This document shows, in pieces, positions 1 through 64,000 of a stretch of 64,000 bases of DNA. Origin of the DNA: Candidatus Gordonibacter avicola (GTDB lineage Bacteria > Actinomycetota > Coriobacteriia > Coriobacteriales > Eggerthellaceae). The notes under the pieces were generated by a model. The model was not told the DNA's origin. It did not search any database and saw only the letters and a program-made list of their open reading frames with translations. Each line of letters begins with the position of its first letter. The first letter of the stretch is position 1. Both the position numbers and the translations under genes were made by a program. The stretch lies in assembly GCA_019113915.1 (NCBI GenBank), contig DXGM01000003.1, positions 1-64,000 on the forward strand, read 5' to 3'.

Positions 1-1494
1 CGCGACGGCGAGCAGTCGCCGGGCGCTTCCATGAACACTGAGGAGAAACTGGTTGTCGCGCGTCAGCTACTCCGACTGAACGTGGACGTGATTGAGGCGG
101 GCTTTCCCATTTCAAGCCCGGGCGACTTTGAATCTGTGCGCCGCATCGCCGAATTGGCCGGTGACCAGGCTGTTGTCTGCGGCCTCACGCGCGCGGTGGA
201 GAAGGATATCGACTGCGCGGCCGACGCGCTCAAGTACGCGAAGCGCCCGCGTATCCACACGGGCCTCGGCGTGAGTCCGAGCCACTTGCGCGACAAGCTG
301 CGCATCACCGAGGACGAATGCATCGAGCGCACCATCAAGTGCGTGAGCTACGCGAAGAAGTACGTGGAGGACGTGCAGTTCTACGCCGAGGATGCGGGCC
401 GCTCCGACTACGACTTTCTCGTGCGCGTGATCCAAGCCGCCGTGGACGCGGGTGCCACCGTGGTGAACATTCCGGACACGACGGGCTACTCGCTGCCTGA
501 GGAATTCGGCGCGCGCATCAAGTACCTGATGGAGGGCGTGCGCGGCATCGAGAACGTCACCGTGGCGGTGCACTGCCACAATGACTTGGGCATGGCCACG
601 GCGCTTGCCATGGCGGGCGTGAAGAATGGTGCCACGCAGATTGAGTGCACTATCAACGGCCTCGGCGAGCGCGCGGGCAATACGGCCATGGAAGAAGTGG
701 TCATGGCCATCAAGATGCACGAGGAAGAACTGGACGCCCACACCGATATCAACACGCGTGAATTCGTGAAGGCAAGCCGCCTGGTGTCCTCCATCACCGG
801 TATGAACGTGCAGGCCAACAAGGCCATCGTGGGCGCAAACGCGTTCGCGCATTCCTCCGGCATTCACCAGGACGGCGTACTGAAGAAGCGCGACACCTAC
901 GAGATCATCGACCCGGCCGACGTAGGCGCGGGCGCAAGCCAGATTGTGCTCACCGCGCGCTCAGGTCACGCGGCGCTCAAGCATCGTCTGGAAGAACTGG
1001 GTTACGAGCTTGAGGGCGAGGCGCTTGACCAGGTGTATGAGGCCTTCCTCAACTTGGCCGACAAGAAGAAGGAAGTGTACGACGAGGACTTGGAAAGCCT
1101 CATCAACGAGCGCGACCGCAACGAAAGCGCGCTCTACACGCTGGAGTCGGTGCAGATCAGCTGTGGCTTCCCGCTTACGCCCACGGCCACGCTTACGCTC
1201 AAGGACGCCGAGGGTGAGACGCGCACGGTGTGCGAGTACGGCACCGGCCCGATTGATGCGGTGTACAAGGCCGTGAACAAGATCATCGAGGTGGAGAACG
1301 ACCTCGCCGAATTCTCCGTGCAGTCCGTGACGCGCGGCATCGACGCGCTTGGTGAAGTGACCGTGCGCGTGACCGCCGAGGGCGGCAAGGTGTACACCGG
1401 CCGCGGCGCCGACGGCGATATCATCGTGTCGTCCACGAAGGCGTACCTGAATGCCCTCAACCGTCTGCTGTTGGACAAGCAGGAGGGGCGCTAG
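1..1494 (+). CDS. leuA: 2-isopropylmalate synthase, 5' end outside window
   Basis: This enzyme condenses acetyl-CoA with 2-oxoisovalerate in the first committed step of leucine synthesis, in the cytosol. The open frame enters from base 1 and begins with [12 protein letters not shown], the conserved N-terminal catalytic motif of the family, so the ATG at 31 is internal and only a short N-terminus is missing. The metal-binding HCHNDLG motif and the [13 protein letters not shown] segment of the TIM barrel are present. The C-terminal third matches the LeuA allosteric dimer domain, which normally carries leucine feedback. The gene is followed by two stacked hairpin terminators. Citramalate or homocitrate synthase are the alternatives, but total length and the C-terminal domain favour LeuA. 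Confidence 0.93.
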
Positions 1495-1534
1495 TTGACA
1501 GCTGGTTCTCGCTTGCCATAATGGTGCAAGACAG

Positions 1535-1594
1535 AAAAACGTTCGACGTTTTTGCGGAGCGGAATTGCTTATGCGATTCCGCTCTAGTTTTTTG
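1535..1594 (+). terminator. Tandem terminators after leuA
   Basis: Two hairpins stand back to back. At 1535-1553 an AAAAACGT arm pairs with ACGTTTTT. At 1557-1584 GAGCGGAAT pairs with ATTCCGCTC and is followed by a T run. The rest of the 1595-1800 gap shows no gene. It should hold the promoter of the next gene, which I cannot place confidently. Confidence 0.8.
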
Positions 1595-1800
1595 TGGGGC
1601 AAGGTTTTATTCAAGTCATCCTTAACCGCTCAAACTCAATTGCTACCTCATTAGCAGCGTTTCCTGACCGTTGACGGAGTTCCATAAAACGACGACTGAC
1701 ACAGCGCGCGCCCGCACGTATGCTGAGGGCGTTGGCTCCCCTTGAGAGCCGCGAGGTTGCACGCGGCGGAACGTCCGCCGCAGGATGAAAGGACGCACGC

Positions 1801-3285
1801 ATGGAAAATCCTGCCCAGAAGTCTTACCAGCTCTATATCGGCGGCGAGTGGCGCGACGCCTCGGACGGCGGTACGCTTGACGTGTTCTGTCCGGCCAACG
1901 GCGAACAGCTTTCCACCATTGCCGACGCGACGAAAGAGGACGTGGACGCCGCGGTCGATGCAGCGTGGAAGGCGTTCGAGACCTGGAGCAAGACCGACAA
2001 GGCAGAGCGCGCCATCATCCTGAACAAGGTCGCCGACCTCATCGAAGAGAACTCCGAGAAGTTCGCGCTGTTGGAGTCGCTCGACAACGGCAAGCCCATC
2101 CGCGAGACGCGCGCCATTGATGTGGCGCTGTCGGTTGACCACTTCCGCTACTTTGCCGGTGTGCTGCTGGCCGATACGGGTGAGGCCGACATGCTGCCTG
2201 GCAACATGATGTCGCTCACGCTGCACGAGCCCATCGGTGTAGTGGGGCAAATCGTGCCGTGGAACTTCCCGTTCCTTATGGCCGCGTGGAAGTTGGCACC
2301 GGTGTTGGCGGCCGGCGACTGCACGGTGTTCAAGCCCTCGTCTACGACGTCGCTCACGGTACTTGAGCTGGCGAAACTTACGGAAGGTATCATTCCTGCG
2401 GGCGTGTTTAACGTCGTGACGGGCCGCGGCTCGAAGTCCGGCCAGTACATCCTCGACAACCCGCGCATCAGTAAGCTGGCGTTCACCGGCTCTACCGAGG
2501 TGGGTCGCGACGTGGCTCGCGCGGCGGCCGAGCGCCTCATCCCGGCCACGCTGGAGCTGGGCGGCAAGTCCGCGAACATCATCTTCCCCGACTGCAAGTG
2601 GGATATGATGCTTGACGGCATTCAGCTGGGCATCCTGTTCAACCAAGGCCAGGTGTGCTGCGCCGGCAGCCGTATCTTCGTGCACGAGGATATCTACGAT
2701 AAGTTCGTCGAGGACGCGTACCGTGTGTTCGGCAACGTGAAGGTGGGCATGCCCTGGGAGGACGACACCCAGATGGGCAGCCAGATTGACCAGAACCAGA
2801 TGAACAAGATTCTCGACTACATTGAAATTGCCAAGCAGGAAGGTGGCCGCGTGCTCTGCGGCGGCGAGCGCGCCACGGAAGGCGAGCTGGCCAAGGGCGC
2901 GTTCTTGAAGCCCACACTGCTTGAGGTGCCGAACAACTCCTGCCGCGTGGCGCAGGAAGAGATCTTCGGCCCAGTGGCTGTGGTCATCAAGTTCAAGGAC
3001 GAGCAAGAAGTCATCGACATGGCCAACGACTCGGTGTACGGCCTCGGTGGCGCCGTGTGGACCCGCGACATCAACCGCGCCTTCCGCGTGGCTCAGGGCG
3101 TGCGTACAGGCCGCATGTGGGTGAACACCTACAACCAGATTCCCTCCGGCGCCCCGTTCGGCGGCTACAAGGAATCCGGCATCGGCCGCGAAACCCACAA
3201 GATCATGCTCGAACACTACACCCAAACCAAAAACATCATGATCAACCTCGGCGAAGAACCAAGCGGCTTCTACCCGGAGAAGTAG
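1801..3285 (+). CDS. NAD(P)-dependent aldehyde dehydrogenase
   Basis: This 494-residue protein of the aldehyde dehydrogenase superfamily oxidises an aldehyde to its acid. The family signatures are clear: the PWNFP motif of the cofactor domain, LELGGKSANI with the general-base Glu at residue 252, and GQVCCAGSR with the nucleophilic Cys at residue 286. The length is typical of tetrameric ALDHs of the acetaldehyde / betaine-aldehyde type. The start is the ATG after GGATGAAAGGA. It is monocistronic, with terminators on both sides. Substrate cannot be read from sequence. A betaine-aldehyde role would fit the nearby cai locus, but that is speculation. Confidence 0.9.
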   Translation: MENPAQKSYQLYIGGEWRDASDGGTLDVFCPANGEQLSTIADATKEDVDAAVDAAWKAFETWSKTDKAERAIILNKVADLIEENSEKFALLESLDNGKPIRETRAIDVALSVDHFRYFAGVLLADTGEADMLPGNMMSLTLHEPIGVVGQIVPWNFPFLMAAWKLAPVLAAGDCTVFKPSSTTSLTVLELAKLTEGIIPAGVFNVVTGRGSKSGQYILDNPRISKLAFTGSTEVGRDVARAAAERLIPATLELGGKSANIIFPDCKWDMMLDGIQLGILFNQGQVCCAGSRIFVHEDIYDKFVEDAYRVFGNVKVGMPWEDDTQMGSQIDQNQMNKILDYIEIAKQEGGRVLCGGERATEGELAKGAFLKPTLLEVPNNSCRVAQEEIFGPVAVVIKFKDEQEVIDMANDSVYGLGGAVWTRDINRAFRVAQGVRTGRMWVNTYNQIPSGAPFGGYKESGIGRETHKIMLEHYTQTKNIMINLGEEPSGFYPEK

Positions 3286-3310
3286 GGGAAGGCAAGCAAG
3301 AAGAACAAAC

Positions 3311-3339
3311 AAAACGGGCAGCCGAGGCTGCCCGTTTTT
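3311..3339 (+). terminator. Intrinsic terminator of the aldehyde dehydrogenase gene
   Basis: AACGGGCAGCC pairs with GGCTGCCCGTT around a 2-nt loop, flanked by A and T runs, starting 26 nt after the stop codon. Confidence 0.9.
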
Positions 3340-3370
3340 GCTGAGAGGGTGGCGTGTCGCAATGAAAAGA

Positions 3371-3453
3371 GTGACGCGCTATCGCGCAAGCTATTGAGCC
3401 AAGAGAGGATACCCTTCCCATCTGGCGTAATTAATAGCGCGTAAGCGCGTCAC
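3371..3453. repeat. Short palindromic element with GTGACGCGCT terminal repeats (family C, copy 1)
   Basis: This 83-bp unit is bounded by GTGACGCGCTATCGCGC on the left and its near-complement ending GCGCGTCAC on the right. The same termini bound a 323-bp element at 23950-24272. No coding capacity. It looks like a MITE-type or REP-like repeat. Confidence 0.6.
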
Positions 3454-3517
3454 CTCATGTTACACGGGGGAGGAACAGAGGAATCGAAACCCCTTCGTCC
3501 ATGGTGGAGCGCGGATT

Positions 3518-3644
3518 GGCAGAAAAGTCGTTTTAGGTACGGATTTTTCAAAAGCTCATTAGAGAAACCCCAGGTCAATTTTTCCGCGAAGCCATCGATG
3601 CAGCGAAATTGGGCGAAAATCCGTACCTAAGGGCGATCTCTGCC
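3518..3644. repeat. 127-bp inverted-repeat element between ALDH and DUF1269-like genes
   Basis: TTAGGTACGGATTTT (3533-3547) is repeated perfectly inverted at 3616-3630. The homology extends outward, with gaps, to GGCAGA on the left and TCTGCC on the right, giving arms of about 30 bp around a 68-bp centre. I see no coding sequence, so it may be a non-autonomous mobile element. Apart from this and the family C repeat, the 3346-3797 gap holds nothing recognisable. Confidence 0.55.
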
Positions 3645-3797
3645 ATTTTAGGTTGGTGGACTGCCAGTTAAGGTGGTGTTGGGGACAACGTGGCAACATA
3701 CCGGTGGCGGGCTGGCGGCAGATGGGGGTTGTGCTCGTGGTTGCCACCCTGGGGGCTTTACGCTGAAAACTCGATTAAACCAGCGAAAGGAGCCTGC

Positions 3798-4286
3798 ATG
3801 AGTACGCTTGTTGTGCTTGGATATCCGAGCGAGGCGGAGGCCAAGTCCGCCTACCAGAAGATTCTCGACCTCGATAAGGATCTCATCGTTAGCCTGCAAT
3901 CCGTGGCCGTGGTGGCGCGCCGCGCCGACGGCAAGTATGACGTGGTTACCCCCGGCTCGAAGGTGGGCACCTCAGCCGTGTGGGGCCTCTTCTGGGGCGT
4001 GTTGTTCGGCCTGCTGTTCTTCGTGCCTATCATCGGTGCGGCGCTCGGCGCTGGCATTGGCGCGCTCACGGGCCTCATCGTGAAGCGCGGCGTGGACAAC
4101 GACTTCCAGGATCGCGTGCGCAACCTGCTGTCCAACGATGACAGCGCGGCCGTGTTCATGGTGGTTGACGAAATGACCACCGACAAGTTCGTCCAAGCCA
4201 TCAAGCCCTTCGGCGGCGACGTCCTGCAAACCTCCCTCTCCTTCAAAGACGAGGAAGAACTCAAGCACGCCCTCTTCAAGGAATAG
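3798..4286 (+). CDS. DUF1269-like small membrane protein
   Basis: A 162-residue protein with a short alpha/beta N-terminal part, then a glycine- and alanine-rich hydrophobic hairpin at about residues 60-95 (GLFWGVLFGLLFFVPIIG and ALGAGIGALTGLIV), then a soluble C-terminal half. This layout matches the DUF1269 family of membrane-associated proteins of unknown function, often described as stress-linked. The ATG at 3798 is chosen over an in-frame ATG at 3690 because GAAAGGAG precedes it and the upstream extension is low-complexity. It stands alone between terminators. Confidence 0.75.
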   Translation: MSTLVVLGYPSEAEAKSAYQKILDLDKDLIVSLQSVAVVARRADGKYDVVTPGSKVGTSAVWGLFWGVLFGLLFFVPIIGAALGAGIGALTGLIVKRGVDNDFQDRVRNLLSNDDSAAVFMVVDEMTTDKFVQAIKPFGGDVLQTSLSFKDEEELKHALFKE

Positions 4287-4354
4287 CGCACCTGCGCACC
4301 AGAGCCCCCGGCGCTCACAGCGACAGCGCCGCCAGTGCTCACATGCTTACCAAA

Positions 4355-4390
4355 CGAAAGGAGGCCCGCCACCCGGCGAGCCTCCTTTCG
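4355..4390. terminator. Bidirectional terminator
   Basis: CGAAAGGAGGC pairs with GCCTCCTTTCG between two convergent genes. Confidence 0.75.
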
Positions 4391-4406
4391 CGTTCCTCAA
4401 GCGCCC

Positions 4407-5882
4407 CTAAAAGTCGCTTCGTTGCATGTTGAGGTAGTTTAACAACTCGCTTCGCTTGTGAATTTGCATCTTGTCGTAGATGTGGCGGATGTGCGTGTTC
4501 ACGGTGTAGGGCGAAATAACCAGCTTCACCGAAATGGTGTTGGTGGCATACCCGCGCGCGATAAGGCCCAGAATCTCCAGCTCACGGGCCGACAGCGAAA
4601 ACTCCTTGGCCACTTCCGCGCAAATCTCGTCGATCTCGGCTTTCGAAGGCGGCGCAGCCGTCAGCGCCAAAATGCTGAACTCCTGGCGCACCAGTGGAAT
4701 AAGCAGCGCCGCCAACACGCACACCAGCACCAGGCACGTCTCAGGCGTAATGGCGAACGCCACGTCGGGCGCGTGCTCATACGCCACCGCCAGCGTGTTG
4801 CCCACCGCAATACCCGCGCGCACAAACCCACCCGAGAAGCTAAACGCCAGCGCCGGCGAGTTGTACCCCTTCGACGTCAAAATACCGAAGTACATAATAA
4901 GTAAGATTTCAAAGATGGATGAAATGCCCAGCGCCATAATAAAGGCGGGGAAGTACAGCGCCTCGTCGGCCAAAAACAGCGAGAACGCCACAATTTCCAA
5001 TGCCAGCAGCCACGGGTACAGCTTGAAGATGTTCACCTTGTCCTTGGACGCGCGCGAAATGCCTGCCAGCACCAACATAATCACCGCGCCACACAGAATG
5101 CCAATGGTGAAGCTGGACACCTGCGTCGGCAGAACCTGCCAGGGAATGATGGCCGCCAAAAAATACGCAGCAACCGAAGCCACAAACGAGATGGCACACA
5201 CGGTGACCATGCTCTTGAGTGCGCCCTGCGAAGCGTTTTTCGGCAGCAGCGGCGGGAACGAGCGCTCGCCATCGCGCCGCGCCAGCATAAGCAGCGCGCC
5301 GGAGGCAAGCGGCAACAGCGCCGTGAACACCGTGGACACATAAGGTGGCAACACCAGCGCCAAACCCACGCACACCAGCAAGGTGATGCCAAACGTCGTC
5401 CCAATATGCTTAATAGTGAATTTCGCCTTCACGCACGCATAGCGCTCGCCCCAGAGAATCCACAGCGCCGCCTCCGCCGCACCCAAAATAAAGGACAGTA
5501 GGTACGCCACGCCCGGCACCTGAAACGAGAACGGCGTCAAACACAGCACCAAGGTAGCCGCCGCCGCAAGGGCGGGCGCCACCCACGCAATCCATCCGTA
5601 CGACGACAGGTGCCGCTTGCGCCCCAGTACCAGTGCAATAAGAAACAAAAACAGTACCGTGGCACCCAAATTAACAAGCCACGAAATAGTCACGCGCTCA
5701 TCGAGTAGTTCCGTTTGCACGAACATGTGCGGCACGAACCAGAGCGCGTAGTGCCATGCCAACAACAGCGCGAAGCCAACATATTTAACAGATGGCTGCG
5801 TCACAAACGCGATCCACGACCCACCCGTCGCGCCCTCGCGCCCGCTCTTTCCCCCGGACTTCCCCTCCAGTGCTTGATCCAT
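4407..5882 (-). CDS. LuxR-family regulator with N-terminal 12-helix membrane domain
   Basis: The protein has 491 residues. About residues 30-400 form roughly a dozen hydrophobic segments resembling an MFS permease. The last 65 residues are a LuxR/GerE helix-turn-helix (LSARELEILGLIARGY, then the recognition helix region around TVNTHIRHIYDKM). There is no receiver domain, so the membrane part is the likely sensor. This architecture is abundant in Eggerthellaceae, where such regulators sit beside the catabolic operons they control. Here the gene is divergent from the MFS-caiABC operon across a 300-bp gap, so it is the obvious candidate regulator of the cai locus. A shared 10-bp motif upstream of both halves of the locus is described separately. 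Confidence 0.88.
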   Translation of the reverse strand: MDQALEGKSGGKSGREGATGGSWIAFVTQPSVKYVGFALLLAWHYALWFVPHMFVQTELLDERVTISWLVNLGATVLFLFLIALVLGRKRHLSSYGWIAWVAPALAAAATLVLCLTPFSFQVPGVAYLLSFILGAAEAALWILWGERYACVKAKFTIKHIGTTFGITLLVCVGLALVLPPYVSTVFTALLPLASGALLMLARRDGERSFPPLLPKNASQGALKSMVTVCAISFVASVAAYFLAAIIPWQVLPTQVSSFTIGILCGAVIMLVLAGISRASKDKVNIFKLYPWLLALEIVAFSLFLADEALYFPAFIMALGISSIFEILLIMYFGILTSKGYNSPALAFSFSGGFVRAGIAVGNTLAVAYEHAPDVAFAITPETCLVLVCVLAALLIPLVRQEFSILALTAAPPSKAEIDEICAEVAKEFSLSARELEILGLIARGYATNTISVKLVISPYTVNTHIRHIYDKMQIHKRSELLNYLNMQRSDF

Positions 5883-6183
5883 AGTGCGCCCACCCTTCCT
5901 GCTTGGTTGTGCGATGGATAACGATGCTTACGACCTGCCCCGATTTCTCCCGCGCGGTGCAAAGAAGACCCGCGCTACTCATTGGTAAAAAACTATCACC
6001 AAATCCTCGGTAATGCCTCACAAAAAAGTAAGTATTCGGTTGTTCGCGCCGATTTTGCGATGGCAAACCACCCCTCGGCGAGCAGTATGCGCTCATCGGC
6101 CCGGAACCCGCTTCCCACGGCACCCCGGGCGCCGCCAAGGGGAAGTGTGAAACCGGTGAACTGCAAGGAGAAAGGAAAGCGCA
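5883..6183. promoter_or_regulatory. Divergent promoter region between the LuxR regulator and the cai operon
   Basis: This 301-bp non-coding gap must carry both promoters. It contains TTTTGCGATG at 6053-6062, which recurs twice in the caiD-fixA divergent region about 10 kb away and is a candidate operator. A GAGAAAGGAAAG Shine-Dalgarno region precedes the MFS start at 6184. I could not assign -35/-10 boxes with confidence. Confidence 0.5.
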
Positions 6184-7506
6184 ATGTCACTGCTTGCCAA
6201 GAGCAAGGGTGAGGTCACCTATAAGGACCTCTCAGGGGTCCATAAGTGGTTCCTCATCATTCTCGTGTCCATGGGCTCATCCATTATTTACACGCCCGTG
6301 TATCTGAAGAACGTGTTTTACGAGCCCCTTATGCAGGGTCTCGGTTGCACGAATGCAGACCTGGGGGCGCTGCTGTCGTGCTACGCCATCGCTGCGGTGG
6401 TGTGCTATCTGCCCTCGGGCATTCTCGCGGATAAGATTCGCATGCGCACGCTGTCGTGGGTAGGTTTCGGCGGCACGGCGGTGCTCACGTTTGTCTACGC
6501 AATGCTGCCTTCACTCGCGCTGCTGTATGTGCTGTTTGTGGGCTTCGGTATTACCTCCATCCTCATCTGGTGGGGCACACGCTTTAAGATTGTGCGCCTG
6601 TGCTGTGCTGAGGATGAATACGCCTCCAAGATTGGCACAAGCTACTCCATCTATGGCGCGGCGGGCCTCATCATCGGCCTCATCAACGCCGCCATCGTGT
6701 CGGCCATTCCGGTGCCGTCTGAGGGTATTCAGGTGCTGCTGGTGTTCCTGGGCGTGCTCATTGCCATCCTGGCGGTGCTGTCCTTCCTGTTCATCCCCAA
6801 CTTCAAGGGCGAAATTGACCCGAACGCGAAGCTTTTCAGCCTGGGCGAAGTTGTGCAGGCCATCAAGCACCCCGGCGTTCTGTGGGCCTGCCTTGCGTAC
6901 TTCTGCGTGTATACGGTGTATCAGGGCGTCACCTACACCACGCCGTTCATGACGACGTGCTTCGCCGCCCCGGTGTTCATCGTGTCGGTTGTGGGCCTTA
7001 TCCGCACCTACGGCATTGGCCTGATTGCAGGCCCCGTGGCTGGCCTGTTCGCCGACAAGCTGCTGAAGAGCCCGTCGAAGTCCATCCTACTCTTCTTCGC
7101 CGCCGCCGCCGTGGTGCTGGCCGCCTTCCTCGTGCTGCCGCGCGACGCGGGCATGGTAGTGGCTGTGGCTGCGCTCATCGTGGTGCTGGGCTTTGTCACC
7201 TACGGCGCGTTCTCCATCGGTTCGTCGCCGCTCACTGAGGCCAAGGTGCCCATGTCCATCTTCGGTACGGCCTCCGGCATTCTGTCCGTCATCGGCTTCA
7301 TGCCCGACGTGTTCGTGCACACCTGGTTCGGCGGCATGATTGATGCCCAGGGTGAAGCCGCGTTCAACACCATCTTCCTCGTGCTGATTGCGTTCGCGGT
7401 CGTGGGCTGCTTCTGCCTGGTCATGACGCGCCGCTCCATGAAGAAGAACGAGGCCCTGGAAGCCGCCGCTCCCGCGAGCGACGAGGCTGTGGCCGCCGCC
7501 AAGTAA
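6184..7506 (+). CDS. MFS transporter heading the cai operon
   Basis: This 440-residue integral membrane protein has about 12 hydrophobic segments. Between helices 2 and 3 it has the MFS signature-like GILADKIRMRTL loop. The C-terminus is short, charged and cytoplasmic. It starts the operon MFS-caiA-caiB-caiC, with 84 bp to caiA, so it probably imports the operon's substrate or exchanges substrate for product. The E. coli cai operon uses the BCCT antiporter CaiT instead, and no BCCT-like gene is present here. The family is certain; the substrate is inferred only from context. Confidence 0.82.
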   Translation: MSLLAKSKGEVTYKDLSGVHKWFLIILVSMGSSIIYTPVYLKNVFYEPLMQGLGCTNADLGALLSCYAIAAVVCYLPSGILADKIRMRTLSWVGFGGTAVLTFVYAMLPSLALLYVLFVGFGITSILIWWGTRFKIVRLCCAEDEYASKIGTSYSIYGAAGLIIGLINAAIVSAIPVPSEGIQVLLVFLGVLIAILAVLSFLFIPNFKGEIDPNAKLFSLGEVVQAIKHPGVLWACLAYFCVYTVYQGVTYTTPFMTTCFAAPVFIVSVVGLIRTYGIGLIAGPVAGLFADKLLKSPSKSILLFFAAAAVVLAAFLVLPRDAGMVVAVAALIVVLGFVTYGAFSIGSSPLTEAKVPMSIFGTASGILSVIGFMPDVFVHTWFGGMIDAQGEAAFNTIFLVLIAFAVVGCFCLVMTRRSMKKNEALEAAAPASDEAVAAAK

Positions 7507-7590
7507 CAGGGCCGGCGCGCCCCACGCGCCCATATTCGGATTGCCAGCGGGGAAAGGCCCCGTTGGACCATCGCCAAAAGGAGGATCGTC

Positions 7591-8742
7591 ATGGATTTCA
7601 AACTGACGGACGAGCAGGAGCTTATCGTTGACAGCTACCGCGAGTACATGGAAAGCGAGAACTGGGAAACGTACTTTCATGAGTGCGACGAAAAGCACGA
7701 ATACCCGCTGCGCTGGGTGAAGGGTCTGTGCGAGCTGGGCTTCGACCAGATCATGCTGCCGGAGAGCCACGGCGGCCTGGGTCTTGAGCAGCCTTGCGTC
7801 ACGCTCATGGCCGTGTATGAGGTGCTCGGCCGCTACGGCGCCCCCACTTACGTGCTCTACCAGCTGCCCGGCTTCGAAACCGTCATCCGCGAGGGCACCG
7901 AAGAGCAGATTGAAGCCGTGCTGTCCACGCTGGGTTCCGGCGAGCAGATTTGGAACTCCGCCTGCACCGAGCCGGGCGCGGGCTCTGACGTGGGAGCGCT
8001 CCAGACCACGTACAAGCGCGAGAACGGCAAGATTTACCTCAACGGCACCAAAACCTTCATCACGTCGTCCGCCGGCGTGAAGTACCTGGTCATCATGGCG
8101 AAGAACGCCGACGACGAGACCATGTTCACCGAGTTTTTCCTCGACATGTCCAAGCCGGGCGTGCGCCTGTCGCCGCTCACCAAGCTGGGCCTGCGCATGG
8201 ACAGCTGCTGCGAGGTGTACATGGATAACGTGGAGCTTGAGGAAAAGGACATCTTCGGCAAAGAGGGCAACGGCTTCATGCGTGGCGTGTCCGACTTCAA
8301 CTTCGAGCGCTGGCTCGTGGGCGCCTGCGACTACGGCACTGCCATCAGCGCGTTTGAGGACGCTATGGCGCATGCGAACACCCGCATCGCGTTCGGCAAG
8401 CCCATCAGCCGCTTCCAGCTGAACCAGCTCAAGATCACCGAGATGTGCATCAAGCTGACGAACATGAAGAACATGCTGTACGAGGCCGCCTGGAACGCCG
8501 ACAACAACGACGGCAACTTTGACCCGGCCGCAGCCGCCATGTGCAAGTACTACTGCGCCAACGCCGCCTTCGAGGTGACCGACGACGCCATGCAGATCAT
8601 GGGCGGCATCGCCGTGGCCTCCGAGCACCGCATCAACCGCATCTGGCGCGACCTGCGCGTGGACCGCGTCTCGGGCGGCACCGACGAGATGATGGTCCTG
8701 GCCACCTCCAAGGGCGCCTCCATCAAGTACAAGCAGAAGTAA
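7591..8742 (+). CDS. caiA: Crotonobetainyl-CoA reductase-like acyl-CoA dehydrogenase
   Basis: This is a 383-residue flavoprotein of the acyl-CoA dehydrogenase family. It follows E. coli CaiA along its whole length as I recall that sequence, including [11 protein letters not shown] at the start, [32 protein letters not shown] and [12 protein letters not shown] near the end. CaiA works in the reductive direction, reducing crotonobetainyl-CoA to gamma-butyrobetainyl-CoA with electrons from FixABCX, which is encoded downstream. The start has a strong AAAGGAGGATCGTC leader. The enzyme class is very sure. That the substrate is crotonobetainyl-CoA itself, rather than another enoyl-CoA, is likely but unproven. 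Confidence 0.9.
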
Positions 8743-8787
8743 GCAAGCGTACGCACTGTCATCACCACTACTATAGGAGGAATCATC

Positions 8788-10002
8788 ATGGCACTTCCCA
8801 CTGAAAAGCCGTCTTATGGGCCCCTCGATGGCGTGAAGGTTGTGTACTCGGCGGTGGAACTGGCCTGCCCGAAGGCGTGCGACTTGCTCGCCGACTGGGG
8901 TGCCGACGTCGTGTGGCTTGAAAACACGGGCGCGGGCGACACCATCCGCGACACCCCCTACGTCAAGCAGGCCGAGCGCCGCAACCAGCGCTCCGTGGCC
9001 CTGAACTACTTCTCCGACGAGGGCAAGAAGATCCTGTTCGAACTCGTGAAGGATGCCGACATCTTCATGGAGGCCTCCAAGGGCGGCACGTACGCCAAGC
9101 ACGGCGTGACCGACGAGGTGCTCTGGGAGATCAACCCGAAGCTGGTCATCGTGCACGTGTCTGGCTTTGGCCAGGAAGGCGACATGAAGATGGTCAAGCG
9201 CGCCGCCTACGACCTCACAGTTATGGCGTACTCCGGCTACATGTCGCAGAACGGCACGCCTGAGCAGCCCATGAACCCGGGCCCCTACGCCGGCGACTAC
9301 TTCAACACGCTCATGATTGCCTCTTCGTCGCTGGCCGCGCTCTACCGCGCCGCCAAGACGGGCAAGGGCGAAAGCATCGACCTGGCCATGTACGAAACGC
9401 TGCTGTCCATTGGCCAGTACTACCTGGTGGACTACCTGAACGAGGGCATCAAGTGGCCTCGCCCCGGCGCCCGCAACCAGAACCTCTGCGGCATCGGTGA
9501 GTACCAGTGCAAGGACGGCTTCTTGGGCATTTGCCTCTACGGCGTCGACCAGAACAAGTACTTCCTTGAGGCCATTGGCCTCGGGCATCTGTGGGGCACC
9601 GAGGACATCCCCGAGGACACGAGCGGCCTGTGGCTTTCGAACCCGCATGCCCGCGAGATCGAAGACGCGTTCGAGAAGTACTGCGCCGAGCGTTCGAAGT
9701 ACGACATTGAGGAAGACTTCGCGGCACACCGTATTGCCGTGCAGGTAGTCATGGAGTTCGAGGATCTCGTGAAGGAAGAGCACCTTGAGAAGCGCGGCGT
9801 GTGGCAGGAGTGGGAGACGGCCGACGGTGAGGTGTTCAAGGGCCTGGGCGTGTTCCCCAAGTTCAAGAACAACCCTGGTCAGATTTGGCGTCCCATGCCT
9901 CCGCAGGGCGGCGACACGGTGGACGTGCTGACGAAGCTGGGTTACACGCGCGAGCAGATCGACGAGCTGGCGGCCGCCGGCGTCGTGAAAATCGCCGAAT
10001 AA
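8788..10002 (+). CDS. caiB: Class III CoA-transferase, L-carnitine CoA-transferase-like
   Basis: This 404-residue family III CoA-transferase moves CoA between gamma-butyrobetainyl-CoA (or crotonobetainyl-CoA) and the incoming betaine acid. It resembles E. coli CaiB throughout: the opening PLDGVKVVYSAVELA, NPKLVIVHVSGFGQ, the active-site loop PYAGDYF with the covalent-intermediate Asp at residue 170, GKGESIDLAMYE, and PKFKNNPGQIWR near the C-terminus. It lies 45 bp after caiA behind ATAGGAGGAATCATC and is closed by a hairpin terminator at 10013-10050, just before caiC. Confidence 0.9.
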   Translation: MALPTEKPSYGPLDGVKVVYSAVELACPKACDLLADWGADVVWLENTGAGDTIRDTPYVKQAERRNQRSVALNYFSDEGKKILFELVKDADIFMEASKGGTYAKHGVTDEVLWEINPKLVIVHVSGFGQEGDMKMVKRAAYDLTVMAYSGYMSQNGTPEQPMNPGPYAGDYFNTLMIASSSLAALYRAAKTGKGESIDLAMYETLLSIGQYYLVDYLNEGIKWPRPGARNQNLCGIGEYQCKDGFLGICLYGVDQNKYFLEAIGLGHLWGTEDIPEDTSGLWLSNPHAREIEDAFEKYCAERSKYDIEEDFAAHRIAVQVVMEFEDLVKEEHLEKRGVWQEWETADGEVFKGLGVFPKFKNNPGQIWRPMPPQGGDTVDVLTKLGYTREQIDELAAAGVVKIAE

Positions 10003-10012
10003 GTAAGTGGGG

Positions 10013-10050
10013 AGGGCTGGCTTGTCGCACGGCGGCGGGCCAGCCCTTTT
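10013..10050 (+). terminator. Hairpin with T run between caiB and caiC
   Basis: AGGGCTGGC pairs with GCCAGCCCT and is followed by TTT. It probably attenuates rather than ends transcription, because caiC follows within 70 bp in the same direction. Confidence 0.65.
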
Positions 10051-10119
10051 CGGGTGGCGAAGGTGGCCGCCCGTGCGCTGCGGCGCAGGTTGTACGAGCG
10101 GAAGGGGAGGGTGAGTGAC

Positions 10120-11715
10120 GTGTGTGACATCGTGGGGAACGAAACGGTAAGAAGCCTCTGGGAGGGCCTTGTTGCCACCTGCGGTGAACGCACGTTTTTG
10201 CTGTTCCGCGACCGGTCGGGGGCAACGCGCGAATTCACGTATGGCGCGTTTGACCGCCTGATCAATCGGGCTGCCAACGTGTTTGTGAGCCTGGGGGTGC
10301 AGCGCGGCGAGCGCGTGGCAGTGCAGCTGTGTACGTGCCCCGAGTTTCTGCTGTGCCTGTTTGGCCTCGCCAAGATTGGTGCCGTCATGGTACCCATGAA
10401 CGAGCAGTACCGCGCCGAGGAAGCGGCCTACGTGCTTGAGCGCACGGCTGCCTCACGCGCGGTGATTGAGCCGAAGTTCCTCGACTTGTACCGCACCGTG
10501 TGCCACGAGAACGACGTGTTGCCCCAGGGGTTGCTGGTGGCACGTGTCGATGACGAGGGCGTAGAAGGGTGCGCAGCCGCGCGCGAGGCGCTTGCTAAGG
10601 ATGCGTCGCTGCGTGATTTCGCCGCCTTGCTGGGTGCAGCGCACGAGGACCTTGACGAGATGCGGGAGTTGTCTTCGGACGATCCGGCTGAGATTATCTT
10701 TACCTCTGGCACCACCTCACGTCCCAAGGGCGTGGTGCTGACGCATGCAAACCTGCTGTTCAGCGGCTTGTACGGCGACTGGGAGACGGCGCTGCGCTCC
10801 GACGATAGGCTGCTTACCACCATGCCAGCGTGCCATTCCAACTTTCAGCTTGCGGCGCTCATGCCGGTGCTCACGGCGGGCGCGACGCTCATTGTGGTGG
10901 AGAAGTACAGCGCGAGCCGCTTCTGGTCGCAGATTCGCGAGTTCCGCGCCACCCTCACCCAGTGCGTGGCCATGATGCTGCGCACGCTTCTGCTGCAGCC
11001 GCCAACGCCGCAGGATCGCGACCATGTGCTGCGCGACATTCTGTACTTTTTGCCGGTGTCCGATGCCGAAAAGGAAGAGTTCGAGCGCCGCTTCGGTGTG
11101 ACGCTGATGAACACGTACGGCTCCACCGAGACGATTGGTTGGGTGCTCACCGACCCGCCCACGGGCCCGCGTCGTTGGCCGAGTGTGGGGCGTGTGGGGC
11201 TGGGCTACGAGGCGCGCATCGTGCGCGATGACGGCACGGAAGCCGCACCCGGCGAGGTGGGCGAGATTCAGGTGCACGGCGTGCCGGGGCGCACCATCAT
11301 GAAGGAGTACTTCGACGACCCCGCCGCCACGGCGGCGGCATTCGGCGCAGACGGGTGGCTGCGCACGGGCGACAAGGGCTACGTGGATGAGGACGGCTGG
11401 TTTTTCTTCGTGGATCGCAAGGCGAACATGATCAAGCGCGCCGGTGAAAACATTTCCACCACCGAGATTGAAAACGTGCTGGTGGGACACCCCGCTATCG
11501 CCGAGGCTGCCGTCATCGGCGTCCCCGACCCCATTCGTGACCAGGCCGTCAAAGCGTTTGTCCTCCCGCGCGAGGGTGCCACGATAACCAAAGACGAAGT
11601 GATTGCCTACTGCGAAGAACATCTCGCCAGCTTCAAAGTCCCCTCGTTCGTAGAGATCGTCGATACCTTCCCCCGCACCTGCTCGATGAAAATCGAAAAG
11701 AAGTTGTTGCGCTGA
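10120..11715 (+). CDS. caiC: Carnitine/crotonobetaine-CoA ligase-like AMP-forming synthetase
   Basis: This 531-residue ANL-superfamily ligase activates the substrate acid with ATP and CoA and primes the CaiB transferase cycle. It has the P-loop-like FTSGTTSRPKGVV, the YGSTET motif, WLRTGDKGYVDEDG, and the hinge region KANMIKRAGENIS. It tracks E. coli CaiC as I recall it, for example LFGLAKIGAVMVPMNEQ and the shared TSGTTSRPKGVV. GTG 10120 is preferred because GGGGAGG lies 9 nt upstream; GTG 10111 is also in frame. Its last codons and stop form one arm of the first hairpin of repeat A1. Confidence 0.86.
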   Translation: MCDIVGNETVRSLWEGLVATCGERTFLLFRDRSGATREFTYGAFDRLINRAANVFVSLGVQRGERVAVQLCTCPEFLLCLFGLAKIGAVMVPMNEQYRAEEAAYVLERTAASRAVIEPKFLDLYRTVCHENDVLPQGLLVARVDDEGVEGCAAAREALAKDASLRDFAALLGAAHEDLDEMRELSSDDPAEIIFTSGTTSRPKGVVLTHANLLFSGLYGDWETALRSDDRLLTTMPACHSNFQLAALMPVLTAGATLIVVEKYSASRFWSQIREFRATLTQCVAMMLRTLLLQPPTPQDRDHVLRDILYFLPVSDAEKEEFERRFGVTLMNTYGSTETIGWVLTDPPTGPRRWPSVGRVGLGYEARIVRDDGTEAAPGEVGEIQVHGVPGRTIMKEYFDDPAATAAAFGADGWLRTGDKGYVDEDGWFFFVDRKANMIKRAGENISTTEIENVLVGHPAIAEAAVIGVPDPIRDQAVKAFVLPREGATITKDEVIAYCEEHLASFKVPSFVEIVDTFPRTCSMKIEKKLLR

Positions 11716-11857
11716 TCTGCCGATCAGCGCAACAGGTCGACGCTGCGGCTTCCCGTAGCACCCGATCTTGGCGTTTTTTCGCTTACCCTCACGTGCAAAA
11801 GCGCGCTCGGCCGCGAAACACGCCAATCTCGGGCACTACGGTAACCCTCGCTGACTT
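11705..11857. repeat. Structured intergenic repeat family A, copy 1
   Basis: The element has two hairpins. Hairpin 1 pairs 11705-11717 with 11722-11734 (13 bp, no mismatch, loop TGCC), and its left arm contains the last codons and stop of caiC. After TCGACGCTGCGG (11737-11748) comes a large hairpin with arms near 11754-11782 and 11813-11841. A short inner hairpin CGTGC-AAAA-GCGCG sits at its tip, and the element ends CCCTCGCTGACTT. The next start codon is 33 nt downstream. Copies 2 and 3 share the conserved blocks but have different, matched arm sequences. Confidence 0.85.
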
Positions 11858-11890
11858 TATTGGACCTGTAAGAGATGTAAGGAGAATCCC

Positions 11891-12763
11891 ATGGCTATCA
11901 GTACTGAGATTGTGGGTAAGGAGTTTGGGCCGTTTGTTCGGGAGTATACGTTTAAGGATTTGGAGATTTGCGCGCTCGGTTGCAACGCGGGGTTCGACGG
12001 GCAGACCGACCTTGAGTATGTTAACGAGCACGACGCGGCGAACCCGCAGCTGAAGGTGCTGCCCATTTTCGGTGTGCCGCTGACGGTGCACGAGGAAATG
12101 ACGCGCACGCTCGATTACGGCTACAACTACGACGGGTCGCTGCACTATGGCTTTGAGATTCGCTTGCACGCGCCCTTCAAGATGAACGACCGTGTGGAAA
12201 CGTTCGTTACGCAGGACGCGCTCTACGATCGCGGCGAGGGGCGCGGATGCCTCTCCAAGCAGACGGGGCGCTCGTATTCGTCGGATGGCACGCTGCTCTG
12301 CGAGACCGAGACCTGGGACGTGTGCATCTACGATGGCGGCTGGGGTGGCCCCAAGCCCCCGAAGGACATCGTGGAGATGCCTGATCGCGCGCCTGATGCG
12401 GTGGTGGCCGAGACCATGCCGCTCAACATGCCGCTCATCTATCGCCTGATGGGCGACTGGCACCAGCAGCACATCGACTTCGCCTACACCGAGCAGACGG
12501 GCCTTGAGCGCCCCATCGCGCACGGCGTGAGCCTCGGTGGCTTCACGATGCGCCACATCATCAGCTCGTTCTTCCCGGGCGAGCCCGAGCGCATGAAGCG
12601 CTTTAAGACCCGCATCACCTCGCCGGTGCTGCCCGGAACAAAGCTTGAAACCCGCATGTGGAAGGTGGGCGAGAAGGAAATCCGCTTCCAACTGGTAGAC
12701 GCCGACGCCGACGAAACAGGCGCCAAGCCACACCTGAACTTCGGCATCTGCGAGTGGGAATAA
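11891..12763 (+). CDS. Double-hotdog hydratase of the MaoC / hydratase-2 type
   Basis: This 290-residue protein looks like two hotdog domains in tandem, as in eukaryote-type (R)-specific enoyl-CoA hydratase 2. The C-terminal half has YRLMGDWHQQHID and ERPIAHG, matching the hydratase-2 signature. The catalytic Asp189 and His194 are kept at the usual 5-residue spacing. The normal Asn-Pro between them is replaced by His-Gln, and the usual Ser before Gly-Asp is Met. The gene sits in the cai operon between caiC and a second permease. It probably hydrates or dehydrates the enoyl-CoA intermediate alongside or instead of CaiD. GTAAGGAGAATCCC supports the start. The fold is fairly certain and the substrate unknown. 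Confidence 0.78.
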   Translation: MAISTEIVGKEFGPFVREYTFKDLEICALGCNAGFDGQTDLEYVNEHDAANPQLKVLPIFGVPLTVHEEMTRTLDYGYNYDGSLHYGFEIRLHAPFKMNDRVETFVTQDALYDRGEGRGCLSKQTGRSYSSDGTLLCETETWDVCIYDGGWGGPKPPKDIVEMPDRAPDAVVAETMPLNMPLIYRLMGDWHQQHIDFAYTEQTGLERPIAHGVSLGGFTMRHIISSFFPGEPERMKRFKTRITSPVLPGTKLETRMWKVGEKEIRFQLVDADADETGAKPHLNFGICEWE

Positions 12764-12765
12764 GC

Positions 12766-12802
12766 GTTCCGCCGGCCTGACGGCCGTCGGAACTGCTCGA
12801 CG
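12766..12802. repeat. Partial copy (hairpin 1 only) of repeat family A
   Basis: The arms GTTCCGCCGGCC and GGCCGTCGGAAC (one mismatch) enclose the loop TGAC and are followed by TCGACG. This is the same layout as the start of A3 at 32966, but the large second hairpin is missing. It begins just after a stop codon and ends 29 nt before the next start. Confidence 0.7.
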
Positions 12803-12831
12803 TTTTATCAACCTGTGAAAAAGGGGACAAA

Positions 12832-14277
12832 ATGAGCGATGTGAAGCATCTGACACAGGTGAGCAGTCCACCGATGGGGGAGGTGGCTGACGGGGCCAAG
12901 CAAATCGCTGATGGTTTGGTGGATGTCTCCAAGCGCGTGGTGAAAAAGACGCTTGACGACGTGTCCATGACGCCCTTCTTGCGCAAGATCACGTTCTTTG
13001 CGAGCGGCGGCGCGTTTCTCGACGGCTACGTGCTTTCGCTCATCGGCGTGGCGCTCACGCAGATTGTGCCCGCCTTCGCGCTCACCACCGAAGAGAGCGC
13101 CGCCATCGGCGCATCGGTGCTCGTGGGTATCTTTTTCGGCACCATTTTGGGCGGCTATGTGACCGACCGCATTGGGCGGCGCATCATGTTTATTGCCGAC
13201 GTGGTGGCAATCTGTCTGCTGTCGCTCTGGAGCGTGCTCGCCCAGGCGCCCTGGGAGTTGGTGGCCGCACGCTTCCTCATTGGTATGTTCATTGGCGCAG
13301 ACTATCCCATTGCCACCTCGCTCATCGCTGAATTTGCCCCCAAGAAAAGCCGCTCCATCAACATGGGTATTGTGTCGGCCGCGTGGTACCTCGGGGCTAC
13401 CGTGGCAGCGGTCGTGGGCTACGCGCTCTATAGCGTGGAAGATGGCTGGAAGTGGATGCTTGCTTCGCCCATCCCCATCTGCGTGTTTCTGCTTATCGGG
13501 CGCAGCAAGGTGCCCGAGTCGCCCCTGTGGCTGATCGAGCGCGGGCGCACCGAAGAGGCGCATGCGGTTATGGAGCGCGTTTACGGTATGGACGTGGAAA
13601 TTGAGCGGCCCGACCCTACGGTCAAGCGCATGACGGTGTTTGAAATCTTCCGCGGTGGGTATCTCAAGCGCATTGTGTTTTTGGGTGTGCTTACGCTCTG
13701 CCAGGTGGCACCCATGTATGCCATCTACACGTTCGGCCCGGAAATCATGACGGCGTTTGGCCTGGGCGCGGGCCATGAGGCCATCCTCGGCGAGAGCGTT
13801 GTGAGCCTCTTTTTCCTCATTGGGTCTATCCCGGCTATGTTCTGGCTGAACTCCATGGGCCGTCGTCCGCTGCTCATTCGTTCGCTGGCGCTTATGGCAG
13901 TGGGCCTGGTCATTTTGGGGCTGTTTCCCGACGCGCCGGTGTATGTGGTGGTGCTTGCGTTTGGCTTGTACGCATTTTTTAGCGGTGGACCAGGCATTTT
14001 GCAGTGGCTCTATCCCAACGAACTCTTTCCCACCGAAGTGCGCGCCAGCGCTGTGGGCATCGCCATCGCGTTTTCGCGCATCGGCACGGTGATAGCCACC
14101 TACGGCACGCCGCTGTTTTTGGCCACCTTCGGCGTGGGTCCCACCATGTTGGTCGCAGCGGGCTTGGTCATCCTTGGACTGGTCCTCTCAATAGCCATGG
14201 CCCCCGAAACCCGCGGCAAAACCCTCCAAGAAACCAGCTCCCTCACCACCCCCGACACCCACCCCGAAAACGCGTAA
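12832..14277 (+). CDS. MFS transporter, sugar/organic-acid porter type
   Basis: This 481-residue MFS permease has a soluble N-terminus of about 45 residues followed by about 12 hydrophobic segments. It has two loop motifs typical of the sugar-porter / aromatic-acid:H+ symporter branch: GYVTDRIGRRIMF after helix 2, and ESPLWLIERGR after helix 6. It closes with PETRGKTLQE. It is the last gene of the cai operon and a second candidate carrier for the pathway substrate or product. Its start follows AAAGGGGACAAA. Confidence 0.82.
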   Translation: MSDVKHLTQVSSPPMGEVADGAKQIADGLVDVSKRVVKKTLDDVSMTPFLRKITFFASGGAFLDGYVLSLIGVALTQIVPAFALTTEESAAIGASVLVGIFFGTILGGYVTDRIGRRIMFIADVVAICLLSLWSVLAQAPWELVAARFLIGMFIGADYPIATSLIAEFAPKKSRSINMGIVSAAWYLGATVAAVVGYALYSVEDGWKWMLASPIPICVFLLIGRSKVPESPLWLIERGRTEEAHAVMERVYGMDVEIERPDPTVKRMTVFEIFRGGYLKRIVFLGVLTLCQVAPMYAIYTFGPEIMTAFGLGAGHEAILGESVVSLFFLIGSIPAMFWLNSMGRRPLLIRSLALMAVGLVILGLFPDAPVYVVVLAFGLYAFFSGGPGILQWLYPNELFPTEVRASAVGIAIAFSRIGTVIATYGTPLFLATFGVGPTMLVAAGLVILGLVLSIAMAPETRGKTLQETSSLTTPDTHPENA

Positions 14278-14280
14278 CAA

Positions 14281-14318
14281 TAGTAACGTTTGACAGTAAC
14301 AACGCAACGCGTTACTAT
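14281..14318 (+). promoter_or_regulatory. higBA promoter with flanking inverted-repeat operator
   Basis: TTGACA at 14290-14295 and TACTAT at 14313-14318 are separated by exactly 17 bp, a consensus-like sigma-70 promoter. An 8-bp perfect inverted repeat, TAGTAACG at 14281-14288 and CGTTACTA at 14310-14317, flanks it and overlaps the -10. AGTAAC also recurs inside. This is the arrangement expected for autorepression by the HigA antitoxin. Confidence 0.7.
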
Positions 14319-14324
14319 CGCTCT

Positions 14325-14603
14325 ATGATAGTTTCCTTTGCAGATGGAGATACGGAAAAACTCGCATCGGGTAGGCGAGTTCAGCGCTTCGTTCCCTTTG
14401 AACGGGTGGCGCTGCGCAAGCTTCGTCAGCTTGAAGTAGCCACGGTGCTGGATGACTTACGCGTGCCGCCGGGCAATCGCCTTGAGGCCCTCAAAGGAAA
14501 TCGCGCAGGTCAATATAGCATCCGTATCAACGATCAATTCCGCCTGTGTTTCGTTTGGACGGACGCGGGCGCGCAACATGTGGAAATCGTCGATTATCAT
14601 TGA
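14325..14603 (+). CDS. higB: HigB-type RelE-superfamily toxin
   Basis: This 92-residue protein matches the plasmid-maintenance killer / HigB family: FVPFERVALRKLRQLEVA, GNRLEALKGNRAGQYSIRINDQFRLCFVW and a C-terminal VEIVDYH. Members cut mRNA on the ribosome. The toxin gene precedes its antitoxin by 24 bp, the order typical of higBA. It lies between two halves of the cai-fix locus, suggesting insertion or local stabilisation. The start is 7 nt after the predicted -10, so the mRNA is nearly leaderless. Confidence 0.88.
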   Translation: MIVSFADGDTEKLASGRRVQRFVPFERVALRKLRQLEVATVLDDLRVPPGNRLEALKGNRAGQYSIRINDQFRLCFVWTDAGAQHVEIVDYH

Positions 14604-14627
14604 GCGCAGTAGGGTGAGGTGAAGAGC

Positions 14628-14951
14628 ATGAGTGAGGTGAAAAGTAGGGAGGTGCGGCTCGATCCGGTGACGCCGGGGGAGTTGCTCCAGGAAGAATTTT
14701 TGAAGCCACTGGGTATTTCGCAGTATCGGTTGGCGAAGGAGATTGGCGTTCCGGCGCAGCGCATCGGGCAGATTGTGCTCGGGAGGCGCAGCATCACGGC
14801 TGATACCGACCTTCGACTGTGCCGCTTTTTTGGTTTGTCGGAGGGCTACTGGCTGCGGGCACAGGCAGCGTATGATACCGAGGTGACTCGCGAGCGCCTT
14901 GAGCCGGAGCTTAAGAAGATCAAACCTTGGTCGCGTGCCGCGTGCTGGTAA
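14628..14951 (+). CDS. higA: HigA-type XRE antitoxin
   Basis: A 107-residue helix-turn-helix protein of the HigA (VapI-like) family, with the opening PVTPGELLQEEFLKPLGIS, the HTH around YRLAKEIGVPAQRIGQIVLGRRSIT, then RLCRFFGLSEGYWL. It should neutralise HigB and repress the shared promoter. An in-frame GTG at 14619 is an alternative start. The gene ends at a strong terminator shared with convergent caiD. Confidence 0.88.
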   Translation: MSEVKSREVRLDPVTPGELLQEEFLKPLGISQYRLAKEIGVPAQRIGQIVLGRRSITADTDLRLCRFFGLSEGYWLRAQAAYDTEVTRERLEPELKKIKPWSRAACW

Positions 14952-14972
14952 AATTTGATTAACGAGAGCGTG

Positions 14973-15015
14973 CACCAAAAAGCCCCCGGTCCTTGAGGAT
15001 GGGGGCTTTTTGGTG
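14973..15015. terminator. Bidirectional terminator between higA and caiD
   Basis: A 15-bp perfect stem, with arms CACCAAAAAGCCCCC and GGGGGCTTTTTGGTG and a 13-nt loop, carries A and T tracts that work for both convergent genes. Confidence 0.9.
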
Positions 15016-15075
15016 GGTGGGGCTCCTTGGCGAAGGGGAGCCCTGACGGGGGATGGGAAAGGAGAGGAGGGGTGG

Positions 15076-15861
15076 TTACTTGCCGATCCAGTTGGGCTCG
15101 CGCTTCTCAACGAAGGCTGCGGGGCCCTCAATGCCGTCGGCGGTCTTCTCAAGGAAGCGGTAGGCGGCATCCGAGTAGCGCATGGCGTCCTCTTCGGACA
15201 TCTGGTCGGCGGCGTGCACGATGTACTTCGTCCACTTCAGAGCCAAAGGCGCGTTCTTCAGGCAGGCCTCGGCCAGCTCGATGGCCTTGTCCATAACCTC
15301 TTCGGCCGGCACAACATAGTTGATGAGCCCAAGCGCCTTGGCTTCGTCAGCCTTGATCTTCTTGCCAGTGAGCAGAAGTTCCATGCAATCCTTGCGGTTG
15401 ATGTCGCGGGCGAGGCGCACAAGACCGCCGGTGGAGGCGATGATGCCCAGACCCACCTCGGTGCAGCCGAACTTGGCGCGCTCGGAGGCCACCACCATGT
15501 CGCAGGACAGCGCGATCTCCATGCCGCCACCCGCTGCGGAGCCGTTGCACGCCGCAATGACGGGCTTGGAGCACAGGCGCGCGGTCAGGCCGCCGAAGCC
15601 ATGCTCAGTGACGGTCTGGCACTCGCCGCCCTCAGAGAGTTCGGAGAGGTCCTCGCCCGCGCAGAACACCTTGCCGGTGCCGGTGACGATGATCGCGCGC
15701 ACCGCCGGGTCGGTCTCGGCGTTGTTCATGATGTTCTCCATGGCCTTGGAGGTGACGCCGTTAAGCGCGTTTGCCACCTCGGGGCGGTTGATGCGGATGA
15801 TCAGAAGACCGTCCTCACGAAGCTCGGACACCACGGTGTCGGTACCAAAGTAATCTGCCAT
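15076..15861 (-). CDS. caiD: Carnitinyl-CoA dehydratase-like crotonase
   Basis: This 261-residue crotonase-fold enzyme would interconvert carnitinyl-CoA and crotonobetainyl-CoA. Visible features are the oxyanion-hole segment SKPVIAACNGSAAGGGMEIALS, the CoA-site segment FCAGEDLSEL, LGIIASTGGLVRL, and a C-terminus GIEGPAAFVEKREPNWIGK that closely resembles the CaiD ending. It is transcribed away from fixA across a 445-bp gap and is preceded by CAAGGAGGAACTA. The crotonase family is certain. The CaiD assignment rests on the C-terminus and on the neighbouring cai and fix genes. Confidence 0.85.
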   Translation of the reverse strand: MADYFGTDTVVSELREDGLLIIRINRPEVANALNGVTSKAMENIMNNAETDPAVRAIIVTGTGKVFCAGEDLSELSEGGECQTVTEHGFGGLTARLCSKPVIAACNGSAAGGGMEIALSCDMVVASERAKFGCTEVGLGIIASTGGLVRLARDINRKDCMELLLTGKKIKADEAKALGLINYVVPAEEVMDKAIELAEACLKNAPLALKWTKYIVHAADQMSEEDAMRYSDAAYRFLEKTADGIEGPAAFVEKREPNWIGK

Positions 15862-16306
15862 TAGTTCCTCCTTGACGGTTCAGCTTCCCAGCGAGCGGCG
15901 TTCGCGCCCGCGGCACTGGAACTATCATGCGCCTCGCGCGCTGGGCGCGCATCGCAAGGCGGGCAGTATCTCGATGATACCGAAAAAGGGGGCATCGCAA
16001 GAAAAGCAGTAGGGAGGTCATGCGATGCTTGTGACCGGGGGTTTTGCCGATGTGCCCTGCTCAGGTGGCGTGTAGGGGTTGCGTGGCACATTCGCACTCA
16101 CTATGCCCTGTTCCCGGCATCGCAAAACGGCAGGTCGGGCATAGTTAATTCATAAGTAACCGCAGGTTCACAGGCATTTTGCGATGACGGCGCGGCGGGC
16201 GCACGGCATAGTGCACTCAACGCGTCGGGGCCGCACGCTCAGCGAACGATCCCGGCACCTTATACCAGTCAAGCAAGCATAAGGAAACGAGAAGGGAAAG
16301 GTTAGC
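15862..16306. promoter_or_regulatory. Divergent caiD-fixA control region
   Basis: A 445-bp gap with no gene. It carries CATCGCAAAA at 16118-16127 and its complement TTTTGCGATG at 16177-16186, plus weaker CATCGCAAG copies near 15950 and 15993. The same 10-mer occurs between the LuxR gene and the other half of the locus. An 8-bp inverted repeat, CTATGCCC / GGGCATAG (16101-16108 and 16137-16144), encloses the first copy. Likely promoters and operators for both transcripts. Confidence 0.55.
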
Positions 16307-17065
16307 ATGAACATCGTTGCTGCTTTCAAGGTGGTTCCCGACGACCAGGACATCCAGGTGGCTTCCGACCGCAGCCTGGACTACTCCAAGGCCAAGGGTA
16401 TTGTGTCCGCCTACGACCTGAACGCGCTGGAGGCCGCGGCCCAGCTGGCCGCCGCTGCGGGCGATTCGAAGGTGGTTGCCATCACGGTGGGAGGCGCCGA
16501 CATCGACGACTCTAAGCTGAAGAAGAACGTGCTCGCCCGTGGCGTGGACGAACTGTATATGACCGCTGGGGATGCAACCGCGAATCTCGACGCCAACGCG
16601 ACTGCTGCGGCCCTTGCTGAACTCGTAGGCACGGTGGGTGACTTCGACGTCATCCTCTGTGGCGACGGCTCGGCCGACAACTATGCGCAGCAGACCGACG
16701 TGCAGCTAGCCGCGCGTCTGGGCCTTCCGGTGGTGAACGGCGCCACGAAGATCACGCCGAAGGAGGGCGCGCTTGAGGTGGAGCGCACGCTGGAAGATGT
16801 TGTGGAAACGGTGGAAGTGCCGCTGCCGGCTGTGGTGTCTGTGTCGCCCGACATCGCCGTGCCGCGCATCCCGGGCATGAAGGACATCCTGGCCGCTGGC
16901 AAGAAGCCCATGAACGTGGCCGCCGCGGACGGGGTCTTCGACGCGAAGATTGAAGTGGTATCCTGCCAGGCTCCTGAGCAGGCCGACCGCAAGCTTGAGA
17001 TTCTCGACGCCTCGGCCGACGGCGCCATCGAACAGTTCGCCGCCGCCCTCAAGGCCGCGCTGTAG
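16307..17065 (+). CDS. fixA: Electron-transfer flavoprotein beta subunit (FixA)
   Basis: This 252-residue ETF-beta family protein opens MNIVAAFKVVPDDQDIQV. It has the ETF nucleotide-site segments DVILCGDGSADNY and PAVVSVSPDIAVPRIPGMKDI. With FixB it forms the heterodimer that passes or bifurcates electrons. Next to cai genes, its known role is to supply reducing power to the crotonobetainyl-CoA reductase. First gene of fixABCX; GAAGGGAAAGG precedes the start. Confidence 0.92.
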   Translation: MNIVAAFKVVPDDQDIQVASDRSLDYSKAKGIVSAYDLNALEAAAQLAAAAGDSKVVAITVGGADIDDSKLKKNVLARGVDELYMTAGDATANLDANATAAALAELVGTVGDFDVILCGDGSADNYAQQTDVQLAARLGLPVVNGATKITPKEGALEVERTLEDVVETVEVPLPAVVSVSPDIAVPRIPGMKDILAAGKKPMNVAAADGVFDAKIEVVSCQAPEQADRKLEILDASADGAIEQFAAALKAAL

Positions 17066-17112
17066 CATTCCCGCATCCATCCGTCGCATACAGAAAGGGA
17101 GAGTTGATACCC

Positions 17113-17994
17113 ATGAAAGCACTTGTTATTGCTGAGCGTCAGGACGCCGCGCGGGAGCTCGCCGCCGGTGCGCGCACCATGGCCGACGAGGTTGTGCTCG
17201 TTTCCTTCGGCGAGGCCCCCGAGGCCGTTGCCGACAAGATTGCCCGCATCGCCGTTCCCGAGGGTGCCGTCCTTGACGACGCAGCCGACACCGTAATTGC
17301 CGTGTTCGACGCCGAGCATCCGGGCGTGGTTCTGGTTGAGCCCACGCGCCACATGAAGACCATCGCCGGCAAGCTGGCCGCACACGCGGGCGCCTCGGTC
17401 ATCACCGACGTCATGTCCTTCGAGGGCGGTGCGAAGAGCCTCTACTTCGGCGGCGTGGCCGAGCGCGTGCAAAAGCCTGCGGGTGACGTGGCTTTCTACA
17501 CCGTGTCCGCTGGCGCGTTCGAGGGTGCTGAGGCCTCGGGCGCGAACGCTGTGGAAGAGGTGGCCTGGGTGGCTCCGGCCAACCCGGTGAAGCTGCTTGC
17601 GTCCAAGCCCATCGAGAAGAGTGGCGTGGATTTGTTCAAGGCTGACGCTGTGGTGGCAGCCGGCCGTGGTTTCACCGAGGAAGCTGACCTTGACCTGGCT
17701 CGTGCGCTCGCCGACAAGCTGGGTGGCGGCCTTGCGTGCTCGCGTCCGCTTACGGAGGGTGTGAACTGGCTGCCGACCGAGCTTTACGTGGGCGTGTCCG
17801 GGCTCATGCTGTCGCCGAAGGTGTATGTGGCGGCTGGCATTTCTGGTCAGATGCAGCACATGGTTGGTTGCAACCGCGCGGGCACTCTGTTCGCCATCAA
17901 TAAGGATAAGAACGCGCCGGTGTTTAAGCAGTGTGACTACGGTCTGGTGGGTGACGTGAAGGACGTGCTGCCGGCTGTGGTGGCGGCTCTGTAG
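17113..17994 (+). CDS. fixB: Electron-transfer flavoprotein alpha subunit (FixB)
   Basis: This 293-residue ETF-alpha family protein has a C-terminal FAD domain with AGRGFTEEADLDLARALADKLGGGLACSRPLTE, YVGVSGLMLSPKVYVAAGISGQMQHMVG and FAINKDKNAPVFKQCDYGLVGD. These are the classic residues around the FAD. ATG 17113 follows AAAGGGAG; an in-frame ATG 9 nt upstream is less well placed. It is separated from fixC by 313 bp holding repeat B1. Confidence 0.92.
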   Translation: MKALVIAERQDAARELAAGARTMADEVVLVSFGEAPEAVADKIARIAVPEGAVLDDAADTVIAVFDAEHPGVVLVEPTRHMKTIAGKLAAHAGASVITDVMSFEGGAKSLYFGGVAERVQKPAGDVAFYTVSAGAFEGAEASGANAVEEVAWVAPANPVKLLASKPIEKSGVDLFKADAVVAAGRGFTEEADLDLARALADKLGGGLACSRPLTEGVNWLPTELYVGVSGLMLSPKVYVAAGISGQMQHMVGCNRAGTLFAINKDKNAPVFKQCDYGLVGDVKDVLPAVVAAL

Positions 17995-18013
17995 GACCTG
18001 GATCAACCTGTCC

Positions 18014-18124
18014 GGGGAGACTCCCGGCATGCCCAGTCGCTCAGACAGTCCTCGCTTCGCTGCGGCGACGCGAAGCTAGTCCCTTTAGGGAAACTCGCTT
18101 GGTGGGCACGCCGGGAATCTCCCC
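18014..18124. repeat. Structured intergenic repeat family B, copy 1
   Basis: The 22-nt outer arms 18014-18035 and 18103-18124 match at 20 positions. Inside lie the conserved blocks CAGTCGCTCAGACAGTCCT (18034-18052) and AACTCGCTTGGTG, a GCTTCGC/GCGAAGC stem (18054-18060 with 18070-18076), and a small CCCTTTAGGG hairpin. TCAACCTG precedes it. Copy 2 is at 43896-44009 with the same blocks and different, matched arms. Confidence 0.8.
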
Positions 18125-18187
18125 TCGATTGACGATGTTGCTGCTTTGTTGCCCTGAACATTCGGTGGTCGCAAAGCGGTGCATTTT

Positions 18188-18230
18188 GTCATCCTGAGCG
18201 GAGGCCGTTAGGCCGTAGCCGAAGGATCCC
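18188..18230. repeat. TCATCCTGAG...GAAGGATC-type dispersed repeat
   Basis: TCATCCTGAGCGGAGGCCG with an internal GGCCGTTAGGCC palindrome and a GAAGGATCC end. Similar imperfect palindromes are scattered in many bacterial genomes. No other full copy is seen in this window. The remaining 18125-18307 sequence shows no gene. Confidence 0.45.
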
Positions 18231-18307
18231 GTGCGGCGTTAGCGTGAAAACTCGCAGGCTCAGAATGGCGAAGAGAGTATCACTGCAAGGAGAAAGGAAA
18301 ACCCAAG

Positions 18308-19609
18308 ATGTCTGAAACTGATTTCGACATCATCGTGGTGGGATCGGGGTGTGCAGGAGCGGTGGCTGCTTATGTGGCAGCGAGCGCTGGTAAGTCTGTT
18401 CTGGTGGTGGAGCGCGGCAACTTTGCGGGCGCTAAGAACATGACCGGCGGGCGTATCTATTCCCACTCGCTGAAGAAGGTGTTCCCGAACTTTGAAGAGG
18501 AAGCACCCCTTGAGCGTAAGATCACGCATGAGCGCATGGCGTTCATGGATCCCGCGGCGCAGATGGCTATCGACTTCACCTCGCCGGAGCTTGCCGAGGA
18601 AGGGAAGGACTCCTACTCGGTACTGCGCGGTCCCTTCGACCAGTGGCTGGCGGAGAAGGCCGAAGAGGCGGGTGCTGAATACATCTGCGGCATCGCGGTG
18701 GAAGAGCTACTGAAAGACGAATCTGGCAAGGTGTACGGTGTGCGTGCGGGTGAGGATGAAATTACCGCTCAGGTGGTTATCCTCGCTGAAGGGTGCAACA
18801 CGGTGCTCGCCGAGAAGTGCCTTGGCAATCCGCGTCCCAAGCCGTCGCAGATGGCGGTTGGTATCAAGCAGGTGTATGAGTTGCCGGCCTCCCAGATTGA
18901 AGACCGGTTCCTCGTGCCTGAGGGCGAAGGTGCGGCTATGCTCTTCGTGGGCGACTGTACGCATGGCAATGTCGGCGGCGGGTTCCTCTACACGAACAAG
19001 GACTCCATTTCGCTCGGCCTGGTGGCTACCATCTCGCTTGCGGCCGATGGTGCGAACGAGACCCCGGTGTATCAGATGCTTGAGGACTTCAAGAATCACC
19101 CGGCGGTGGCGCCCATCATCCGCGGGGCGAAGCTGGTGGAGCACTCCGGACACATGGTGCCCGAGGGTGGCTATGACATGGTACCCACCTATGTGTTCGA
19201 CGGCTGCCTCGTGGCCGGTGAGACGGCGGGCCTTTGCATGAACATGGGCTATCAGGTGCGCGGCATGGACTTCGCCGTTGCTTCTGGCCAGATGGCTGGC
19301 GAGGCAGCGGTTGCGGCTATCGACGCTGGTGACACCTCAGCCGCTGGCCTTGCCTCCTACAAGAGCGCCATGGAGAACTCCTTCGTCATCAAAGACCTTG
19401 AGACGTTCCGCCGCTGGCCCCACACCATGGAGAGCTGGTCGAGCATGTTCACCGACTACCCCGTTATGGTGAAAGAGATATTCAATGCCATGTTCTCAGT
19501 AGACGGCGCGCCTCAGCAGCCTCTCATGAAGCGCATGATGCCTATCGTGAAGAAGCGCGGGCTCTTCAAACTTGCGGGAGAAGTGCGGAAGGCGGTGAAG
19601 TCGCTGTGA
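18308..19609 (+). CDS. fixC: FixC-type FAD-dependent ETF:quinone oxidoreductase
   Basis: This 433-residue flavoprotein opens with the FAD-binding motif DIIVVGSGCAGAVAAYVAA and a second dinucleotide-site segment, VVILAEGCNTVLAE. Its length and gene order (fixA, fixB, fixC, fixX) identify FixC. It takes electrons from FixAB and passes them on with FixX as ferredoxin partner. CAAGGAGAAAGGAAAACCCAAG precedes the ATG. It overlaps fixX by GTGA, indicating coupled translation. Confidence 0.9.
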   Translation: MSETDFDIIVVGSGCAGAVAAYVAASAGKSVLVVERGNFAGAKNMTGGRIYSHSLKKVFPNFEEEAPLERKITHERMAFMDPAAQMAIDFTSPELAEEGKDSYSVLRGPFDQWLAEKAEEAGAEYICGIAVEELLKDESGKVYGVRAGEDEITAQVVILAEGCNTVLAEKCLGNPRPKPSQMAVGIKQVYELPASQIEDRFLVPEGEGAAMLFVGDCTHGNVGGGFLYTNKDSISLGLVATISLAADGANETPVYQMLEDFKNHPAVAPIIRGAKLVEHSGHMVPEGGYDMVPTYVFDGCLVAGETAGLCMNMGYQVRGMDFAVASGQMAGEAAVAAIDAGDTSAAGLASYKSAMENSFVIKDLETFRRWPHTMESWSSMFTDYPVMVKEIFNAMFSVDGAPQQPLMKRMMPIVKKRGLFKLAGEVRKAVKSL

Positions 19610-19905
19610 GTACGGTTAAAGAAATCACGGTCAATGTTGATGAGTTTCTCGCCCTTGATAAGTACGAGGTGGACGAGGAGAACGCTCACATCGAGTTAGT
19701 GGAAGACCCCGACACCGAAGAGTTTCTGAAACTCGTGCGCGTGTGTCCAGCGGCGCTCTACAAGATTGACGAAAACGGCGCGAAGTCCTTCGACTACGCC
19801 GGCTGCCTCGAATGCGGCACCTGCCGCATCGCCTGCGGCGACACCATCGTCAAAAAGTGGGAAAACCCCCAACCCACCATGGGCGTAGAATACCGCTTCG
19901 GCTAA
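19606..19905 (+). CDS. fixX: FixX ferredoxin-like protein
   Basis: A 99-residue ferredoxin-type partner of FixC with a GTG start overlapping the fixC stop. Cysteines are arranged as VRVCPAALY in the middle and GCLECGTCRIAC near the end, the FixX pattern for one FeS cluster. It ends in a GC-rich hairpin shared with the convergent efflux-pump gene. Confidence 0.9.
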   Translation: MSTVKEITVNVDEFLALDKYEVDEENAHIELVEDPDTEEFLKLVRVCPAALYKIDENGAKSFDYAGCLECGTCRIACGDTIVKKWENPQPTMGVEYRFG

Positions 19906-19912
19906 TAGGTTC

Positions 19913-19942
19913 CGTCGGCCTTCCAGGTTCGGGAGGCCGACG
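19913..19942. terminator. Hairpin between fixX and convergent MFS gene
   Basis: CGTCGGCCTTCC pairs with GGGAGGCCGACG (one mismatch) around AGGTTC. No long T run, so termination may be partial. Confidence 0.5.
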
Positions 19943-19945
19943 TAA

Positions 19946-21202
19946 TTATTTGATTTCGGAAGGCGCCTTGTCTGTGTGCGAGGCGTCTTCTTGCGTCTGC
20001 TCCCGTTTCCGTAGGCCCCACCAGTACAAACCGAGCATGATGGCGGCGGCTGCGCCGGTGAGGGCGACGATGCCTACGACGAAGTTTGGCCATTCGAGGG
20101 TGGCAAGCACTGTGGCTACCGAGGTCAGAATGCTGTACGAGAAGTTTGAAAACGACGACGCGGCTCCCACGCGGTTGGGCGGCTGGTCAAGCAGCACGAC
20201 GAAGGCCATGGGGCGCACGATGCCCTCGGCAAGCGCGTAGGGTACAAACGCCAGCAGAAACAGCACGGGCGAAATCATGCCGAACGCGGCCAGCAGCACA
20301 AAGGACGCTGCGGTCAGGCCAACGCACAGTTTCAAAATAGTGCGCACGGAAAAGCGCTTCGACAGCGCCACATACACATAGGGCGCCGCAATAGTCACGA
20401 GGCATGCGGCAGCGTAGATGCAGCTGTATTCCAAATACGACACGGCGAAGAAATCCAGCAGCACGTACGACACCACGGCGATGAACGCGAAGTAGGGCAT
20501 GCCTGCTATGCCCATGAACAGAGCAAGTGCCATAAATGAGCGGCTGCGGCCGAGCGTGCGCACGTCGCTTACCATCGTGCGAAGCGACGCCAGCACGCCG
20601 GGTCGCTCGGCACCGTCTTCGTGCGGGTGTGTCTCGGAAATCAGCAGCGACAGCACAAAGCCCAGCACACCGCACACGGCCAAGAATTCGAAGATGCCGC
20701 GCCACTCGGCCAAGCTCAAGAGTAGCGTTCCTAAAAACGGCGCAACTGCAGGTCCAATAATGATGAGCGATTGCAAGCTGGTCATGGCAATTTGCAGGTC
20801 GGGGCCTTCGTAGGCATCTTTGATCATGGCCGTCTCAATGGTTGACACCGCGCCATAACCCAGCGCCTGCCCGATGCGAAACGCCACCAGCAATTCCACG
20901 GTGGGCGCGATGGCGCACAACACCGATGACGCAGCGAACAACCCACATCCTGCCACGAGTACGGGCCGTCGCCCGAAGCGGTCGCTGATGGGCCCCGCTA
21001 ACACCACTCCCACGGCGCAGAACACGAAGAACACAAACACCGTGAGGTTCAAGTACGCCGCCGACACGCCAAACGCGCGCTGCATGCTGGGCAGCGCCGG
21101 CACGTACATGTCGATGGACAGGATAAGCAGCAGGTTAATGGACAGCGCGCACACGAAAAACGAATGCGGCCCCAAATGCTTTTGCGGATGCGTGAGTTGC
21201 AC
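19946..21202 (-). CDS. Bcr/CflA-type MFS drug efflux transporter
   Basis: This 418-residue protein has about 12 hydrophobic segments. The first loop motif is GPISDRFGRRPVLVAG, and the helix 1 region SIDMYVPALPSMQRAF is typical of the DHA1 Bcr/CflA drug-resistance family. It is divergent from the XRE-cupin gene across a 270-bp gap, which I searched without finding more than a TATAGC box near 21254. Substrate unknown. No clear tie to the cai-fix locus. Confidence 0.85.
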   Translation of the reverse strand: MQLTHPQKHLGPHSFFVCALSINLLLILSIDMYVPALPSMQRAFGVSAAYLNLTVFVFFVFCAVGVVLAGPISDRFGRRPVLVAGCGLFAASSVLCAIAPTVELLVAFRIGQALGYGAVSTIETAMIKDAYEGPDLQIAMTSLQSLIIIGPAVAPFLGTLLLSLAEWRGIFEFLAVCGVLGFVLSLLISETHPHEDGAERPGVLASLRTMVSDVRTLGRSRSFMALALFMGIAGMPYFAFIAVVSYVLLDFFAVSYLEYSCIYAAACLVTIAAPYVYVALSKRFSVRTILKLCVGLTAASFVLLAAFGMISPVLFLLAFVPYALAEGIVRPMAFVVLLDQPPNRVGAASSFSNFSYSILTSVATVLATLEWPNFVVGIVALTGAAAAIMLGLYWWGLRKREQTQEDASHTDKAPSEIK

Positions 21203-21475
21203 AAGTTCCCCTTCTCAAGCGTTGTGACCCCAGATCACGGGCCGCGCAGCAGTATAGCACCGCCCGCCGGCTGCATCGCACCGTGCGTGCGCGTGTTTCA
21301 AATTGAGAAAGGGGAGGGGTGGCGCGTGTTGCGTGCGCCACGTGCAGGCCCCGTGCGGCTCCACCTTCGCCCCCCTCCGCCGTCTTTCCGCCATCAAACG
21401 CCGTTTCAGAGCGCGCATGGCCTCGAAAAGCGCGATAATAGCAGCCATACGAAAACGCCGACGAGGGGAGCGCTC

Positions 21476-22048
21476 ATGGAAGAGAATCGCCTGGGGAAGA
21501 AAATTGTTACATTGCGCGAGGCGCACCATCTGTCGAGCCAGGACTTGGCCAGCCGTTGTGGGCTTGACCTGGAACTCATTGAGGGTCTTGAGGCGGGGGA
21601 GGTGCCCGCTTCGCTCGCGCCGCTCATCAAGATCACGCGTGCGCTCGGGGTGCGCCTGGGCACGCTCATGGATGACGACGAGGACTTGGGTCCGTCCTAC
21701 ATCGACGCCGCACAAATGGCTGAGGTTGAGCGTACCACCAGCTTGGAGACCACTTCGGGCGGCGACCTCAGCTACTTCAGCCTGGCTGCCGGCCGTCCGT
21801 CGCGCCACATGGATCCGTTCATCATCACCGTCACGCCGTCCGGCGAGATGGATCACGAACTGGTGGGCCACGAGGGCGAAGAGTGGCTCTTTGGCATGGA
21901 AGGCGCCATCGAGATTGAGTACGGCCAGGAAACCTACGTGCTCCATCCCGGCGAAAGCATCTACTACGACTGCATCGTCCCCCATCAAGTCCGCGCTCAC
22001 GACGGCCAAAACGCGAAATTCCTGGCTGTGGTCTATACTCCGATCTGA
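21476..22048 (+). CDS. XRE-family regulator with C-terminal cupin sensor
   Basis: A 190-residue protein with an HTH_3 domain at about residues 5-62 (KIVTLREAHHLSSQDLASRCGLD) and a cupin barrel at about residues 105-185 (VGHEGEEWLFGMEGAIEIEY, YVLHPGESIYYDCIVPHQV). This layout is common in regulators placed just upstream of an acyl-CoA synthetase, as here. GAGGGGAG precedes ATG 21476. Its last five codons form one arm of repeat A2's first hairpin, and its stop lies in the loop. Confidence 0.87.
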   Translation: MEENRLGKKIVTLREAHHLSSQDLASRCGLDLELIEGLEAGEVPASLAPLIKITRALGVRLGTLMDDDEDLGPSYIDAAQMAEVERTTSLETTSGGDLSYFSLAAGRPSRHMDPFIITVTPSGEMDHELVGHEGEEWLFGMEGAIEIEYGQETYVLHPGESIYYDCIVPHQVRAHDGQNAKFLAVVYTPI

Positions 22049-22186
22049 CGATCGGAGTATAGACTCGACGCTGCGGCTGGCTGCAGCACCCAATCTTCGC
22101 GCGATCCCGGAAGCTCACGTACCGAAGTACGCTTCGCTTCCGCGATCCCACGAATCTTGGGCACTGCAGCCACCCTCGCTGACTTT
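22031..22186. repeat. Structured intergenic repeat family A, copy 2
   Basis: Hairpin 1 is a perfect 15-bp inverted repeat (22031-22045 with 22050-22064). Its left arm is coding sequence and its loop TGAC contains the stop codon. TCGACGCTGCGG follows at 22065-22076. The large hairpin then pairs GGCTGCAGCACCCAATCTT with its right arm ending TGGGCACTGCAGCC, with an inner CGTAC-CGAA-GTACG stem. The element ends CCCTCGCTGACTT 32 nt before the next start codon. Confidence 0.85.
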
Positions 22187-22218
22187 GCCTGACCTGCGAG
22201 TTTGAAAGAAGTGATCCT

Positions 22219-23904
22219 ATGACCGATACCCCCGCTCCCATCCCCGGTTCGCCCGATTATCCGTTGCATTCGGAGCTTACCATTGGGGCGTACTTCAAGC
22301 AGCAGGTGGCTCTTGACCCTGATCATGAGTTCGTGGTGTACCCCGACCGCATGCTGCGTTGGACCTACAAGGACTTCGACGAGCGTACGGACAACCTGGC
22401 GCGCGGCCTTATCGCCATCGGTTTCAAACCGGGCGATCATCTGGGCGTGTGGGCGCGCAACATTCCCGACTGGCTCACGTTCATGTATGCCACGGCCAAA
22501 ATAGGCGTGGTCATGGTCACGGTGAACCCCATCTACAAGAGCCACGAGCTGGACTACGTGCTGAAGCAGTCCGACATGAAGGCCCTCTGCGTCATCGACG
22601 CCTACCGCGACGTGGACTACCTGCAAATCATTCGCGACCTTGTGCCCGAAACGCTCACCCAGCCGCGCGGCTACCTGAATTCGGAGACGTACCCCTTCCT
22701 CAAGCACATCATCTACATGGGGCCGGAGAAGCACCGCGGCTGCTACAGCGTGCCCGAACTCATCCTGTTGGGACAGCACGTGCCGGAAAGCGCGCTTGCG
22801 GACGCCGCCGCGCAGTTCGACAACAACGACGTGGTTATGATGCAGTACACCTCCGGCACCACGGGCTTCCCGAAGGGCGTCATGCTCACGCACCGCAACA
22901 TCCTGAACAACGGCTTCTACATTGGCGAAGGTCAGAAGCTGGGCCCGGACGATCGCGTGACCCTGCCGGTACCGTTCTTCCACTGCTTTGGGTGCGTGCT
23001 CGGCGTGATGGCGAACCTCACGCACCGCTCCACCATGATCATCGTGGAAGACTTCGACGCGGGTCTTGTGCTGCAAGCCATCCATAAGGAGCGTGCGACT
23101 GCCGTCTACGGCGTGCCCACCATGTTCATCGCCGAGCTTAATCACCCCGACTTCGACACGTTCGACCTCACCAGCCTGCGCACAGGCATCATGGCTGGCA
23201 GCCCGTGTCCGCCGGAGACAATGCGCGAGGTCATGGACAAGATGTACATGAAGGAAATCACCATCTGCTACGGCCTCACCGAAACGAGCCCCGTGTTCAC
23301 ACAGACAAGCGCCGACGACGACATCGAGCACAAGTGCGAAACGGTTGGCCGCAAGCATCCGCCGGTTGACGTGCGCGTGATTGACCCCACCGACGGCCAC
23401 ATCTGTGGCGTGGGTGAGCCGGGCGAGCTGTGCTGCAAGGGCTACAACGTGATGAAGGGCTACTACAAGATGCCCGAGGAGACGGCGCGCGCCATCGACG
23501 CGGACGGCTACCTGCACTCCGGCGACCTGGGCACGGTGGACGAGGACGGCTACTACCGCGTGACGGGCCGGATCAAGGACATGATCATCCGCGGCGGCGA
23601 GAACATCTACCCGCTTGAGGTGGAGAACTTCCTGCTCACCATGCCCGGTGTGCTCGACGCCCAGGTGGTAGGCATTCCCGATGCACGTCTTGGGGAGATA
23701 GTGGGTGCCTTCATCCGCGTGCGCCCCGGCTACGAAGACATGACCGAAGAGGACGTCCGCGCCTTCGCCATCCCCCGCATCGCTCGCTACAAGGTGCCCA
23801 AACGCGTGTTCTTCGTGGACGACTTCCCCATGACCCCGTCGATGAAGGTCCAAAAGTTCAAGCTGCGCGAAATGGCCGAAGAACTGGTGAAAGCAGGGAA
23901 GTAA
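22219..23904 (+). CDS. Fatty-acyl-CoA synthetase-like AMP-binding ligase
   Basis: This 561-residue ANL-superfamily ligase activates a carboxylic acid to its CoA thioester. Key motifs are [61 protein letters not shown], and [10 protein letters not shown] near the C-terminus carrying the catalytic Lys region. It is closest in style to medium/long-chain acyl-CoA ligases. Its pairing with the XRE-cupin regulator suggests control by that protein. Substrate unknown. Distinct from caiC in length and motif spelling. Confidence 0.88.
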
Positions 23905-23906
23905 CA

Positions 23907-23940
23907 AGGAGGGGGCTGCAACAACAGCCCCCTCCTGCTT
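23907..23940 (+). terminator. Terminator of the acyl-CoA synthetase gene
   Basis: AGGAGGGGGCTG pairs perfectly with CAGCCCCCTCCT around CAACAA (6 nt), followed by GCTTTG. Confidence 0.85.
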
Positions 23941-23949
23941 TGTAAAAAT

Positions 23950-24272
23950 GTGACGCGCTTACGCGCTACCGAATACACCACAAGATGGTCGCCCTCCCTA
24001 TCACTATGACGAGGGCTCTTCCATGTATCATAAACCTCACTAAAAAGGTTATCTCTGTAGGGGCGCTTCACGAAGCGCCCTCTCCGCCGTCAGGCGGAGA
24101 ATTCAACCCTGACCTGCGTTTTCGCGCTTCGCACGAACGGGTGCACTGGAGTGCACCCCTACGGAGGTTATGCTTCTTGCAAGACCTCGCCTACTAGTCA
24201 GTCGACCCGCGTCGTAAGGTAAGGGATGACGGGTAACCTCGTGGCGTATTAGCTAGCGCGATAGCGCGTCAC
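23950..24272. repeat. 323-bp element with GTGACGCGCT terminal repeats (family C, copy 2)
   Basis: GTGACGCGCTTACGCGCTA on the left and TAGCGCGATAGCGCGTCAC on the right are near-perfect inverted ends, the same as in the 83-bp element at 3371. The interior has no gene but three tight hairpins: GGGCGCTT/AAGCGCCC, TCTCCGCC/AGGCGGAGA, and GGGTGCACT/AGTGCACCC. The first and last are bracketed by GTAGGGG and CCCCTAC, which suggests one palindrome nested inside another. Likely a non-autonomous mobile element. Confidence 0.65.
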
Positions 24273-24277
24273 ACTTA

Positions 24278-25054
24278 TTACAACATCCTCACGCTGGCGG
24301 GTTCTTTGGGGGCGGTGCGGTGGTAGCGGACGGCGGGGTGGCCTAGCACGAGGGTGGCTACGACGTGCTGGCCCCGGTGCAGGCCGAGCATGCGGCGCAG
24401 GCTGGGGGAGAAGCGCGTGGCGGTGGCGAAGAAGCCGCTGTAGAGGACACCGAGGCCGCACGTCTCGGCCATGAGTGCCATGTTGGCGGCGGCAAGCGAA
24501 GCATCCACGGTGTCTTTCGCCACCACGGCAAGAGCCACGGGCGCGCCTTTGAAGAAGAAGTGCTCGTCAATCTCCACGCGCGCCACCGATGCATTGAAGC
24601 GCTTCACAAAGGGGAACAGCCTCCTGAACAGGCGCACGGCCACGCGCTCAACCTCGGGTAGCGCGTCGCGCAGCACGACAAATTCCACGTCTTGGGCGTT
24701 GCCGCCAGTGGGGGTCACGCGCCCGGCTTCCACAATGCGGTCAATCACGCCCGCGTCCACGGGGCGCGCAGCGAACTGTCGCACGCTGCGGCGCGCCTTG
24801 AGCGCCAGCGCCAGCGTGTCGGCATCCACCCTCACCGGTCCGTGTAGCTCCATAGGCTCTTCGTCAAACCCGGTCATCGACACGGCACCCTTCGGGCAGA
24901 TGGCCACGCAGTGTCCGCACATGATGCACTGCTGCGACACCACGTGCGCGACGCGCTCTTCTACCACAAGGTTGTTCATGGGGCAGTCGCGCTTGCAAAG
25001 CCCGCACCCGATACACGCCTCCGCGTCAATCATCACTTCGTGCGTGCGCTTCAT
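24278..25054 (-). CDS. Ferredoxin-nitroreductase fusion protein
   Basis: A 258-residue protein. Residues 1-70 hold two 4Fe-4S motifs (CIGCGLCKRDC and CIMCGHCVAICPKGA). The rest is a nitroreductase-fold flavin domain (ARRSVRQFAARPVDAGVIDRIVEAGRVTPTGGNAQD and AANMALMAETCGLGVLYSGF). Such fusions take electrons from ferredoxin to reduce an unidentified substrate. ATG 25054 overlaps the stop of the upstream gene as ATGA, so the two are co-translated. An in-frame ATG 24 nt upstream is less likely. Confidence 0.87.
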   Translation of the reverse strand: MKRTHEVMIDAEACIGCGLCKRDCPMNNLVVEERVAHVVSQQCIMCGHCVAICPKGAVSMTGFDEEPMELHGPVRVDADTLALALKARRSVRQFAARPVDAGVIDRIVEAGRVTPTGGNAQDVEFVVLRDALPEVERVAVRLFRRLFPFVKRFNASVARVEIDEHFFFKGAPVALAVVAKDTVDASLAAANMALMAETCGLGVLYSGFFATATRFSPSLRRMLGLHRGQHVVATLVLGHPAVRYHRTAPKEPASVRML

Positions 25055-25830
25055 TGAGCAGCCTCGTTTCCCCAGCACAGCGCGTCGTCCATCACGTAGT
25101 GGCGGTGGCGGCCCTGCGACACCTTCTTATACTCGATGGCCGAGGTGGGGCAACCGCCGATACACGCCATGCAGTGAGTACACGACCCCTGCCATACGGG
25201 GCGTCCGCCTTCGTAGCGGATGTTGTTCAGCGGGCAGCGCGCGGCACAGCGCCCGCACGAGATGCACGCGTCCGACACAGTGAAGCCCTTGTCGTGCACG
25301 TAGAATCGGTAGAAGAGCGGGTTCACCGGGCCGCTTTCCAGTTTCCCTACCATAGTGGCCGGCTCGGCGGGGAAGCGTTTGCCCGCGCTCACCATTTCAG
25401 CCAGGCGCGCGATGCGGGGGCGCGCCGCTTCCATAAGGGCACGGCACTCTTCCTCGCTCGGCGTTGGCCCCAGGGCCAGGTAGTTCTCCGGCATAGCCAC
25501 GCCCGCAAGCCCGCGAAACGTGAGCCCTATCCGCCCGCACAGCCCCGCGGCATACGGCGCCGCGTTGCCCACGCTTCCGCCGCAGGTGAGCACGAAGTAC
25601 GCCTCGCGCGAACCCTCGAAGCGCGCCTTCTCCATCCACTCTTCCACCAGCCGCGGCACGCGCCACGAATACGTGGGCATCACGAACACCCACGGCCGCT
25701 CGGAGGTAAAGGTGCCCGCCGTCCCGTCTTTGATCTGCCGGTTGATGGACACCAGTTCATCGCCCAGCTGCTCGGCCATCTGCACCGCTGCCCGCTGACT
25801 ATTGCCGGTACCGCTAAAGTAGAGAATCAT
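25051..25830 (-). CDS. EFR1-type flavodoxin-ferredoxin fusion protein
   Basis: A 259-residue protein. It opens with a flavodoxin-like FMN site, MILYFSGTGNSQRAA, and continues with MPTYSWRVPRLVEEW and LTCGGSVGNA. Two 4Fe-4S motifs sit at the C-terminus (CISCGRCAARCPLNNI and CTHCMACIGGCPTSAI). This matches the EFR1 family of uncharacterised electron carriers in anaerobes. ATG 25830 is preferred because AAGGAGC lies just upstream. It probably passes electrons to the co-translated ferredoxin-nitroreductase. The divergent TetR gene is a likely regulator. Confidence 0.87.
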   Translation of the reverse strand: MILYFSGTGNSQRAAVQMAEQLGDELVSINRQIKDGTAGTFTSERPWVFVMPTYSWRVPRLVEEWMEKARFEGSREAYFVLTCGGSVGNAAPYAAGLCGRIGLTFRGLAGVAMPENYLALGPTPSEEECRALMEAARPRIARLAEMVSAGKRFPAEPATMVGKLESGPVNPLFYRFYVHDKGFTVSDACISCGRCAARCPLNNIRYEGGRPVWQGSCTHCMACIGGCPTSAIEYKKVSQGRHRHYVMDDALCWGNEAAQ

Positions 25831-25860
25831 GGCGCTCCTTCGATACTTCCGTTCGTCAAT

Positions 25861-25936
25861 GTGAGACATACTGTATCATAGGGGCGTGAGCACCTGAACC
25901 CATCGACGTGAGACAAAGGGAGCGCTTCTGTATCAT
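25861..25936. promoter_or_regulatory. Direct-repeat pair between the EFR1 and TetR genes
   Basis: GTGAGACA (25861-25868 and 25908-25915) and CTGTATCAT (25871-25879 and 25928-25936) each occur twice in the same order, with different internal spacing. The second set spans the TetR start codon. A possible binding region for the divergent TetR protein. Confidence 0.35.
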
Positions 25937-26594
25937 GGATAGGAGAAAAGTGGCGAACCAGCAGGTCAAAGACCGCCTTCTTGATGCGCTGTTGGAACTG
26001 GCGCAGGAAAAGGATCTCTCGCAAGTGAAGGTGACCGAACTGGTGGCGCGCTCCGGGGTGGCACGCGCGTCGTTCTACCGCAACTTCACGTCGGTGGAGG
26101 ACATCGTCGACTACGGCATCCAGCGCATGGCGCGCCTCTACCACGAGGGCATGCCGGCCGATGCCGCTCCCCGCAGTCGCGAAGCCGTGCTCTACCAGTT
26201 CCGCTTCTATCGCGAGCATGCCCCCATCGTGCTCGCGTTTCACCGCGCGCATGCCGCCACCACACTGCTCGATGTGCTCACCGAGTGCAAAATTGCCGAA
26301 GCAGGTGATATGCCCGCGCGCTCCATCAAACGCTACGAGCTGTACTACTTTGCCGGCGCGTTCTACAACATGTTAGTGTGCTGGCTCGAATCCGGCATGC
26401 AAGAAACCCCCGAAGCCATGGCCGACGAATTCCTCCGCATCGCCGCCGGAAGCACGTCACGCGAAAGCGCCTTGCGACCGCCCAACGCGCTACCCCGCGT
26501 GCAGCTCTATGCCAAACGCTCGCCCGCGTGCGCGCCCGGTGTGACGGAGTACACCTCTTCCACGTGGATGAAGCACACGCCCTTGCTCGTATAG
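25935..26594 (+). CDS. TetR-family transcriptional regulator
   Basis: This 219-residue regulator has an N-terminal HTH, VKDRLLDALLELAQEKDLSQVKVTELVARSGVARASFYRNF, and a helical ligand domain after it. It is divergent from the EFR1/nitroreductase pair. The last 30 or so residues (from about APGVTEYTSS back to SALRPPN) do not look like a TetR C-terminus. They are encoded by DNA that is, on the other strand, the end of the PNPOx-like gene, with an overlap of 88 bp. The original stop may have been lost. Confidence 0.85.
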   Translation: MDRRKVANQQVKDRLLDALLELAQEKDLSQVKVTELVARSGVARASFYRNFTSVEDIVDYGIQRMARLYHEGMPADAAPRSREAVLYQFRFYREHAPIVLAFHRAHAATTLLDVLTECKIAEAGDMPARSIKRYELYYFAGAFYNMLVCWLESGMQETPEAMADEFLRIAAGSTSRESALRPPNALPRVQLYAKRSPACAPGVTEYTSSTWMKHTPLLV

Positions 26595-26914
26595 TCGTAC
26601 CCCATTGAACTCAGGATGGCCTGCACTTGCGCGGCCACCTGCTCGTAGCGCGGCCCCTCGTTTTCATACGTGACGGTGCCCTTCACCTGAAAGCCGCCCT
26701 CATCATCCCAGACCGACAGCGCAACGTAGGGGTTCGCCTGCAGATTCGCCAGCGACTTATTCAGGTACTGGTCAGATACCATTACCGTCTCGGCGTCCAT
26801 CGCCTGCTTCATGCTTACCGGCACCACGTTTGGCACCCCGTCAGCGCACGTGGAGAACGCGGCGGCGTAGGCGTTGTTGATCATGTCCTGGCATTCTTGC
26901 GACATATGAGCCAT
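26507..26914 (-). CDS. Pyridoxamine-phosphate-oxidase-like flavin-binding protein
   Basis: A 135-residue split-beta-barrel protein of the PNPOx-like family, with AYAAAFSTCADGVPNVVPVSMKQAMDAETVMVSDQYLNKSLANLQANPYVALSVWDD. Members bind FMN, F420 or heme. Too short to be PdxH. ATG 26914 follows GAAAGGGGACATC. Convergent and overlapping with the TetR gene by 88 bp. Function unknown; the neighbourhood suggests redox defence. Confidence 0.8.
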   Translation of the reverse strand: MAHMSQECQDMINNAYAAAFSTCADGVPNVVPVSMKQAMDAETVMVSDQYLNKSLANLQANPYVALSVWDDEGGFQVKGTVTYENEGPRYEQVAAQVQAILSSMGYDYTSKGVCFIHVEEVYSVTPGAHAGERLA

Positions 26915-26956
26915 GATGTCCCCTTTCCTTTGGCGGGACCTCCGTCCGCTCTGACC

Positions 26957-27394
26957 TTAGTCTACGACGATTTCCGTGCGCAGGGGTACGGGATTCTTCA
27001 GACAGTCACCAACAGGGCAGCGCTCTTCGGCCAGGGCGGCAAGTTCGCGCAGCTGTTCCTTGTCGGAGCCCGACAAACGCAGCGTAACGCGCACCTCTTG
27101 CAGGCCGTTGCGCACGTCGGGGGCCTTCCCCATGAAGCCGTCGGGGTCGAGATCGCCTTCCACGTCCACGCTCACGCCGGAAAGTTCCACGCCTTTCATC
27201 TGGGCGAATATCATGGTGGCGATGGTCTGGCAGCCGCCGAGCGCACAGAGCAGCCCCTCGACGGGGTTCATGCCAGTGTTTCCGCCGCCCGACTCGACAG
27301 GCTCGTCAAACGTGATGGTGAAGCCGCGGCTTTCGGCTTTCGCCTGCAATGCAGTTCCCGTGCTCACCACGGATACCTTCGATGTTTCAAGCAT
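26957..27394 (-). CDS. OsmC/Ohr-family peroxide-detoxifying protein
   Basis: This 145-residue protein has the two reactive cysteines of the OsmC family, one in LLCALGGCQTIATM and one in ALAEERCPVGDCLKNP. Members reduce organic hydroperoxides with thiol cofactors. GAAAGGAGCACACC precedes the ATG. Divergent from an HxlR regulator, a common pairing. Confidence 0.9.
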   Translation of the reverse strand: MLETSKVSVVSTGTALQAKAESRGFTITFDEPVESGGGNTGMNPVEGLLCALGGCQTIATMIFAQMKGVELSGVSVDVEGDLDPDGFMGKAPDVRNGLQEVRVTLRLSGSDKEQLRELAALAEERCPVGDCLKNPVPLRTEIVVD

Positions 27395-27622
27395 GGTGTG
27401 CTCCTTTCCTTGCCGCCGTGTGGCGGCCTTGTTTCAAGATAGGCCAAGGATACGGCGGCTACCCGCGCGAGAGAAGTCGTCCGCAAAATGTTGAGCCACT
27501 AAAAATGTTTTGAGTAACTTCACGAAGACAAGAAAGCGCGCTAAGGTGGAGAAGGTGGCTGTTGTGCCATTGCAGGGAGTGCGGCCAGGTGGTGCAACCT
27601 CGCGGGGAAGGGGAGTGAAAAC
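27395..27622. promoter_or_regulatory. osmC-hxlR divergent control region
   Basis: A 228-bp gap. TTGAGCCACT (27491-27500) and TTGAGTAACT (27510-27519) form a direct repeat 19 bp apart in an A/T-rich patch, a possible HxlR site. Promoter boxes are not clear. Confidence 0.35.
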
Positions 27623-28012
27623 ATGGCCTATCAGCGCAAACTAGAGAAAGATATCCGGTGCCCGTTGGAGTACGGGCTTGATGTGTTCGGCGGCAAGTGG
27701 AAGTCGCGCATCCTTTGCGTGCTGTCGGATGGCCCCTTGCGCTACAGCGCGCTGCGCGACGAGATGGCCGACGTGAGCGACGCCGCGCTCGCAAGCGCGC
27801 TGAAGGATTTGGCGCATAGCGGCATGGTGGCGCGACGCCAGTACGAGGAAATTCCACCGCGCGTGGAATATATGCTCACCGAAAAAGGCGCTTCCACCAT
27901 TCCCGTGCTCCAGCATATCTGCCACTGGGCCGGCCAGTATCACCGCACCTGTGACGACGCCGCGCCCACTCGCTGTCAACGCTGCGACTATCGGGGCGGC
28001 AGTGCGGAATAG
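27623..28012 (+). CDS. HxlR-family winged-helix regulator
   Basis: A 129-residue protein with the HxlR core: CPLEYGLDVFGGKWKSRILCVLSDGPLRYSALR, then DLAHSGMVARRQYEEIPPRVEYMLTEKGAST. The Cys near residue 13 is typical of thiol-sensing members. A Cys/His-rich tail (TCDDAAPTRCQRCDY) is unusual and could bind metal or sense oxidants. Likely regulator of the divergent osmC gene. Confidence 0.9.
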   Translation: MAYQRKLEKDIRCPLEYGLDVFGGKWKSRILCVLSDGPLRYSALRDEMADVSDAALASALKDLAHSGMVARRQYEEIPPRVEYMLTEKGASTIPVLQHICHWAGQYHRTCDDAAPTRCQRCDYRGGSAE

Positions 28013-28041
28013 GTCGCTTGCGATACGCCCGCAGAGGTGCT

Positions 28042-29595
28042 CTAGCCCGCAAGCAGCTTGCAGGAGAGGTGGACGCGCAGCACATCCACGTTACTTGTGC
28101 CGAGGTTTTCCAGGTCAAGGCCTGAAATGGCCTTGATGCGCTTCAGGCGATACGCCAGGGTGTTGCGGTGGATGAACAGCGCTTCGGCGGTGCGTGTGGC
28201 GTTGCAGCCGTGTTCGAGGTAGGCGAGCGCGGTAGACACGTGTGCGGTGCCGTCGCGCTCATCGGCCCGCGCCAGGGCGACGGCGGCGGGGTCAAGCAGC
28301 CACACCACATCGCCGCCTTCGTCGGTCAGTCGACGCCGCGCATCTTCGAACCAGCAGTCGTCGTAGAAGCCCATGGCCGTGGCCAAATAGCGGTCGGTCT
28401 CGTAGGGTTTTATCTGTTCGTAGGCGAAAGCGGCCTGGTCGGCGGTGGTGCGCAGGCGCGAGAAGTCATCCGACAGCGACGAGAACCCGGCGATAAAGCG
28501 CAGCCCTTCCGGCCCACCAGGCAACAACCCTGCACGAAACTCTGTTAGCGGATAGTCAACGTCGCGCGCAATCATGAGGTGTGCGCCGTTGTCTTCGACA
28601 AACTGGGCATGCGGGTACAGCTCGGCGATGCGCCGCTCGGCTTGCAGATGCGGCCCCAGCTCACCCGCCCCCTCCGCGCCCGAAAAGCACACCGCGTAAT
28701 GCGGATCTCCTACGCTCCATCCCAGCTCAGCCAGACCATATTCCAACACGTGCGGTCGCACTGCATTGCCGGCCAGAAGTTCCTGAAACGGGCCCAGCGC
28801 CGAGTTCGCAATCTGAGGGTAGGCACGCCGCGGCAAAATGAGCGCCAGCAAGTCGCCCACGTAATCGGCCAGCGCCAGATCAGCAGGACCCAGTGGCGCG
28901 TTCACATCCACTAGCTCAATGCAGCCGTGATATTCGCCCTCCACCAAAAGGTTGCGCACTAAATAGGTGCGCCCGCCCGTTTCCGCGTCGCTCACTATAT
29001 ACGCGCGCTCGCTGCTGAACGCGTTCTCCGCGCTGCGCATCCACGTATCGAAGTACACCTCGGTGGGGCACACGCCCGTCTCAATGGCCGGGGACCAAAA
29101 CGGGTCGCGGAAATCATCTGGCAGCCGCCCGGCCGTTAGCACGAAGTACAGTGCCGAATCCGACAGCATGAGCGGGTTTGCGAACATGGTGGCCACCATG
29201 TCGAACACCTCTTGCAGCGGCGCATCACGCGCCATGGTGGAAAGCACGGCCTCCGACCAGGTGTCAAGCCGCATGCGATACTCCAACAAACGCGTCAGCA
29301 AGTCGCGCGCATCTGGCAGGTCGGGCGCATCGGGAAGAAGTAGGGCGGGAAGGCCCCGCGTGTCACAGGAGGCGCTCGCGCTGCGCACAAGGAAGGCCCC
29401 ACCGGCCTCAAACACAGCGGCGTTCAGTGCGATAAATTCGTCATACTCAATAATGAAAAGGCTTGTTGCGCGTGGGAAACTCTTGGGGCCAAATATCTCA
29501 ACGCGGTCGAGATCGAGCGTGGCATTGTGCACAAAGCGCTCAAGAGGGTGCAAATTGGCCAGTTCGGCGGACACCAGGTCCAGGTTGAACAGCAT
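28042..29595 (-). CDS. PucR/CdaR-type helix-turn-helix regulator
   Basis: A 517-residue regulator. The C-terminal 60 residues form the PucR-type HTH (ALAYLEHGCNATRTAEALFIHRNTLAYRLKRIKAISGLDL). The N-terminal bulk is a sensory region with no recognisable cofactor motif. ATG 29595 is preferred over 29616 because AAAAGGAGTTGTC precedes it. It is divergent from the molybdoenzyme operon across about 330 bp, so it probably controls that operon in response to its substrate. Confidence 0.85.
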   Translation of the reverse strand: MLFNLDLVSAELANLHPLERFVHNATLDLDRVEIFGPKSFPRATSLFIIEYDEFIALNAAVFEAGGAFLVRSASASCDTRGLPALLLPDAPDLPDARDLLTRLLEYRMRLDTWSEAVLSTMARDAPLQEVFDMVATMFANPLMLSDSALYFVLTAGRLPDDFRDPFWSPAIETGVCPTEVYFDTWMRSAENAFSSERAYIVSDAETGGRTYLVRNLLVEGEYHGCIELVDVNAPLGPADLALADYVGDLLALILPRRAYPQIANSALGPFQELLAGNAVRPHVLEYGLAELGWSVGDPHYAVCFSGAEGAGELGPHLQAERRIAELYPHAQFVEDNGAHLMIARDVDYPLTEFRAGLLPGGPEGLRFIAGFSSLSDDFSRLRTTADQAAFAYEQIKPYETDRYLATAMGFYDDCWFEDARRRLTDEGGDVVWLLDPAAVALARADERDGTAHVSTALAYLEHGCNATRTAEALFIHRNTLAYRLKRIKAISGLDLENLGTSNVDVLRVHLSCKLLAG

Positions 29596-29928
29596 GACAA
29601 CTCCTTTTGGCGGCAAAGGCCCTCGTAAGCCGTGCGCGCAATTGATGCGCGCTTCCTGCGGGCGAGCGCACGCTCAGGCGGGTAAGCGGCGGCACCTTCG
29701 GCAACAAATCGGCAACGCGGCGTTTTCTGTACCTCTACTTTTACGCGTTCTATCAGCGATGATGTTTATGATTGTACAAAATGCACAAAGCGAATCGGTG
29801 GTTTTTTGGGCAAGCGAACGATGACGGCGGTTACCGGGCTGCGTAGACTGTGCGCCGTCATTTTCCACCATCATGAAGCATCGAGACGTATCAGCGTGAC
29901 AACTGCATATGACGAGAAGGAGGACTGC
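29596..29928. promoter_or_regulatory. Control region between the PucR-type gene and the molybdoenzyme operon
   Basis: No gene fits here. It contains a perfect 9-bp inverted repeat, ATGACGGCG (29821-29829) and CGCCGTCAT (29853-29861), followed by TTT, in the leader of the plus-strand operon. It also contains TTGTACAAAATGCACAA (29772-29788), a loose palindrome. The first could be an attenuator hairpin, the second an operator. Confidence 0.45.
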
Positions 29929-32334
29929 ATGGAGCTAACGAGGCGTGGTTTCCTCAAGGGTTCGCTTGCTGCCGGCGGTTTGGCTGCGGCAGGCATGCTC
30001 GCGACGGACGGCTGGCTTGCCCCGCAGAAGGCGTACGCGGGCATTGGCCCGGCGGGCGAGACGAAGGTCGCCTACGACGAAGAGCACATCGCGTGCACGT
30101 ACCATCAGGAGCACTGCGGTGGCATGTGTCCTTTGCGCTGCACGGTGCGTGACGGCCGCCTGGTTAAGGTAGAGCCGAACCACTGCGTGGACGACCGCTA
30201 CGAGACGATCTGCCTGAAGGGCATCTCGGAGGTTCAGCACATCTATGGTGCGGGCCGCGTGCAGACGCCCCTCAAGCGGACCGGCGAGCGCGGCGCGAAC
30301 GAATTCACGCAGGTGAGCTGGGACGAGGCGCTTGACGACATCGTGTCCCAAATCAAGGAAATCCAGAAGCGCGACGGCAAGGACGCCGTTATGGTAACGG
30401 CCTCAAGCGAGGCGAACATGCCCTTCCTTGCGGCGCTTTTAGGCGCGCAGACCGGTGGCAACACCGGCATTGACGTGGGCACGGGCAACGGCCTTGACCC
30501 CGCCATCGGCTTCGGCGGCGGCTACGCCATGGCCACGGGCGAGGCGCGCGATTGGGTGAACTCCCGCATGGTGCTTACCGTGGGTAGCAACTTCTGCGAG
30601 TCCAGCCTGCCGCAGGTACGCCTGTTCTTCGAGGCCAAAGAGGCCGGCGCGAAGATGGTGGTGGTCGATCCGCACTTCTCCACCACGGCGGGCAAAGCTG
30701 ACGAGTGGGTGCCTATCGAACCCGGCACCGACGCGGCGCTCTTCCTGGCTATGACCAGCGTTGTGCTTGATGAGGGGCTGACCGACGAGGCGTTCATGAC
30801 CACGCACACGTCGCTGCCGTATCTGGTGGACGACAAGGGTGCGCTCGTGCGCGACCACGCCGAGGACCCGGCCGCCGAAGAGCCCGAAACGGGCGAGCAG
30901 AACCCCTTCTTTATTATAGATGCCGCAACCGGCCAGGCTGTGCCCTATAACCAGCCGGGCGTCACGCCAAAGCTTTCCGGCACCGCCGAGGTCAAGGGCG
31001 CGAAGTGCCGCACGGCCTACGACCTTTTGGTGGAGGGCCAGAAAACCTACACGCCCGAATGGGCCGAAGGTATCACGCATATTCCCGCCGACAAGATTGT
31101 GGAGTTGGCACGCGCCTATGCGAAGGGCCCGTCGTCCATCGCGCTGGGTTGGGGCGGCAACGACAAGATTGGCAACGCCGACATCGCAGGTCACGCGGCT
31201 GCAGTGCTTGCCGGCGTGACCGGCAACATCTGCAAGCCTGGCGCGAACATTGGCGTGTTCGTGGGTGGCTGCTGGAACGGCCGTTCCACGTCGCTTGGTG
31301 CATGGGAGTTGCCCGAGGATATGACAACCGCCACCGACGAGATGGCCGCCTACGACATGCGCGAAAAGCCCAACAAGGTGAAGGCGTACATCTGCTGCGG
31401 CGATATGATGGCGCAACACTTCGCCAACATGGCCAAGACCGAGGACTGGGCGCGCTCACTTGACCTCATTGTGTCCATCGACCCCTACTTCACCGAAGGC
31501 GCGAAGTGGGCCGACTATGTGCTGCCGGCCACCACACGCTTCGAGCTGGATGCTCCCGTGGGCAACGCCAAGGTGGGCTACAACCAGCTCGTGCTGCAAA
31601 ACAAGGTGATCGACCCGCTGTTTGAGGCCAAGACCGACTTCTGGATTCAGAAGGAATTTGCGAAGCGCCTTGGCGTGGACGACGCCCTGCCGAAGGATTC
31701 GGTCGAACTAGTGGAAACCATTCTCTCTGGCGCGGAAGACCCCGAGATCAGCACACTCACGGTGGACAAGATCAACGAGCACAACGGTGCCTGGCCGCTG
31801 CCCGGTATTGAAGAGCCGCGCCAGGAATACGCCGACTTCGTCTTCGACACGCCGTCGGGCCGCTTGGACGTGTACTACGAAAACCTCGCCCCCTACGGCC
31901 AAGCGCTTCCCCAGTGGGAGCCGCCGCTTGAGGCCTACGCCGACAACCCGAAGCGCGCCGACTTCCCGCTGCAGCTGGCGAACGTGCGCACGCGCTTCCA
32001 CATCCACAACCAGTTCAACGATGCGCTGTGGATTCAGCAGTACTTCGAGCCCACGCTTGATGCCAACCCGGCCGACCTAGAGGCACGCGGCCTGGCCACC
32101 GGCGACACCGTGGAGGTGTTCAACGACCGCGGCAGTTTTGCGGTGTGCGTGCACGGCAACCCCGCCATCCGCTCGGGTTCGGTGCGCCTCGTGGAAGGTG
32201 CCACGGCCGATTACCTGGTGCGCGGCAACATGCAATCCGTCACGAACGACGCGCAGGTGGAGCGCGGAAGCGAGCTCATGTGTGGGCCCGTCATTCCGTT
32301 CTCCGACACGCTCGTCGAGATCAAGAAAGCGTAG
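29929..32334 (+). CDS. Tat-exported DmsA-like molybdopterin oxidoreductase, catalytic subunit
   Basis: An 801-residue protein of the bis-MGD (DMSO-reductase) family. A Tat signal starts the protein (LTRRGFLKGSLAAGG, cleavage probably after QKAYA). A 4Fe-4S motif follows, with cysteines in HCGGMCPLRC and ICLKG. Then come the MGD-binding domains, including VVVDPHFSTTAGKADEWVPIEPGTDAAL, and the C-terminal molydopterin-dinucleotide domain (LQLANVRTRFHIHNQF). The ATG at 29929 follows GAGAAGGAGG; the longer frame from 29806 lacks a ribosome site. With its FeS and NrfD partners it should act as a terminal reductase outside the membrane. Eggerthellaceae use relatives on DMSO, nitrogen or sulfur oxides and catechols. 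The substrate here cannot be read from sequence. Confidence 0.88.
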   Translation: MELTRRGFLKGSLAAGGLAAAGMLATDGWLAPQKAYAGIGPAGETKVAYDEEHIACTYHQEHCGGMCPLRCTVRDGRLVKVEPNHCVDDRYETICLKGISEVQHIYGAGRVQTPLKRTGERGANEFTQVSWDEALDDIVSQIKEIQKRDGKDAVMVTASSEANMPFLAALLGAQTGGNTGIDVGTGNGLDPAIGFGGGYAMATGEARDWVNSRMVLTVGSNFCESSLPQVRLFFEAKEAGAKMVVVDPHFSTTAGKADEWVPIEPGTDAALFLAMTSVVLDEGLTDEAFMTTHTSLPYLVDDKGALVRDHAEDPAAEEPETGEQNPFFIIDAATGQAVPYNQPGVTPKLSGTAEVKGAKCRTAYDLLVEGQKTYTPEWAEGITHIPADKIVELARAYAKGPSSIALGWGGNDKIGNADIAGHAAAVLAGVTGNICKPGANIGVFVGGCWNGRSTSLGAWELPEDMTTATDEMAAYDMREKPNKVKAYICCGDMMAQHFANMAKTEDWARSLDLIVSIDPYFTEGAKWADYVLPATTRFELDAPVGNAKVGYNQLVLQNKVIDPLFEAKTDFWIQKEFAKRLGVDDALPKDSVELVETILSGAEDPEISTLTVDKINEHNGAWPLPGIEEPRQEYADFVFDTPSGRLDVYYENLAPYGQALPQWEPPLEAYADNPKRADFPLQLANVRTRFHIHNQFNDALWIQQYFEPTLDANPADLEARGLATGDTVEVFNDRGSFAVCVHGNPAIRSGSVRLVEGATADYLVRGNMQSVTNDAQVERGSELMCGPVIPFSDTLVEIKKA

Positions 32335-32344
32335 GTGATTCGCC

Positions 32345-32965
32345 ATGACGAAACTGGCCATCGCCATTAACCTCAACCGTTGCGTGGGGTGCCACACCTG
32401 CGCCAACGCCTGCAAGATGCAAAACAACGTGCCCATGGGCATGCTCTGGAACCGCATTCTGACGAAGGATACCGATGTCATCGACGGCGCGGTGGGGGAG
32501 TATCCCAACCTCAAGCGCGTGTATCTGCCCGTGCAGTGCCAGCACTGCGAAAACGCCGCCTGCCAAAAGGTGTGCCCGACCGGTGCCACGTACAAAGACG
32601 AAAAGGGCCGCGTGGAAATTGACTACGACAAGTGCATCGGCTGCCGCATGTGCATGGCCGCCTGCCCGTTCAATGCCCGCGTGTTCAACTGGACCGACCC
32701 GGTGCGCGAACCCGACTGCAACTACGGTGACTCGCGCGTGCCCGTGCGCGGCAAGGGCGTGATGGAGAAGTGCACGCTGTGTAAGGAGCGCACGGACGAC
32801 GGCGACATGCCCATGTGCGTGCGCGTATGTCCCGCCCGCGCTCGCACCTTCGGCGACCTCGACGACCCCGAAAGCGACATCTCCAAACTCGCCCAATCCA
32901 CCGAAGCCCACCACCTACTGGAAGAAAAGGGCACCAGGCCCCAACTCTTCTACATCGGACTTTAG
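32345..32965 (+). CDS. DmsB-like four-cluster ferredoxin subunit
   Basis: This 206-residue electron-transfer subunit has four cysteine motifs: CVGCHTCANACK, CQHCENAACQKVCPTGA, CIGCRMCMAACPFNAR, and CTLCKERTDDGDMPMCVRVCPARA. They coordinate four FeS clusters that wire the catalytic subunit to the membrane anchor. It starts 10 bp after the catalytic gene and is followed by repeat A3, which separates it from the anchor gene. Confidence 0.92.
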   Translation: MTKLAIAINLNRCVGCHTCANACKMQNNVPMGMLWNRILTKDTDVIDGAVGEYPNLKRVYLPVQCQHCENAACQKVCPTGATYKDEKGRVEIDYDKCIGCRMCMAACPFNARVFNWTDPVREPDCNYGDSRVPVRGKGVMEKCTLCKERTDDGDMPMCVRVCPARARTFGDLDDPESDISKLAQSTEAHHLLEEKGTRPQLFYIGL

Positions 32966-33118
32966 GTTCCGTCGGCCTGACGGCCGACGGAACTGGTCGA
33001 CGCTGCGGTCGCCCGCAGCACCCGATCTTCGCACGATCACGGAGGCTCACGTACCTTGCGTACGCTTCGCCTCCGCGATCCCGCGAATCTCGGGCACTGC
33101 GGGCACCCTCGCTGACTT
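32966..33118. repeat. Structured intergenic repeat family A, copy 3
   Basis: Hairpin 1 pairs GTTCCGTCGGCC (32966-32977) with GGCCGACGGAAC (32982-32993) around TGAC, starting at the base after the stop codon. TCGACGCTGCGG follows at 32997-33008. The large hairpin pairs GCCCGCAGCACCCGATCTT with a right arm ending CTCGGGCACTGCGGGC, with an inner CGTAC/GTACG tip. It ends CCCTCGCTGACTT 38 nt before the next start. It splits an otherwise tight three-gene operon. Confidence 0.85.
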
Positions 33119-33156
33119 ACTACGCCAACCAGTGGGTTATGGAAGGAACTACTATT

Positions 33157-34398
33157 ATGCAGTTAACGAATACTTATAAAATCGCGTTTGTGGTGCTGGG
33201 CGTGTTGGTGGCGCTTGGTGTGGGCGCGTATGTGTACCAGTTTATCGGCGGCCTCGGCGTCACCGGCATGTCGAACGGCACGTCGTGGGGCCTCTACATT
33301 GCCAGCTTCATGTTCTTCGTGGGCCTGTCGGCGGGCGGCCTCATCGTGGCCTCGTCCGCGTCCATCTTCCATGTGGCTGAGTACAAGAAGGTGGCGCTGC
33401 CGGCCATTATCGTGTCGCTCATCTGCATCTGCATCGCCGGCGCATTTGTGCTCATCGACCTCGGCGGCATCGTGCGCATCTTAAACCTGTTCGCGTCGCC
33501 GAACTTCATCTCGCCGCTTCTGTGGGACATCTGCGTCATCACAACATACCTGGTCATCAACCTGATCTACCTGTATTTCATGACGTCGAAGAAGCCGGGC
33601 GCGAAGGACAAGGTGGCCATCGTGTCGCGCTTCGCCCTGCCGGTTGCCATCCTCGTGCACTCCGTGACCGCGTGGATCTTCGGCCTGCAAATTGCGCGCG
33701 AGGGTTGGTACTCCACCATCATGGCGCCGCTCTTTGTGGCATCGGCCATGGACTCGGGTCTCGCGCTTTTGCTGCTCGGCCTTCTGTGGATGAACCGCGC
33801 GAAGGTGTTCGCCACCTCGAAGAAGCTCATCGCGAACCTGGCGGGCCTGTTGGCCGTCTGTATTGCGGTTGACGGCTACATGGTGGGTTGCGAGGTGCTC
33901 ACCATGGCGTATCCCGGCACCGAGCACGGCATGGCGGTGTTTGGCGAAATGGTGTCCGGTGCCACCGCACCGTTCTTCTGGATTGAAGTTATCGTGGGCG
34001 TCATCATTCCGTTCACCATCCTTGTGTTCGCGAAGAACCGCCGCCGTACGGGTTTGGTGGCGCTGGCGTGCGCAGGCGTGGTGGTCGGTGTATTCTGCAA
34101 GCGCATATGGCTCTTGTTCACCAGCTTTATCTATCCGAATGTGTCCGGCGCGCCGGGTCTCATCTCCGGCTCAAGTTCCACGCGCGGCGTATTCGGCATG
34201 GACGGCTGGGCCGTGGCCAGCTCCTATATGCCCACGCTCCCCGAAATCCTCATTGTGGTAGGCATGATAGCCCTCGGCATCCTGGCCTTCCTTATCCTGA
34301 GCAAACTGCTCCTCACCTACAACCCCGCCCAAGCCGAAGCCGACGACGCCGCATGCGTCTGCGAGGTGGAAGTAACAAAGCAACCGTCCGCGTTGTAG
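33157..34398 (+). CDS. NrfD/PsrC-type membrane anchor subunit
   Basis: This 413-residue integral membrane protein has about ten hydrophobic segments, the first at SFMFFVGLSAGGLIVASSASIFH, in the style of NrfD/PsrC quinol-interacting subunits. It should oxidise menaquinol and pass electrons to the FeS subunit. ATG 33157 is chosen because GGAAGGA lies 10 nt upstream; the frame runs open to 32815 through the repeat and the end of the FeS gene, which is an artefact. The C-terminal tail has ACVCEVEV, a small Cys pair of unknown meaning. Confidence 0.88.
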   Translation: MQLTNTYKIAFVVLGVLVALGVGAYVYQFIGGLGVTGMSNGTSWGLYIASFMFFVGLSAGGLIVASSASIFHVAEYKKVALPAIIVSLICICIAGAFVLIDLGGIVRILNLFASPNFISPLLWDICVITTYLVINLIYLYFMTSKKPGAKDKVAIVSRFALPVAILVHSVTAWIFGLQIAREGWYSTIMAPLFVASAMDSGLALLLLGLLWMNRAKVFATSKKLIANLAGLLAVCIAVDGYMVGCEVLTMAYPGTEHGMAVFGEMVSGATAPFFWIEVIVGVIIPFTILVFAKNRRRTGLVALACAGVVVGVFCKRIWLLFTSFIYPNVSGAPGLISGSSSTRGVFGMDGWAVASSYMPTLPEILIVVGMIALGILAFLILSKLLLTYNPAQAEADDAACVCEVEVTKQPSAL

Positions 34399-34408
34399 AA
34401 ATGTCTGG

Positions 34409-34446
34409 CTGCGCGCGTACTGCGTATCTGTGAAGTGCGCGCGCAG
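34409..34446 (+). terminator. Hairpin after the molybdoenzyme operon
   Basis: CTGCGCGCG (34409-34417) pairs with CGCGCGCAG (34438-34446). No T run follows, so it may stabilise the mRNA end rather than terminate. From here the sequence becomes clearly more AT-rich. Confidence 0.45.
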
Positions 34447-34636
34447 TATAGAGTGCCCAATAAGTTTTCAAGCAGGGATATCCTTGGCATTGTTTACATA
34501 TTGTTCTGAAAGAACAGGGGCTTGCTTTATGAAAGACGCCCCTTCCCAAATTGCCTCCAAAGACTATACTGTTTATTATATTCATCATTTTGAGGAATAG
34601 AGGTCTTGCCCATTACTGAGAGCGAGGTTGGGAAAA

Positions 34637-37600
34637 ATGCTGCGCAGTTTCGGAAATAGTCTGCTAGGCAAGAGAGTTGCTATAGCGACGCTTGCACTTG
34701 CTCTTGCTGTTGGCATGGTTCCTGTCTCGACGTCAGAAGCTCGCGACGTTGAAAATCTCGCGGGGGGGGGGGGCTTTTAAGTAGCAAATCTGTTGCGGAT
34801 GGTGTGACGCGGTTTCACGAACAAGCATCCGCCAGTGTTTCACTCGCTCAGTATTCTCAGCCTGCCGCTGGCGAGATTCGTTCCTGTGGTTTTACATTCC
34901 GCGTGCTTCCTGATGCGGAGTCTGTTGCGTTGGTGGGTTGGTATGGCGAAACGCTTGAAAGCGATATCGTCATTCCCTCCTGTGTTTCGAGCGGTTCTGA
35001 TTCATACGCCGTTACAATAATTGGAGATCCCGCAAAACAAAACCTTTTCGAGGGCGCACCTATCGAATCCATTTCTATTCCAGCTTCTGTGGAAACTATC
35101 TTGGATGGAGCGTTTTCAGGATGTTCTTCGCTCTCATATATCACTGTTTCATTGGATAACGAAAACTATGCGTCCTACGATGGTATGCTGTTCTCGAAGG
35201 ACCTTTCAAACCTTCTGTTCACTCCCGAAGGTAAAAAGGGTGTTGCCTATATTCCTAGCCAAACTGTCTTAGTTGCGGCTGAAGTTTTTTCCCAGTGTTC
35301 GGGACTTATCTCCGTCGAAGTAGAAAAGAGTAGCGTCGCCTTCTCTTCCTGGAATGGCATTCTTTACTCAAAGAATAGGGAAAACCTCGTAGCATGCCCT
35401 CCGGGCGTAGGTGTTTCGGCGGTAATTGCTACGCAGACACATGCGATTGCCCCGGGTGCTTTTAGTGGATGCTCTCTTACATCAATTATTGTATTGGGTG
35501 ATTTGAATGAGATTTCTCCCGAGGCGTTTGACAATGCTTCTAAAGACACAGTTGTGGCTCTTGTGGGCTCGGAAGGCCATCAAGAGGCAAGGGGGATTTG
35601 GGAAGATGCCGGCTTTTCGCGGTTCTCCAACTCTGCATTACCAGGCGATCTCTCCTTGCAAGGTCGTTTTAAAGAAAGTGATTCCACGGCCGAGAATAAG
35701 GGTCTCACTAGTTATGGCCTTTCATTTACGTTGCTGGATGATTACACCCTTTCCGTTTCATGGATGGGTCCGGGTGAGCCTGCCGACGATTTGATAATTC
35801 CTGCTTCGGCTCAAGTTGGAAGCGTTTCCTATCGTGTCTCATCTATTGCTCCCAGAGGTTTTGCTGGGTTGTTGTCACTTGAATCTCTCAAGCTCCCTGA
35901 GGGTATAGCATTGATCGGAGAGGGCGCGTTTGCGGGCTGCTCGAACTTGGCTTCTATTGAATTCTCTCAGGGTCTGATGGAGATTGGGGAGCGAGCTTTC
36001 GAAGCAACGGCACTTGCAGAGGTGTGGATTCCAGACTCGGTTGTGGCTATCAAATCTCGCGCTTTTGCATCCTGTAATTTACTTACGCGTGTTGTCACCC
36101 TCGGTTCACCAGAGGTTGCAGTTGATGCTTTTGTTGAGTGCTCGAATGTTTCACTCTATTGTCCGCAAGGGTCCGAAGAAGTTTGGAAATCGACCGAATT
36201 GACAGCGGGTAGTACTGTTCAGCCTTTCGGAATTGAACTTGCTAAAGAGTCACTTATTCTTATGGTTGGTGAAGAGGGAGATCTTTTCGAAGGAGCATTT
36301 CTTGAGCTACCCGAAAACGTCGAAATTATCTATTCTTATGCTGCTGCGCCCTTGTCAATTGACGCCGGTACGACACGAGGGAAGGCTCAGGGTTCGACTG
36401 ATGTTGTAGTAACGCTTGCACTGGATGGGATTGAAATTGCCCGCAGCTCACGATTTGTTGAGGTACTACCAAGTTCACAGGCAACAACCGAAACCATTTC
36501 AGTAAGAAATTCATCCCTTTTACCGTCGGCTTATCTCATTAGCGCTCGTGCTGTTCAACTCAGCGTTACGGCTCCTGTTGTGGTGACGTTTGGAGACGGG
36601 GAGGGGTATGACGTCGCTAATCCAACGGCGAGTGTAACTTCAAGCAGTCAGTTCGAAAATTATTCGGATTTTCCAGTTGCTATGGAAAGCCTCACCTGTG
36701 TTGACGCTGGTGCTACTGAAGTGCTTGAGGCGAAAGCAGACGCTTCGGATATCACTGCACAGAACCTGTTTAGTCTCTATCCGAAAAAAGATGATTCTAA
36801 AGCTATTTCTTTTGGCCTTGGTCCTACGGTCAGCAGTGTACAACCTGGTCAGGGTGATTTTGTTATAGCTTCTAACAGTTCGCTCGAATGCACCTATCGC
36901 TTAAATCTGAATAACGCGAGCGTAAAGGTTGGGGCTGCCGATTACGGTATGAGTGTCAAACCCCTTGCTACTGTTTCATATATGTTTAAACGAGATGGCG
37001 GGGGTGGCACTGAAGAGGATGTTTTCTATCTCAAAGACTCGAAATCGGGAGTTGTGTATAGCATTGCTGACGTGAAAACTCACGCTAACAGTATTGCGGA
37101 GTATGGAAGCGAGTCTCCCTATTACCTTATGTACGCTGAATACCTTGCAGACGAAACTGCTTATGAATGCAAGACCGTTTGGAACAAAGTTGCGTACGAT
37201 GTTCGTCTTGTTGGCATCAATCATGACATTTTGACGACCCCTGTTGATAGGAGAACAAAGGCTGGCCTCACTTTCCAATTTGTCAATCTTCTCGAATCAA
37301 TATATCCCATGAACGGTTCAAACTCCAATTCGGGGGGATGGGGTTCGAGCGCATTGCATGCAAGTATGAACGATGGCGAGATTTGGGATATGGTTCCATC
37401 CGAACTTCGAGACGCACTTGTTCAGGTCGAGAAAAGCTATGGCAGTGAAAGCACTTCTACCAGCTCTTCGGTCAGCGTTTCTCATGACACACTCTTTCTC
37501 ATGACCTATTACGAATACACCGGAGCGGTATTTGATGGATGGTCGAAGTATCGTTGGGTTACAGAAGAAGGCTATCGTTATGAGTACTATCAAAATAAAC

Positions 37601-37803
37601 CCATTCAGACAAGCGGCCCTAATAGCTTGATGGAGAAAGGGAAGCAATTGACACCGGATGATAATACAAGTTGGTGGATGCGTTCAGTCCGGCCAAACTT
37701 CCCAGGTGATTTTATGGGAGTGTACATCAATGGTGACCTGGGTCTGAGCGGAACACGTTCAGCGTCTACGCCCTGTGGCGTGTGTCCCTGTTTCTGCTTC
37801 TGA
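34637..37803 (+). CDS. BspA-like leucine-rich-repeat surface protein, phase-variable by a poly-G tract (out of frame here)
   Basis: ATG 34637 starts a classic signal peptide (KRVAIATLALALAVGMVPVS, then ARD). The frame runs into 12 consecutive G at 34762-34773 and stops at TAA 34778-34780. The body resumes in another frame (from about 34774) and is open to 37803. With 10 or 13 G the two join into one protein of roughly 1,055 residues. The body has two blocks of LRR_5 repeats (IESISIPASVETILDGAFSGCSSL; LKLPEGIALIGEGAFAGCSNL), beta-rich linkers, and a C-terminal DUF6273-like lectin-type domain ending SASTPCGVCPCFCF. No LPXTG is seen. Codon use is AT-rich, unlike its neighbours, suggesting transfer. 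A sequencing error in the G run is the alternative. Confidence 0.75.
34762..34773. repeat. 12-base poly-G tract, slipped-strand phase switch
   Basis: This is the longest single-base run I noticed in the window. It sits directly after the signal-peptide region of a surface-protein gene, where +1 or -2 changes restore the frame. Confidence 0.75.
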
Positions 37804-37821
37804 TTGCGCACGGGTTTTGAG

Positions 37822-38694
37822 ATGGGCACTGCATTTATCATCAAACGAGCAACAAGAGAAAAAGCACTTTGCATAATGAAAGTGCTCATGGCTTTTATTG
37901 TTGTGGCATGTTTGTTGATGTTGACTGTACCGAGAAGCGCCTATGCCAATGCTTCGCCAGGGAAAACACAGCTGGGCTTGCGTATTACCGACTCATCGAA
38001 ATCCCAAGGGTCGGCTGAGGATGGTCAGCCAGGGTCAACCTTGCTTGGCATCCGCGTCACGACGTCTTATGTTTCTGTGTGTGTTCAGTTTGCTAGTAAC
38101 GGAGGCTCCGAAGTAGAATCTCAGACAATTCGAAAAGGCGATCAGGCTGTCGAGCCGGCAATACCACAGCGCGACGGATACACGTTCTCTGGCTGGTTTT
38201 CAGATGCTCTTCTCACGGAACGGTATGACTTCGGTTCTGCAGTTGCGGGGGATATGGTGCTCTATGCAAAGTGGGATGCCGTTATCTCGTGCAAGGTTCC
38301 AGCTGCGGCCGAAATACTGATTGACGCGACGGGTCGGATATCCAGCGAGAGCATGTCTTTTACGTCTTCATCAGTTGTGCCCTTGGAGATAAGTGGAGCC
38401 GTTAGTTCTGTGCGAAGTGGAGCCTCTTTGCTCATACCTCACGATACTGATAGAGCTGCTGTTCAAATTGTACTTACTCCCGATAAAGAAGGGACCAATG
38501 AGGTGATGGTGCCCTTGGACACAGCGGGCAAGGTAGTAGCACTTGGCTTCGTTATTCCGGAGCGTCAAGGCGACCAGTTGGGCGCGCTTTCCGTCTCTTT
38601 TGGATTATCTTTGCCCCAGAGTGCGAGTATATCTTATGTTGTTAACCCTCTTGAAATTTCAGCGGTAGAGTATGTTGTAAAGATTCTCGAATAA
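37822..38694 (+). CDS. Secreted protein with InlB-type (Listeria-Bacteroides) repeat
   Basis: A protein of about 290 residues with a signal peptide (KVLMAFIVVACLLMLTVPRSAYA). One Flg_new/InlB-B repeat follows at about residues 85-150, recognised by SNGGSEVESQTIRKGD, DGYTFSGWFSD and MVLYAKWD. The C-terminal beta-rich domain is not recognised. The start is uncertain: ATG 37822, TTG 37804 and ATG 37876 are all in frame and none has a strong ribosome site. It is directly downstream of the LRR protein with similar AT-rich composition, so the two probably form one surface-protein unit. Confidence 0.65.
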   Translation: MGTAFIIKRATREKALCIMKVLMAFIVVACLLMLTVPRSAYANASPGKTQLGLRITDSSKSQGSAEDGQPGSTLLGIRVTTSYVSVCVQFASNGGSEVESQTIRKGDQAVEPAIPQRDGYTFSGWFSDALLTERYDFGSAVAGDMVLYAKWDAVISCKVPAAAEILIDATGRISSESMSFTSSSVVPLEISGAVSSVRSGASLLIPHDTDRAAVQIVLTPDKEGTNEVMVPLDTAGKVVALGFVIPERQGDQLGALSVSFGLSLPQSASISYVVNPLEISAVEYVVKILE

Positions 38695-38866
38695 GAGCAC
38701 CCTTCAGCTTCAGCATTTTGCGCTTTCTTAGGGTCGTAATCTTCCTCTGTTTAAATGTGGTGAGATTGCGAGTGGCCTGGTGGGGTCACTAGGCAAGCGG
38801 GGCATAATATGGTATAAATTGCAAAGCAAAGCGCACGGGATGGGGCTTTAAGCAGGTGCGCACCAT

Positions 38867-38950
38867 ACTTTCGAAACATGAGAAAGTGGGCTTGTTCCCG
38901 CTTTCTTTGTTTGTAAAGGGTAGTATGCCGCCTTTCAGGAGACATACTAC
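38867..38950 (+). promoter_or_regulatory. Possible attenuator leader of the rimP-nusA-infB operon
   Basis: AGAAAGTGGG (38881-38890) pairs with CCCGCTTTCT (38897-38906) and is followed by TTGTTTG, an intrinsic terminator shape upstream of rimP. ACTTTC at 38867-38872 could instead pair with GAAAGT at 38882-38887 and prevent it. A further hairpin, GTAGTATG / CATACTAC (38920-38927 with 38943-38950), follows. A TATAAAT box lies near 38812. The rest of 38695-38866 shows no gene. Confidence 0.4.
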
Positions 38951-39008
38951 GCAGCACAATGGCACGGCGTTGCGCGGGAAGGCGCAACGGAGGCGAGAGG
39001 AGACGGAC

Positions 39009-39476
39009 GTGCTCAGCAAGAAGGAACAGCAGCTGCTCGACGCGCTGACTCCCCGGGCTGACCAGGAGGGCGTAGAGCTGGTGACCGTGGAGGTGGTGGG
39101 TGCGAAGAAGGCGCCGACTATCCGCGTGTACATCGACACGGCTGACGGCGTGAGCTTCGACGAATTGTCGGCAGCCCAGGCGTGGATCAACGACCTCATG
39201 GACGAACTTGACCCGTTCCCCGGTGCCTATACGCTGGAGGTTTCTTCGCCCGGCATTGACCGCCCGCTGCGCACCGCCGAGCACTTCATGCGGTTCGTTG
39301 GCGAGACGGCCGTGGTGAAGTCTGCGCCGCAGGATGGCCGCAGCACGTTCACGGGAACTATCGTTTCGGCCGATAGCGACGGGGTAGTCCTCGCCGTTGA
39401 CGGCGGAGACGTGCGCATTGCGATAGATGACATTAAACGCGCCCATCTCAAGGGCACGATCGATTTCAGCTCTTAG
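39009..39476 (+). CDS. rimP: Ribosome maturation factor RimP
   Basis: This 155-residue 30S assembly factor has the RimP core: GVELVTVEVVGAKKAPTIRVYIDTADGVSFDELS, YTLEVSSPGIDRPL, and a C-terminal SH3-like domain. GTG 39009 is chosen because GAGAGGAGACGGAC precedes it and the resulting length is normal; the frame extends upstream to 38856 through the leader hairpins. First gene of the nusA-infB operon. Confidence 0.9.
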   Translation: MLSKKEQQLLDALTPRADQEGVELVTVEVVGAKKAPTIRVYIDTADGVSFDELSAAQAWINDLMDELDPFPGAYTLEVSSPGIDRPLRTAEHFMRFVGETAVVKSAPQDGRSTFTGTIVSADSDGVVLAVDGGDVRIAIDDIKRAHLKGTIDFSS

Positions 39477-39492
39477 GAAAGGACGAGTAGAC

Positions 39493-40707
39493 GTGGCAAC
39501 TTCAGAACTGATCGAGGCTTTGCAGGCATTGGCCCACGAGCGCAAGATCGACGAGTTCTACCTCATCGAGCGCTTGGAGCAGTCGCTGGCCAAGAGCTAC
39601 GAGCGCATCCTCGACCTCGAGTGGGATGCCCGCGTAACCATCGACCGCCAGACCGGTCGCATCTACGTCTACGAGCTGGTGCCCGTAGGCGAGCCCGATG
39701 AAGAAACCGGCGAGTACGCCGAATTTGAGGAACGCGACGTCACGCCGGCCGACGTGAGCCGCATCGCCGCGCAAAACGCCAAGGGTGTCATTGCGTCCAT
39801 CGTGCGCGAGGCGGGCCGTCAGTCCATCTACGAGGAATTCTCCGATCGCGTGGGTGACCTTGTGACGGGCACAGTGCTGCAGGGCACACCGGACTTCACC
39901 ATCATCAAGATTCGCGACGGCGTGGAGGCGGAACTGCCGCACTACGACCAGAAGCGCAACCCGAACGAGCGCAACGAGCGCCCCTCAAACGAGCACTATC
40001 GCCACAACCAGCGCCTGAAGATGCTCATCATTGAAGTGCGCGACCCGAATTCCGACGCGCCGAAGATGCGCGGTGAGCAGGCACGTCCTGCTATCGTGGT
40101 GTCGCGTACGCACCCGGACCTCATTCGCCGCCTCTTCGAAATTGAAGTGCCGGAAATCTACGAGGGCCTGGTGGAGATCAAGTCCATCGCCCGCGAGCCG
40201 GGTGCGCGCTCCAAGATTGCCGTCGCGTCGCGCGAGACGAACCTTGACCCGGTGGGCGCCTGCGTTGGTCCCAAGGGCAGCCGCGTGCGCATGGTGGTTG
40301 AAGAGCTGCGCAACGAGCGCGTGGACGTCATCCAGTGGAACGAGGACCCGGCCAGCTACGTGGCCAACGCCCTTTCGCCCGCAAAGGTGACCAACGTTCT
40401 CATTGATGAAGATAACCATTACGCCACCGTGGTGGTGCCCGACGACCAGCTGTCGTTGGCCATTGGCAAGGAGGGCCAAAACGCCCGTCTGGCCGCGCGC
40501 CTCACGGGGTGGCACATCGATATCAAGAGCGCGTCGTTTACGGGCGAGCCGCTGGTCAACGGCGATAACATGCTTATCGACGAAGACGCGGATGCCGAAG
40601 ATGAGGCGCTGTGCGGTTACGTGAGTGAAGACGGCGTTCGCTGCCGCAATCACGCACGGCCGAACAGCCGCTACTGCGGTGTTCACGCGGATCTCGACGA
40701 GGCCTAA
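39493..40707 (+). CDS. nusA: Transcription factor NusA with a Cys/His C-terminal extension
   Basis: This 404-residue NusA has an N-terminal RNA-polymerase-binding domain, an S1 domain (about 140-205), and two KH domains ([35 protein letters not shown] and [21 protein letters not shown]). GTG 39493 is the likely start. After the KH domains a tail holds Cys374, Cys384, His387, Cys395 and His398 ([15 protein letters not shown]), spaced like a small zinc-binding module. Standard actinobacterial NusA ends near the KH domains, so this tail is an addition. It modulates pausing, termination and antitermination. Confidence 0.92.
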
Positions 40708-40729
40708 GGACTACGGGGTAGAACGCACC

Positions 40730-41005
40730 ATGGCGGAGACAACGAAACGGCAGCGCAGCTGCATCGCATGTGGAAAGCAGGCCGGCAAGACCGAGCTGTT
40801 CCGCATCGTGCGCGGCCCGGACGGCTTCGCCGCGTTCGATAGCACGGGCCGTGCACCGGGGCGCGGGGCGTATGTGTGCTCCCAGGAGTGCTTCGCCACC
40901 GCATGCAAGACCAGGAAGCTTGAACGGGCGCTGAAGACGAAGCTCGATCACGAGGATTTGGAACGAATCGCAGCCGAGGTGTCTTCGGCGCTGCGCGAAG
41001 CGTAA
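40730..41005 (+). CDS. rnpM: YlxR/RnpM RNA-binding protein
   Basis: This 91-residue YlxR-family protein has [50 protein letters not shown], and the conserved GR-APGRGAY core. YlxR (RnpM) is known to bind and modulate RNase P in Firmicutes, and the gene sits between nusA and infB in many bacteria, as here. Confidence 0.9.
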
Positions 41006-41022
41006 AGGAAGAGGAGTGGTAT

Positions 41023-43818
41023 ATGGCCAGCATGCGTGTACATGAGTTGGCGAAGGAATTCGACATGACGAGCAAGGAATTGCTCGATAAGCTGCATGAT
41101 ATGAAAATCCCTGCGAAGAGCCATGCGAGCATGCTCGCCGATGCCTACGTGGCCAAGATCAGGAAGAACTTAGAGCCCGAGATCAAACAACGTGCGGGCC
41201 AGCTTGAAGACGAAGAAGCGCGCAAGCTTGCTGAAGAGCGTGCCGAGGCCGAGCGCAAGAAGGCCGAAGAAGAGCGTGCCCGTCGCGAAGCGGTAGAGCA
41301 GGAGCGCGCCGCTCGCGAAGCGGAGCGCGCCCGTCGCGAGGCTGCCGAGGCGTCGGGGGAGGCCCCGGCGGAAGGCGAGGGTGGCGGCGGCGACAAGCCC
41401 ACCAAGGCTCCCGTTGCCTCCCCGTTCGAGAGCCTGGCCAGCCAGATTGAGAGCGAGAAGGAGCGCGTGGCCCGCGAGGCCGCCGAGGCGCGCGCCCGTG
41501 CTCGCGCCGCCAAGGCTGCGGCCGAAGTGGCGAAGAAGCAGGCCGTGGAAGAGGCGCTGCGCCAGCGCAACAGCAAGGGCAAGAAGAGCACCACGCAAGC
41601 GGCACCGAAGAAGCCCGCTCCCGTGCTGGGTGCCAAGAAGGCAGCAGGTGGCTTTGACTCGCTGCTTTCGCAGATTGAGGCCGAAAAGCAGCGCATTGAG
41701 GCTCAGAAGAAGCAGGGCGGCAACGCGCAGGCTGGTCGCGGTGCGGGTGCTGGTGCAGGGGCTTCTGCTAATGCGCCCCGCAAGGGTGGCAAGAAGGGTC
41801 GCGGCAAGGCGGCCGGTTTCGAGCAGGTTGTGCCGGAGCTTGAGCAGCAGCGGGCCACGGGCGAAGATCGCTACGCCCAGATGGCTGTGCAGGCAGAAAA
41901 ACTGCAGCGCGACAAGGTGCTTGCCGAAGCCCGCGCAGCCGTGGCAGCTGCCACCTCGCATGAGGGCGAAGGCCGCCGCAAGAAGCGCAAGGAGAAGCGC
42001 GAGGCCGAAAACCGCGAGCGCTTGGAGATGGAGGCCATTGAGAAGGGCCTCGACCCCACGCTCGTGCTGGACGATTCCGTGGTGGAAATTCCCCAGGGTA
42101 CGACCGTGGCCAAGTTCGCCGAGCTTCTGGGCGTGCAGCCGAACGACATCATCAAGCGTTTGTTCCTGTTGGGGCAGGTGCTTACGCTCACGCAGTCGAT
42201 GGCTGATGACATGATTGAACTTATTGCCGATGACATGGGCCGCAAGGTGCGTGTCGTGTCGCCGGAAGAGGAATACGCGGTGGTCTACCACGACCGCGAC
42301 GAGGACTTGAAGCCGCGTCCGCCGGTGGTTACCGTCATGGGTCACGTCGACCACGGCAAAACCTCGCTTCTGGACGCCATCCGCGACACGGGTGTTGCCG
42401 CAGGTGAGGCGGGCGGTATCACGCAGCACATCGGTGCTTCCGTGGTGGAAATTGACGGCAAGCAAATCACCTTCATCGACACGCCGGGCCACGAGGCCTT
42501 CACGGCCATGCGTGCGCGCGGTGCGCTTATTACCGACGTTATCGTGCTGGTGGTTGCCGCCGATGACGGCGTTATGCCGCAGACCATTGAGGCTATCAAC
42601 CACGCGAAGGCGGCTGAGGTGCCCATCGTGGTTGCCGTTAACAAGATTGATAAGCCCGGTGCGAACCCTGATCGCGTGCGTCAGGAACTTACCGAGTACG
42701 GCGTTATCCCTGAGGAATGGGGCGGCTCGAACATGTTCGTGGAGGTGTCGGCCAAGCAGCGCTTGCACATCGACGACGTGCTGGAAACCATCATTTTGCA
42801 GGCTGACGTGCTGGAACTGAAGGCTAACCCCGATGCTGAGGCCTCTGGCTTCGTCATCGAGGCAAACCTCGACAAGGGCCGCGGCCCCGTAGCCACCGTG
42901 CTCGTGCAGCGCGGCACACTGCACCCGGGCGACGTGGTGGTGGCTGGCACGTCCTACGGACGTGTCCGCGCCCTCGTTGACCCGCGCGGCAAGCACGTGG
43001 ATGCCGCTCTGCCGGCCGACCCGGTGGAGATTCTTGGCCTCAACAGTGTGCCGGTTGCCGGTGACGAATTCCGCGTGTTCGAAGACGAGCGCGACGCCCG
43101 CAAGCTGGCCGAGGAACGCGCGCTGCGTGCCCGCTTGGCCGAGCAGGATGCCAAGAGCCACATGAGCCTGGACGACCTGTTCAGCCGCATTGAAGAGGGC
43201 AAGCAGACGGACCTTAACCTCATCGTGAAGGCCGACGTGCAGGGCTCCATCGAGGCGCTGCGCGACGCGTTCGACAAGATGGATCAGTCCGAGGTGCGTA
43301 TTAACATCGTGCACTCCGCCGTTGGCGGCATCACCGAGACCGACGTCACGCTGGCCTCCGCCTCCGACGCCATCATCATCGGTTTCAACGTGCGTCCCAC
43401 GGGCAAGTCGAAGGTGCAAGCCGAGAAGGAGAAGGTGGACATCCGCCTGTACCGCGTCATTTACCAGGCCATCGAAGAGATCAACGCAGCGCGTGTGGGC
43501 TTGCTGTCTCCCGATATCGTGGAGGTGGACACCGGCATCGCCGAGGTTCGCGAAACCTTCAAGGTGCCGAAGGTAGGCACGGTTGCCGGCTGCTACATCA
43601 CCGAGGGCGAGATCAACCGCGACGACAAGGTGCGCATCGTGCGCGACGGCACCATCATCTTCGAGGGCACCATGGCGTCGCTGCGTCGCTTTAAGGATGA
43701 TGTGAAGTCGGTGAAGCAGGGTTACGAATGCGGTATCGGGATTAACAACTTCCAGGACCTTAAGGTTGGCGACACGATTGAGGGCTACCAGGTGAAGGAA
43801 GTCGAGCGCACCGAGTAA
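41023..43818 (+). CDS. infB: Translation initiation factor IF-2
   Basis: This 931-residue protein delivers fMet-tRNA to the ribosome. The N-terminus has an IF2_N domain ([24 protein letters not shown]), then a long charged Ala/Glu/Lys/Arg-rich coiled linker to about residue 340. The GTPase domain follows, with G1 [10 protein letters not shown]3 DTPGHEAFT and G4 NKID, then domains II-IV. It lies 17 bp after rnpM. The long linker is typical of high-GC Actinobacteria. Confidence 0.96.
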
Positions 43819-43842
43819 GTTCAACCCGAAGGTTTACGAGCT

Positions 43843-43866
43843 GCCCCGCGGATCTACCTGCGGGGC
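43843..43866 (+). terminator. GC hairpin after infB
   Basis: GCCCCGC pairs with GCGGGGC around a 10-nt loop, 24 bp after the stop. No T run, so perhaps a processing or attenuation hairpin before rbfA. Confidence 0.4.
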
Positions 43867-43895
43867 GGTGAGGTGGGTGAGGGTCAACCTGGTCC

Positions 43896-44009
43896 GCGAA
43901 GCGTCCGGCACTACTCAGTCGCTCGGACAGTCCTGAGCTCGCACGAAGCGTCCACTGGACGCTTCGGCTCGTGCGGAACTCGCTTGGTGAGCAGTGCCGA
44001 ACACTTCGC
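43896..44009. repeat. Structured intergenic repeat family B, copy 2
   Basis: The outer arms 43896-43917 and 43988-44009 match at 19 of 22 positions. They enclose CAGTCGCTCGGACAGTCCT (43916-43934), a central GAAGCGTCC/GGACGCTTC stem extended by GCACG/CGTGC, and AACTCGCTTGGTG. TCAACCTGG precedes it. Located between infB and rbfA. Confidence 0.8.
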
Positions 44010-44156
44010 TGCGGCACTTTCTCAAACCTCGCCCGTCTCGCTTTGAGGCAACTCTGTGGTTACCGATCAAGCAGTTTGTGGCGAGTAAGCTATTCGCGCG
44101 GTAAGCTGGCGGTGGACAAATTGCCCTCTCTCTAAAAGAAAAAAGGAGGCTCCATC

Positions 44157-44597
44157 ATGAAGCAGAGTTCTTCTAATCGTAAAGTTAATGAGCAGGCGCG
44201 GGAGGTTATTGCGAGTATCCTGCTGTTTGAAATTTCTGATCCGCGGCTGGAACTTGTTACGGTGACGGGCTGTGAGGTTAGTTATGACCGCAGCGTGTGT
44301 AACGTGTTTTACACCACGGAGCCTGAGCGCTATGAGGATGTGGCGGCAGCGTTTCAGAAGGCGGCGGGGCGTATTCGGTCGCTGATGGCGAAGAAGTTGT
44401 CGTGGCGCGTGGCTCCGGAGTTGCGCTTCTTGCTTGATCAGAGTGTCGATCAGGCCGAGCGTATCGCTTCGGCACTTCAGCGCGACGCGCATCGCAGCGC
44501 CATTGTTGCGCCGACGGAAAGTGATGTGCCGGCCGATGCCGATCCGTTCGCTGAGCGCGAAGCTGAGGTCACGCAGGCTAATGGGGAGGGTGCATGA
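44157..44597 (+). CDS. rbfA: Ribosome-binding factor A
   Basis: This 146-residue cold-shock 30S assembly factor has a KH-like core: NRKVNEQAREVIASILLFEISDPRLELVTVTGCEVSYDRS and RVAPELRFLLDQSVDQAERI. AAAAAAGGAGGCTCC precedes the ATG. Its stop overlaps the next start as ATGA. Confidence 0.93.
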   Translation: MKQSSSNRKVNEQAREVIASILLFEISDPRLELVTVTGCEVSYDRSVCNVFYTTEPERYEDVAAAFQKAAGRIRSLMAKKLSWRVAPELRFLLDQSVDQAERIASALQRDAHRSAIVAPTESDVPADADPFAEREAEVTQANGEGA

Positions 44598-45628
44598 GCG
44601 TCACGCCACAAACCAATACCGATTTACCCGCGCTCGCTCGCATCTTGGGCGAGCGCGACAACTTTGTTATCTGTGGGCACGTAAGCCCTGATGGCGATTG
44701 CATTGGCTCGCAGCTGGCGCTTATGTTTGCGCTGCGCTTGCTCGGCAAGACGGCCACGTGTCTGTTGGCTAAAGACGAACCAATTGACGTACGCCTGACG
44801 TTTTTACCGGGATCAGATGAGTTTATTCCGGCGGCGGCGTTTCAGGGGGTGCCGTCCACGTTCATTGCGGTAGATGTGCCGCTTAAGGAGCGCATGAACT
44901 CTGCGGCGGGGCATATTTTGGATGCGTGTGAGTTCTCCGTCACCATCGACCACCACGCGGTGGACGAGCGCATGACCGATCTCGCGTATGTCGACCCGGC
45001 CATCGCCTCCACAACAATGCTCATCTGGGAACTGGCGGGGCTTTTGGGGGTTGAGCGTGACGCGCGTATCGCCCAGTGCTGCTACACCGGCCTGGTTACC
45101 GACACGGGCCGCTTCCAGTATCAGAACACCGATGCGCCGGCGCTTGCGGCGGCGGCGCAGATGGTGGAAGCGGGAGCCACGCCGGCTGACGTGTCGCGTC
45201 ACATTTTCCAGAGCCGTTCGCTTCCTTCCATTGAGTTGGAGGCGCTTGCCATTGAGCGCATGCATTTAGGCGCGCATGGCGCGTATGCACTCAGCTGGAT
45301 TGAGCAGGCTGACTACGCGCGCACGGGTGCGGTCAAGGCCGACGGCGAGCCGCTCATTGATGTGCTGCGTTCGTTGCGCGGCGTACGTGTGGCGTGCATG
45401 TTGCGTGACCAGGGCGACTCGGTGCGCGGTAGCTTCCGCGCTAAAGATGATACCGATGTGGCGGCGCTGGCACGCACGCTCGGTGGCGGCGGACACCGCG
45501 CTGCTGCGGGCTTTACGGTGTCGGGCCCCATGGTGGCTGCCGTGGCGCGCATTGAGGATTTGCTGACTGAAATGCTAGAGGAATCGGCGGATTCTTCTGC
45601 GCAGAACACAGGGGAGCACGCGTCGTGA
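44594..45628 (+). CDS. nrnA: DHH-DHHA1 phosphoesterase, NrnA-type oligoribonuclease/pAp phosphatase
   Basis: This 344-residue protein has the DHH-family metal motifs GHVSPDGDCIGSQ and VTIDHHAVDE, GLVTDTGRFQY, and a C-terminal DHHA1 substrate domain ending LGGGGHRAAAGFTV. NrnA homologues degrade nanoRNAs and pAp. Its place between rbfA and truB is conserved in many Gram-positives. Overlaps truB by GTGA. Confidence 0.9.
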   Translation: MSVTPQTNTDLPALARILGERDNFVICGHVSPDGDCIGSQLALMFALRLLGKTATCLLAKDEPIDVRLTFLPGSDEFIPAAAFQGVPSTFIAVDVPLKERMNSAAGHILDACEFSVTIDHHAVDERMTDLAYVDPAIASTTMLIWELAGLLGVERDARIAQCCYTGLVTDTGRFQYQNTDAPALAAAAQMVEAGATPADVSRHIFQSRSLPSIELEALAIERMHLGAHGAYALSWIEQADYARTGAVKADGEPLIDVLRSLRGVRVACMLRDQGDSVRGSFRAKDDTDVAALARTLGGGGHRAAAGFTVSGPMVAAVARIEDLLTEMLEESADSSAQNTGEHAS

Positions 45629-46638
45629 AACGAGGGTCATCGGGGCTCTCGCTTGTCGTGGGCGTTAACAAACCAGCAGGCATGACCTCGCACGATGTAG
45701 TGAATCGCTGTCGGCGCATTTTCGACGAGCGGCGCGTCGGTCACACGGGTACGCTTGACCCGATGGCCACGGGCGTTCTGCCTATCTGCGTGGGACCAGC
45801 TACGCGCCTGGATGCCTACCTCACTGGCCACGACAAGCGCTATCGCGTGCGCATCGCCTTTGGCGCGGCTACCACCACCGACGACGCTGAGGGTGACATC
45901 ATTCGCACGGGCGAAGTTCCCGCGTGTGTGCTTGACCCCGCCTTTGCGACGTCGTTTGTGGAAGGCCTGGTGGGGGCACGCAAACAGCTGCCGCCGGCGT
46001 ATTCGGCCATCAAGGTGGAGGGCCGGAAGGCCTGTGATGCCGCACGTCAGGGCACTATTATCGATCTCGCTCCGCGCGACATTGTGGTGCATGAGGCGCG
46101 CCTGCTCGCCGTGCGCGATGTGGGCGACGATTCGCCCTATCCCTCGTGGGATGTGGAATTCTTTGTGTCGAAGGGTACCTACATTCGCTCCCTTGCGCGT
46201 GACGCGGGGGTGGCCGTGGGGTGTCCGGCGCACGTGGCGGCGCTTGAGCGCACCCAAATTGGGTTGCTGCGCTTAGAAGAGTGCGTCACGCTGGAAACGC
46301 TTGCTGAGCAGGGCCCGCAGGCGGCGCTCGATCCGGTGCGCCTACTGGGGGTGCGCTTCATCTATGCCGATGGCGCGCTCACGGCGGCGGTGCGCAACGG
46401 TAACCCGTTGCCGGCTGATGCACCGCTGTTCGAGCGCCGACGTGCGGGGATGGCGCTGGAGTTGTGCGCGTGTACGGCGGGGGTGCGCGAAAGCTGCACG
46501 CCGCCTGAGGACGGCGAGGTGGTGGCCGTGATAGGGGAGAATAAGCTCGTGGCGCTCTATGCCTACGAGCAGAACCGCGACGCGTATCGCGCGCGGTGTG
46601 TGTTTCAGACAGGGGTGTCTCGCGGTGGAGATATATAA
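45625..46638 (+). CDS. truB: tRNA pseudouridine-55 synthase
   Basis: This 337-residue TruB family protein has the catalytic Asp in RRVGHTGTLDPMATGVLPICVG, PPAYSAIKVEGRKA, and a C-terminal PUA-like extension. It modifies U55 in the T-loop of tRNAs. GTG start coupled to the previous gene; its end overlaps ribF by 14 bp. Confidence 0.93.
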   Translation: MKRGSSGLSLVVGVNKPAGMTSHDVVNRCRRIFDERRVGHTGTLDPMATGVLPICVGPATRLDAYLTGHDKRYRVRIAFGAATTTDDAEGDIIRTGEVPACVLDPAFATSFVEGLVGARKQLPPAYSAIKVEGRKACDAARQGTIIDLAPRDIVVHEARLLAVRDVGDDSPYPSWDVEFFVSKGTYIRSLARDAGVAVGCPAHVAALERTQIGLLRLEECVTLETLAEQGPQAALDPVRLLGVRFIYADGALTAAVRNGNPLPADAPLFERRRAGMALELCACTAGVRESCTPPEDGEVVAVIGENKLVALYAYEQNRDAYRARCVFQTGVSRGGDI

Positions 46639-47545
46639 GGTAGAAGACGGGTTCGACTCCGTGTTCTTCGCGGGGTCGTCGTGCGCGTTTGGTGTGTTCG
46701 ATGGTGTGCATCGGGGGCATCAGTTCCTCCTTGCGTGCGCGCAAGAGACGGCGGCCGCATCCGGCGGCAAGGCGGTGGCGCTCACATTTGACGTCGATCC
46801 CGACGAAAAGCTGCATCCCGACCGCCTCAAGAAACTCATGACCAACGAAGAGCGCTTGGCCGCCCTTGCTGCAACCGGCGTTGATGCCGTGGCGGTGCTG
46901 CCGTTCACGCCCGAGTTCGCCGCTTCAACGCCCGATGAATTCCTTCAGCGCACCTTCGACGGCACGCCACCTGCGTATTTGCACGTGGGATCTGACTTCC
47001 GCTTCGGTGCGAAGGCGGCAGGCACCGTGCGCGAGCTTGAAGCGTGGGCGGTCCACACCGGCACACAGGTATGCGCGCACGATTTACAGGGGGCCGACGG
47101 CGCGCCCATCACGGCCACGCGCATTCGCCTTCTTCTGGCCGAAGGAAACATTGAGGAAGCGAACCGCCTACTCGGACATCCCTACTTCGTGACGGGCACG
47201 GTGCAGCCGGGCCGCGGCGAGGGGGCCGACCTCGGCTTCCGCACGGCTAACCTCGTGATCCCTGATCAGCTGCGTGCACTCGGCGATGGCGTGTATGCCG
47301 CCTGGGCCACGGTGGATGGCGAGCGCTACAAGGCCGCGGTCAACGTGGGGGTGGCAGCTACGTTTGCCGACCGCGCGACGGCCACCTGTGAGGTGCACCT
47401 GCTGGACTTCGACGGCGACCTCTACGGACGTCCGGTCAAGGTGGAGTTTCTTCACTGGCTGCGGGCCATGCGCGCCTTCGACAGCATCGACGAACTCATT
47501 GCCACCGTCAAAGGCAACATTCAGTGGGTGAGGGATAACCTCTAA
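46625..47545 (+). CDS. ribF: Bifunctional riboflavin kinase / FAD synthetase
   Basis: A 306-residue two-domain protein. The N-terminal FAD-synthetase nucleotidyltransferase domain has SCAFGVFDGVHRGHQ. The C-terminal flavokinase domain has VTGTVQPGRGEGADLGFRTANL and AAWATVDGERYKAAVNVG. GTG 46625 gives the right length; the longer frame from 46559 runs antisense-like into truB. Makes FMN and FAD for the window's many flavoproteins. Confidence 0.92.
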   Translation: MEIYKVEDGFDSVFFAGSSCAFGVFDGVHRGHQFLLACAQETAAASGGKAVALTFDVDPDEKLHPDRLKKLMTNEERLAALAATGVDAVAVLPFTPEFAASTPDEFLQRTFDGTPPAYLHVGSDFRFGAKAAGTVRELEAWAVHTGTQVCAHDLQGADGAPITATRIRLLLAEGNIEEANRLLGHPYFVTGTVQPGRGEGADLGFRTANLVIPDQLRALGDGVYAAWATVDGERYKAAVNVGVAATFADRATATCEVHLLDFDGDLYGRPVKVEFLHWLRAMRAFDSIDELIATVKGNIQWVRDNL

Positions 47546-47737
47546 GCCGCTCTCAGACACCGCGTCAACAATTCGGTGTCCGTTTGGCGGCGCAGCAGGG
47601 CTTCGTCTCCAAAAAATCTCGGTTTCCCCTTCACATTATCTGCGAATACCCTAAAATGGGGCAGTTGCGATCTTCTCACCACGATGCCGGGTGAAAAGGC
47701 CGCATCGCCAGTATTGGACGAAACAAGGAGGATACAC

Positions 47738-49876
47738 GTGACTACTGCAGTCGCTTGGATGGCTCCCATCTGTGCCGTCATCGGCATTTGCATGGCGGGC
47801 TATCTCGGTTCCTGGGTGCTCAGGCAAGACCCCGGTCCCGACAAGATGAACAACATTTCGCTGAAGATTCAGCAGGGCGCCAAGGCGTTCCTCATGAGCG
47901 AGTACAAGTTGCTCATCATCTTTATGATTGTCGTTGCTATTGTAATGGCCATTTTCCTGTCGCCCATCACGGCGCTTGCGTTTGTGACCGGCGGCATTAT
48001 GTCGGCTGCCGCGGGCTATGTGGGCATGCATGTGGCCACGCGCGCGAACACCCGCACGGCGCACGCTGCCGAGGAATCGGTGGCCAAGGCGCTGAACATC
48101 AGTTTCAAGTCGGGCCTCACTATGGGTCTGTGCGTGGCGTCGTTCGCCCTGCTGGGCCTGTCGCTCTGGCTCATTGCTATGGTGTTTGGCCTGGCGTTTG
48201 GCGTTGACATCAACCAGCAGCTGGCCGACCTTATGCACACGAACATCGGCATGGTGGAAGGCTTCGCCACCGGCGCTTCCGCCGTGGCACTGTTTGCCCG
48301 TGTGGGTGGCGGCATCTACACGAAGGCGGCCGACGTGGGAGCCGACCTCGTGGGTAAGGTTGAGGCGGGCATTCCCGAGGACGACCCGCGCAACCCGGCT
48401 ACCATCGCCGACAACGTGGGCGACAACGTGGGCGACGTTGCGGGTATGGGCGCCGACCTGTTCGAGTCCTACACCGGCGCTATCCTGGCTCCCACCATCC
48501 TCGCTGCCACGTTTGGCGCGCTGGGTGGCTACTTCGCCACGGGCGACTTGGTGTGGGCGCTTGTTACGCCGGTCATCATCGCTGGTTGCGGCATCATCAC
48601 GTCCATCATCGGCCTCTTTGCCGTGCGCGCCAAGGAAGGTGCGGAACTGCACAAGGCGCTGAACCGCGGCACGTACGTGGCTGCTGGCATTGAAATTGTC
48701 GTGATCTTCTGCCTGTTCTACGTGTGGAGCACGCAGTCCACGGAAGCGCAGCCGCTGTGGCTGTTCGGCTCCGTGCTGTGCGGCCTCATTGCGGGCCTGG
48801 CCATTGGTAAGATCACCGAGTACTTCTGCTCCGACAAGTACAAGCCGGTGCACAAGATTGCCGACGCGGCCGACACCGGTGCGGCGACGGTTATCATCGA
48901 GGGCATTGGTACGGGCATGCTGTCCACCATCGCTCCCATTATCCTGGTGGCGCTCGCTATCATTGGCGCCTATACGTTTGGCAACATGGCCTTCCCGGCG
49001 GCTTCCGCTGAGGGTGGTATTGCGGTTGGCCTGTTCGGTGTGGGCCTGGCTGCTACGGGCATGCTGTCGAACACCGCTATCACTATTGGCGTGGATGCGT
49101 ACGGCCCCGTGGCCGACAACGCTGGCGGCATCGCTGAGATGGCGGGTCTGCCCGAGGAAGTGCGCGACCGCACCGACGCGCTTGACGCCGTGGGCAACAC
49201 GACGGCCGCTATCGCGAAGGGCTTCGCCATTGCGTCTGCGGGCCTGTCGGCTATCTCGCTCTTCGTGTCCTACCAGGCCACGATGCACCATGCTATTCCG
49301 AACTTCGAGTTGACGCTCACCGACCCGCTCATTGTGGCTGGTATCTTCATTGGTGCCATGATGCCGTTCATGTTCGCCGCCCTTACCATGGGTGCGGTGT
49401 CGCGTGCGGCTCACGCCATGGTGGAAGAGGTGCGCCGTCAGTTCCGCGAGATCAAGGGCATCATGACCTACGAGGCCGAGCCCGAGTACGACAAGTGCGT
49501 GGCTATCTCCACGTCGTCTGCACTGCGCGAAATGATGCTGCCGGGCTGCCTGGCTGTGGTGGTGCCGGTGCTCATTGGCTGCTTCAACCCGGCTATGCTC
49601 GGCGGCTTCTTGGCCGGCGCGGTTGCTACGGGTATGCTCATGGCTATCTTCATGTCGAACGCCGGTGGCGCGTGGGACAACGCGAAGAAGTACATTGTGC
49701 AGGGCTATCATGGTGGCAAGGGTTCCGAGGCTCACAAGGCCGCCGTCGTGGGCGACACCGTGGGCGACCCGTTCAAGGACACCTCTGGTCCGTCCATGAA
49801 CATCCTCATCAACCTCATGACCATCGTGTCTCTGACGTTTGCTCCGCTGTTCATCGCCGTGCAGGCCATGTTCTAA
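47738..49876 (+). CDS. hppA: Membrane-bound ion-pumping pyrophosphatase
   Basis: This 712-residue protein has about 16 hydrophobic segments and the pyrophosphatase loops ADVGADLVGKVEAGIPEDDPRNPATIADNVGDNVGDVAGMGADLFES and GDTVGDPFKDTSGPSMNI. It couples PPi hydrolysis to ion export. The motif GNTTAAIAKGF has Ala where potassium-independent enzymes have Lys, so this is predicted to be the potassium-dependent type; whether it pumps protons or sodium is not settled here. GTG 47738 follows AAGGAGGATACAC. The frame is open far upstream to 47576, without a ribosome site. Confidence 0.95.
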   Translation: MTTAVAWMAPICAVIGICMAGYLGSWVLRQDPGPDKMNNISLKIQQGAKAFLMSEYKLLIIFMIVVAIVMAIFLSPITALAFVTGGIMSAAAGYVGMHVATRANTRTAHAAEESVAKALNISFKSGLTMGLCVASFALLGLSLWLIAMVFGLAFGVDINQQLADLMHTNIGMVEGFATGASAVALFARVGGGIYTKAADVGADLVGKVEAGIPEDDPRNPATIADNVGDNVGDVAGMGADLFESYTGAILAPTILAATFGALGGYFATGDLVWALVTPVIIAGCGIITSIIGLFAVRAKEGAELHKALNRGTYVAAGIEIVVIFCLFYVWSTQSTEAQPLWLFGSVLCGLIAGLAIGKITEYFCSDKYKPVHKIADAADTGAATVIIEGIGTGMLSTIAPIILVALAIIGAYTFGNMAFPAASAEGGIAVGLFGVGLAATGMLSNTAITIGVDAYGPVADNAGGIAEMAGLPEEVRDRTDALDAVGNTTAAIAKGFAIASAGLSAISLFVSYQATMHHAIPNFELTLTDPLIVAGIFIGAMMPFMFAALTMGAVSRAAHAMVEEVRRQFREIKGIMTYEAEPEYDKCVAISTSSALREMMLPGCLAVVVPVLIGCFNPAMLGGFLAGAVATGMLMAIFMSNAGGAWDNAKKYIVQGYHGGKGSEAHKAAVVGDTVGDPFKDTSGPSMNILINLMTIVSLTFAPLFIAVQAMF

Positions 49877-49904
49877 ATCGCGCAAGCACGTAACGTTTGT
49901 TGTC

Positions 49905-49940
49905 AAGAACCCCTGGCGGTGTGCCGGGGGTTCTTGTTGT
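49905..49940 (+). terminator. Terminator of hppA
   Basis: AAGAACCCCTGGC pairs with GCCGGGGGTTCTT (one mismatch), followed by a T-rich GTTGTTG. A second small palindrome, GGCAAGGGT/ACCCTTGCC, follows at 49970-49990. Confidence 0.85.
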
Positions 49941-50065
49941 TGAGTGGATGCTTGTTATAAGTGCAGACGGCAAGGGTAGAACCCTTGCCCTACGTTCAAC
50001 CTATGAAAAAGAACGTGCTGTGAATGCAAACACGCCACCCGGGGAGGGGCGGCGTGTGGAGTGAG

Positions 50066-50163
50066 TGGCGGAGACGTGTGCGAATCGAACGCACCCGAGA
50101 CGTTCTGCACGCCCCGCAACGGCTTTGAAGGCCGCGGGATCCACCAGGAATCCTTCCATCTCC
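50066..50163 (-). tRNA. selC: tRNA-Sec (anticodon TCA)
   Basis: Read on the minus strand it is 98 nt including the encoded CCA. It has a GGAGATG/CGTCTCC acceptor stem, an anticodon stem-loop with CTTCAAA (UCA anticodon), a long variable arm (TTGCGGGGCGTGCAGAACGT region), and a T-loop GGTGCGTTCGATTCGCACAC. The length and the long extra arm are hallmarks of selenocysteine tRNA. It lies 128 bp downstream of selB on the same strand, completing selA-selB-selC. Confidence 0.95.
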
Positions 50164-50291
50164 TTATAACAAACGCGAACGACCAAAAGGCCGTCCGTTT
50201 TTGTGGTTCACCTATGATACTGCATTTCCGGCGTGTCCACGGGGATTACACGATCCGTCATCATGCTGTCGCTGTGGTGCACGTCGCGCCG

Positions 50292-52250
50292 TTAGGTGCG
50301 CTTGGGACCCAGTTCGCGCTCGTCGCCCACGCGGCGGGTAACACCTTGGGCATCGAAGTGCTCCAACAGGGGAATGGCGTACTTGCGGCTGACCCCGAGG
50401 GCATCACGTAGCTCAGCCGCCGTCGCACGGGCGTACGTGTGCAAGAAGGCAACCGCAGCATCTTCAAGCGCGGTATAAGCAGCGGTGCCGAATACGAGGC
50501 TGGGGCTGACGCGGTGGATGCGCCCTGCTTTTTCAAGTGCGCTGAGTGCGCGTCGGGCTGCAGATGCTTCGACACCTGCTTGAGTGATGAGGTCGTCAAC
50601 GCTGGGCGGCGTTGATCCTGCGTCGGCGAGGAGGCTGATCAGGGCCGCGGCTGCTTGCTCTTCGAGTTTGCGGGCGCCGGCGCCCGCTTTGGGGTGTGCG
50701 ATGAGGCCGTCATCTATCATGACCTGGCCTGCACCGAGCGCGTCCTGCACGAGCGCTTCGAAGCACGCTTCAGTCAAGCGCGTGGGCAGGCGATCGAGCA
50801 GGGCTCGCTTCGAAAGGCCGGGTGCGGTGGGTTGCTCGGCGTGGAAGCGCAGCAGTTCGTTTTCCAGGGCGGACGTGTGCTTTTGGAGTAGGCCGCGCGT
50901 TGTGTAGTAAGCGTCTGGTTCCGTGCTCAGTCGCGCGAGCGCACCGGCAGCGTGACGGTCTTCTAACCGACGTGCGGCTGCATCTTCGGAGATGCTTGCT
51001 GCACGCGCCACCTCGGCGGCAGTGACGGGCGTTTTCTGCTGCGCGAAGGCGGCATCACACGCAGCTTCAACATCACCGGCAAGCAGGGCATCCAAGAGAG
51101 CCTGCTCGCCTTCGCGTAGGGTGGTGCGTCGGCGGGGGTGTGGATGCAGCACGATGCCGCCACCCACCACCTGCACCGGCGTGAGCGAGCGCATAACGAA
51201 GCGATCGCCCGTCGATACGGGCAGTGGTTCGTCCAGGCGAACCTGCGCGAAGGTGGCGCTGCCGGGAGCCAGTTCCGCCAGTCCGTCCATGAAGAGCACG
51301 CGCCCCAGTACCTCCGCCGTACCATGGGCAATGCGCATGCGCGTCCCGGTGGCGAGGGGTGTGGCGTCGCCCTCGGTACCCAGATAAGTCACTTGAGCGT
51401 CGAAGCGATCGGTCGGGCGCAGGGTTTCCGGTGTGGTGAGCAGCATGCCGGGACGCACATCCTCGGTGCTTACCGCACCCAGGTTTACCGCAACGCGGTT
51501 ACCGGCTTCGGCGCGCTCTACTGCCTGTCCGTGCGTTTGAACGCCCCGGACGCGAGCGCGGGGGCCACCGGGTAGCGCTTCCAGTTCGTCTCCCGGTGTA
51601 ATGGCGCCACTCCACAAGGTGCCGGTGACCACGGTGCCCGACCCCTTGATGGAAAACGACCGGTCGATGGGCAGCCGCGGCGTCGTGGCATCGTGCGCGC
51701 GCGTGAGCCCCTGCACGGCCCGCGCTAGTTCGGCGCGCAGGTCTGCGAGTCCCTCTCCGGTTCGGGCTGATACGGGTACGAGCGGAGCGTTCGCATAGGG
51801 CGTGGACGCCAGGTACTCCCGGACTTCCTCGGTAATGAGTTCGACCCAGTCTGCATCCACGAGATCGGTTTTGGTGAGTGCTATCACGACGCGCTCAATG
51901 CCCAGCAGTTCCAGCACCGCGAGGTGTTCAGCGGTTTGTGGCATGACGCCGTCGTCGGCCGCAATGCAGAGCAGCGCCAGGTCAATGCCGGTGGCACCCG
52001 CTATCATCTGGCGTACAAAGCGCTCGTGACCAGGCACATCCACTACGCCAAGTACCGTGCCATCATCCAGCTCCAGGCGCGCGAATCCCAGCTCGATGGT
52101 AATGCCGCGACGCTTCTCTTCGGCCAAGCGGTCGGGGTCGGTGCCGGTAAGCGCTTGCACGAGCGTCGATTTGCCGTGGTCAATGTGCCCGGCCGTACCC
52201 AAAATAAAGTGCGGGGCGGTCTGCGCCAGGGTATTCACCTCGCGTGTCAT
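50292..52250 (-). CDS. selB: Selenocysteine-specific elongation factor SelB
   Basis: This 652-residue GTPase carries Sec-tRNA to UGA codons marked by a SECIS hairpin. G1 is [13 protein letters not shown]3 DVPGHERFV and G4 TKTDLVD. An EF-Tu-like domain II and III follow, then four winged-helix-like modules at the C-terminus that bind SECIS RNA. ATG 52250 overlaps the selA stop as ATGA. Confidence 0.96.
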
Positions 52251-53710
52251 GCGCCCACCATCTGAAAATACTCGGCGAAGGCGGCGGCAAGTTCGGCAAC
52301 TTCTCCCTCATTCAACAGGGTGCGCGCGTCGCAGAGAATCGCGTCTTGCTTGATGCGACAGACCACCGGCACGTCGCGTCCCGCCACGAGGTACCGCTCG
52401 CAGTCCTGCGCGCTGCCGCGGAGAAATTCCACGCGCGCGGCGCAGGTGGGAATGTCGCAGAGTGGCAACGCCCCGCCTCCCGCGCGAGCCACCTCCGGCA
52501 CCACACTCACGCGCGCCGCCTCGGCCGGCACGGCGTCGACAAGAGCGCATGCCACGGCTTCGGCGCGCTGCTGCACGTCCTCAACTGGCTCGGCCAGCAT
52601 GCGCAAGGTGGGAATTTCGCGCAGAGCGCGTTCCTCGTCCAGATACAAGCGCAGCGTGGCCTCCAAGGCGGCGAGTGTCATCTTGTCCAGGCGCAGCGCG
52701 CGGGCGAGCGGGTTTTTCTTCAGGCGCTCAATAAGGTGCTTCGAGCCAGCGATGATGCCCGCCTGTGGCCCGCCAAGCAGCTTGTCGCCCGAGAAGGACA
52801 CCAGGTCACAGCCCGCAGCCAGCGATTCTGCCACCGTTGGTTCCGCGTACGCGCCGAAGCACGGCAGGTTCAAAAACGCGCCCGAACCCTGGTCTTCGTA
52901 CACCAGCAGTTCCTCAAAGTCCGCGCCCGCTGCCGCCTCGCGTCGTCGTGCGTTTTCGGCGTCGGCCAGGGCGCGCAGCTCCTTCACGCCCACGCTCTCC
53001 GTGAAACCCACCACGCGGAAGTTCGAGGGGTGCACTTTCAGCACCATGGCCGTGTTTGGCGTGATGGCGGCCGCGTAGTCGGCCACGTGTGTCTTGTTGG
53101 TGGTGCCCACCTCGCGCATGAGGGCGTGGGACTGCGCCATGATGTCGGGCACGCGGAACGACCCGCCAATTTCCACCAGTTGCCCGCGCGACACCACGGC
53201 CTCGCGTTCGGCGGCGAATTCGGCTAACACCATCATGACGGCGGCTGCGTTGTTGTTGACGGCGAGCGCAGCCTCCGCGCCGGTGAGCTGGCAGATGAGG
53301 TGCTCCACGTGGCTGTGACGGCTCCCGCGCGCCTGTGTGGCGGGGTCATATTCCAACGTGGAGTAGCTGGCCGCTACCTGCGCGACGGCCTCAACGGCGG
53401 CAGGCGCAAGGGGGCTGCGGCCCAGGTTCGTGTGCACGATAACGCCCGTGGCATTCACCACGCGTCGCAGTGAGGGCCTCTCAAGCGCCAGCGCCCGCAG
53501 CCGCACGTCGGCCATGAGGGCGTCCTTATCAACTGCGGCCACGGTGCCCGTAAGAATGCCCGTGCGCACCGCATCCACCGCCTCGCGTGCGCACGCAACC
53601 ACCCTCTCGCGTGGCAGACGCTCCGCGAGCGCCTTCACGGTATCGTGCGAGAGCACTTCTTCAATCTGCGGAAGGGAACGCAAGAGCGCACGCTGGTCTG
53701 AACTGGGCAT
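52247..53710 (-). CDS. selA: L-seryl-tRNA(Sec) selenium transferase
   Basis: This 487-residue PLP enzyme converts Ser-tRNA(Sec) to Sec-tRNA(Sec) using selenophosphate. Signature segments are [35 protein letters not shown], and [19 protein letters not shown] with the PLP Lys. The start [20 protein letters not shown] at 53710 gives the usual SelA length; the frame continues upstream into the intergenic region. Confidence 0.95.
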
Positions 53711-53887
53711 GAACAGGGCCTTTCTCACAGGGGAGGCAAGTAGTGCGGCCTCCTCGCAGGTTCGCATCCCCCGATTATACCAGCACCGTGTTGCCTTCAC
53801 GTTGTCCGCACGGTCACGGCTGTCCATTCGCGCGCGAAGGGGATGCGCTATACTGCGCTTTTGAATAAAGAAATGAAAGCGGGACGT

Positions 53888-55054
53888 ATGATTTACTTCG
53901 ATAACGCGGCAACCACCATGAAAAAGCCCCCTGAGGTGGTGCAAGCTGTCGTGGAGGCGCTGCAATCGTTTGGCGGGGTGGGGCGCGGGGTGCATGGCGC
54001 GTCGCTTTCGGCGGGCATGGCGGTGTATGAGGCGCGCGAGGCGGTGGCACGGCTCTTCGGTGCGCCGTCGGCTGCGCGTGTGGCGTTCTGCTCGAACGCG
54101 ACCGAGGCGCTTAATGTTGCTATTGCGGGGTTAGTACGTCCTGGTGAGCGGGCGGTGACCACGGCCGCGTCGCACAACTCGGTGTTGCGGCCGCTCTACC
54201 GCGCTCGTGCGCAGGGCGCTGACGTGGACATTCTGCCCGTGGCTCCCGACGCCTCCATCAACTACGACGCGCTGGAAGCGCTGCTTGAGCGCCCGACACG
54301 GCTTTTGGTCGCAACGCATGCCTCCAACGTGACGGGCGACGTGTACGATATCGAACGCATGACGCATCTTGCTCACGCTCACGGGGCGCTGCTGCTGGTT
54401 GATGCGGCCCAGACGGCGGGCGTGGTGCCGCTTGACATGGGCACGATGGGCCTTGACCTGGTGGCTTTTACGGGGCACAAGAGTCTGTTTGGCCCCCAGG
54501 GCACGGGTGGGCTATGCGTGGGCGAAGGCGTGGAAGTGCCGCGTTATAAGGTGGGCGGTTCGGGCATCAAGAGCTATGACGAGGAACACCCTTCCACCAT
54601 GCCGGAGCGCTTGGAGGCGGGTACGCTGAACGGCCACGGCATTGCCGGTTTGGCGGCAGGTATCGCGTACCTTGAGCGCGTGGGGCTTGACGCGGTCGCC
54701 ACACAGACGCACGCGCTGGTGGAACGCTTTGAGGCGGGCGCTCGCCAGATTGAGGGCGTGCGCATTCTGGGAGGTCAGGCCGACAGCGGCCGTTGCGGCA
54801 TTGTGGCGCTCAACGTGGGTGACGTGGATTCTGCGGTAGTGAGTGCTGCGTTGAACGCGGATTTTGGCATCTGCACGCGGGCGGGTGCCCACTGCGCGCC
54901 GCTCATGCACCAGGCCCTCGGCACGATGGATCAGGGTGCCGTGCGCTTCAGCTTCTCGCACCTGAACACGATGGATGAGGTGGAGGAAGGGCTACACGCG
55001 CTTTCTCAGGTGGCGGCCGCGGTGCTCAAGGATGAGGCGCGCGCAGGGGTATAA
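53888..55054 (+). CDS. Cysteine desulfurase-like class V aminotransferase of the selenium locus
   Basis: This 388-residue NifS/SufS-type PLP enzyme opens MIYFDNAATTMKKPPEVV. It has the Lys site FTGHKSLFGPQGTGGL and a C-terminal active Cys loop, GICTRAGAHCAPLMHQALGT. It heads a plus-strand operon with yedF and a DUF3343 gene, divergent from selA. It probably mobilises selenium (or sulfur) from selenocysteine or cysteine for SelD. ATG 53888 is preferred over 53843. Confidence 0.88.
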   Translation: MIYFDNAATTMKKPPEVVQAVVEALQSFGGVGRGVHGASLSAGMAVYEAREAVARLFGAPSAARVAFCSNATEALNVAIAGLVRPGERAVTTAASHNSVLRPLYRARAQGADVDILPVAPDASINYDALEALLERPTRLLVATHASNVTGDVYDIERMTHLAHAHGALLLVDAAQTAGVVPLDMGTMGLDLVAFTGHKSLFGPQGTGGLCVGEGVEVPRYKVGGSGIKSYDEEHPSTMPERLEAGTLNGHGIAGLAAGIAYLERVGLDAVATQTHALVERFEAGARQIEGVRILGGQADSGRCGIVALNVGDVDSAVVSAALNADFGICTRAGAHCAPLMHQALGTMDQGAVRFSFSHLNTMDEVEEGLHALSQVAAAVLKDEARAGV

Positions 55055-55083
55055 TGGAGCGCACCAAACGAAAGGAATCGCAC

Positions 55084-55698
55084 ATGAAGATTATCGATGC
55101 GTTCGGCATGCAGTGTCCGAAACCGCTCGTGCTGGCCAAGAAGGAAATCGACGGCGGCTGTCGCGAACTGGCGGTGCAGGTGGACAACGAAACGGCCGTG
55201 AAGAATCTCACGCGCTTGGGTAGCAAGACGGGGCTTGCGGTGTCAACCGATGTGATTGAGGGCGGCTGGCTCGTGTCGTTTTCCGAGGGCGACGGCGCAG
55301 CGGTACCGGTGGAAGCGCCCGCTCCTGCCGCTGCTTCTGCCTGTGCGGTTGGCGGCGGTTGTGGCTACGCGGTGTTCGTGGGCAAAGATCATGTGGGCGA
55401 AGGCGATGGTGAACTGGGCTACAACCTCATGAAGATGGCGCTGTACACGCTGTCCGAATCCGACGAGGTACCCGCTTCGCTTCTGTTTATGAATTCCGGC
55501 GTGAAGCTGGTGGCTGGCGGCGAGCAGCAGATTATCGATAGCGTGAACACGCTCATCGAGAAGGGTACTGAGGTGCTGGTGTGTGGCACCTGCCTGGATT
55601 TCTACGGCCTGAAAGAGCAGTTGGCGGTAGGTGAGGTATCCAACATGTACGATATCCTTGAGCGCATGCACGAAGCCGCCAAGGTCATCACGCTCTAA
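55084..55698 (+). CDS. yedF: Selenium-metabolism sulfurtransferase-like protein YedF
   Basis: A 204-residue protein. Its N-terminal TusA-like domain has the reactive Cys in FGMQCPKPLVLAKKEI. Its C-terminal DsrE-like domain (FVGKDHVGEGDGELGYNLMKMALYTL and GTEVLVCGTCLDFYGL) has a CGTC pair. YedF co-occurs with selenium-utilisation genes and is thought to carry sulfur or selenium. AAAGGAATCGCAC precedes the start. Confidence 0.9.
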   Translation: MKIIDAFGMQCPKPLVLAKKEIDGGCRELAVQVDNETAVKNLTRLGSKTGLAVSTDVIEGGWLVSFSEGDGAAVPVEAPAPAAASACAVGGGCGYAVFVGKDHVGEGDGELGYNLMKMALYTLSESDEVPASLLFMNSGVKLVAGGEQQIIDSVNTLIEKGTEVLVCGTCLDFYGLKEQLAVGEVSNMYDILERMHEAAKVITL

Positions 55699-55709
55699 GG
55701 CGCGCCCCC

Positions 55710-55979
55710 GTGGAACCTTCTGCTTCCTTTTATGTGATAGCGTTCGAATCGACGCACGCGGCCATGGCGGCCAACAAGGCCCTTGCGGCCGCGGGCTGTG
55801 CCTTCGCGATGATTCCCACCCCCCGCGAAATCAGCGCCGGATGCGGCATGTCGCTCCGCTTCGCCGCCCCAAGCGATGCCGAAGCCCAAGTGACGGCCCA
55901 AGGAGTAAGCGAAGCGCACAGCCTCGCCGCACTCTACGCGAAAGAATACTCCGGGTATCGGCTAATAGAGAAATTGTAG
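55710..55979 (+). CDS. DUF3343 putative Se/S carrier protein
   Basis: An 89-residue protein with AFESTHAAMAANKALAAAGCAFAMIPTPREISAGCGMSLRF, matching the DUF3343 family found beside yedF and selD in anaerobes. Conserved cysteines sit in AAGC and SAGCG. Start GTG 55710, 11 bp after yedF. Function unproven; the context suggests selenium trafficking. Confidence 0.82.
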   Translation: MEPSASFYVIAFESTHAAMAANKALAAAGCAFAMIPTPREISAGCGMSLRFAAPSDAEAQVTAQGVSEAHSLAALYAKEYSGYRLIEKL

Positions 55980-55992
55980 GGAAGAAAAAGGA

Positions 55993-56017
55993 CGCAGGAA
56001 ATGTATCCCTTCCTGCG
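55993..56017. terminator. Bidirectional hairpin between the DUF3343 gene and selD
   Basis: CGCAGGAA pairs with TTCCTGCG around a 9-nt loop between convergent genes; no strong T run. Confidence 0.5.
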
Positions 56018-56049
56018 CCCTTCACTGATACTTTAAATGGTCACGCTCA

Positions 56050-57138
56050 CTATTCCGCAAACGCAATCTTTCCGGCTTCGCCTTCTACGACGCGGCCGAT
56101 GAGGGCGGGTGCACGGCCGCTGCGGCGCTCGAATGCCTGCTCAAACGTGTGCGCTGCCTCGGGCGGGATGGCAACTAGGAGGCCGCCCGATGTTTGCGGG
56201 TCGCACACCACGGCCAACCTGTCGTCGTACTCGGTATCCGAAAGCGCTCCCTTTTCCACATAGCCCTCGGCCTGATCCATGATGGCGAACGCGCGGTTGG
56301 GGCGGCAGTAGGCGCTCGCTAATTCCAGCACGCCGTCGAAGAGCGGCAGGGCATCGAAGTCCACCACGGCGGCGCAGCCGCTTGCTTCCAGAAGTTCGTG
56401 CAGATGCCCGGCGAGACCAAAACCCGTCACGTCGGTAGCTGCATGCACGCCCGATTCCGCCAAAGCTGCAGCACCGGCGGCGTTCAGTTCCATCATCGAC
56501 TCCACCACCGGGCGCAGCTCCGCCTCGGTGCGCAGGTCGCACGCGCGCGCCGACACCATAATGCCCGTGCCGAGTGGCTTGGTGAGGTAGAGCAAATCTC
56601 CCACCTGCGCGCCCGCGTTGCGCACGATGTGGTCGGGGTGTACGGTGCCAAACACGGTGAGGCCGTACTTCGGCTCCGCGTCGTCGATGGTATGGCCGCC
56701 TGCGACAAACGCGCCCGCCTCGCGCACGGCATCGGCCCCGCCGCGCAGAATTTCGCTTGCCACCTCGGCACCCAGCGCCACGTCAAGCGCCAGCAGGTTC
56801 AGCGCCACGTGCGGCGTTGCGCCCATGGCGAACACGTCGGAAAGCGCGTTGGCTGCCGCGATACGCCCGAACTCATACGGGTCATCCACAATAGGTGTGA
56901 AGAAGTCCACGGTGAGCACAGCCGCCATCTCGTCGGTGAGCTTCCATACGGCCGCATCATCGCTCGTTTCGAACCCGAGCAGCATACGCTCACGATCCAT
57001 AGCCGGCTGCCCACCTGCCGTAACGCCCGTCGCAGCCAAAGTATGCAGTATCTCGTCGAGGTCGCCCGGACCCCACTTAGCCGCTCAACCACCCTTAGAG
57101 GTAAGCTTGGTCAACTTAATGCGCTCAAGTTCGTCCAT
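56050..57138 (-). CDS. selD: Selenophosphate synthetase containing selenocysteine (in-frame UGA)
   Basis: This enzyme makes selenophosphate from selenide and ATP. A naive gene call would start at 57039 and lose the active site. Reading upstream on the minus strand from ATG 57138 gives MDELERIKLTKLTSKGG, then TGA (57087-57085), then AAKWGPGDLDEILHTLAATG. That is the SelD glycine-rich active-site loop with U at residue 18, where other SelD proteins have Cys or Sec. The total is 362 residues, normal for the family. Downstream motifs fit: VDFFTPIVDDPYEFGRIAAANALSDVFAMG and AGGHTIDDAEPKYGLTVFG. A likely SECIS hairpin follows the UGA. Confidence 0.95.
57058..57087 (-). promoter_or_regulatory. Putative bacterial SECIS hairpin in selD
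   Basis: On the minus strand, ten bases after the UGA codon, GGGGTC pairs with GACCTC around the loop CGGGC. The apical loop lies about 17 nt after the UGA and has G at its second position, as expected for SelB recognition. Seen as sequence complementarity; function inferred. Confidence 0.65.
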
Positions 57139-57401
57139 AGTAACTCCTTGTCGGCGCCCGCCCTGGGGTGTGTTTGTTTTTCGCCAGTATAACAGGAGCG
57201 CCAGCGTTGTCGTATGAACGAAAGCGCGCTGATACCGTCTACCGACGGGTGCATCGGATGGTGGGGCCCAGTGAGGTGGTGTGCAGGGCCTCGTGATAAC
57301 ATCAAGCTTTTCACTGGGGTATACGCGAAAGGGTGGTCATGCGAGGTAAAGGTGCTGGTAAATCCATGGTTTGCATGATGTGTGAGCGGAGCTGAGCAGC
57401 C
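57139..57401. promoter_or_regulatory. selD-fdhD divergent intergenic region
   Basis: A 263-bp gap that must hold both promoters. Nothing beyond GC-rich sequence and short palindromes is distinguishable. Confidence 0.3.
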
Positions 57402-58154
57402 GTGGCGCGCGTTGAATTTTGTCCGCCGTGTTCGTCTGAGACGGCTGAACGGCCTATTCGCATCATTTTGAACGACACGCTGGTGGCCGTAAGCCAGGGG
57501 AGTCCCTATGGGTTGCGCGAGCTTGCGGTGGGATATCTCCTGTCGGAGGGGCTTATCACCGACCGCGAGCAGCTGGTGAAGGTGATAGAAGACGCGCAGG
57601 GCGCGGCGGTCCACGTTACATCCTGTGAATGCGTGCGGGAAGGGTACGTGCCGCTGCACCGTGTGACCTCGGCCGGTTGTGCGCAGTCGGCCGTGCTTGC
57701 GGCCGGGAACCCAGCACGCCCCGCATCCTCACTCAAGCCAAGCATCACCTTCAACGCCGACGCGCTTCTCTCCTGCATGGACGAACTCTGCACGTGCAGC
57801 CCACGGCGCAACAGCGGTAAGTGCGTGCACGGCTGCGGCCTCAGTGCGCCGGGAGAGGCACACCTGGCGCTGGTGCGCGAAGATATTGGCCGCCACAATG
57901 CGCTCGACAAACTCATTGGTCAGGCGTGGCTTGACCGCATCAATGTGCGCGACAAAGCTCTGTTCATCACGGGGCGCATCAGTTGCGAGATGGCGCTCAA
58001 AGCGCATCGCGCGGGCTGCCCGGTTCTCGTGTCACGCAAGTCCGCCACCGACGAGGCGGTGCTCCGCGCGTCCGAGCTCGGCGTGGCGTTGGTTTCCCAC
58101 TGCCGCGACGGCGCGTTGCGCGTCCTTTCGTGCCCTGAGCGTATTAGTAACTAA
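57402..58154 (+). CDS. fdhD: Formate dehydrogenase accessory sulfurtransferase FdhD
   Basis: A 250-residue FdhD-family protein. It sulfurates the molybdenum cofactor of formate dehydrogenase, often itself a selenoprotein, which explains its place beside the sel genes. PYGLRELAVGYLLSEGLI and LALVREDIGRHNALDKLIGQAW are diagnostic. Two things are atypical. The usual CxxC active loop is TSAGCAQS with one Cys, and an extra Cys-rich stretch (CTCSPRRNSGKCVHGCG) replaces the usual TGGVHAAAL segment. It may bind a metal or supply the second thiol. GTG start. Confidence 0.9.
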   Translation: MARVEFCPPCSSETAERPIRIILNDTLVAVSQGSPYGLRELAVGYLLSEGLITDREQLVKVIEDAQGAAVHVTSCECVREGYVPLHRVTSAGCAQSAVLAAGNPARPASSLKPSITFNADALLSCMDELCTCSPRRNSGKCVHGCGLSAPGEAHLALVREDIGRHNALDKLIGQAWLDRINVRDKALFITGRISCEMALKAHRAGCPVLVSRKSATDEAVLRASELGVALVSHCRDGALRVLSCPERISN

Positions 58155-58424
58155 ATGCCCTCTGCGCTTCGTCCCCCCCCACAAGCCGAAAAAAGAGCCA
58201 CGAACCATCCCTCTACCTCACGCTACCCGCCCAAACATTTCTGACCTGGCAAAATGCACACGCTACTCCGTTTGCATGACACGGCACACAGCGCTCTCCC
58301 GGACAAAATCACGCGTCTGCATGATAGGCGAGCCGTACGTTTCGGGGCATACTGGGCCTCGTTGAAATCAGGCGGCGCGCGCATTCGCAAGACGTCGCAC
58401 GAACCTTTTAGGAGGCGCACGTAC

Positions 58425-58694
58425 ATGAAGATCCTCGGCATGGGTATGCCCGAACTGCTCATTATTCTTGCGGTTGTTCTGCTCATCTTCGGCCCCAAGA
58501 ACCTTCCCAAGTTGGGTGCTTCCCTTGGCAAGACGGTCAAGGGCCTGCGCGAAGGTTTGGGCGGCACTAAGGATGAAGTGGCCGAAGAAGTTGTGCTCGT
58601 TGAAGAGGACGAGGAGGAGGAAGAGCCCGCGCGTCCCGTTTCCCGCACCGTGAAGGCCACCAAGAAAAAGGCTCCTGCTACCGAAACGGTGTAA
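58425..58694 (+). CDS. tatA: Tat translocase subunit TatA
   Basis: An 89-residue protein with one N-terminal transmembrane helix ([28 protein letters not shown]), the TatA-type amphipathic helix, and an acidic then Lys-rich tail. It forms the pore for folded redox proteins such as the molybdoenzyme of this window. TTAGGAGGCGCACG precedes ATG 58425. The 58155-58424 gap contains only a C8 run and no gene. Confidence 0.92.
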
Positions 58695-58810
58695 GTACTG
58701 CCGCATCGTACGCGGTTTGAAGCACTTGTTATTTCTTCCGACCTGCGCCTTGTTTCCGGGCGCTGAGTCGTTGAAAGCGGGCGCGTAACCTCCCTCCCTC
58801 ACGCGCCCCC

Positions 58811-58857
58811 GCACGCCTCCGCGCACGCTGTCATGCGCGGAGGCGTGCGCGTTTTCA
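58811..58857 (+). terminator. Terminator of tatA
   Basis: A 15-bp perfect stem, GCACGCCTCCGCGCA with TGCGCGGAGGCGTGC, 8-nt loop, then CGCGTTTT. Confidence 0.88.
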
Positions 58858-58940
58858 GGAGGAAGGTACCCCGGCACCTTCTGCTCGCACGCTCCTGCTA
58901 TCATGAATGCTCGTTTTACTGGGCAAGAAGAGAGGCATTC

Positions 58941-60539
58941 ATGGGGCAGGGTGCGAAAACAATGCGGCACAAGGTACGGGCATCCCTGCGCCCTGTGGTG
59001 GGATTCGCCTGCAACCAGGGCTTTGTCTTTTCACTCTTCTATTTGGGAACGAATCGGGCGCTCGCGTTTGGCCCGCACGCCTTCGAGCGGGCCGATCTGT
59101 TCGGCACCCTGGCGTTCATGGTGGTGGCGTTCGTGCTGCTGCGCGCTGCGTCCGAACGGGCGCGTGCGGCGCTGCTTTCGCGGCCGCTTCTGTGGTGCTA
59201 CGCGGCGTTGCTCGTGGTGGGCTCGGCGCTGCCTACACTCGCGGCCGATGTTTCCGCAGCGGGGCTTCTGGTGGAATGCGTTCTTGTGGGCATGCCAGCT
59301 GGGTTCATGCTGGCTGCGTGGGGTCGGGCATTGGGCGCGCGGCCCTTCGCGCAGGCGACGTTCGAGGTTTTCGCTGGTTCGGCGCTGGGGGCGACGGTGT
59401 GTTTGGCGCTTTCCCTTGTGCCGGTGGCGGGTGTTTTGCTGGCACTTAAGCTGCTGCCAGTAGGAAGCGTGCTCGCTCTGCGCGGGCTGGCACCGTTCGA
59501 CGCGCCCCGGGCAAAAGAAGCGCGCGCGGATGCAGGGGAGAGCGAGGGGGAAGGTTCCTCGCTTTCGTTCGGCGACCTCTTCGCCACGAGTGCTCAACGG
59601 GCGGAAACGGCGCGCCTGTCAAAAAAGATTGTCGCAGGTACGGTGCTCTTTGGCCTGGCCGCGGGCTTCATGGAGACCTATGGCTCCGAACCGGGCATGG
59701 CGTCCACGCCGACGTTTTCTGCAACGCTGCTGTTGTTTGTGCTGTTCTGCATTGCTGCGCTCCAGTTTATTGCAACCCCTGCCGAGGACGCTGCGGCTCC
59801 CGTGAAAGAGGCCCGTCGTCGCGAGGTGCGCGGGGCACCTCTGCCCACGCCGACGGAGGCGGAAGGCCCGCTTGATAGCGTGTATCGCCTGGCCATCCTC
59901 GTGATGATGGCGGGCTTTCTCTTCGTGCCGGTGCTTTCCGATTTCGGCGTGCCGGGTGAAGCCATTGTGCTGGCGGGCTATTTGGGACTCACGTATGTGC
60001 TGGTGTCGCTCTTCTTGGTGATGGCGCGCCTGACCGGCCAAGATGCGGCGCTCTCGTTCGCGCGCGGCTTTACAGCGCTGTTCGCGGGCGAGATGGCGGG
60101 CATTGGCCTGGGCAACGTGCTTGACGTGGCCGTGCCCACCGGTCAAACGCCCTACGTTGTGGTGGCGTGCGCGGGACTCGCGGCGCTCTTCGCCTACCTT
60201 TTCCTGTTCACGGAGCGCGACTTCCGCGCGCTGTCGGTTATTGCGCGCGACGCGGATCGCTTTGACGACGCGTGTGCCTACATCGTTCAAACGTGTAGTT
60301 TGTCGAAGCGTGAGGCAGAAATTCTGCCCCTTGCCCTGCGCGGTCGCACGGGTGAGCGCATTGCCGCCGAGTTCTTCATCTCGAAGAGCACGGTGGACAC
60401 CCACCTGCGGCGTATCTACACCAAATGCGGCGTCCATAACCGTCAAGAACTCATCGACCTGGGTGAACGTACGGCCCGCGCGGAGTTCCCTGACCTCGCC
60501 GCGCAAGATGCCGCGCCCGCGTTTCGCACGAAGCGCTAG
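58941..60539 (+). CDS. LuxR-family regulator with N-terminal multi-helix membrane domain
   Basis: This 532-residue protein has the same architecture as the regulator at 4407-5882. A membrane domain of about 12 segments is interrupted by two charged loops (about 195-235 and 300-325). A C-terminal GerE HTH follows (LSKREAEILPLALRGRTGERIAAEFFISKSTVDTHLRRIYTKCGV). Unlike the cai regulator it has no catabolic operon beside it, so its target is unknown. ATG 58941 follows AAGAAGAGAGG. Its stop shares CTAG with the convergent dGTPase-like gene. Confidence 0.88.
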   Translation: MGQGAKTMRHKVRASLRPVVGFACNQGFVFSLFYLGTNRALAFGPHAFERADLFGTLAFMVVAFVLLRAASERARAALLSRPLLWCYAALLVVGSALPTLAADVSAAGLLVECVLVGMPAGFMLAAWGRALGARPFAQATFEVFAGSALGATVCLALSLVPVAGVLLALKLLPVGSVLALRGLAPFDAPRAKEARADAGESEGEGSSLSFGDLFATSAQRAETARLSKKIVAGTVLFGLAAGFMETYGSEPGMASTPTFSATLLLFVLFCIAALQFIATPAEDAAAPVKEARRREVRGAPLPTPTEAEGPLDSVYRLAILVMMAGFLFVPVLSDFGVPGEAIVLAGYLGLTYVLVSLFLVMARLTGQDAALSFARGFTALFAGEMAGIGLGNVLDVAVPTGQTPYVVVACAGLAALFAYLFLFTERDFRALSVIARDADRFDDACAYIVQTCSLSKREAEILPLALRGRTGERIAAEFFISKSTVDTHLRRIYTKCGVHNRQELIDLGERTARAEFPDLAAQDAAPAFRTKR

Positions 60540-61759
60540 GCTAAGTCGGCGCAGTAACCGCGCGCCACAGGGCGCTGGGAACGCTCAGGGAACAGGTGAG
60601 CGTGCAGGGCGGTGAAGTAGCTGTCGGTCATGGAGGCCAGGTAGTCGGTCACAATTTGGTTCGGCTCGGTGGCCAGGTAGCTCTCAGGTGTGATGGAGGA
60701 TGACTTCGCACACAGAGACGTCACGTGGTGGCGGAACACTGGCGAGGATTCATCGCCAGCCAGAAGGTCGGCCAACAGGCGCTCGTAGAGTTCTTCGAAC
60801 ATCTCTTCCACCACATTGCCTGCGCCCGACACCATGCCTTCGCGCTCATAAATGAGTTCGTAGTTTTGGCGCTTGGCGCGCTTGAGGTCGGCAAACATGT
60901 CTTCGCCAAGCGCAATGCGGTCGCGCCCGTAGCTGTGATTCACAATATCCACGGTAAGGTTGTTGATAATGATGGTGTTGCGCTTACCCATGACCGTGGT
61001 CTCGAACGGCGCGTATGACGAAAGCACGCCCATATCCACAGCGTCGGCACGGTCCTTGCCCACATATGCAATCATGTCGGACACGCGCACGACGCACCCT
61101 TCCAGCGTGGAGGGTCGCAAGCTTTTAATGGTGCTCTCATCAGCGGTGCAGGCTTCCACGAGCCCGTCGAGCGTTTCGAAATCGTGCGTGTCGCCCATGC
61201 GCAGCACCTGCTGGGCGAATTCGCCGTTGTGGCAGAGCACGCCATCGAGCGTTTGCAGGCTGATGTTGCGACGATAGAGCTGGTCAAGTACGCGTACCGA
61301 GTGCACGTTGTGGTTGAAGAAACGCCCCGTGCGCTCGTGATAGCACTGGTTGAGGTAGCGTTCGCCTGCGTGCCCAAATGGCGTGTGGCCCACGTCGTGG
61401 CCAAGCGCGATGGCCTCAATGAGCTCGCAGTTCAGGCCCAACAGCGACCCGATGCCACGCGCGATACGGCTCACCAGCTGTACGTGCAGCCCGCGTCGGC
61501 AGATGTCGTCGTTTTCCACGAACGAGAACACTTGCGTTTTGTCGGCGTAGCGGTTGTAGGCCGGCACGTTCAGGATTTTCTCGATGTCGCGCGCGAAGGC
61601 GGGGCGCGTGAGCGTGGCCCTATCGTGCGGGTTCGGCTCGCGGCGTTTCACCTGGGCGTCGTCGAAGGCGTGCGGGTGTTTACGTCCCGCCGCGCGATCG
61701 GCGCGAATGGCGGCTTCGATGTCTGGGTCAAGGGTCAGGTAGGGGATGCTCTCGCTCAT
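60536..61759 (-). CDS. dgt: dGTPase-like HD-domain triphosphohydrolase
   Basis: A 407-residue HD protein. The metal motif is spread over RRGLHVQLVSRIARG, ALGHDVGHTPFGHAG (HD pair) and VVRVSDMIAYVGKDRADAVDMG. The family hydrolyses dNTPs to nucleoside and triphosphate. In actinobacteria the gene often lies just before dnaG, as it nearly does here. ATG 61759. Confidence 0.88.
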   Translation of the reverse strand: MSESIPYLTLDPDIEAAIRADRAAGRKHPHAFDDAQVKRREPNPHDRATLTRPAFARDIEKILNVPAYNRYADKTQVFSFVENDDICRRGLHVQLVSRIARGIGSLLGLNCELIEAIALGHDVGHTPFGHAGERYLNQCYHERTGRFFNHNVHSVRVLDQLYRRNISLQTLDGVLCHNGEFAQQVLRMGDTHDFETLDGLVEACTADESTIKSLRPSTLEGCVVRVSDMIAYVGKDRADAVDMGVLSSYAPFETTVMGKRNTIIINNLTVDIVNHSYGRDRIALGEDMFADLKRAKRQNYELIYEREGMVSGAGNVVEEMFEELYERLLADLLAGDESSPVFRHHVTSLCAKSSSITPESYLATEPNQIVTDYLASMTDSYFTALHAHLFPERSQRPVARGYCADLA

Positions 61760-61874
61760 GGGTGTCCTCTTTCGTCTCGTTCGAGGACATTGTAGCGCAT
61801 GAGGTGGCCGCGCCGTGCGACAGCGTGCGTTCCATCACGCGCGCGGCGAGCGCGGCATCCCTTCCTTATATATA

Positions 61875-63029
61875 TTAGTAGCGGTACAAAGCCGCAATGC
61901 TGGCGCCGTTGGGCATTTGCTCGGCGGGAAGCTCCAGCACTTCGGCATCCTGGGCGAGCGCGGCGCGGGCGAACTGGTCGGCAAGTTCCGGCCCTTGGAA
62001 GCGCTCGTGGGGCTCCTGTTCAAAAAGCACCACTGCGCCGGTTTCTTCATTGAAGCCGCCGGGAAGATACACATCTTCAGCTACAAAGAGGGCACGCACC
62101 TTGCGTTCCACCAGGGCAAGCCCGATGTCTGCCGGGTCAGCCGAAGCGCCGCCATGCGCCTCGGCATCGCCGAAGAGCTGCAGCAGCTCACGCGCGTGCG
62201 CCTCACGGGCACGCTCAATTACCACACGTGCCTCGGCTAAAAGTTCGGGTTCGCCTATTCCACCGACATCCTTCTCGATACCTTCATCAAGCAGATGCGG
62301 CAGCGTGGACACACGGCGAAACGCGGCCTGATGCTCGGGCAAGCTCACCAAAATGACGGGCAGGTCAACGTCCTTCAGCAGGCGTTCTGTCACCACCTTG
62401 TCCACATAGCGGAAGAACTTTTCGGCCTCTTCCTTCTTCACGTCGTTGCGCGACTTGTAGCCATGGTAGGGCGGCATATGGTTTTCGAGCGACTCATAAT
62501 CGAGCGCGCCCTCGAGGCCGTCATACACCATCGGGAAGAGCTCGCTGAATTCGTCGGACAATCCCTCGGGAAACTTCCAGCGGCGCAGGGAGCCGAAGTC
62601 GCCTTCGATGAGGGCAAACCGGTCGGCTGACAAACCGAGCAGCACATAGTGTGACCCGAACGCGAAGTTCTTCAGCAGCGGCTTCACATAGAAGGAATCA
62701 TCCACCACCGCAAGCGGCCCGACCGCATAGCCTAGCTGGTATACGAGCGTACGGTCGTTGCCGACCAGCACGGCTATGCTCCCTGCTGCACCTTCGGCCA
62801 GCTCATCAAACCGCTCGATCACCTGATCAAGACGCGCATCAACGCCCGTATGCTCGCGGTGTGCGAACTCCTGTTCAAGCTTGTCATTCACCTCTTGCAG
62901 AAGCTCCTTTAGGCGAATGCGCGCGGCGGCGCGGTCGTCCACCGGCAGATAGAGGGACACGAGCGGCCCTTCGGCCTGCTCAAAGAGTGTGGCGTCGAAA
63001 TCGGGCGCGACCGTAATGTCGTCATTCAT
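61875..63029 (-). CDS. baeRF-type (archaeo-eukaryotic release-factor domain) protein
   Basis: This 384-residue protein opens GPLVSLYLPVDDRAAARIRLKELLQEVNDKLEQEF. Its middle segment VLVGNDRTLVYQLGYAVGPLAVVDDSFYVKPLLKNF resembles the eRF1-like fold described in bacterial archaeo-eukaryotic release factor (baeRF) families. Its later part has VERKVRALFVAEDVYLPGGFNEETGAVVLFEQ. The role is unknown; a ribosome-associated or stress function is proposed for the family. CAGGAGGCTTTGCT precedes ATG 63029. Confidence 0.65.
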   Translation of the reverse strand: MNDDITVAPDFDATLFEQAEGPLVSLYLPVDDRAAARIRLKELLQEVNDKLEQEFAHREHTGVDARLDQVIERFDELAEGAAGSIAVLVGNDRTLVYQLGYAVGPLAVVDDSFYVKPLLKNFAFGSHYVLLGLSADRFALIEGDFGSLRRWKFPEGLSDEFSELFPMVYDGLEGALDYESLENHMPPYHGYKSRNDVKKEEAEKFFRYVDKVVTERLLKDVDLPVILVSLPEHQAAFRRVSTLPHLLDEGIEKDVGGIGEPELLAEARVVIERAREAHARELLQLFGDAEAHGGASADPADIGLALVERKVRALFVAEDVYLPGGFNEETGAVVLFEQEPHERFQGPELADQFARAALAQDAEVLELPAEQMPNGASIAALYRY

Positions 63030-63235
63030 AGCAAAGCCTCCTGAAAGCCGGGGACGAAAAGGGGCGCCTCGCAAGCGCCAAACGTGTTCCGCCAGCATAG
63101 CAGCGCCCCCGTACCCGGCGAGAAAGCGCGACGGTACCGTCAGCGTTCGGTTGGCAATCTGCTGATCTCGCCGAGGTCGGCTGCGACGGCCTACCCGTGC
63201 GCTATACTATTGGGAACACAAACGGAAGGGCAGAC

Positions 63236-64000
63236 ATGGCGGGCATCAACGAAGACGACATACAGAAGGTGCGCGAGGCAAGCGATCTCGTGGCTGTCGT
63301 CGGCGAGCGCACGCCCGTGAAGCAGCGTGGGCGTGATTTTTGGTGCTGCTGCCCCCTGCACAACGAAAAAACGCCGTCGTTCAAGATCGACCCGGTGCTG
63401 CAGCTGTGGCACTGCTTCGGCTGCGGCGAGGGCGGCGATGTGTTCGGCTTCCTCATGAAGACCGAGGACCTCACGTTTCCCGAGGCTGTGCGCAAGTTGG
63501 CCGCTCGCGCCCACATTGAGTTGGCCGACGACGGGCGCACGCGCGTGGCGAACAGCAAGAAGGCGCGCCTGAAAGCCGTGTGCGAGGAATCGGCCCTGTT
63601 CTTTCATCAACAACTCATGCGCAACCCCGAACCCGATGCGTCTAACGCGCGCAGCTATTTGGCGAAGCGCGGGCTCGGCGGCGAGGTGCCGAAGCGCTGG
63701 CGGCTGGGTTTTGCGCCCGGACACGGCGCGCTGGTGCGCCATTTGGCAGCGCTTGGCTTCAAACCGAACGAAATGATTGAGGCGAATGTGGCCTTGAAAG
63801 GTCGCGATGGTCGCTTGCGTGACCGCTTCTACAACCGCATTATCTTTCCCATCAACGACGCGCAGGGCGAATGCATCGCGTTTGGCGGACGTGTGGTGGG
63901 CGTGGGCGAGCCGAAGTACCTGAACTCGCAGGAGACGCCGCTCTTCCATAAATCGCAGGTGCTCTACGGGCTTGACAAGGCGAAATCGGCGATGGCTTCC
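63236..64000 (+). CDS. dnaG: DNA primase, 3' end outside window
   Basis: The first 255 residues of DnaG are present. The CHC2 zinc-binding domain (FWCCCPLHNEKTPSFKI, then LWHCFGCGEGGDVFGFLM) is followed by the start of the catalytic TOPRIM-containing core (FYNRIIFPINDAQGECIAFGGRVVG). A GCTATACTAT box at about 63201-63210 and GGAAGGG before the ATG mark the 5' end. It primes lagging-strand synthesis. Confidence 0.95.
   Translation, partial: MAGINEDDIQKVREASDLVAVVGERTPVKQRGRDFWCCCPLHNEKTPSFKIDPVLQLWHCFGCGEGGDVFGFLMKTEDLTFPEAVRKLAARAHIELADDGRTRVANSKKARLKAVCEESALFFHQQLMRNPEPDASNARSYLAKRGLGGEVPKRWRLGFAPGHGALVRHLAALGFKPNEMIEANVALKGRDGRLRDRFYNRIIFPINDAQGECIAFGGRVVGVGEPKYLNSQETPLFHKSQVLYGLDKAKSAMAS

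Follow-up and report, generated by a model that had tools for sequence, protein, structure and literature searches.

Homopolymer phase variation is already well known, and it is the genes with two tracts in series, together with the overlap with a retroelement, that are unusual in the system described here. The poly-G and poly-C contingency loci of Campylobacter and Neisseria (PMC6321876, PMC5953494) share with it long G or C runs in surface-related genes, an on/off state that depends on frame, and mixed phases across a whole repertoire. They belong, however, to unrelated hosts and gene families, whereas here a single LRR protein family carries the tract repeatedly at two fixed sites. The nearest actinobacterial precedent is provided by the sortase-pilus G-tracts of B. 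breve UCC2003 (bbr_0113, bbr_1889; PMC9187656), likewise a gut actinobacterium; the nearest named relatives of the present host are gut commensals. A mixture of G11 and G12 was obtained from a single colony for the B. breve pilus genes (PMC9187656). In the pilus operon, as at the present locus, an intragenic tract (G11/G12) splits the first surface-protein gene into two ORFs, and reading of the second depends on tract length. The B. breve system comprises two pilus operons with measured population mixtures, whereas that described here comprises about twenty paralogous LRR/SLH genes known from assembly sequence, some of which, unlike the pilus genes, carry two tracts in series. BspA-like LRR_5 surface proteins have in common with the present protein the PF13306 match and a preceding signal peptide; the latter differs in its proposed poly-G switch, a predicted C-terminal lectin-like domain, and the lack of an identified anchor motif. 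Within the same bacterial family, the capsule clusters of Eggerthella lenta (PMC13174815) are reported to vary in phase by reversible megabase inversions, not by homopolymer slippage. No description of homopolymer switching in Eggerthellaceae was found in the open-access literature searched, and to that extent the assertion of the initial annotation that poly-G switching is not a described theme in this family holds.

The window is the whole 64,000-nucleotide stretch of DNA that was analysed. Its G12 tract, the proposed switch, occupies positions 34762-34773 of the plus strand, directly 3' of the signal-peptide codons of a large surface-protein gene, exactly where the initial annotation had placed a run of 12 G. 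The leader, read from the ATG at 34637 as MLRSFGNSLLGKRVAIATLALALAVGMVPVSTSEARDVENLAGGGGF, passes into the tract and ends at TAA (34778-34780), so that the ORF at 34637..34780 (+) would represent the OFF product. Its signal peptide, judged visually and from its resemblance to the leaders of paralogues, has a positive n-region, a hydrophobic stretch (VAIATLALALAVGMVPV) and a likely cleavage site near SEA-RD. Two weak sigma-70-like promoter candidates (TTCCCA-16-TATACT and TTGCCT-17-TATTAT) lie at 34543..34579 (+), about 60 nt 5' of the ATG, and are candidates only, such sites being no more numerous in the region than chance would give. The BspA-like body (34774..37803, +) forms an uninterrupted frame of 1,009 codons that starts at 34774 and has only its terminal stop, at 37801-37803, while the remaining two frames across the same span contain 33 and 69 stops. 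It matches Pfam LRR_5 (PF13306) with an E-value of 2.6e-33 and 115 bits, against a curated cut-off of 27.7. Two codon bases precede the tract and the body follows it directly, hence leader and body are in frame if n = 1 mod 3: they are joined at n = 10 or 13 and out of frame at n = 11 and 12. The gene is therefore out of phase in the assembly, and the frame arithmetic, the LRR_5 match and the TAA at 34778 bear out the earlier claims that an LRR body of roughly 1,000 residues is out of frame and that 10 or 13 G would restore a single open frame. The count of 12 is taken from a single draft assembly of 49 contigs.

The window body is 41-47% identical to nine paralogues with G-tracts, and its nearest named homologue is found in Enteroscipio rubneri. 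Searches of a plasmid collection with the window gene, and of viral contigs for the tract motif and the protein family, gave no match. The C-terminal domain of the body (37003..37800, +), ending in ...GVCPCFCF, was modelled with AlphaFold (pLDDT 73, pTM 0.77). With the VIA aligner, the highest Z score of the model was 11.3, to the IgA-peptidase chain 9qa6, with weaker scores to the Treponema variable protein 2y3c (4.4) and to rhodocetin (3.9); a Foldseek search with the same model returned no significant fold match. A C-type-lectin-like fold is likely on the basis of this model, and we infer a role of the window protein as a ligand-binding surface protein. With PF19789 (DUF6273), the paralogue on contig C28 scored over the cut-off at 44.2 bits and the window protein below it, though both align end to end.

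Long G-runs are in large excess in the 3.08-Mb host genome. When the window's own run-length decay is extrapolated to 3.08 Mb, about 0.3 runs of at least 11 G are expected against 34 observed, and about 7 runs of at least 9 G against 45 observed; for runs of at least 12 G the expectation is about 0.06. Many G-runs in complete relatives are intergenic or near promoters rather than within genes, so genome-wide counts alone are no proof of coding switches. Several contigs of the host terminate at G-runs, and its three runs of at least 14 G are all G14 runs at contig ends (C13, C17 and C24; L001-L003), which may be breaks in long tracts or read-end artefacts of two-colour sequencing. These breaks and terminal runs indicate that the assembly struggles at G-runs and that single counts may be off by one, which at a single locus would alter the phase call and leave the pattern unaffected. 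Some further G-runs concern other kinds of genes. In the host genome (G000), a G11 lies in frame within an ORF resembling a GHKL-type histidine kinase fusion (C49:35998, L064) and a G10 at the start of an EAL-GGDEF-PAS protein (C49:90068, L065); both are possible switches of signalling genes. In the congeners G002 (L166:2913 and L166:8961) and G001 (L196:10800), G-runs interrupt or precede ORFs that by eye resemble those of glycosyltransferases and sugar transferases, and could vary surface glycans. Very long G-runs (12, 18, 33 and 14) are clustered in the single-contig genome G007 (L148:3278-3381).

Within genes for secreted LRR or SLH proteins, 25 tracts of 10 to 13 G were identified, 16 at one site and 9 at another, the products including LRR_5, Flg_new and SLH proteins. 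Site 1 follows the signal peptide directly, typically in the context ...SENL(R)-Gn-LSEP, and is occupied at C2:26782, C5:14543, C16:34762 (the window tract), C19:6526, C19:16118, C23:14209, C25:19131, C26:685, C27:7696, C28:56767, C28:140664, C39:307, C45:99057, C47:128231, C47:138134 and C49:33934. Site 2, in an LRR motif (YTVTTLKNLAGGGAF; YxVTxLKxL-Gn-AF), follows site 1 at a distance of about 310-400 bp and is occupied at C2:26471, C5:14233, C10:5, C16:255166, C18:299, C27:7297, C27:171697, C45:317 and C47:128631. Both sites occur in one contig-internal gene on C2, C5, C27 and C47. The number of genes is about twenty (about 17 to 21), as some pieces at contig ends may be halves of one gene. 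The paralogous tracts are in part inherited copies rather than independent events; the flanks at C16, C23, C28:56767 and C49 do not follow the common motif, suggesting that tracts arose separately several times.

The phases of these tracts, called from chosen start codons, are mixed: 10 of 25 are in frame (site 1 on C5, both on C19, C26 and C49; site 2 on C5, C16, C18, C27:171697 and C45) and 15 are out of frame. If phase runs freely, one third of the tracts should be in frame, and P(>=10) is 0.30 on the assumption of independent tracts, which holds only in part for paralogues. Ordinary coding of a poly-glycine run was rejected in view of these mixed phases, the probability being about 1e-9 if 90% were in frame. 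Among the contig-internal genes with two tracts, both sites are in frame only in C5 and both out of frame in C2, C27 (7696/7297) and C47 (128231/128631). Reading in a wrong frame terminates within about 1-20 codons. These observations bear on a bypass at expression, by which RNA-polymerase slippage or ribosomal frameshifting would yield a fixed full-length fraction at any n and the tract would merely set the level. Long homopolymers are generally slippery for polymerases and the tract is long and uninterrupted, but such a bypass predicts neither lengths scattered between 10 and 13, about a third of them in phase, nor the missing conserved length across genera, and it must contend with the tight stops in both wrong frames; it is considered unlikely. 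The phases bear also on an assembly or sequencing error, in which case the true window tract would be 10 or 13 and the protein constitutive. This is a draft assembly with several contigs that break off at G-runs, the three terminal G14 may be read-end artefacts, and sequencing trouble at G-tracts was reported in the B. breve study (PMC9187656). Error of this kind is nevertheless very improbable, as 15 of 25 tracts would have to be wrong, tracts are also present in single-contig genomes and out of phase at homologous sites elsewhere, and a long run at the site persists even with the count off by one.

The homologous sites of other genera were located with a family profile, by which 18 of 138 Eggerthellaceae genomes were found to encode homologues. 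Tracts of G8-G11 occupy the same two sites in at least four other genera of the family, five in phase and five out. The genome G111, assembled in two contigs, contains a full-length homologue in which the signal peptide is followed by two runs, G11 and G10, and which is out of phase, as well as a long LRR protein with G11 in phase and another full-length homologue that is tract-free. Runs of 9-11 are found at the site 2 position in G060, G020, G104 and G077, about 130-250 codons into the open stretch, and a G8 at site 1 in G090. The congener G001, assembled in one contig, carries an out-of-phase G11 after ...DSENLA (L189), followed by a frame of 1,922 codons. A tract motif pattern searched over 40 relatives recovered the host's own genome only; the pattern was too strict and missed L189 in G001. 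The existence of tract-free homologues indicates that the glycine run is dispensable, and a switch under maintenance would be expected to show mixed phases at one position in different genera, as seen here.

The bodies of out-of-phase genes are open over about 900-3,000 codons. Among ten family members, pairwise dN/dS is 0.12-0.26 (about 0.2), with no visible rise in out-of-phase compared with in-phase genes, and these comparisons support purifying selection on out-of-phase bodies. For the window gene alone the evidence of selection is weaker than for the family, as synonymous saturation affects eight of its nine comparisons with paralogues; the ninth gives dN/dS 0.21 at dS 2.5. Bodies of this kind are expected of genes that are on often enough, and not of genes that are permanently lost. 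The out-of-phase copies might otherwise be genes in decay, or silent cassettes from which gene conversion supplies sequence to a few expressed copies, as might be proposed from the large paralogous family, the variable C-termini and the contig breaks near tracts, such as repeats produce. Yet the bodies are without stops, dN/dS is about 0.2 in out-of-phase copies too, those copies that could be followed to the 5' end carry a start and signal peptide of their own, and decaying genes are not expected to be broken at the tract alone, so that the probability of decay or donation is very small.

MutS (PF00488) was detected in none of 119 genomes of the bacterial family and NucS (PF01939) was not found in the host genome, control genomes giving positive results. 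A background that lacks the two known mismatch-repair routes agrees with instability of homopolymers, as context rather than proof. Phase variation by slippage, as claimed in the initial annotation, is the reading best supported by the paralogues with mixed tracts of 10-13, the intact and selected bodies, the sites in other genera and the absence of detectable mismatch repair. It is thus highly probable, from sequence evidence, that the G12 tract acts as a slipped-strand on/off switch within a phase-variable repertoire of surface proteins. Slipped-strand mispairing in replication would add or remove Gs; with 10 or 13 of them the signal peptide would be in frame with the LRR/lectin-like body of 1,009 residues and the protein would be secreted, while at other lengths translation would end within a few codons. 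Genes with two tracts in series would be on only when both are in frame, and with about twenty secreted LRR/SLH genes switched in this way the subset on display would differ from cell to cell. Variation of tract length in the population, switching of the surface protein and a benefit through immune, phage or adhesion heterogeneity are the parts of this slippage model that we infer.

One gene of the family is in addition a target of a diversity-generating retroelement, in the region C28:56767-64109 of the host genome (L055), which encodes a reverse transcriptase (RVT_1, C28:63222-63821). A template repeat at C28:62522-62663 matches the 3' end, or variable repeat, of the LRR gene with a G10 tract at C28:56767-59861. 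The two differ at 11 of 142 bases and all 11 mismatches fall at template adenines (chance about 4e-7), a pattern by which this gene is identified as a target of the retroelement. It is homologous to the window gene (47%). The window gene itself was rejected as a target, having no match to the C28 template, which closely matches only the C28 gene. There is about an even chance of a broader scheme, in which Eggerthellaceae without mismatch repair would maintain a large LRR/lectin-like contingency repertoire with recurrent origin of poly-G at two fixed points, behind the signal peptide and within a glycine motif of the LRRs, serial switches in several genes and at least one switched gene also rewritten by a retroelement, display and binding sequence being varied independently. 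If the surface is such a phase-variable repertoire, many surface states are pooled in strain-level tests of colonisation, immune recognition or phage sensitivity, and more than half of the switched genes would be labelled as broken by standard annotation. The system would also offer an actinobacterial model of slippage without MutS or NucS, and a retroelement target under a homopolymer switch.

Downstream of the window gene is a gene for a secreted protein with a Flg_new repeat (37876..38694, +), its start codon chosen by signal-peptide fit, which opens with a second signal peptide. The arrangement of an LRR gene with a secreted-protein gene behind it is found at C28 as well. The downstream gene is probably co-transcribed with the window LRR gene, and its expression may depend on the G12 switch via polarity. 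A hairpin with a stem of 8-9 bp at 37863-37887 extends over its likely ATG (37876) and could mask the start of the gene. Elsewhere in the window, a tRNA-Sec gene was identified by ARAGORN at 50066-50163 on the minus strand.
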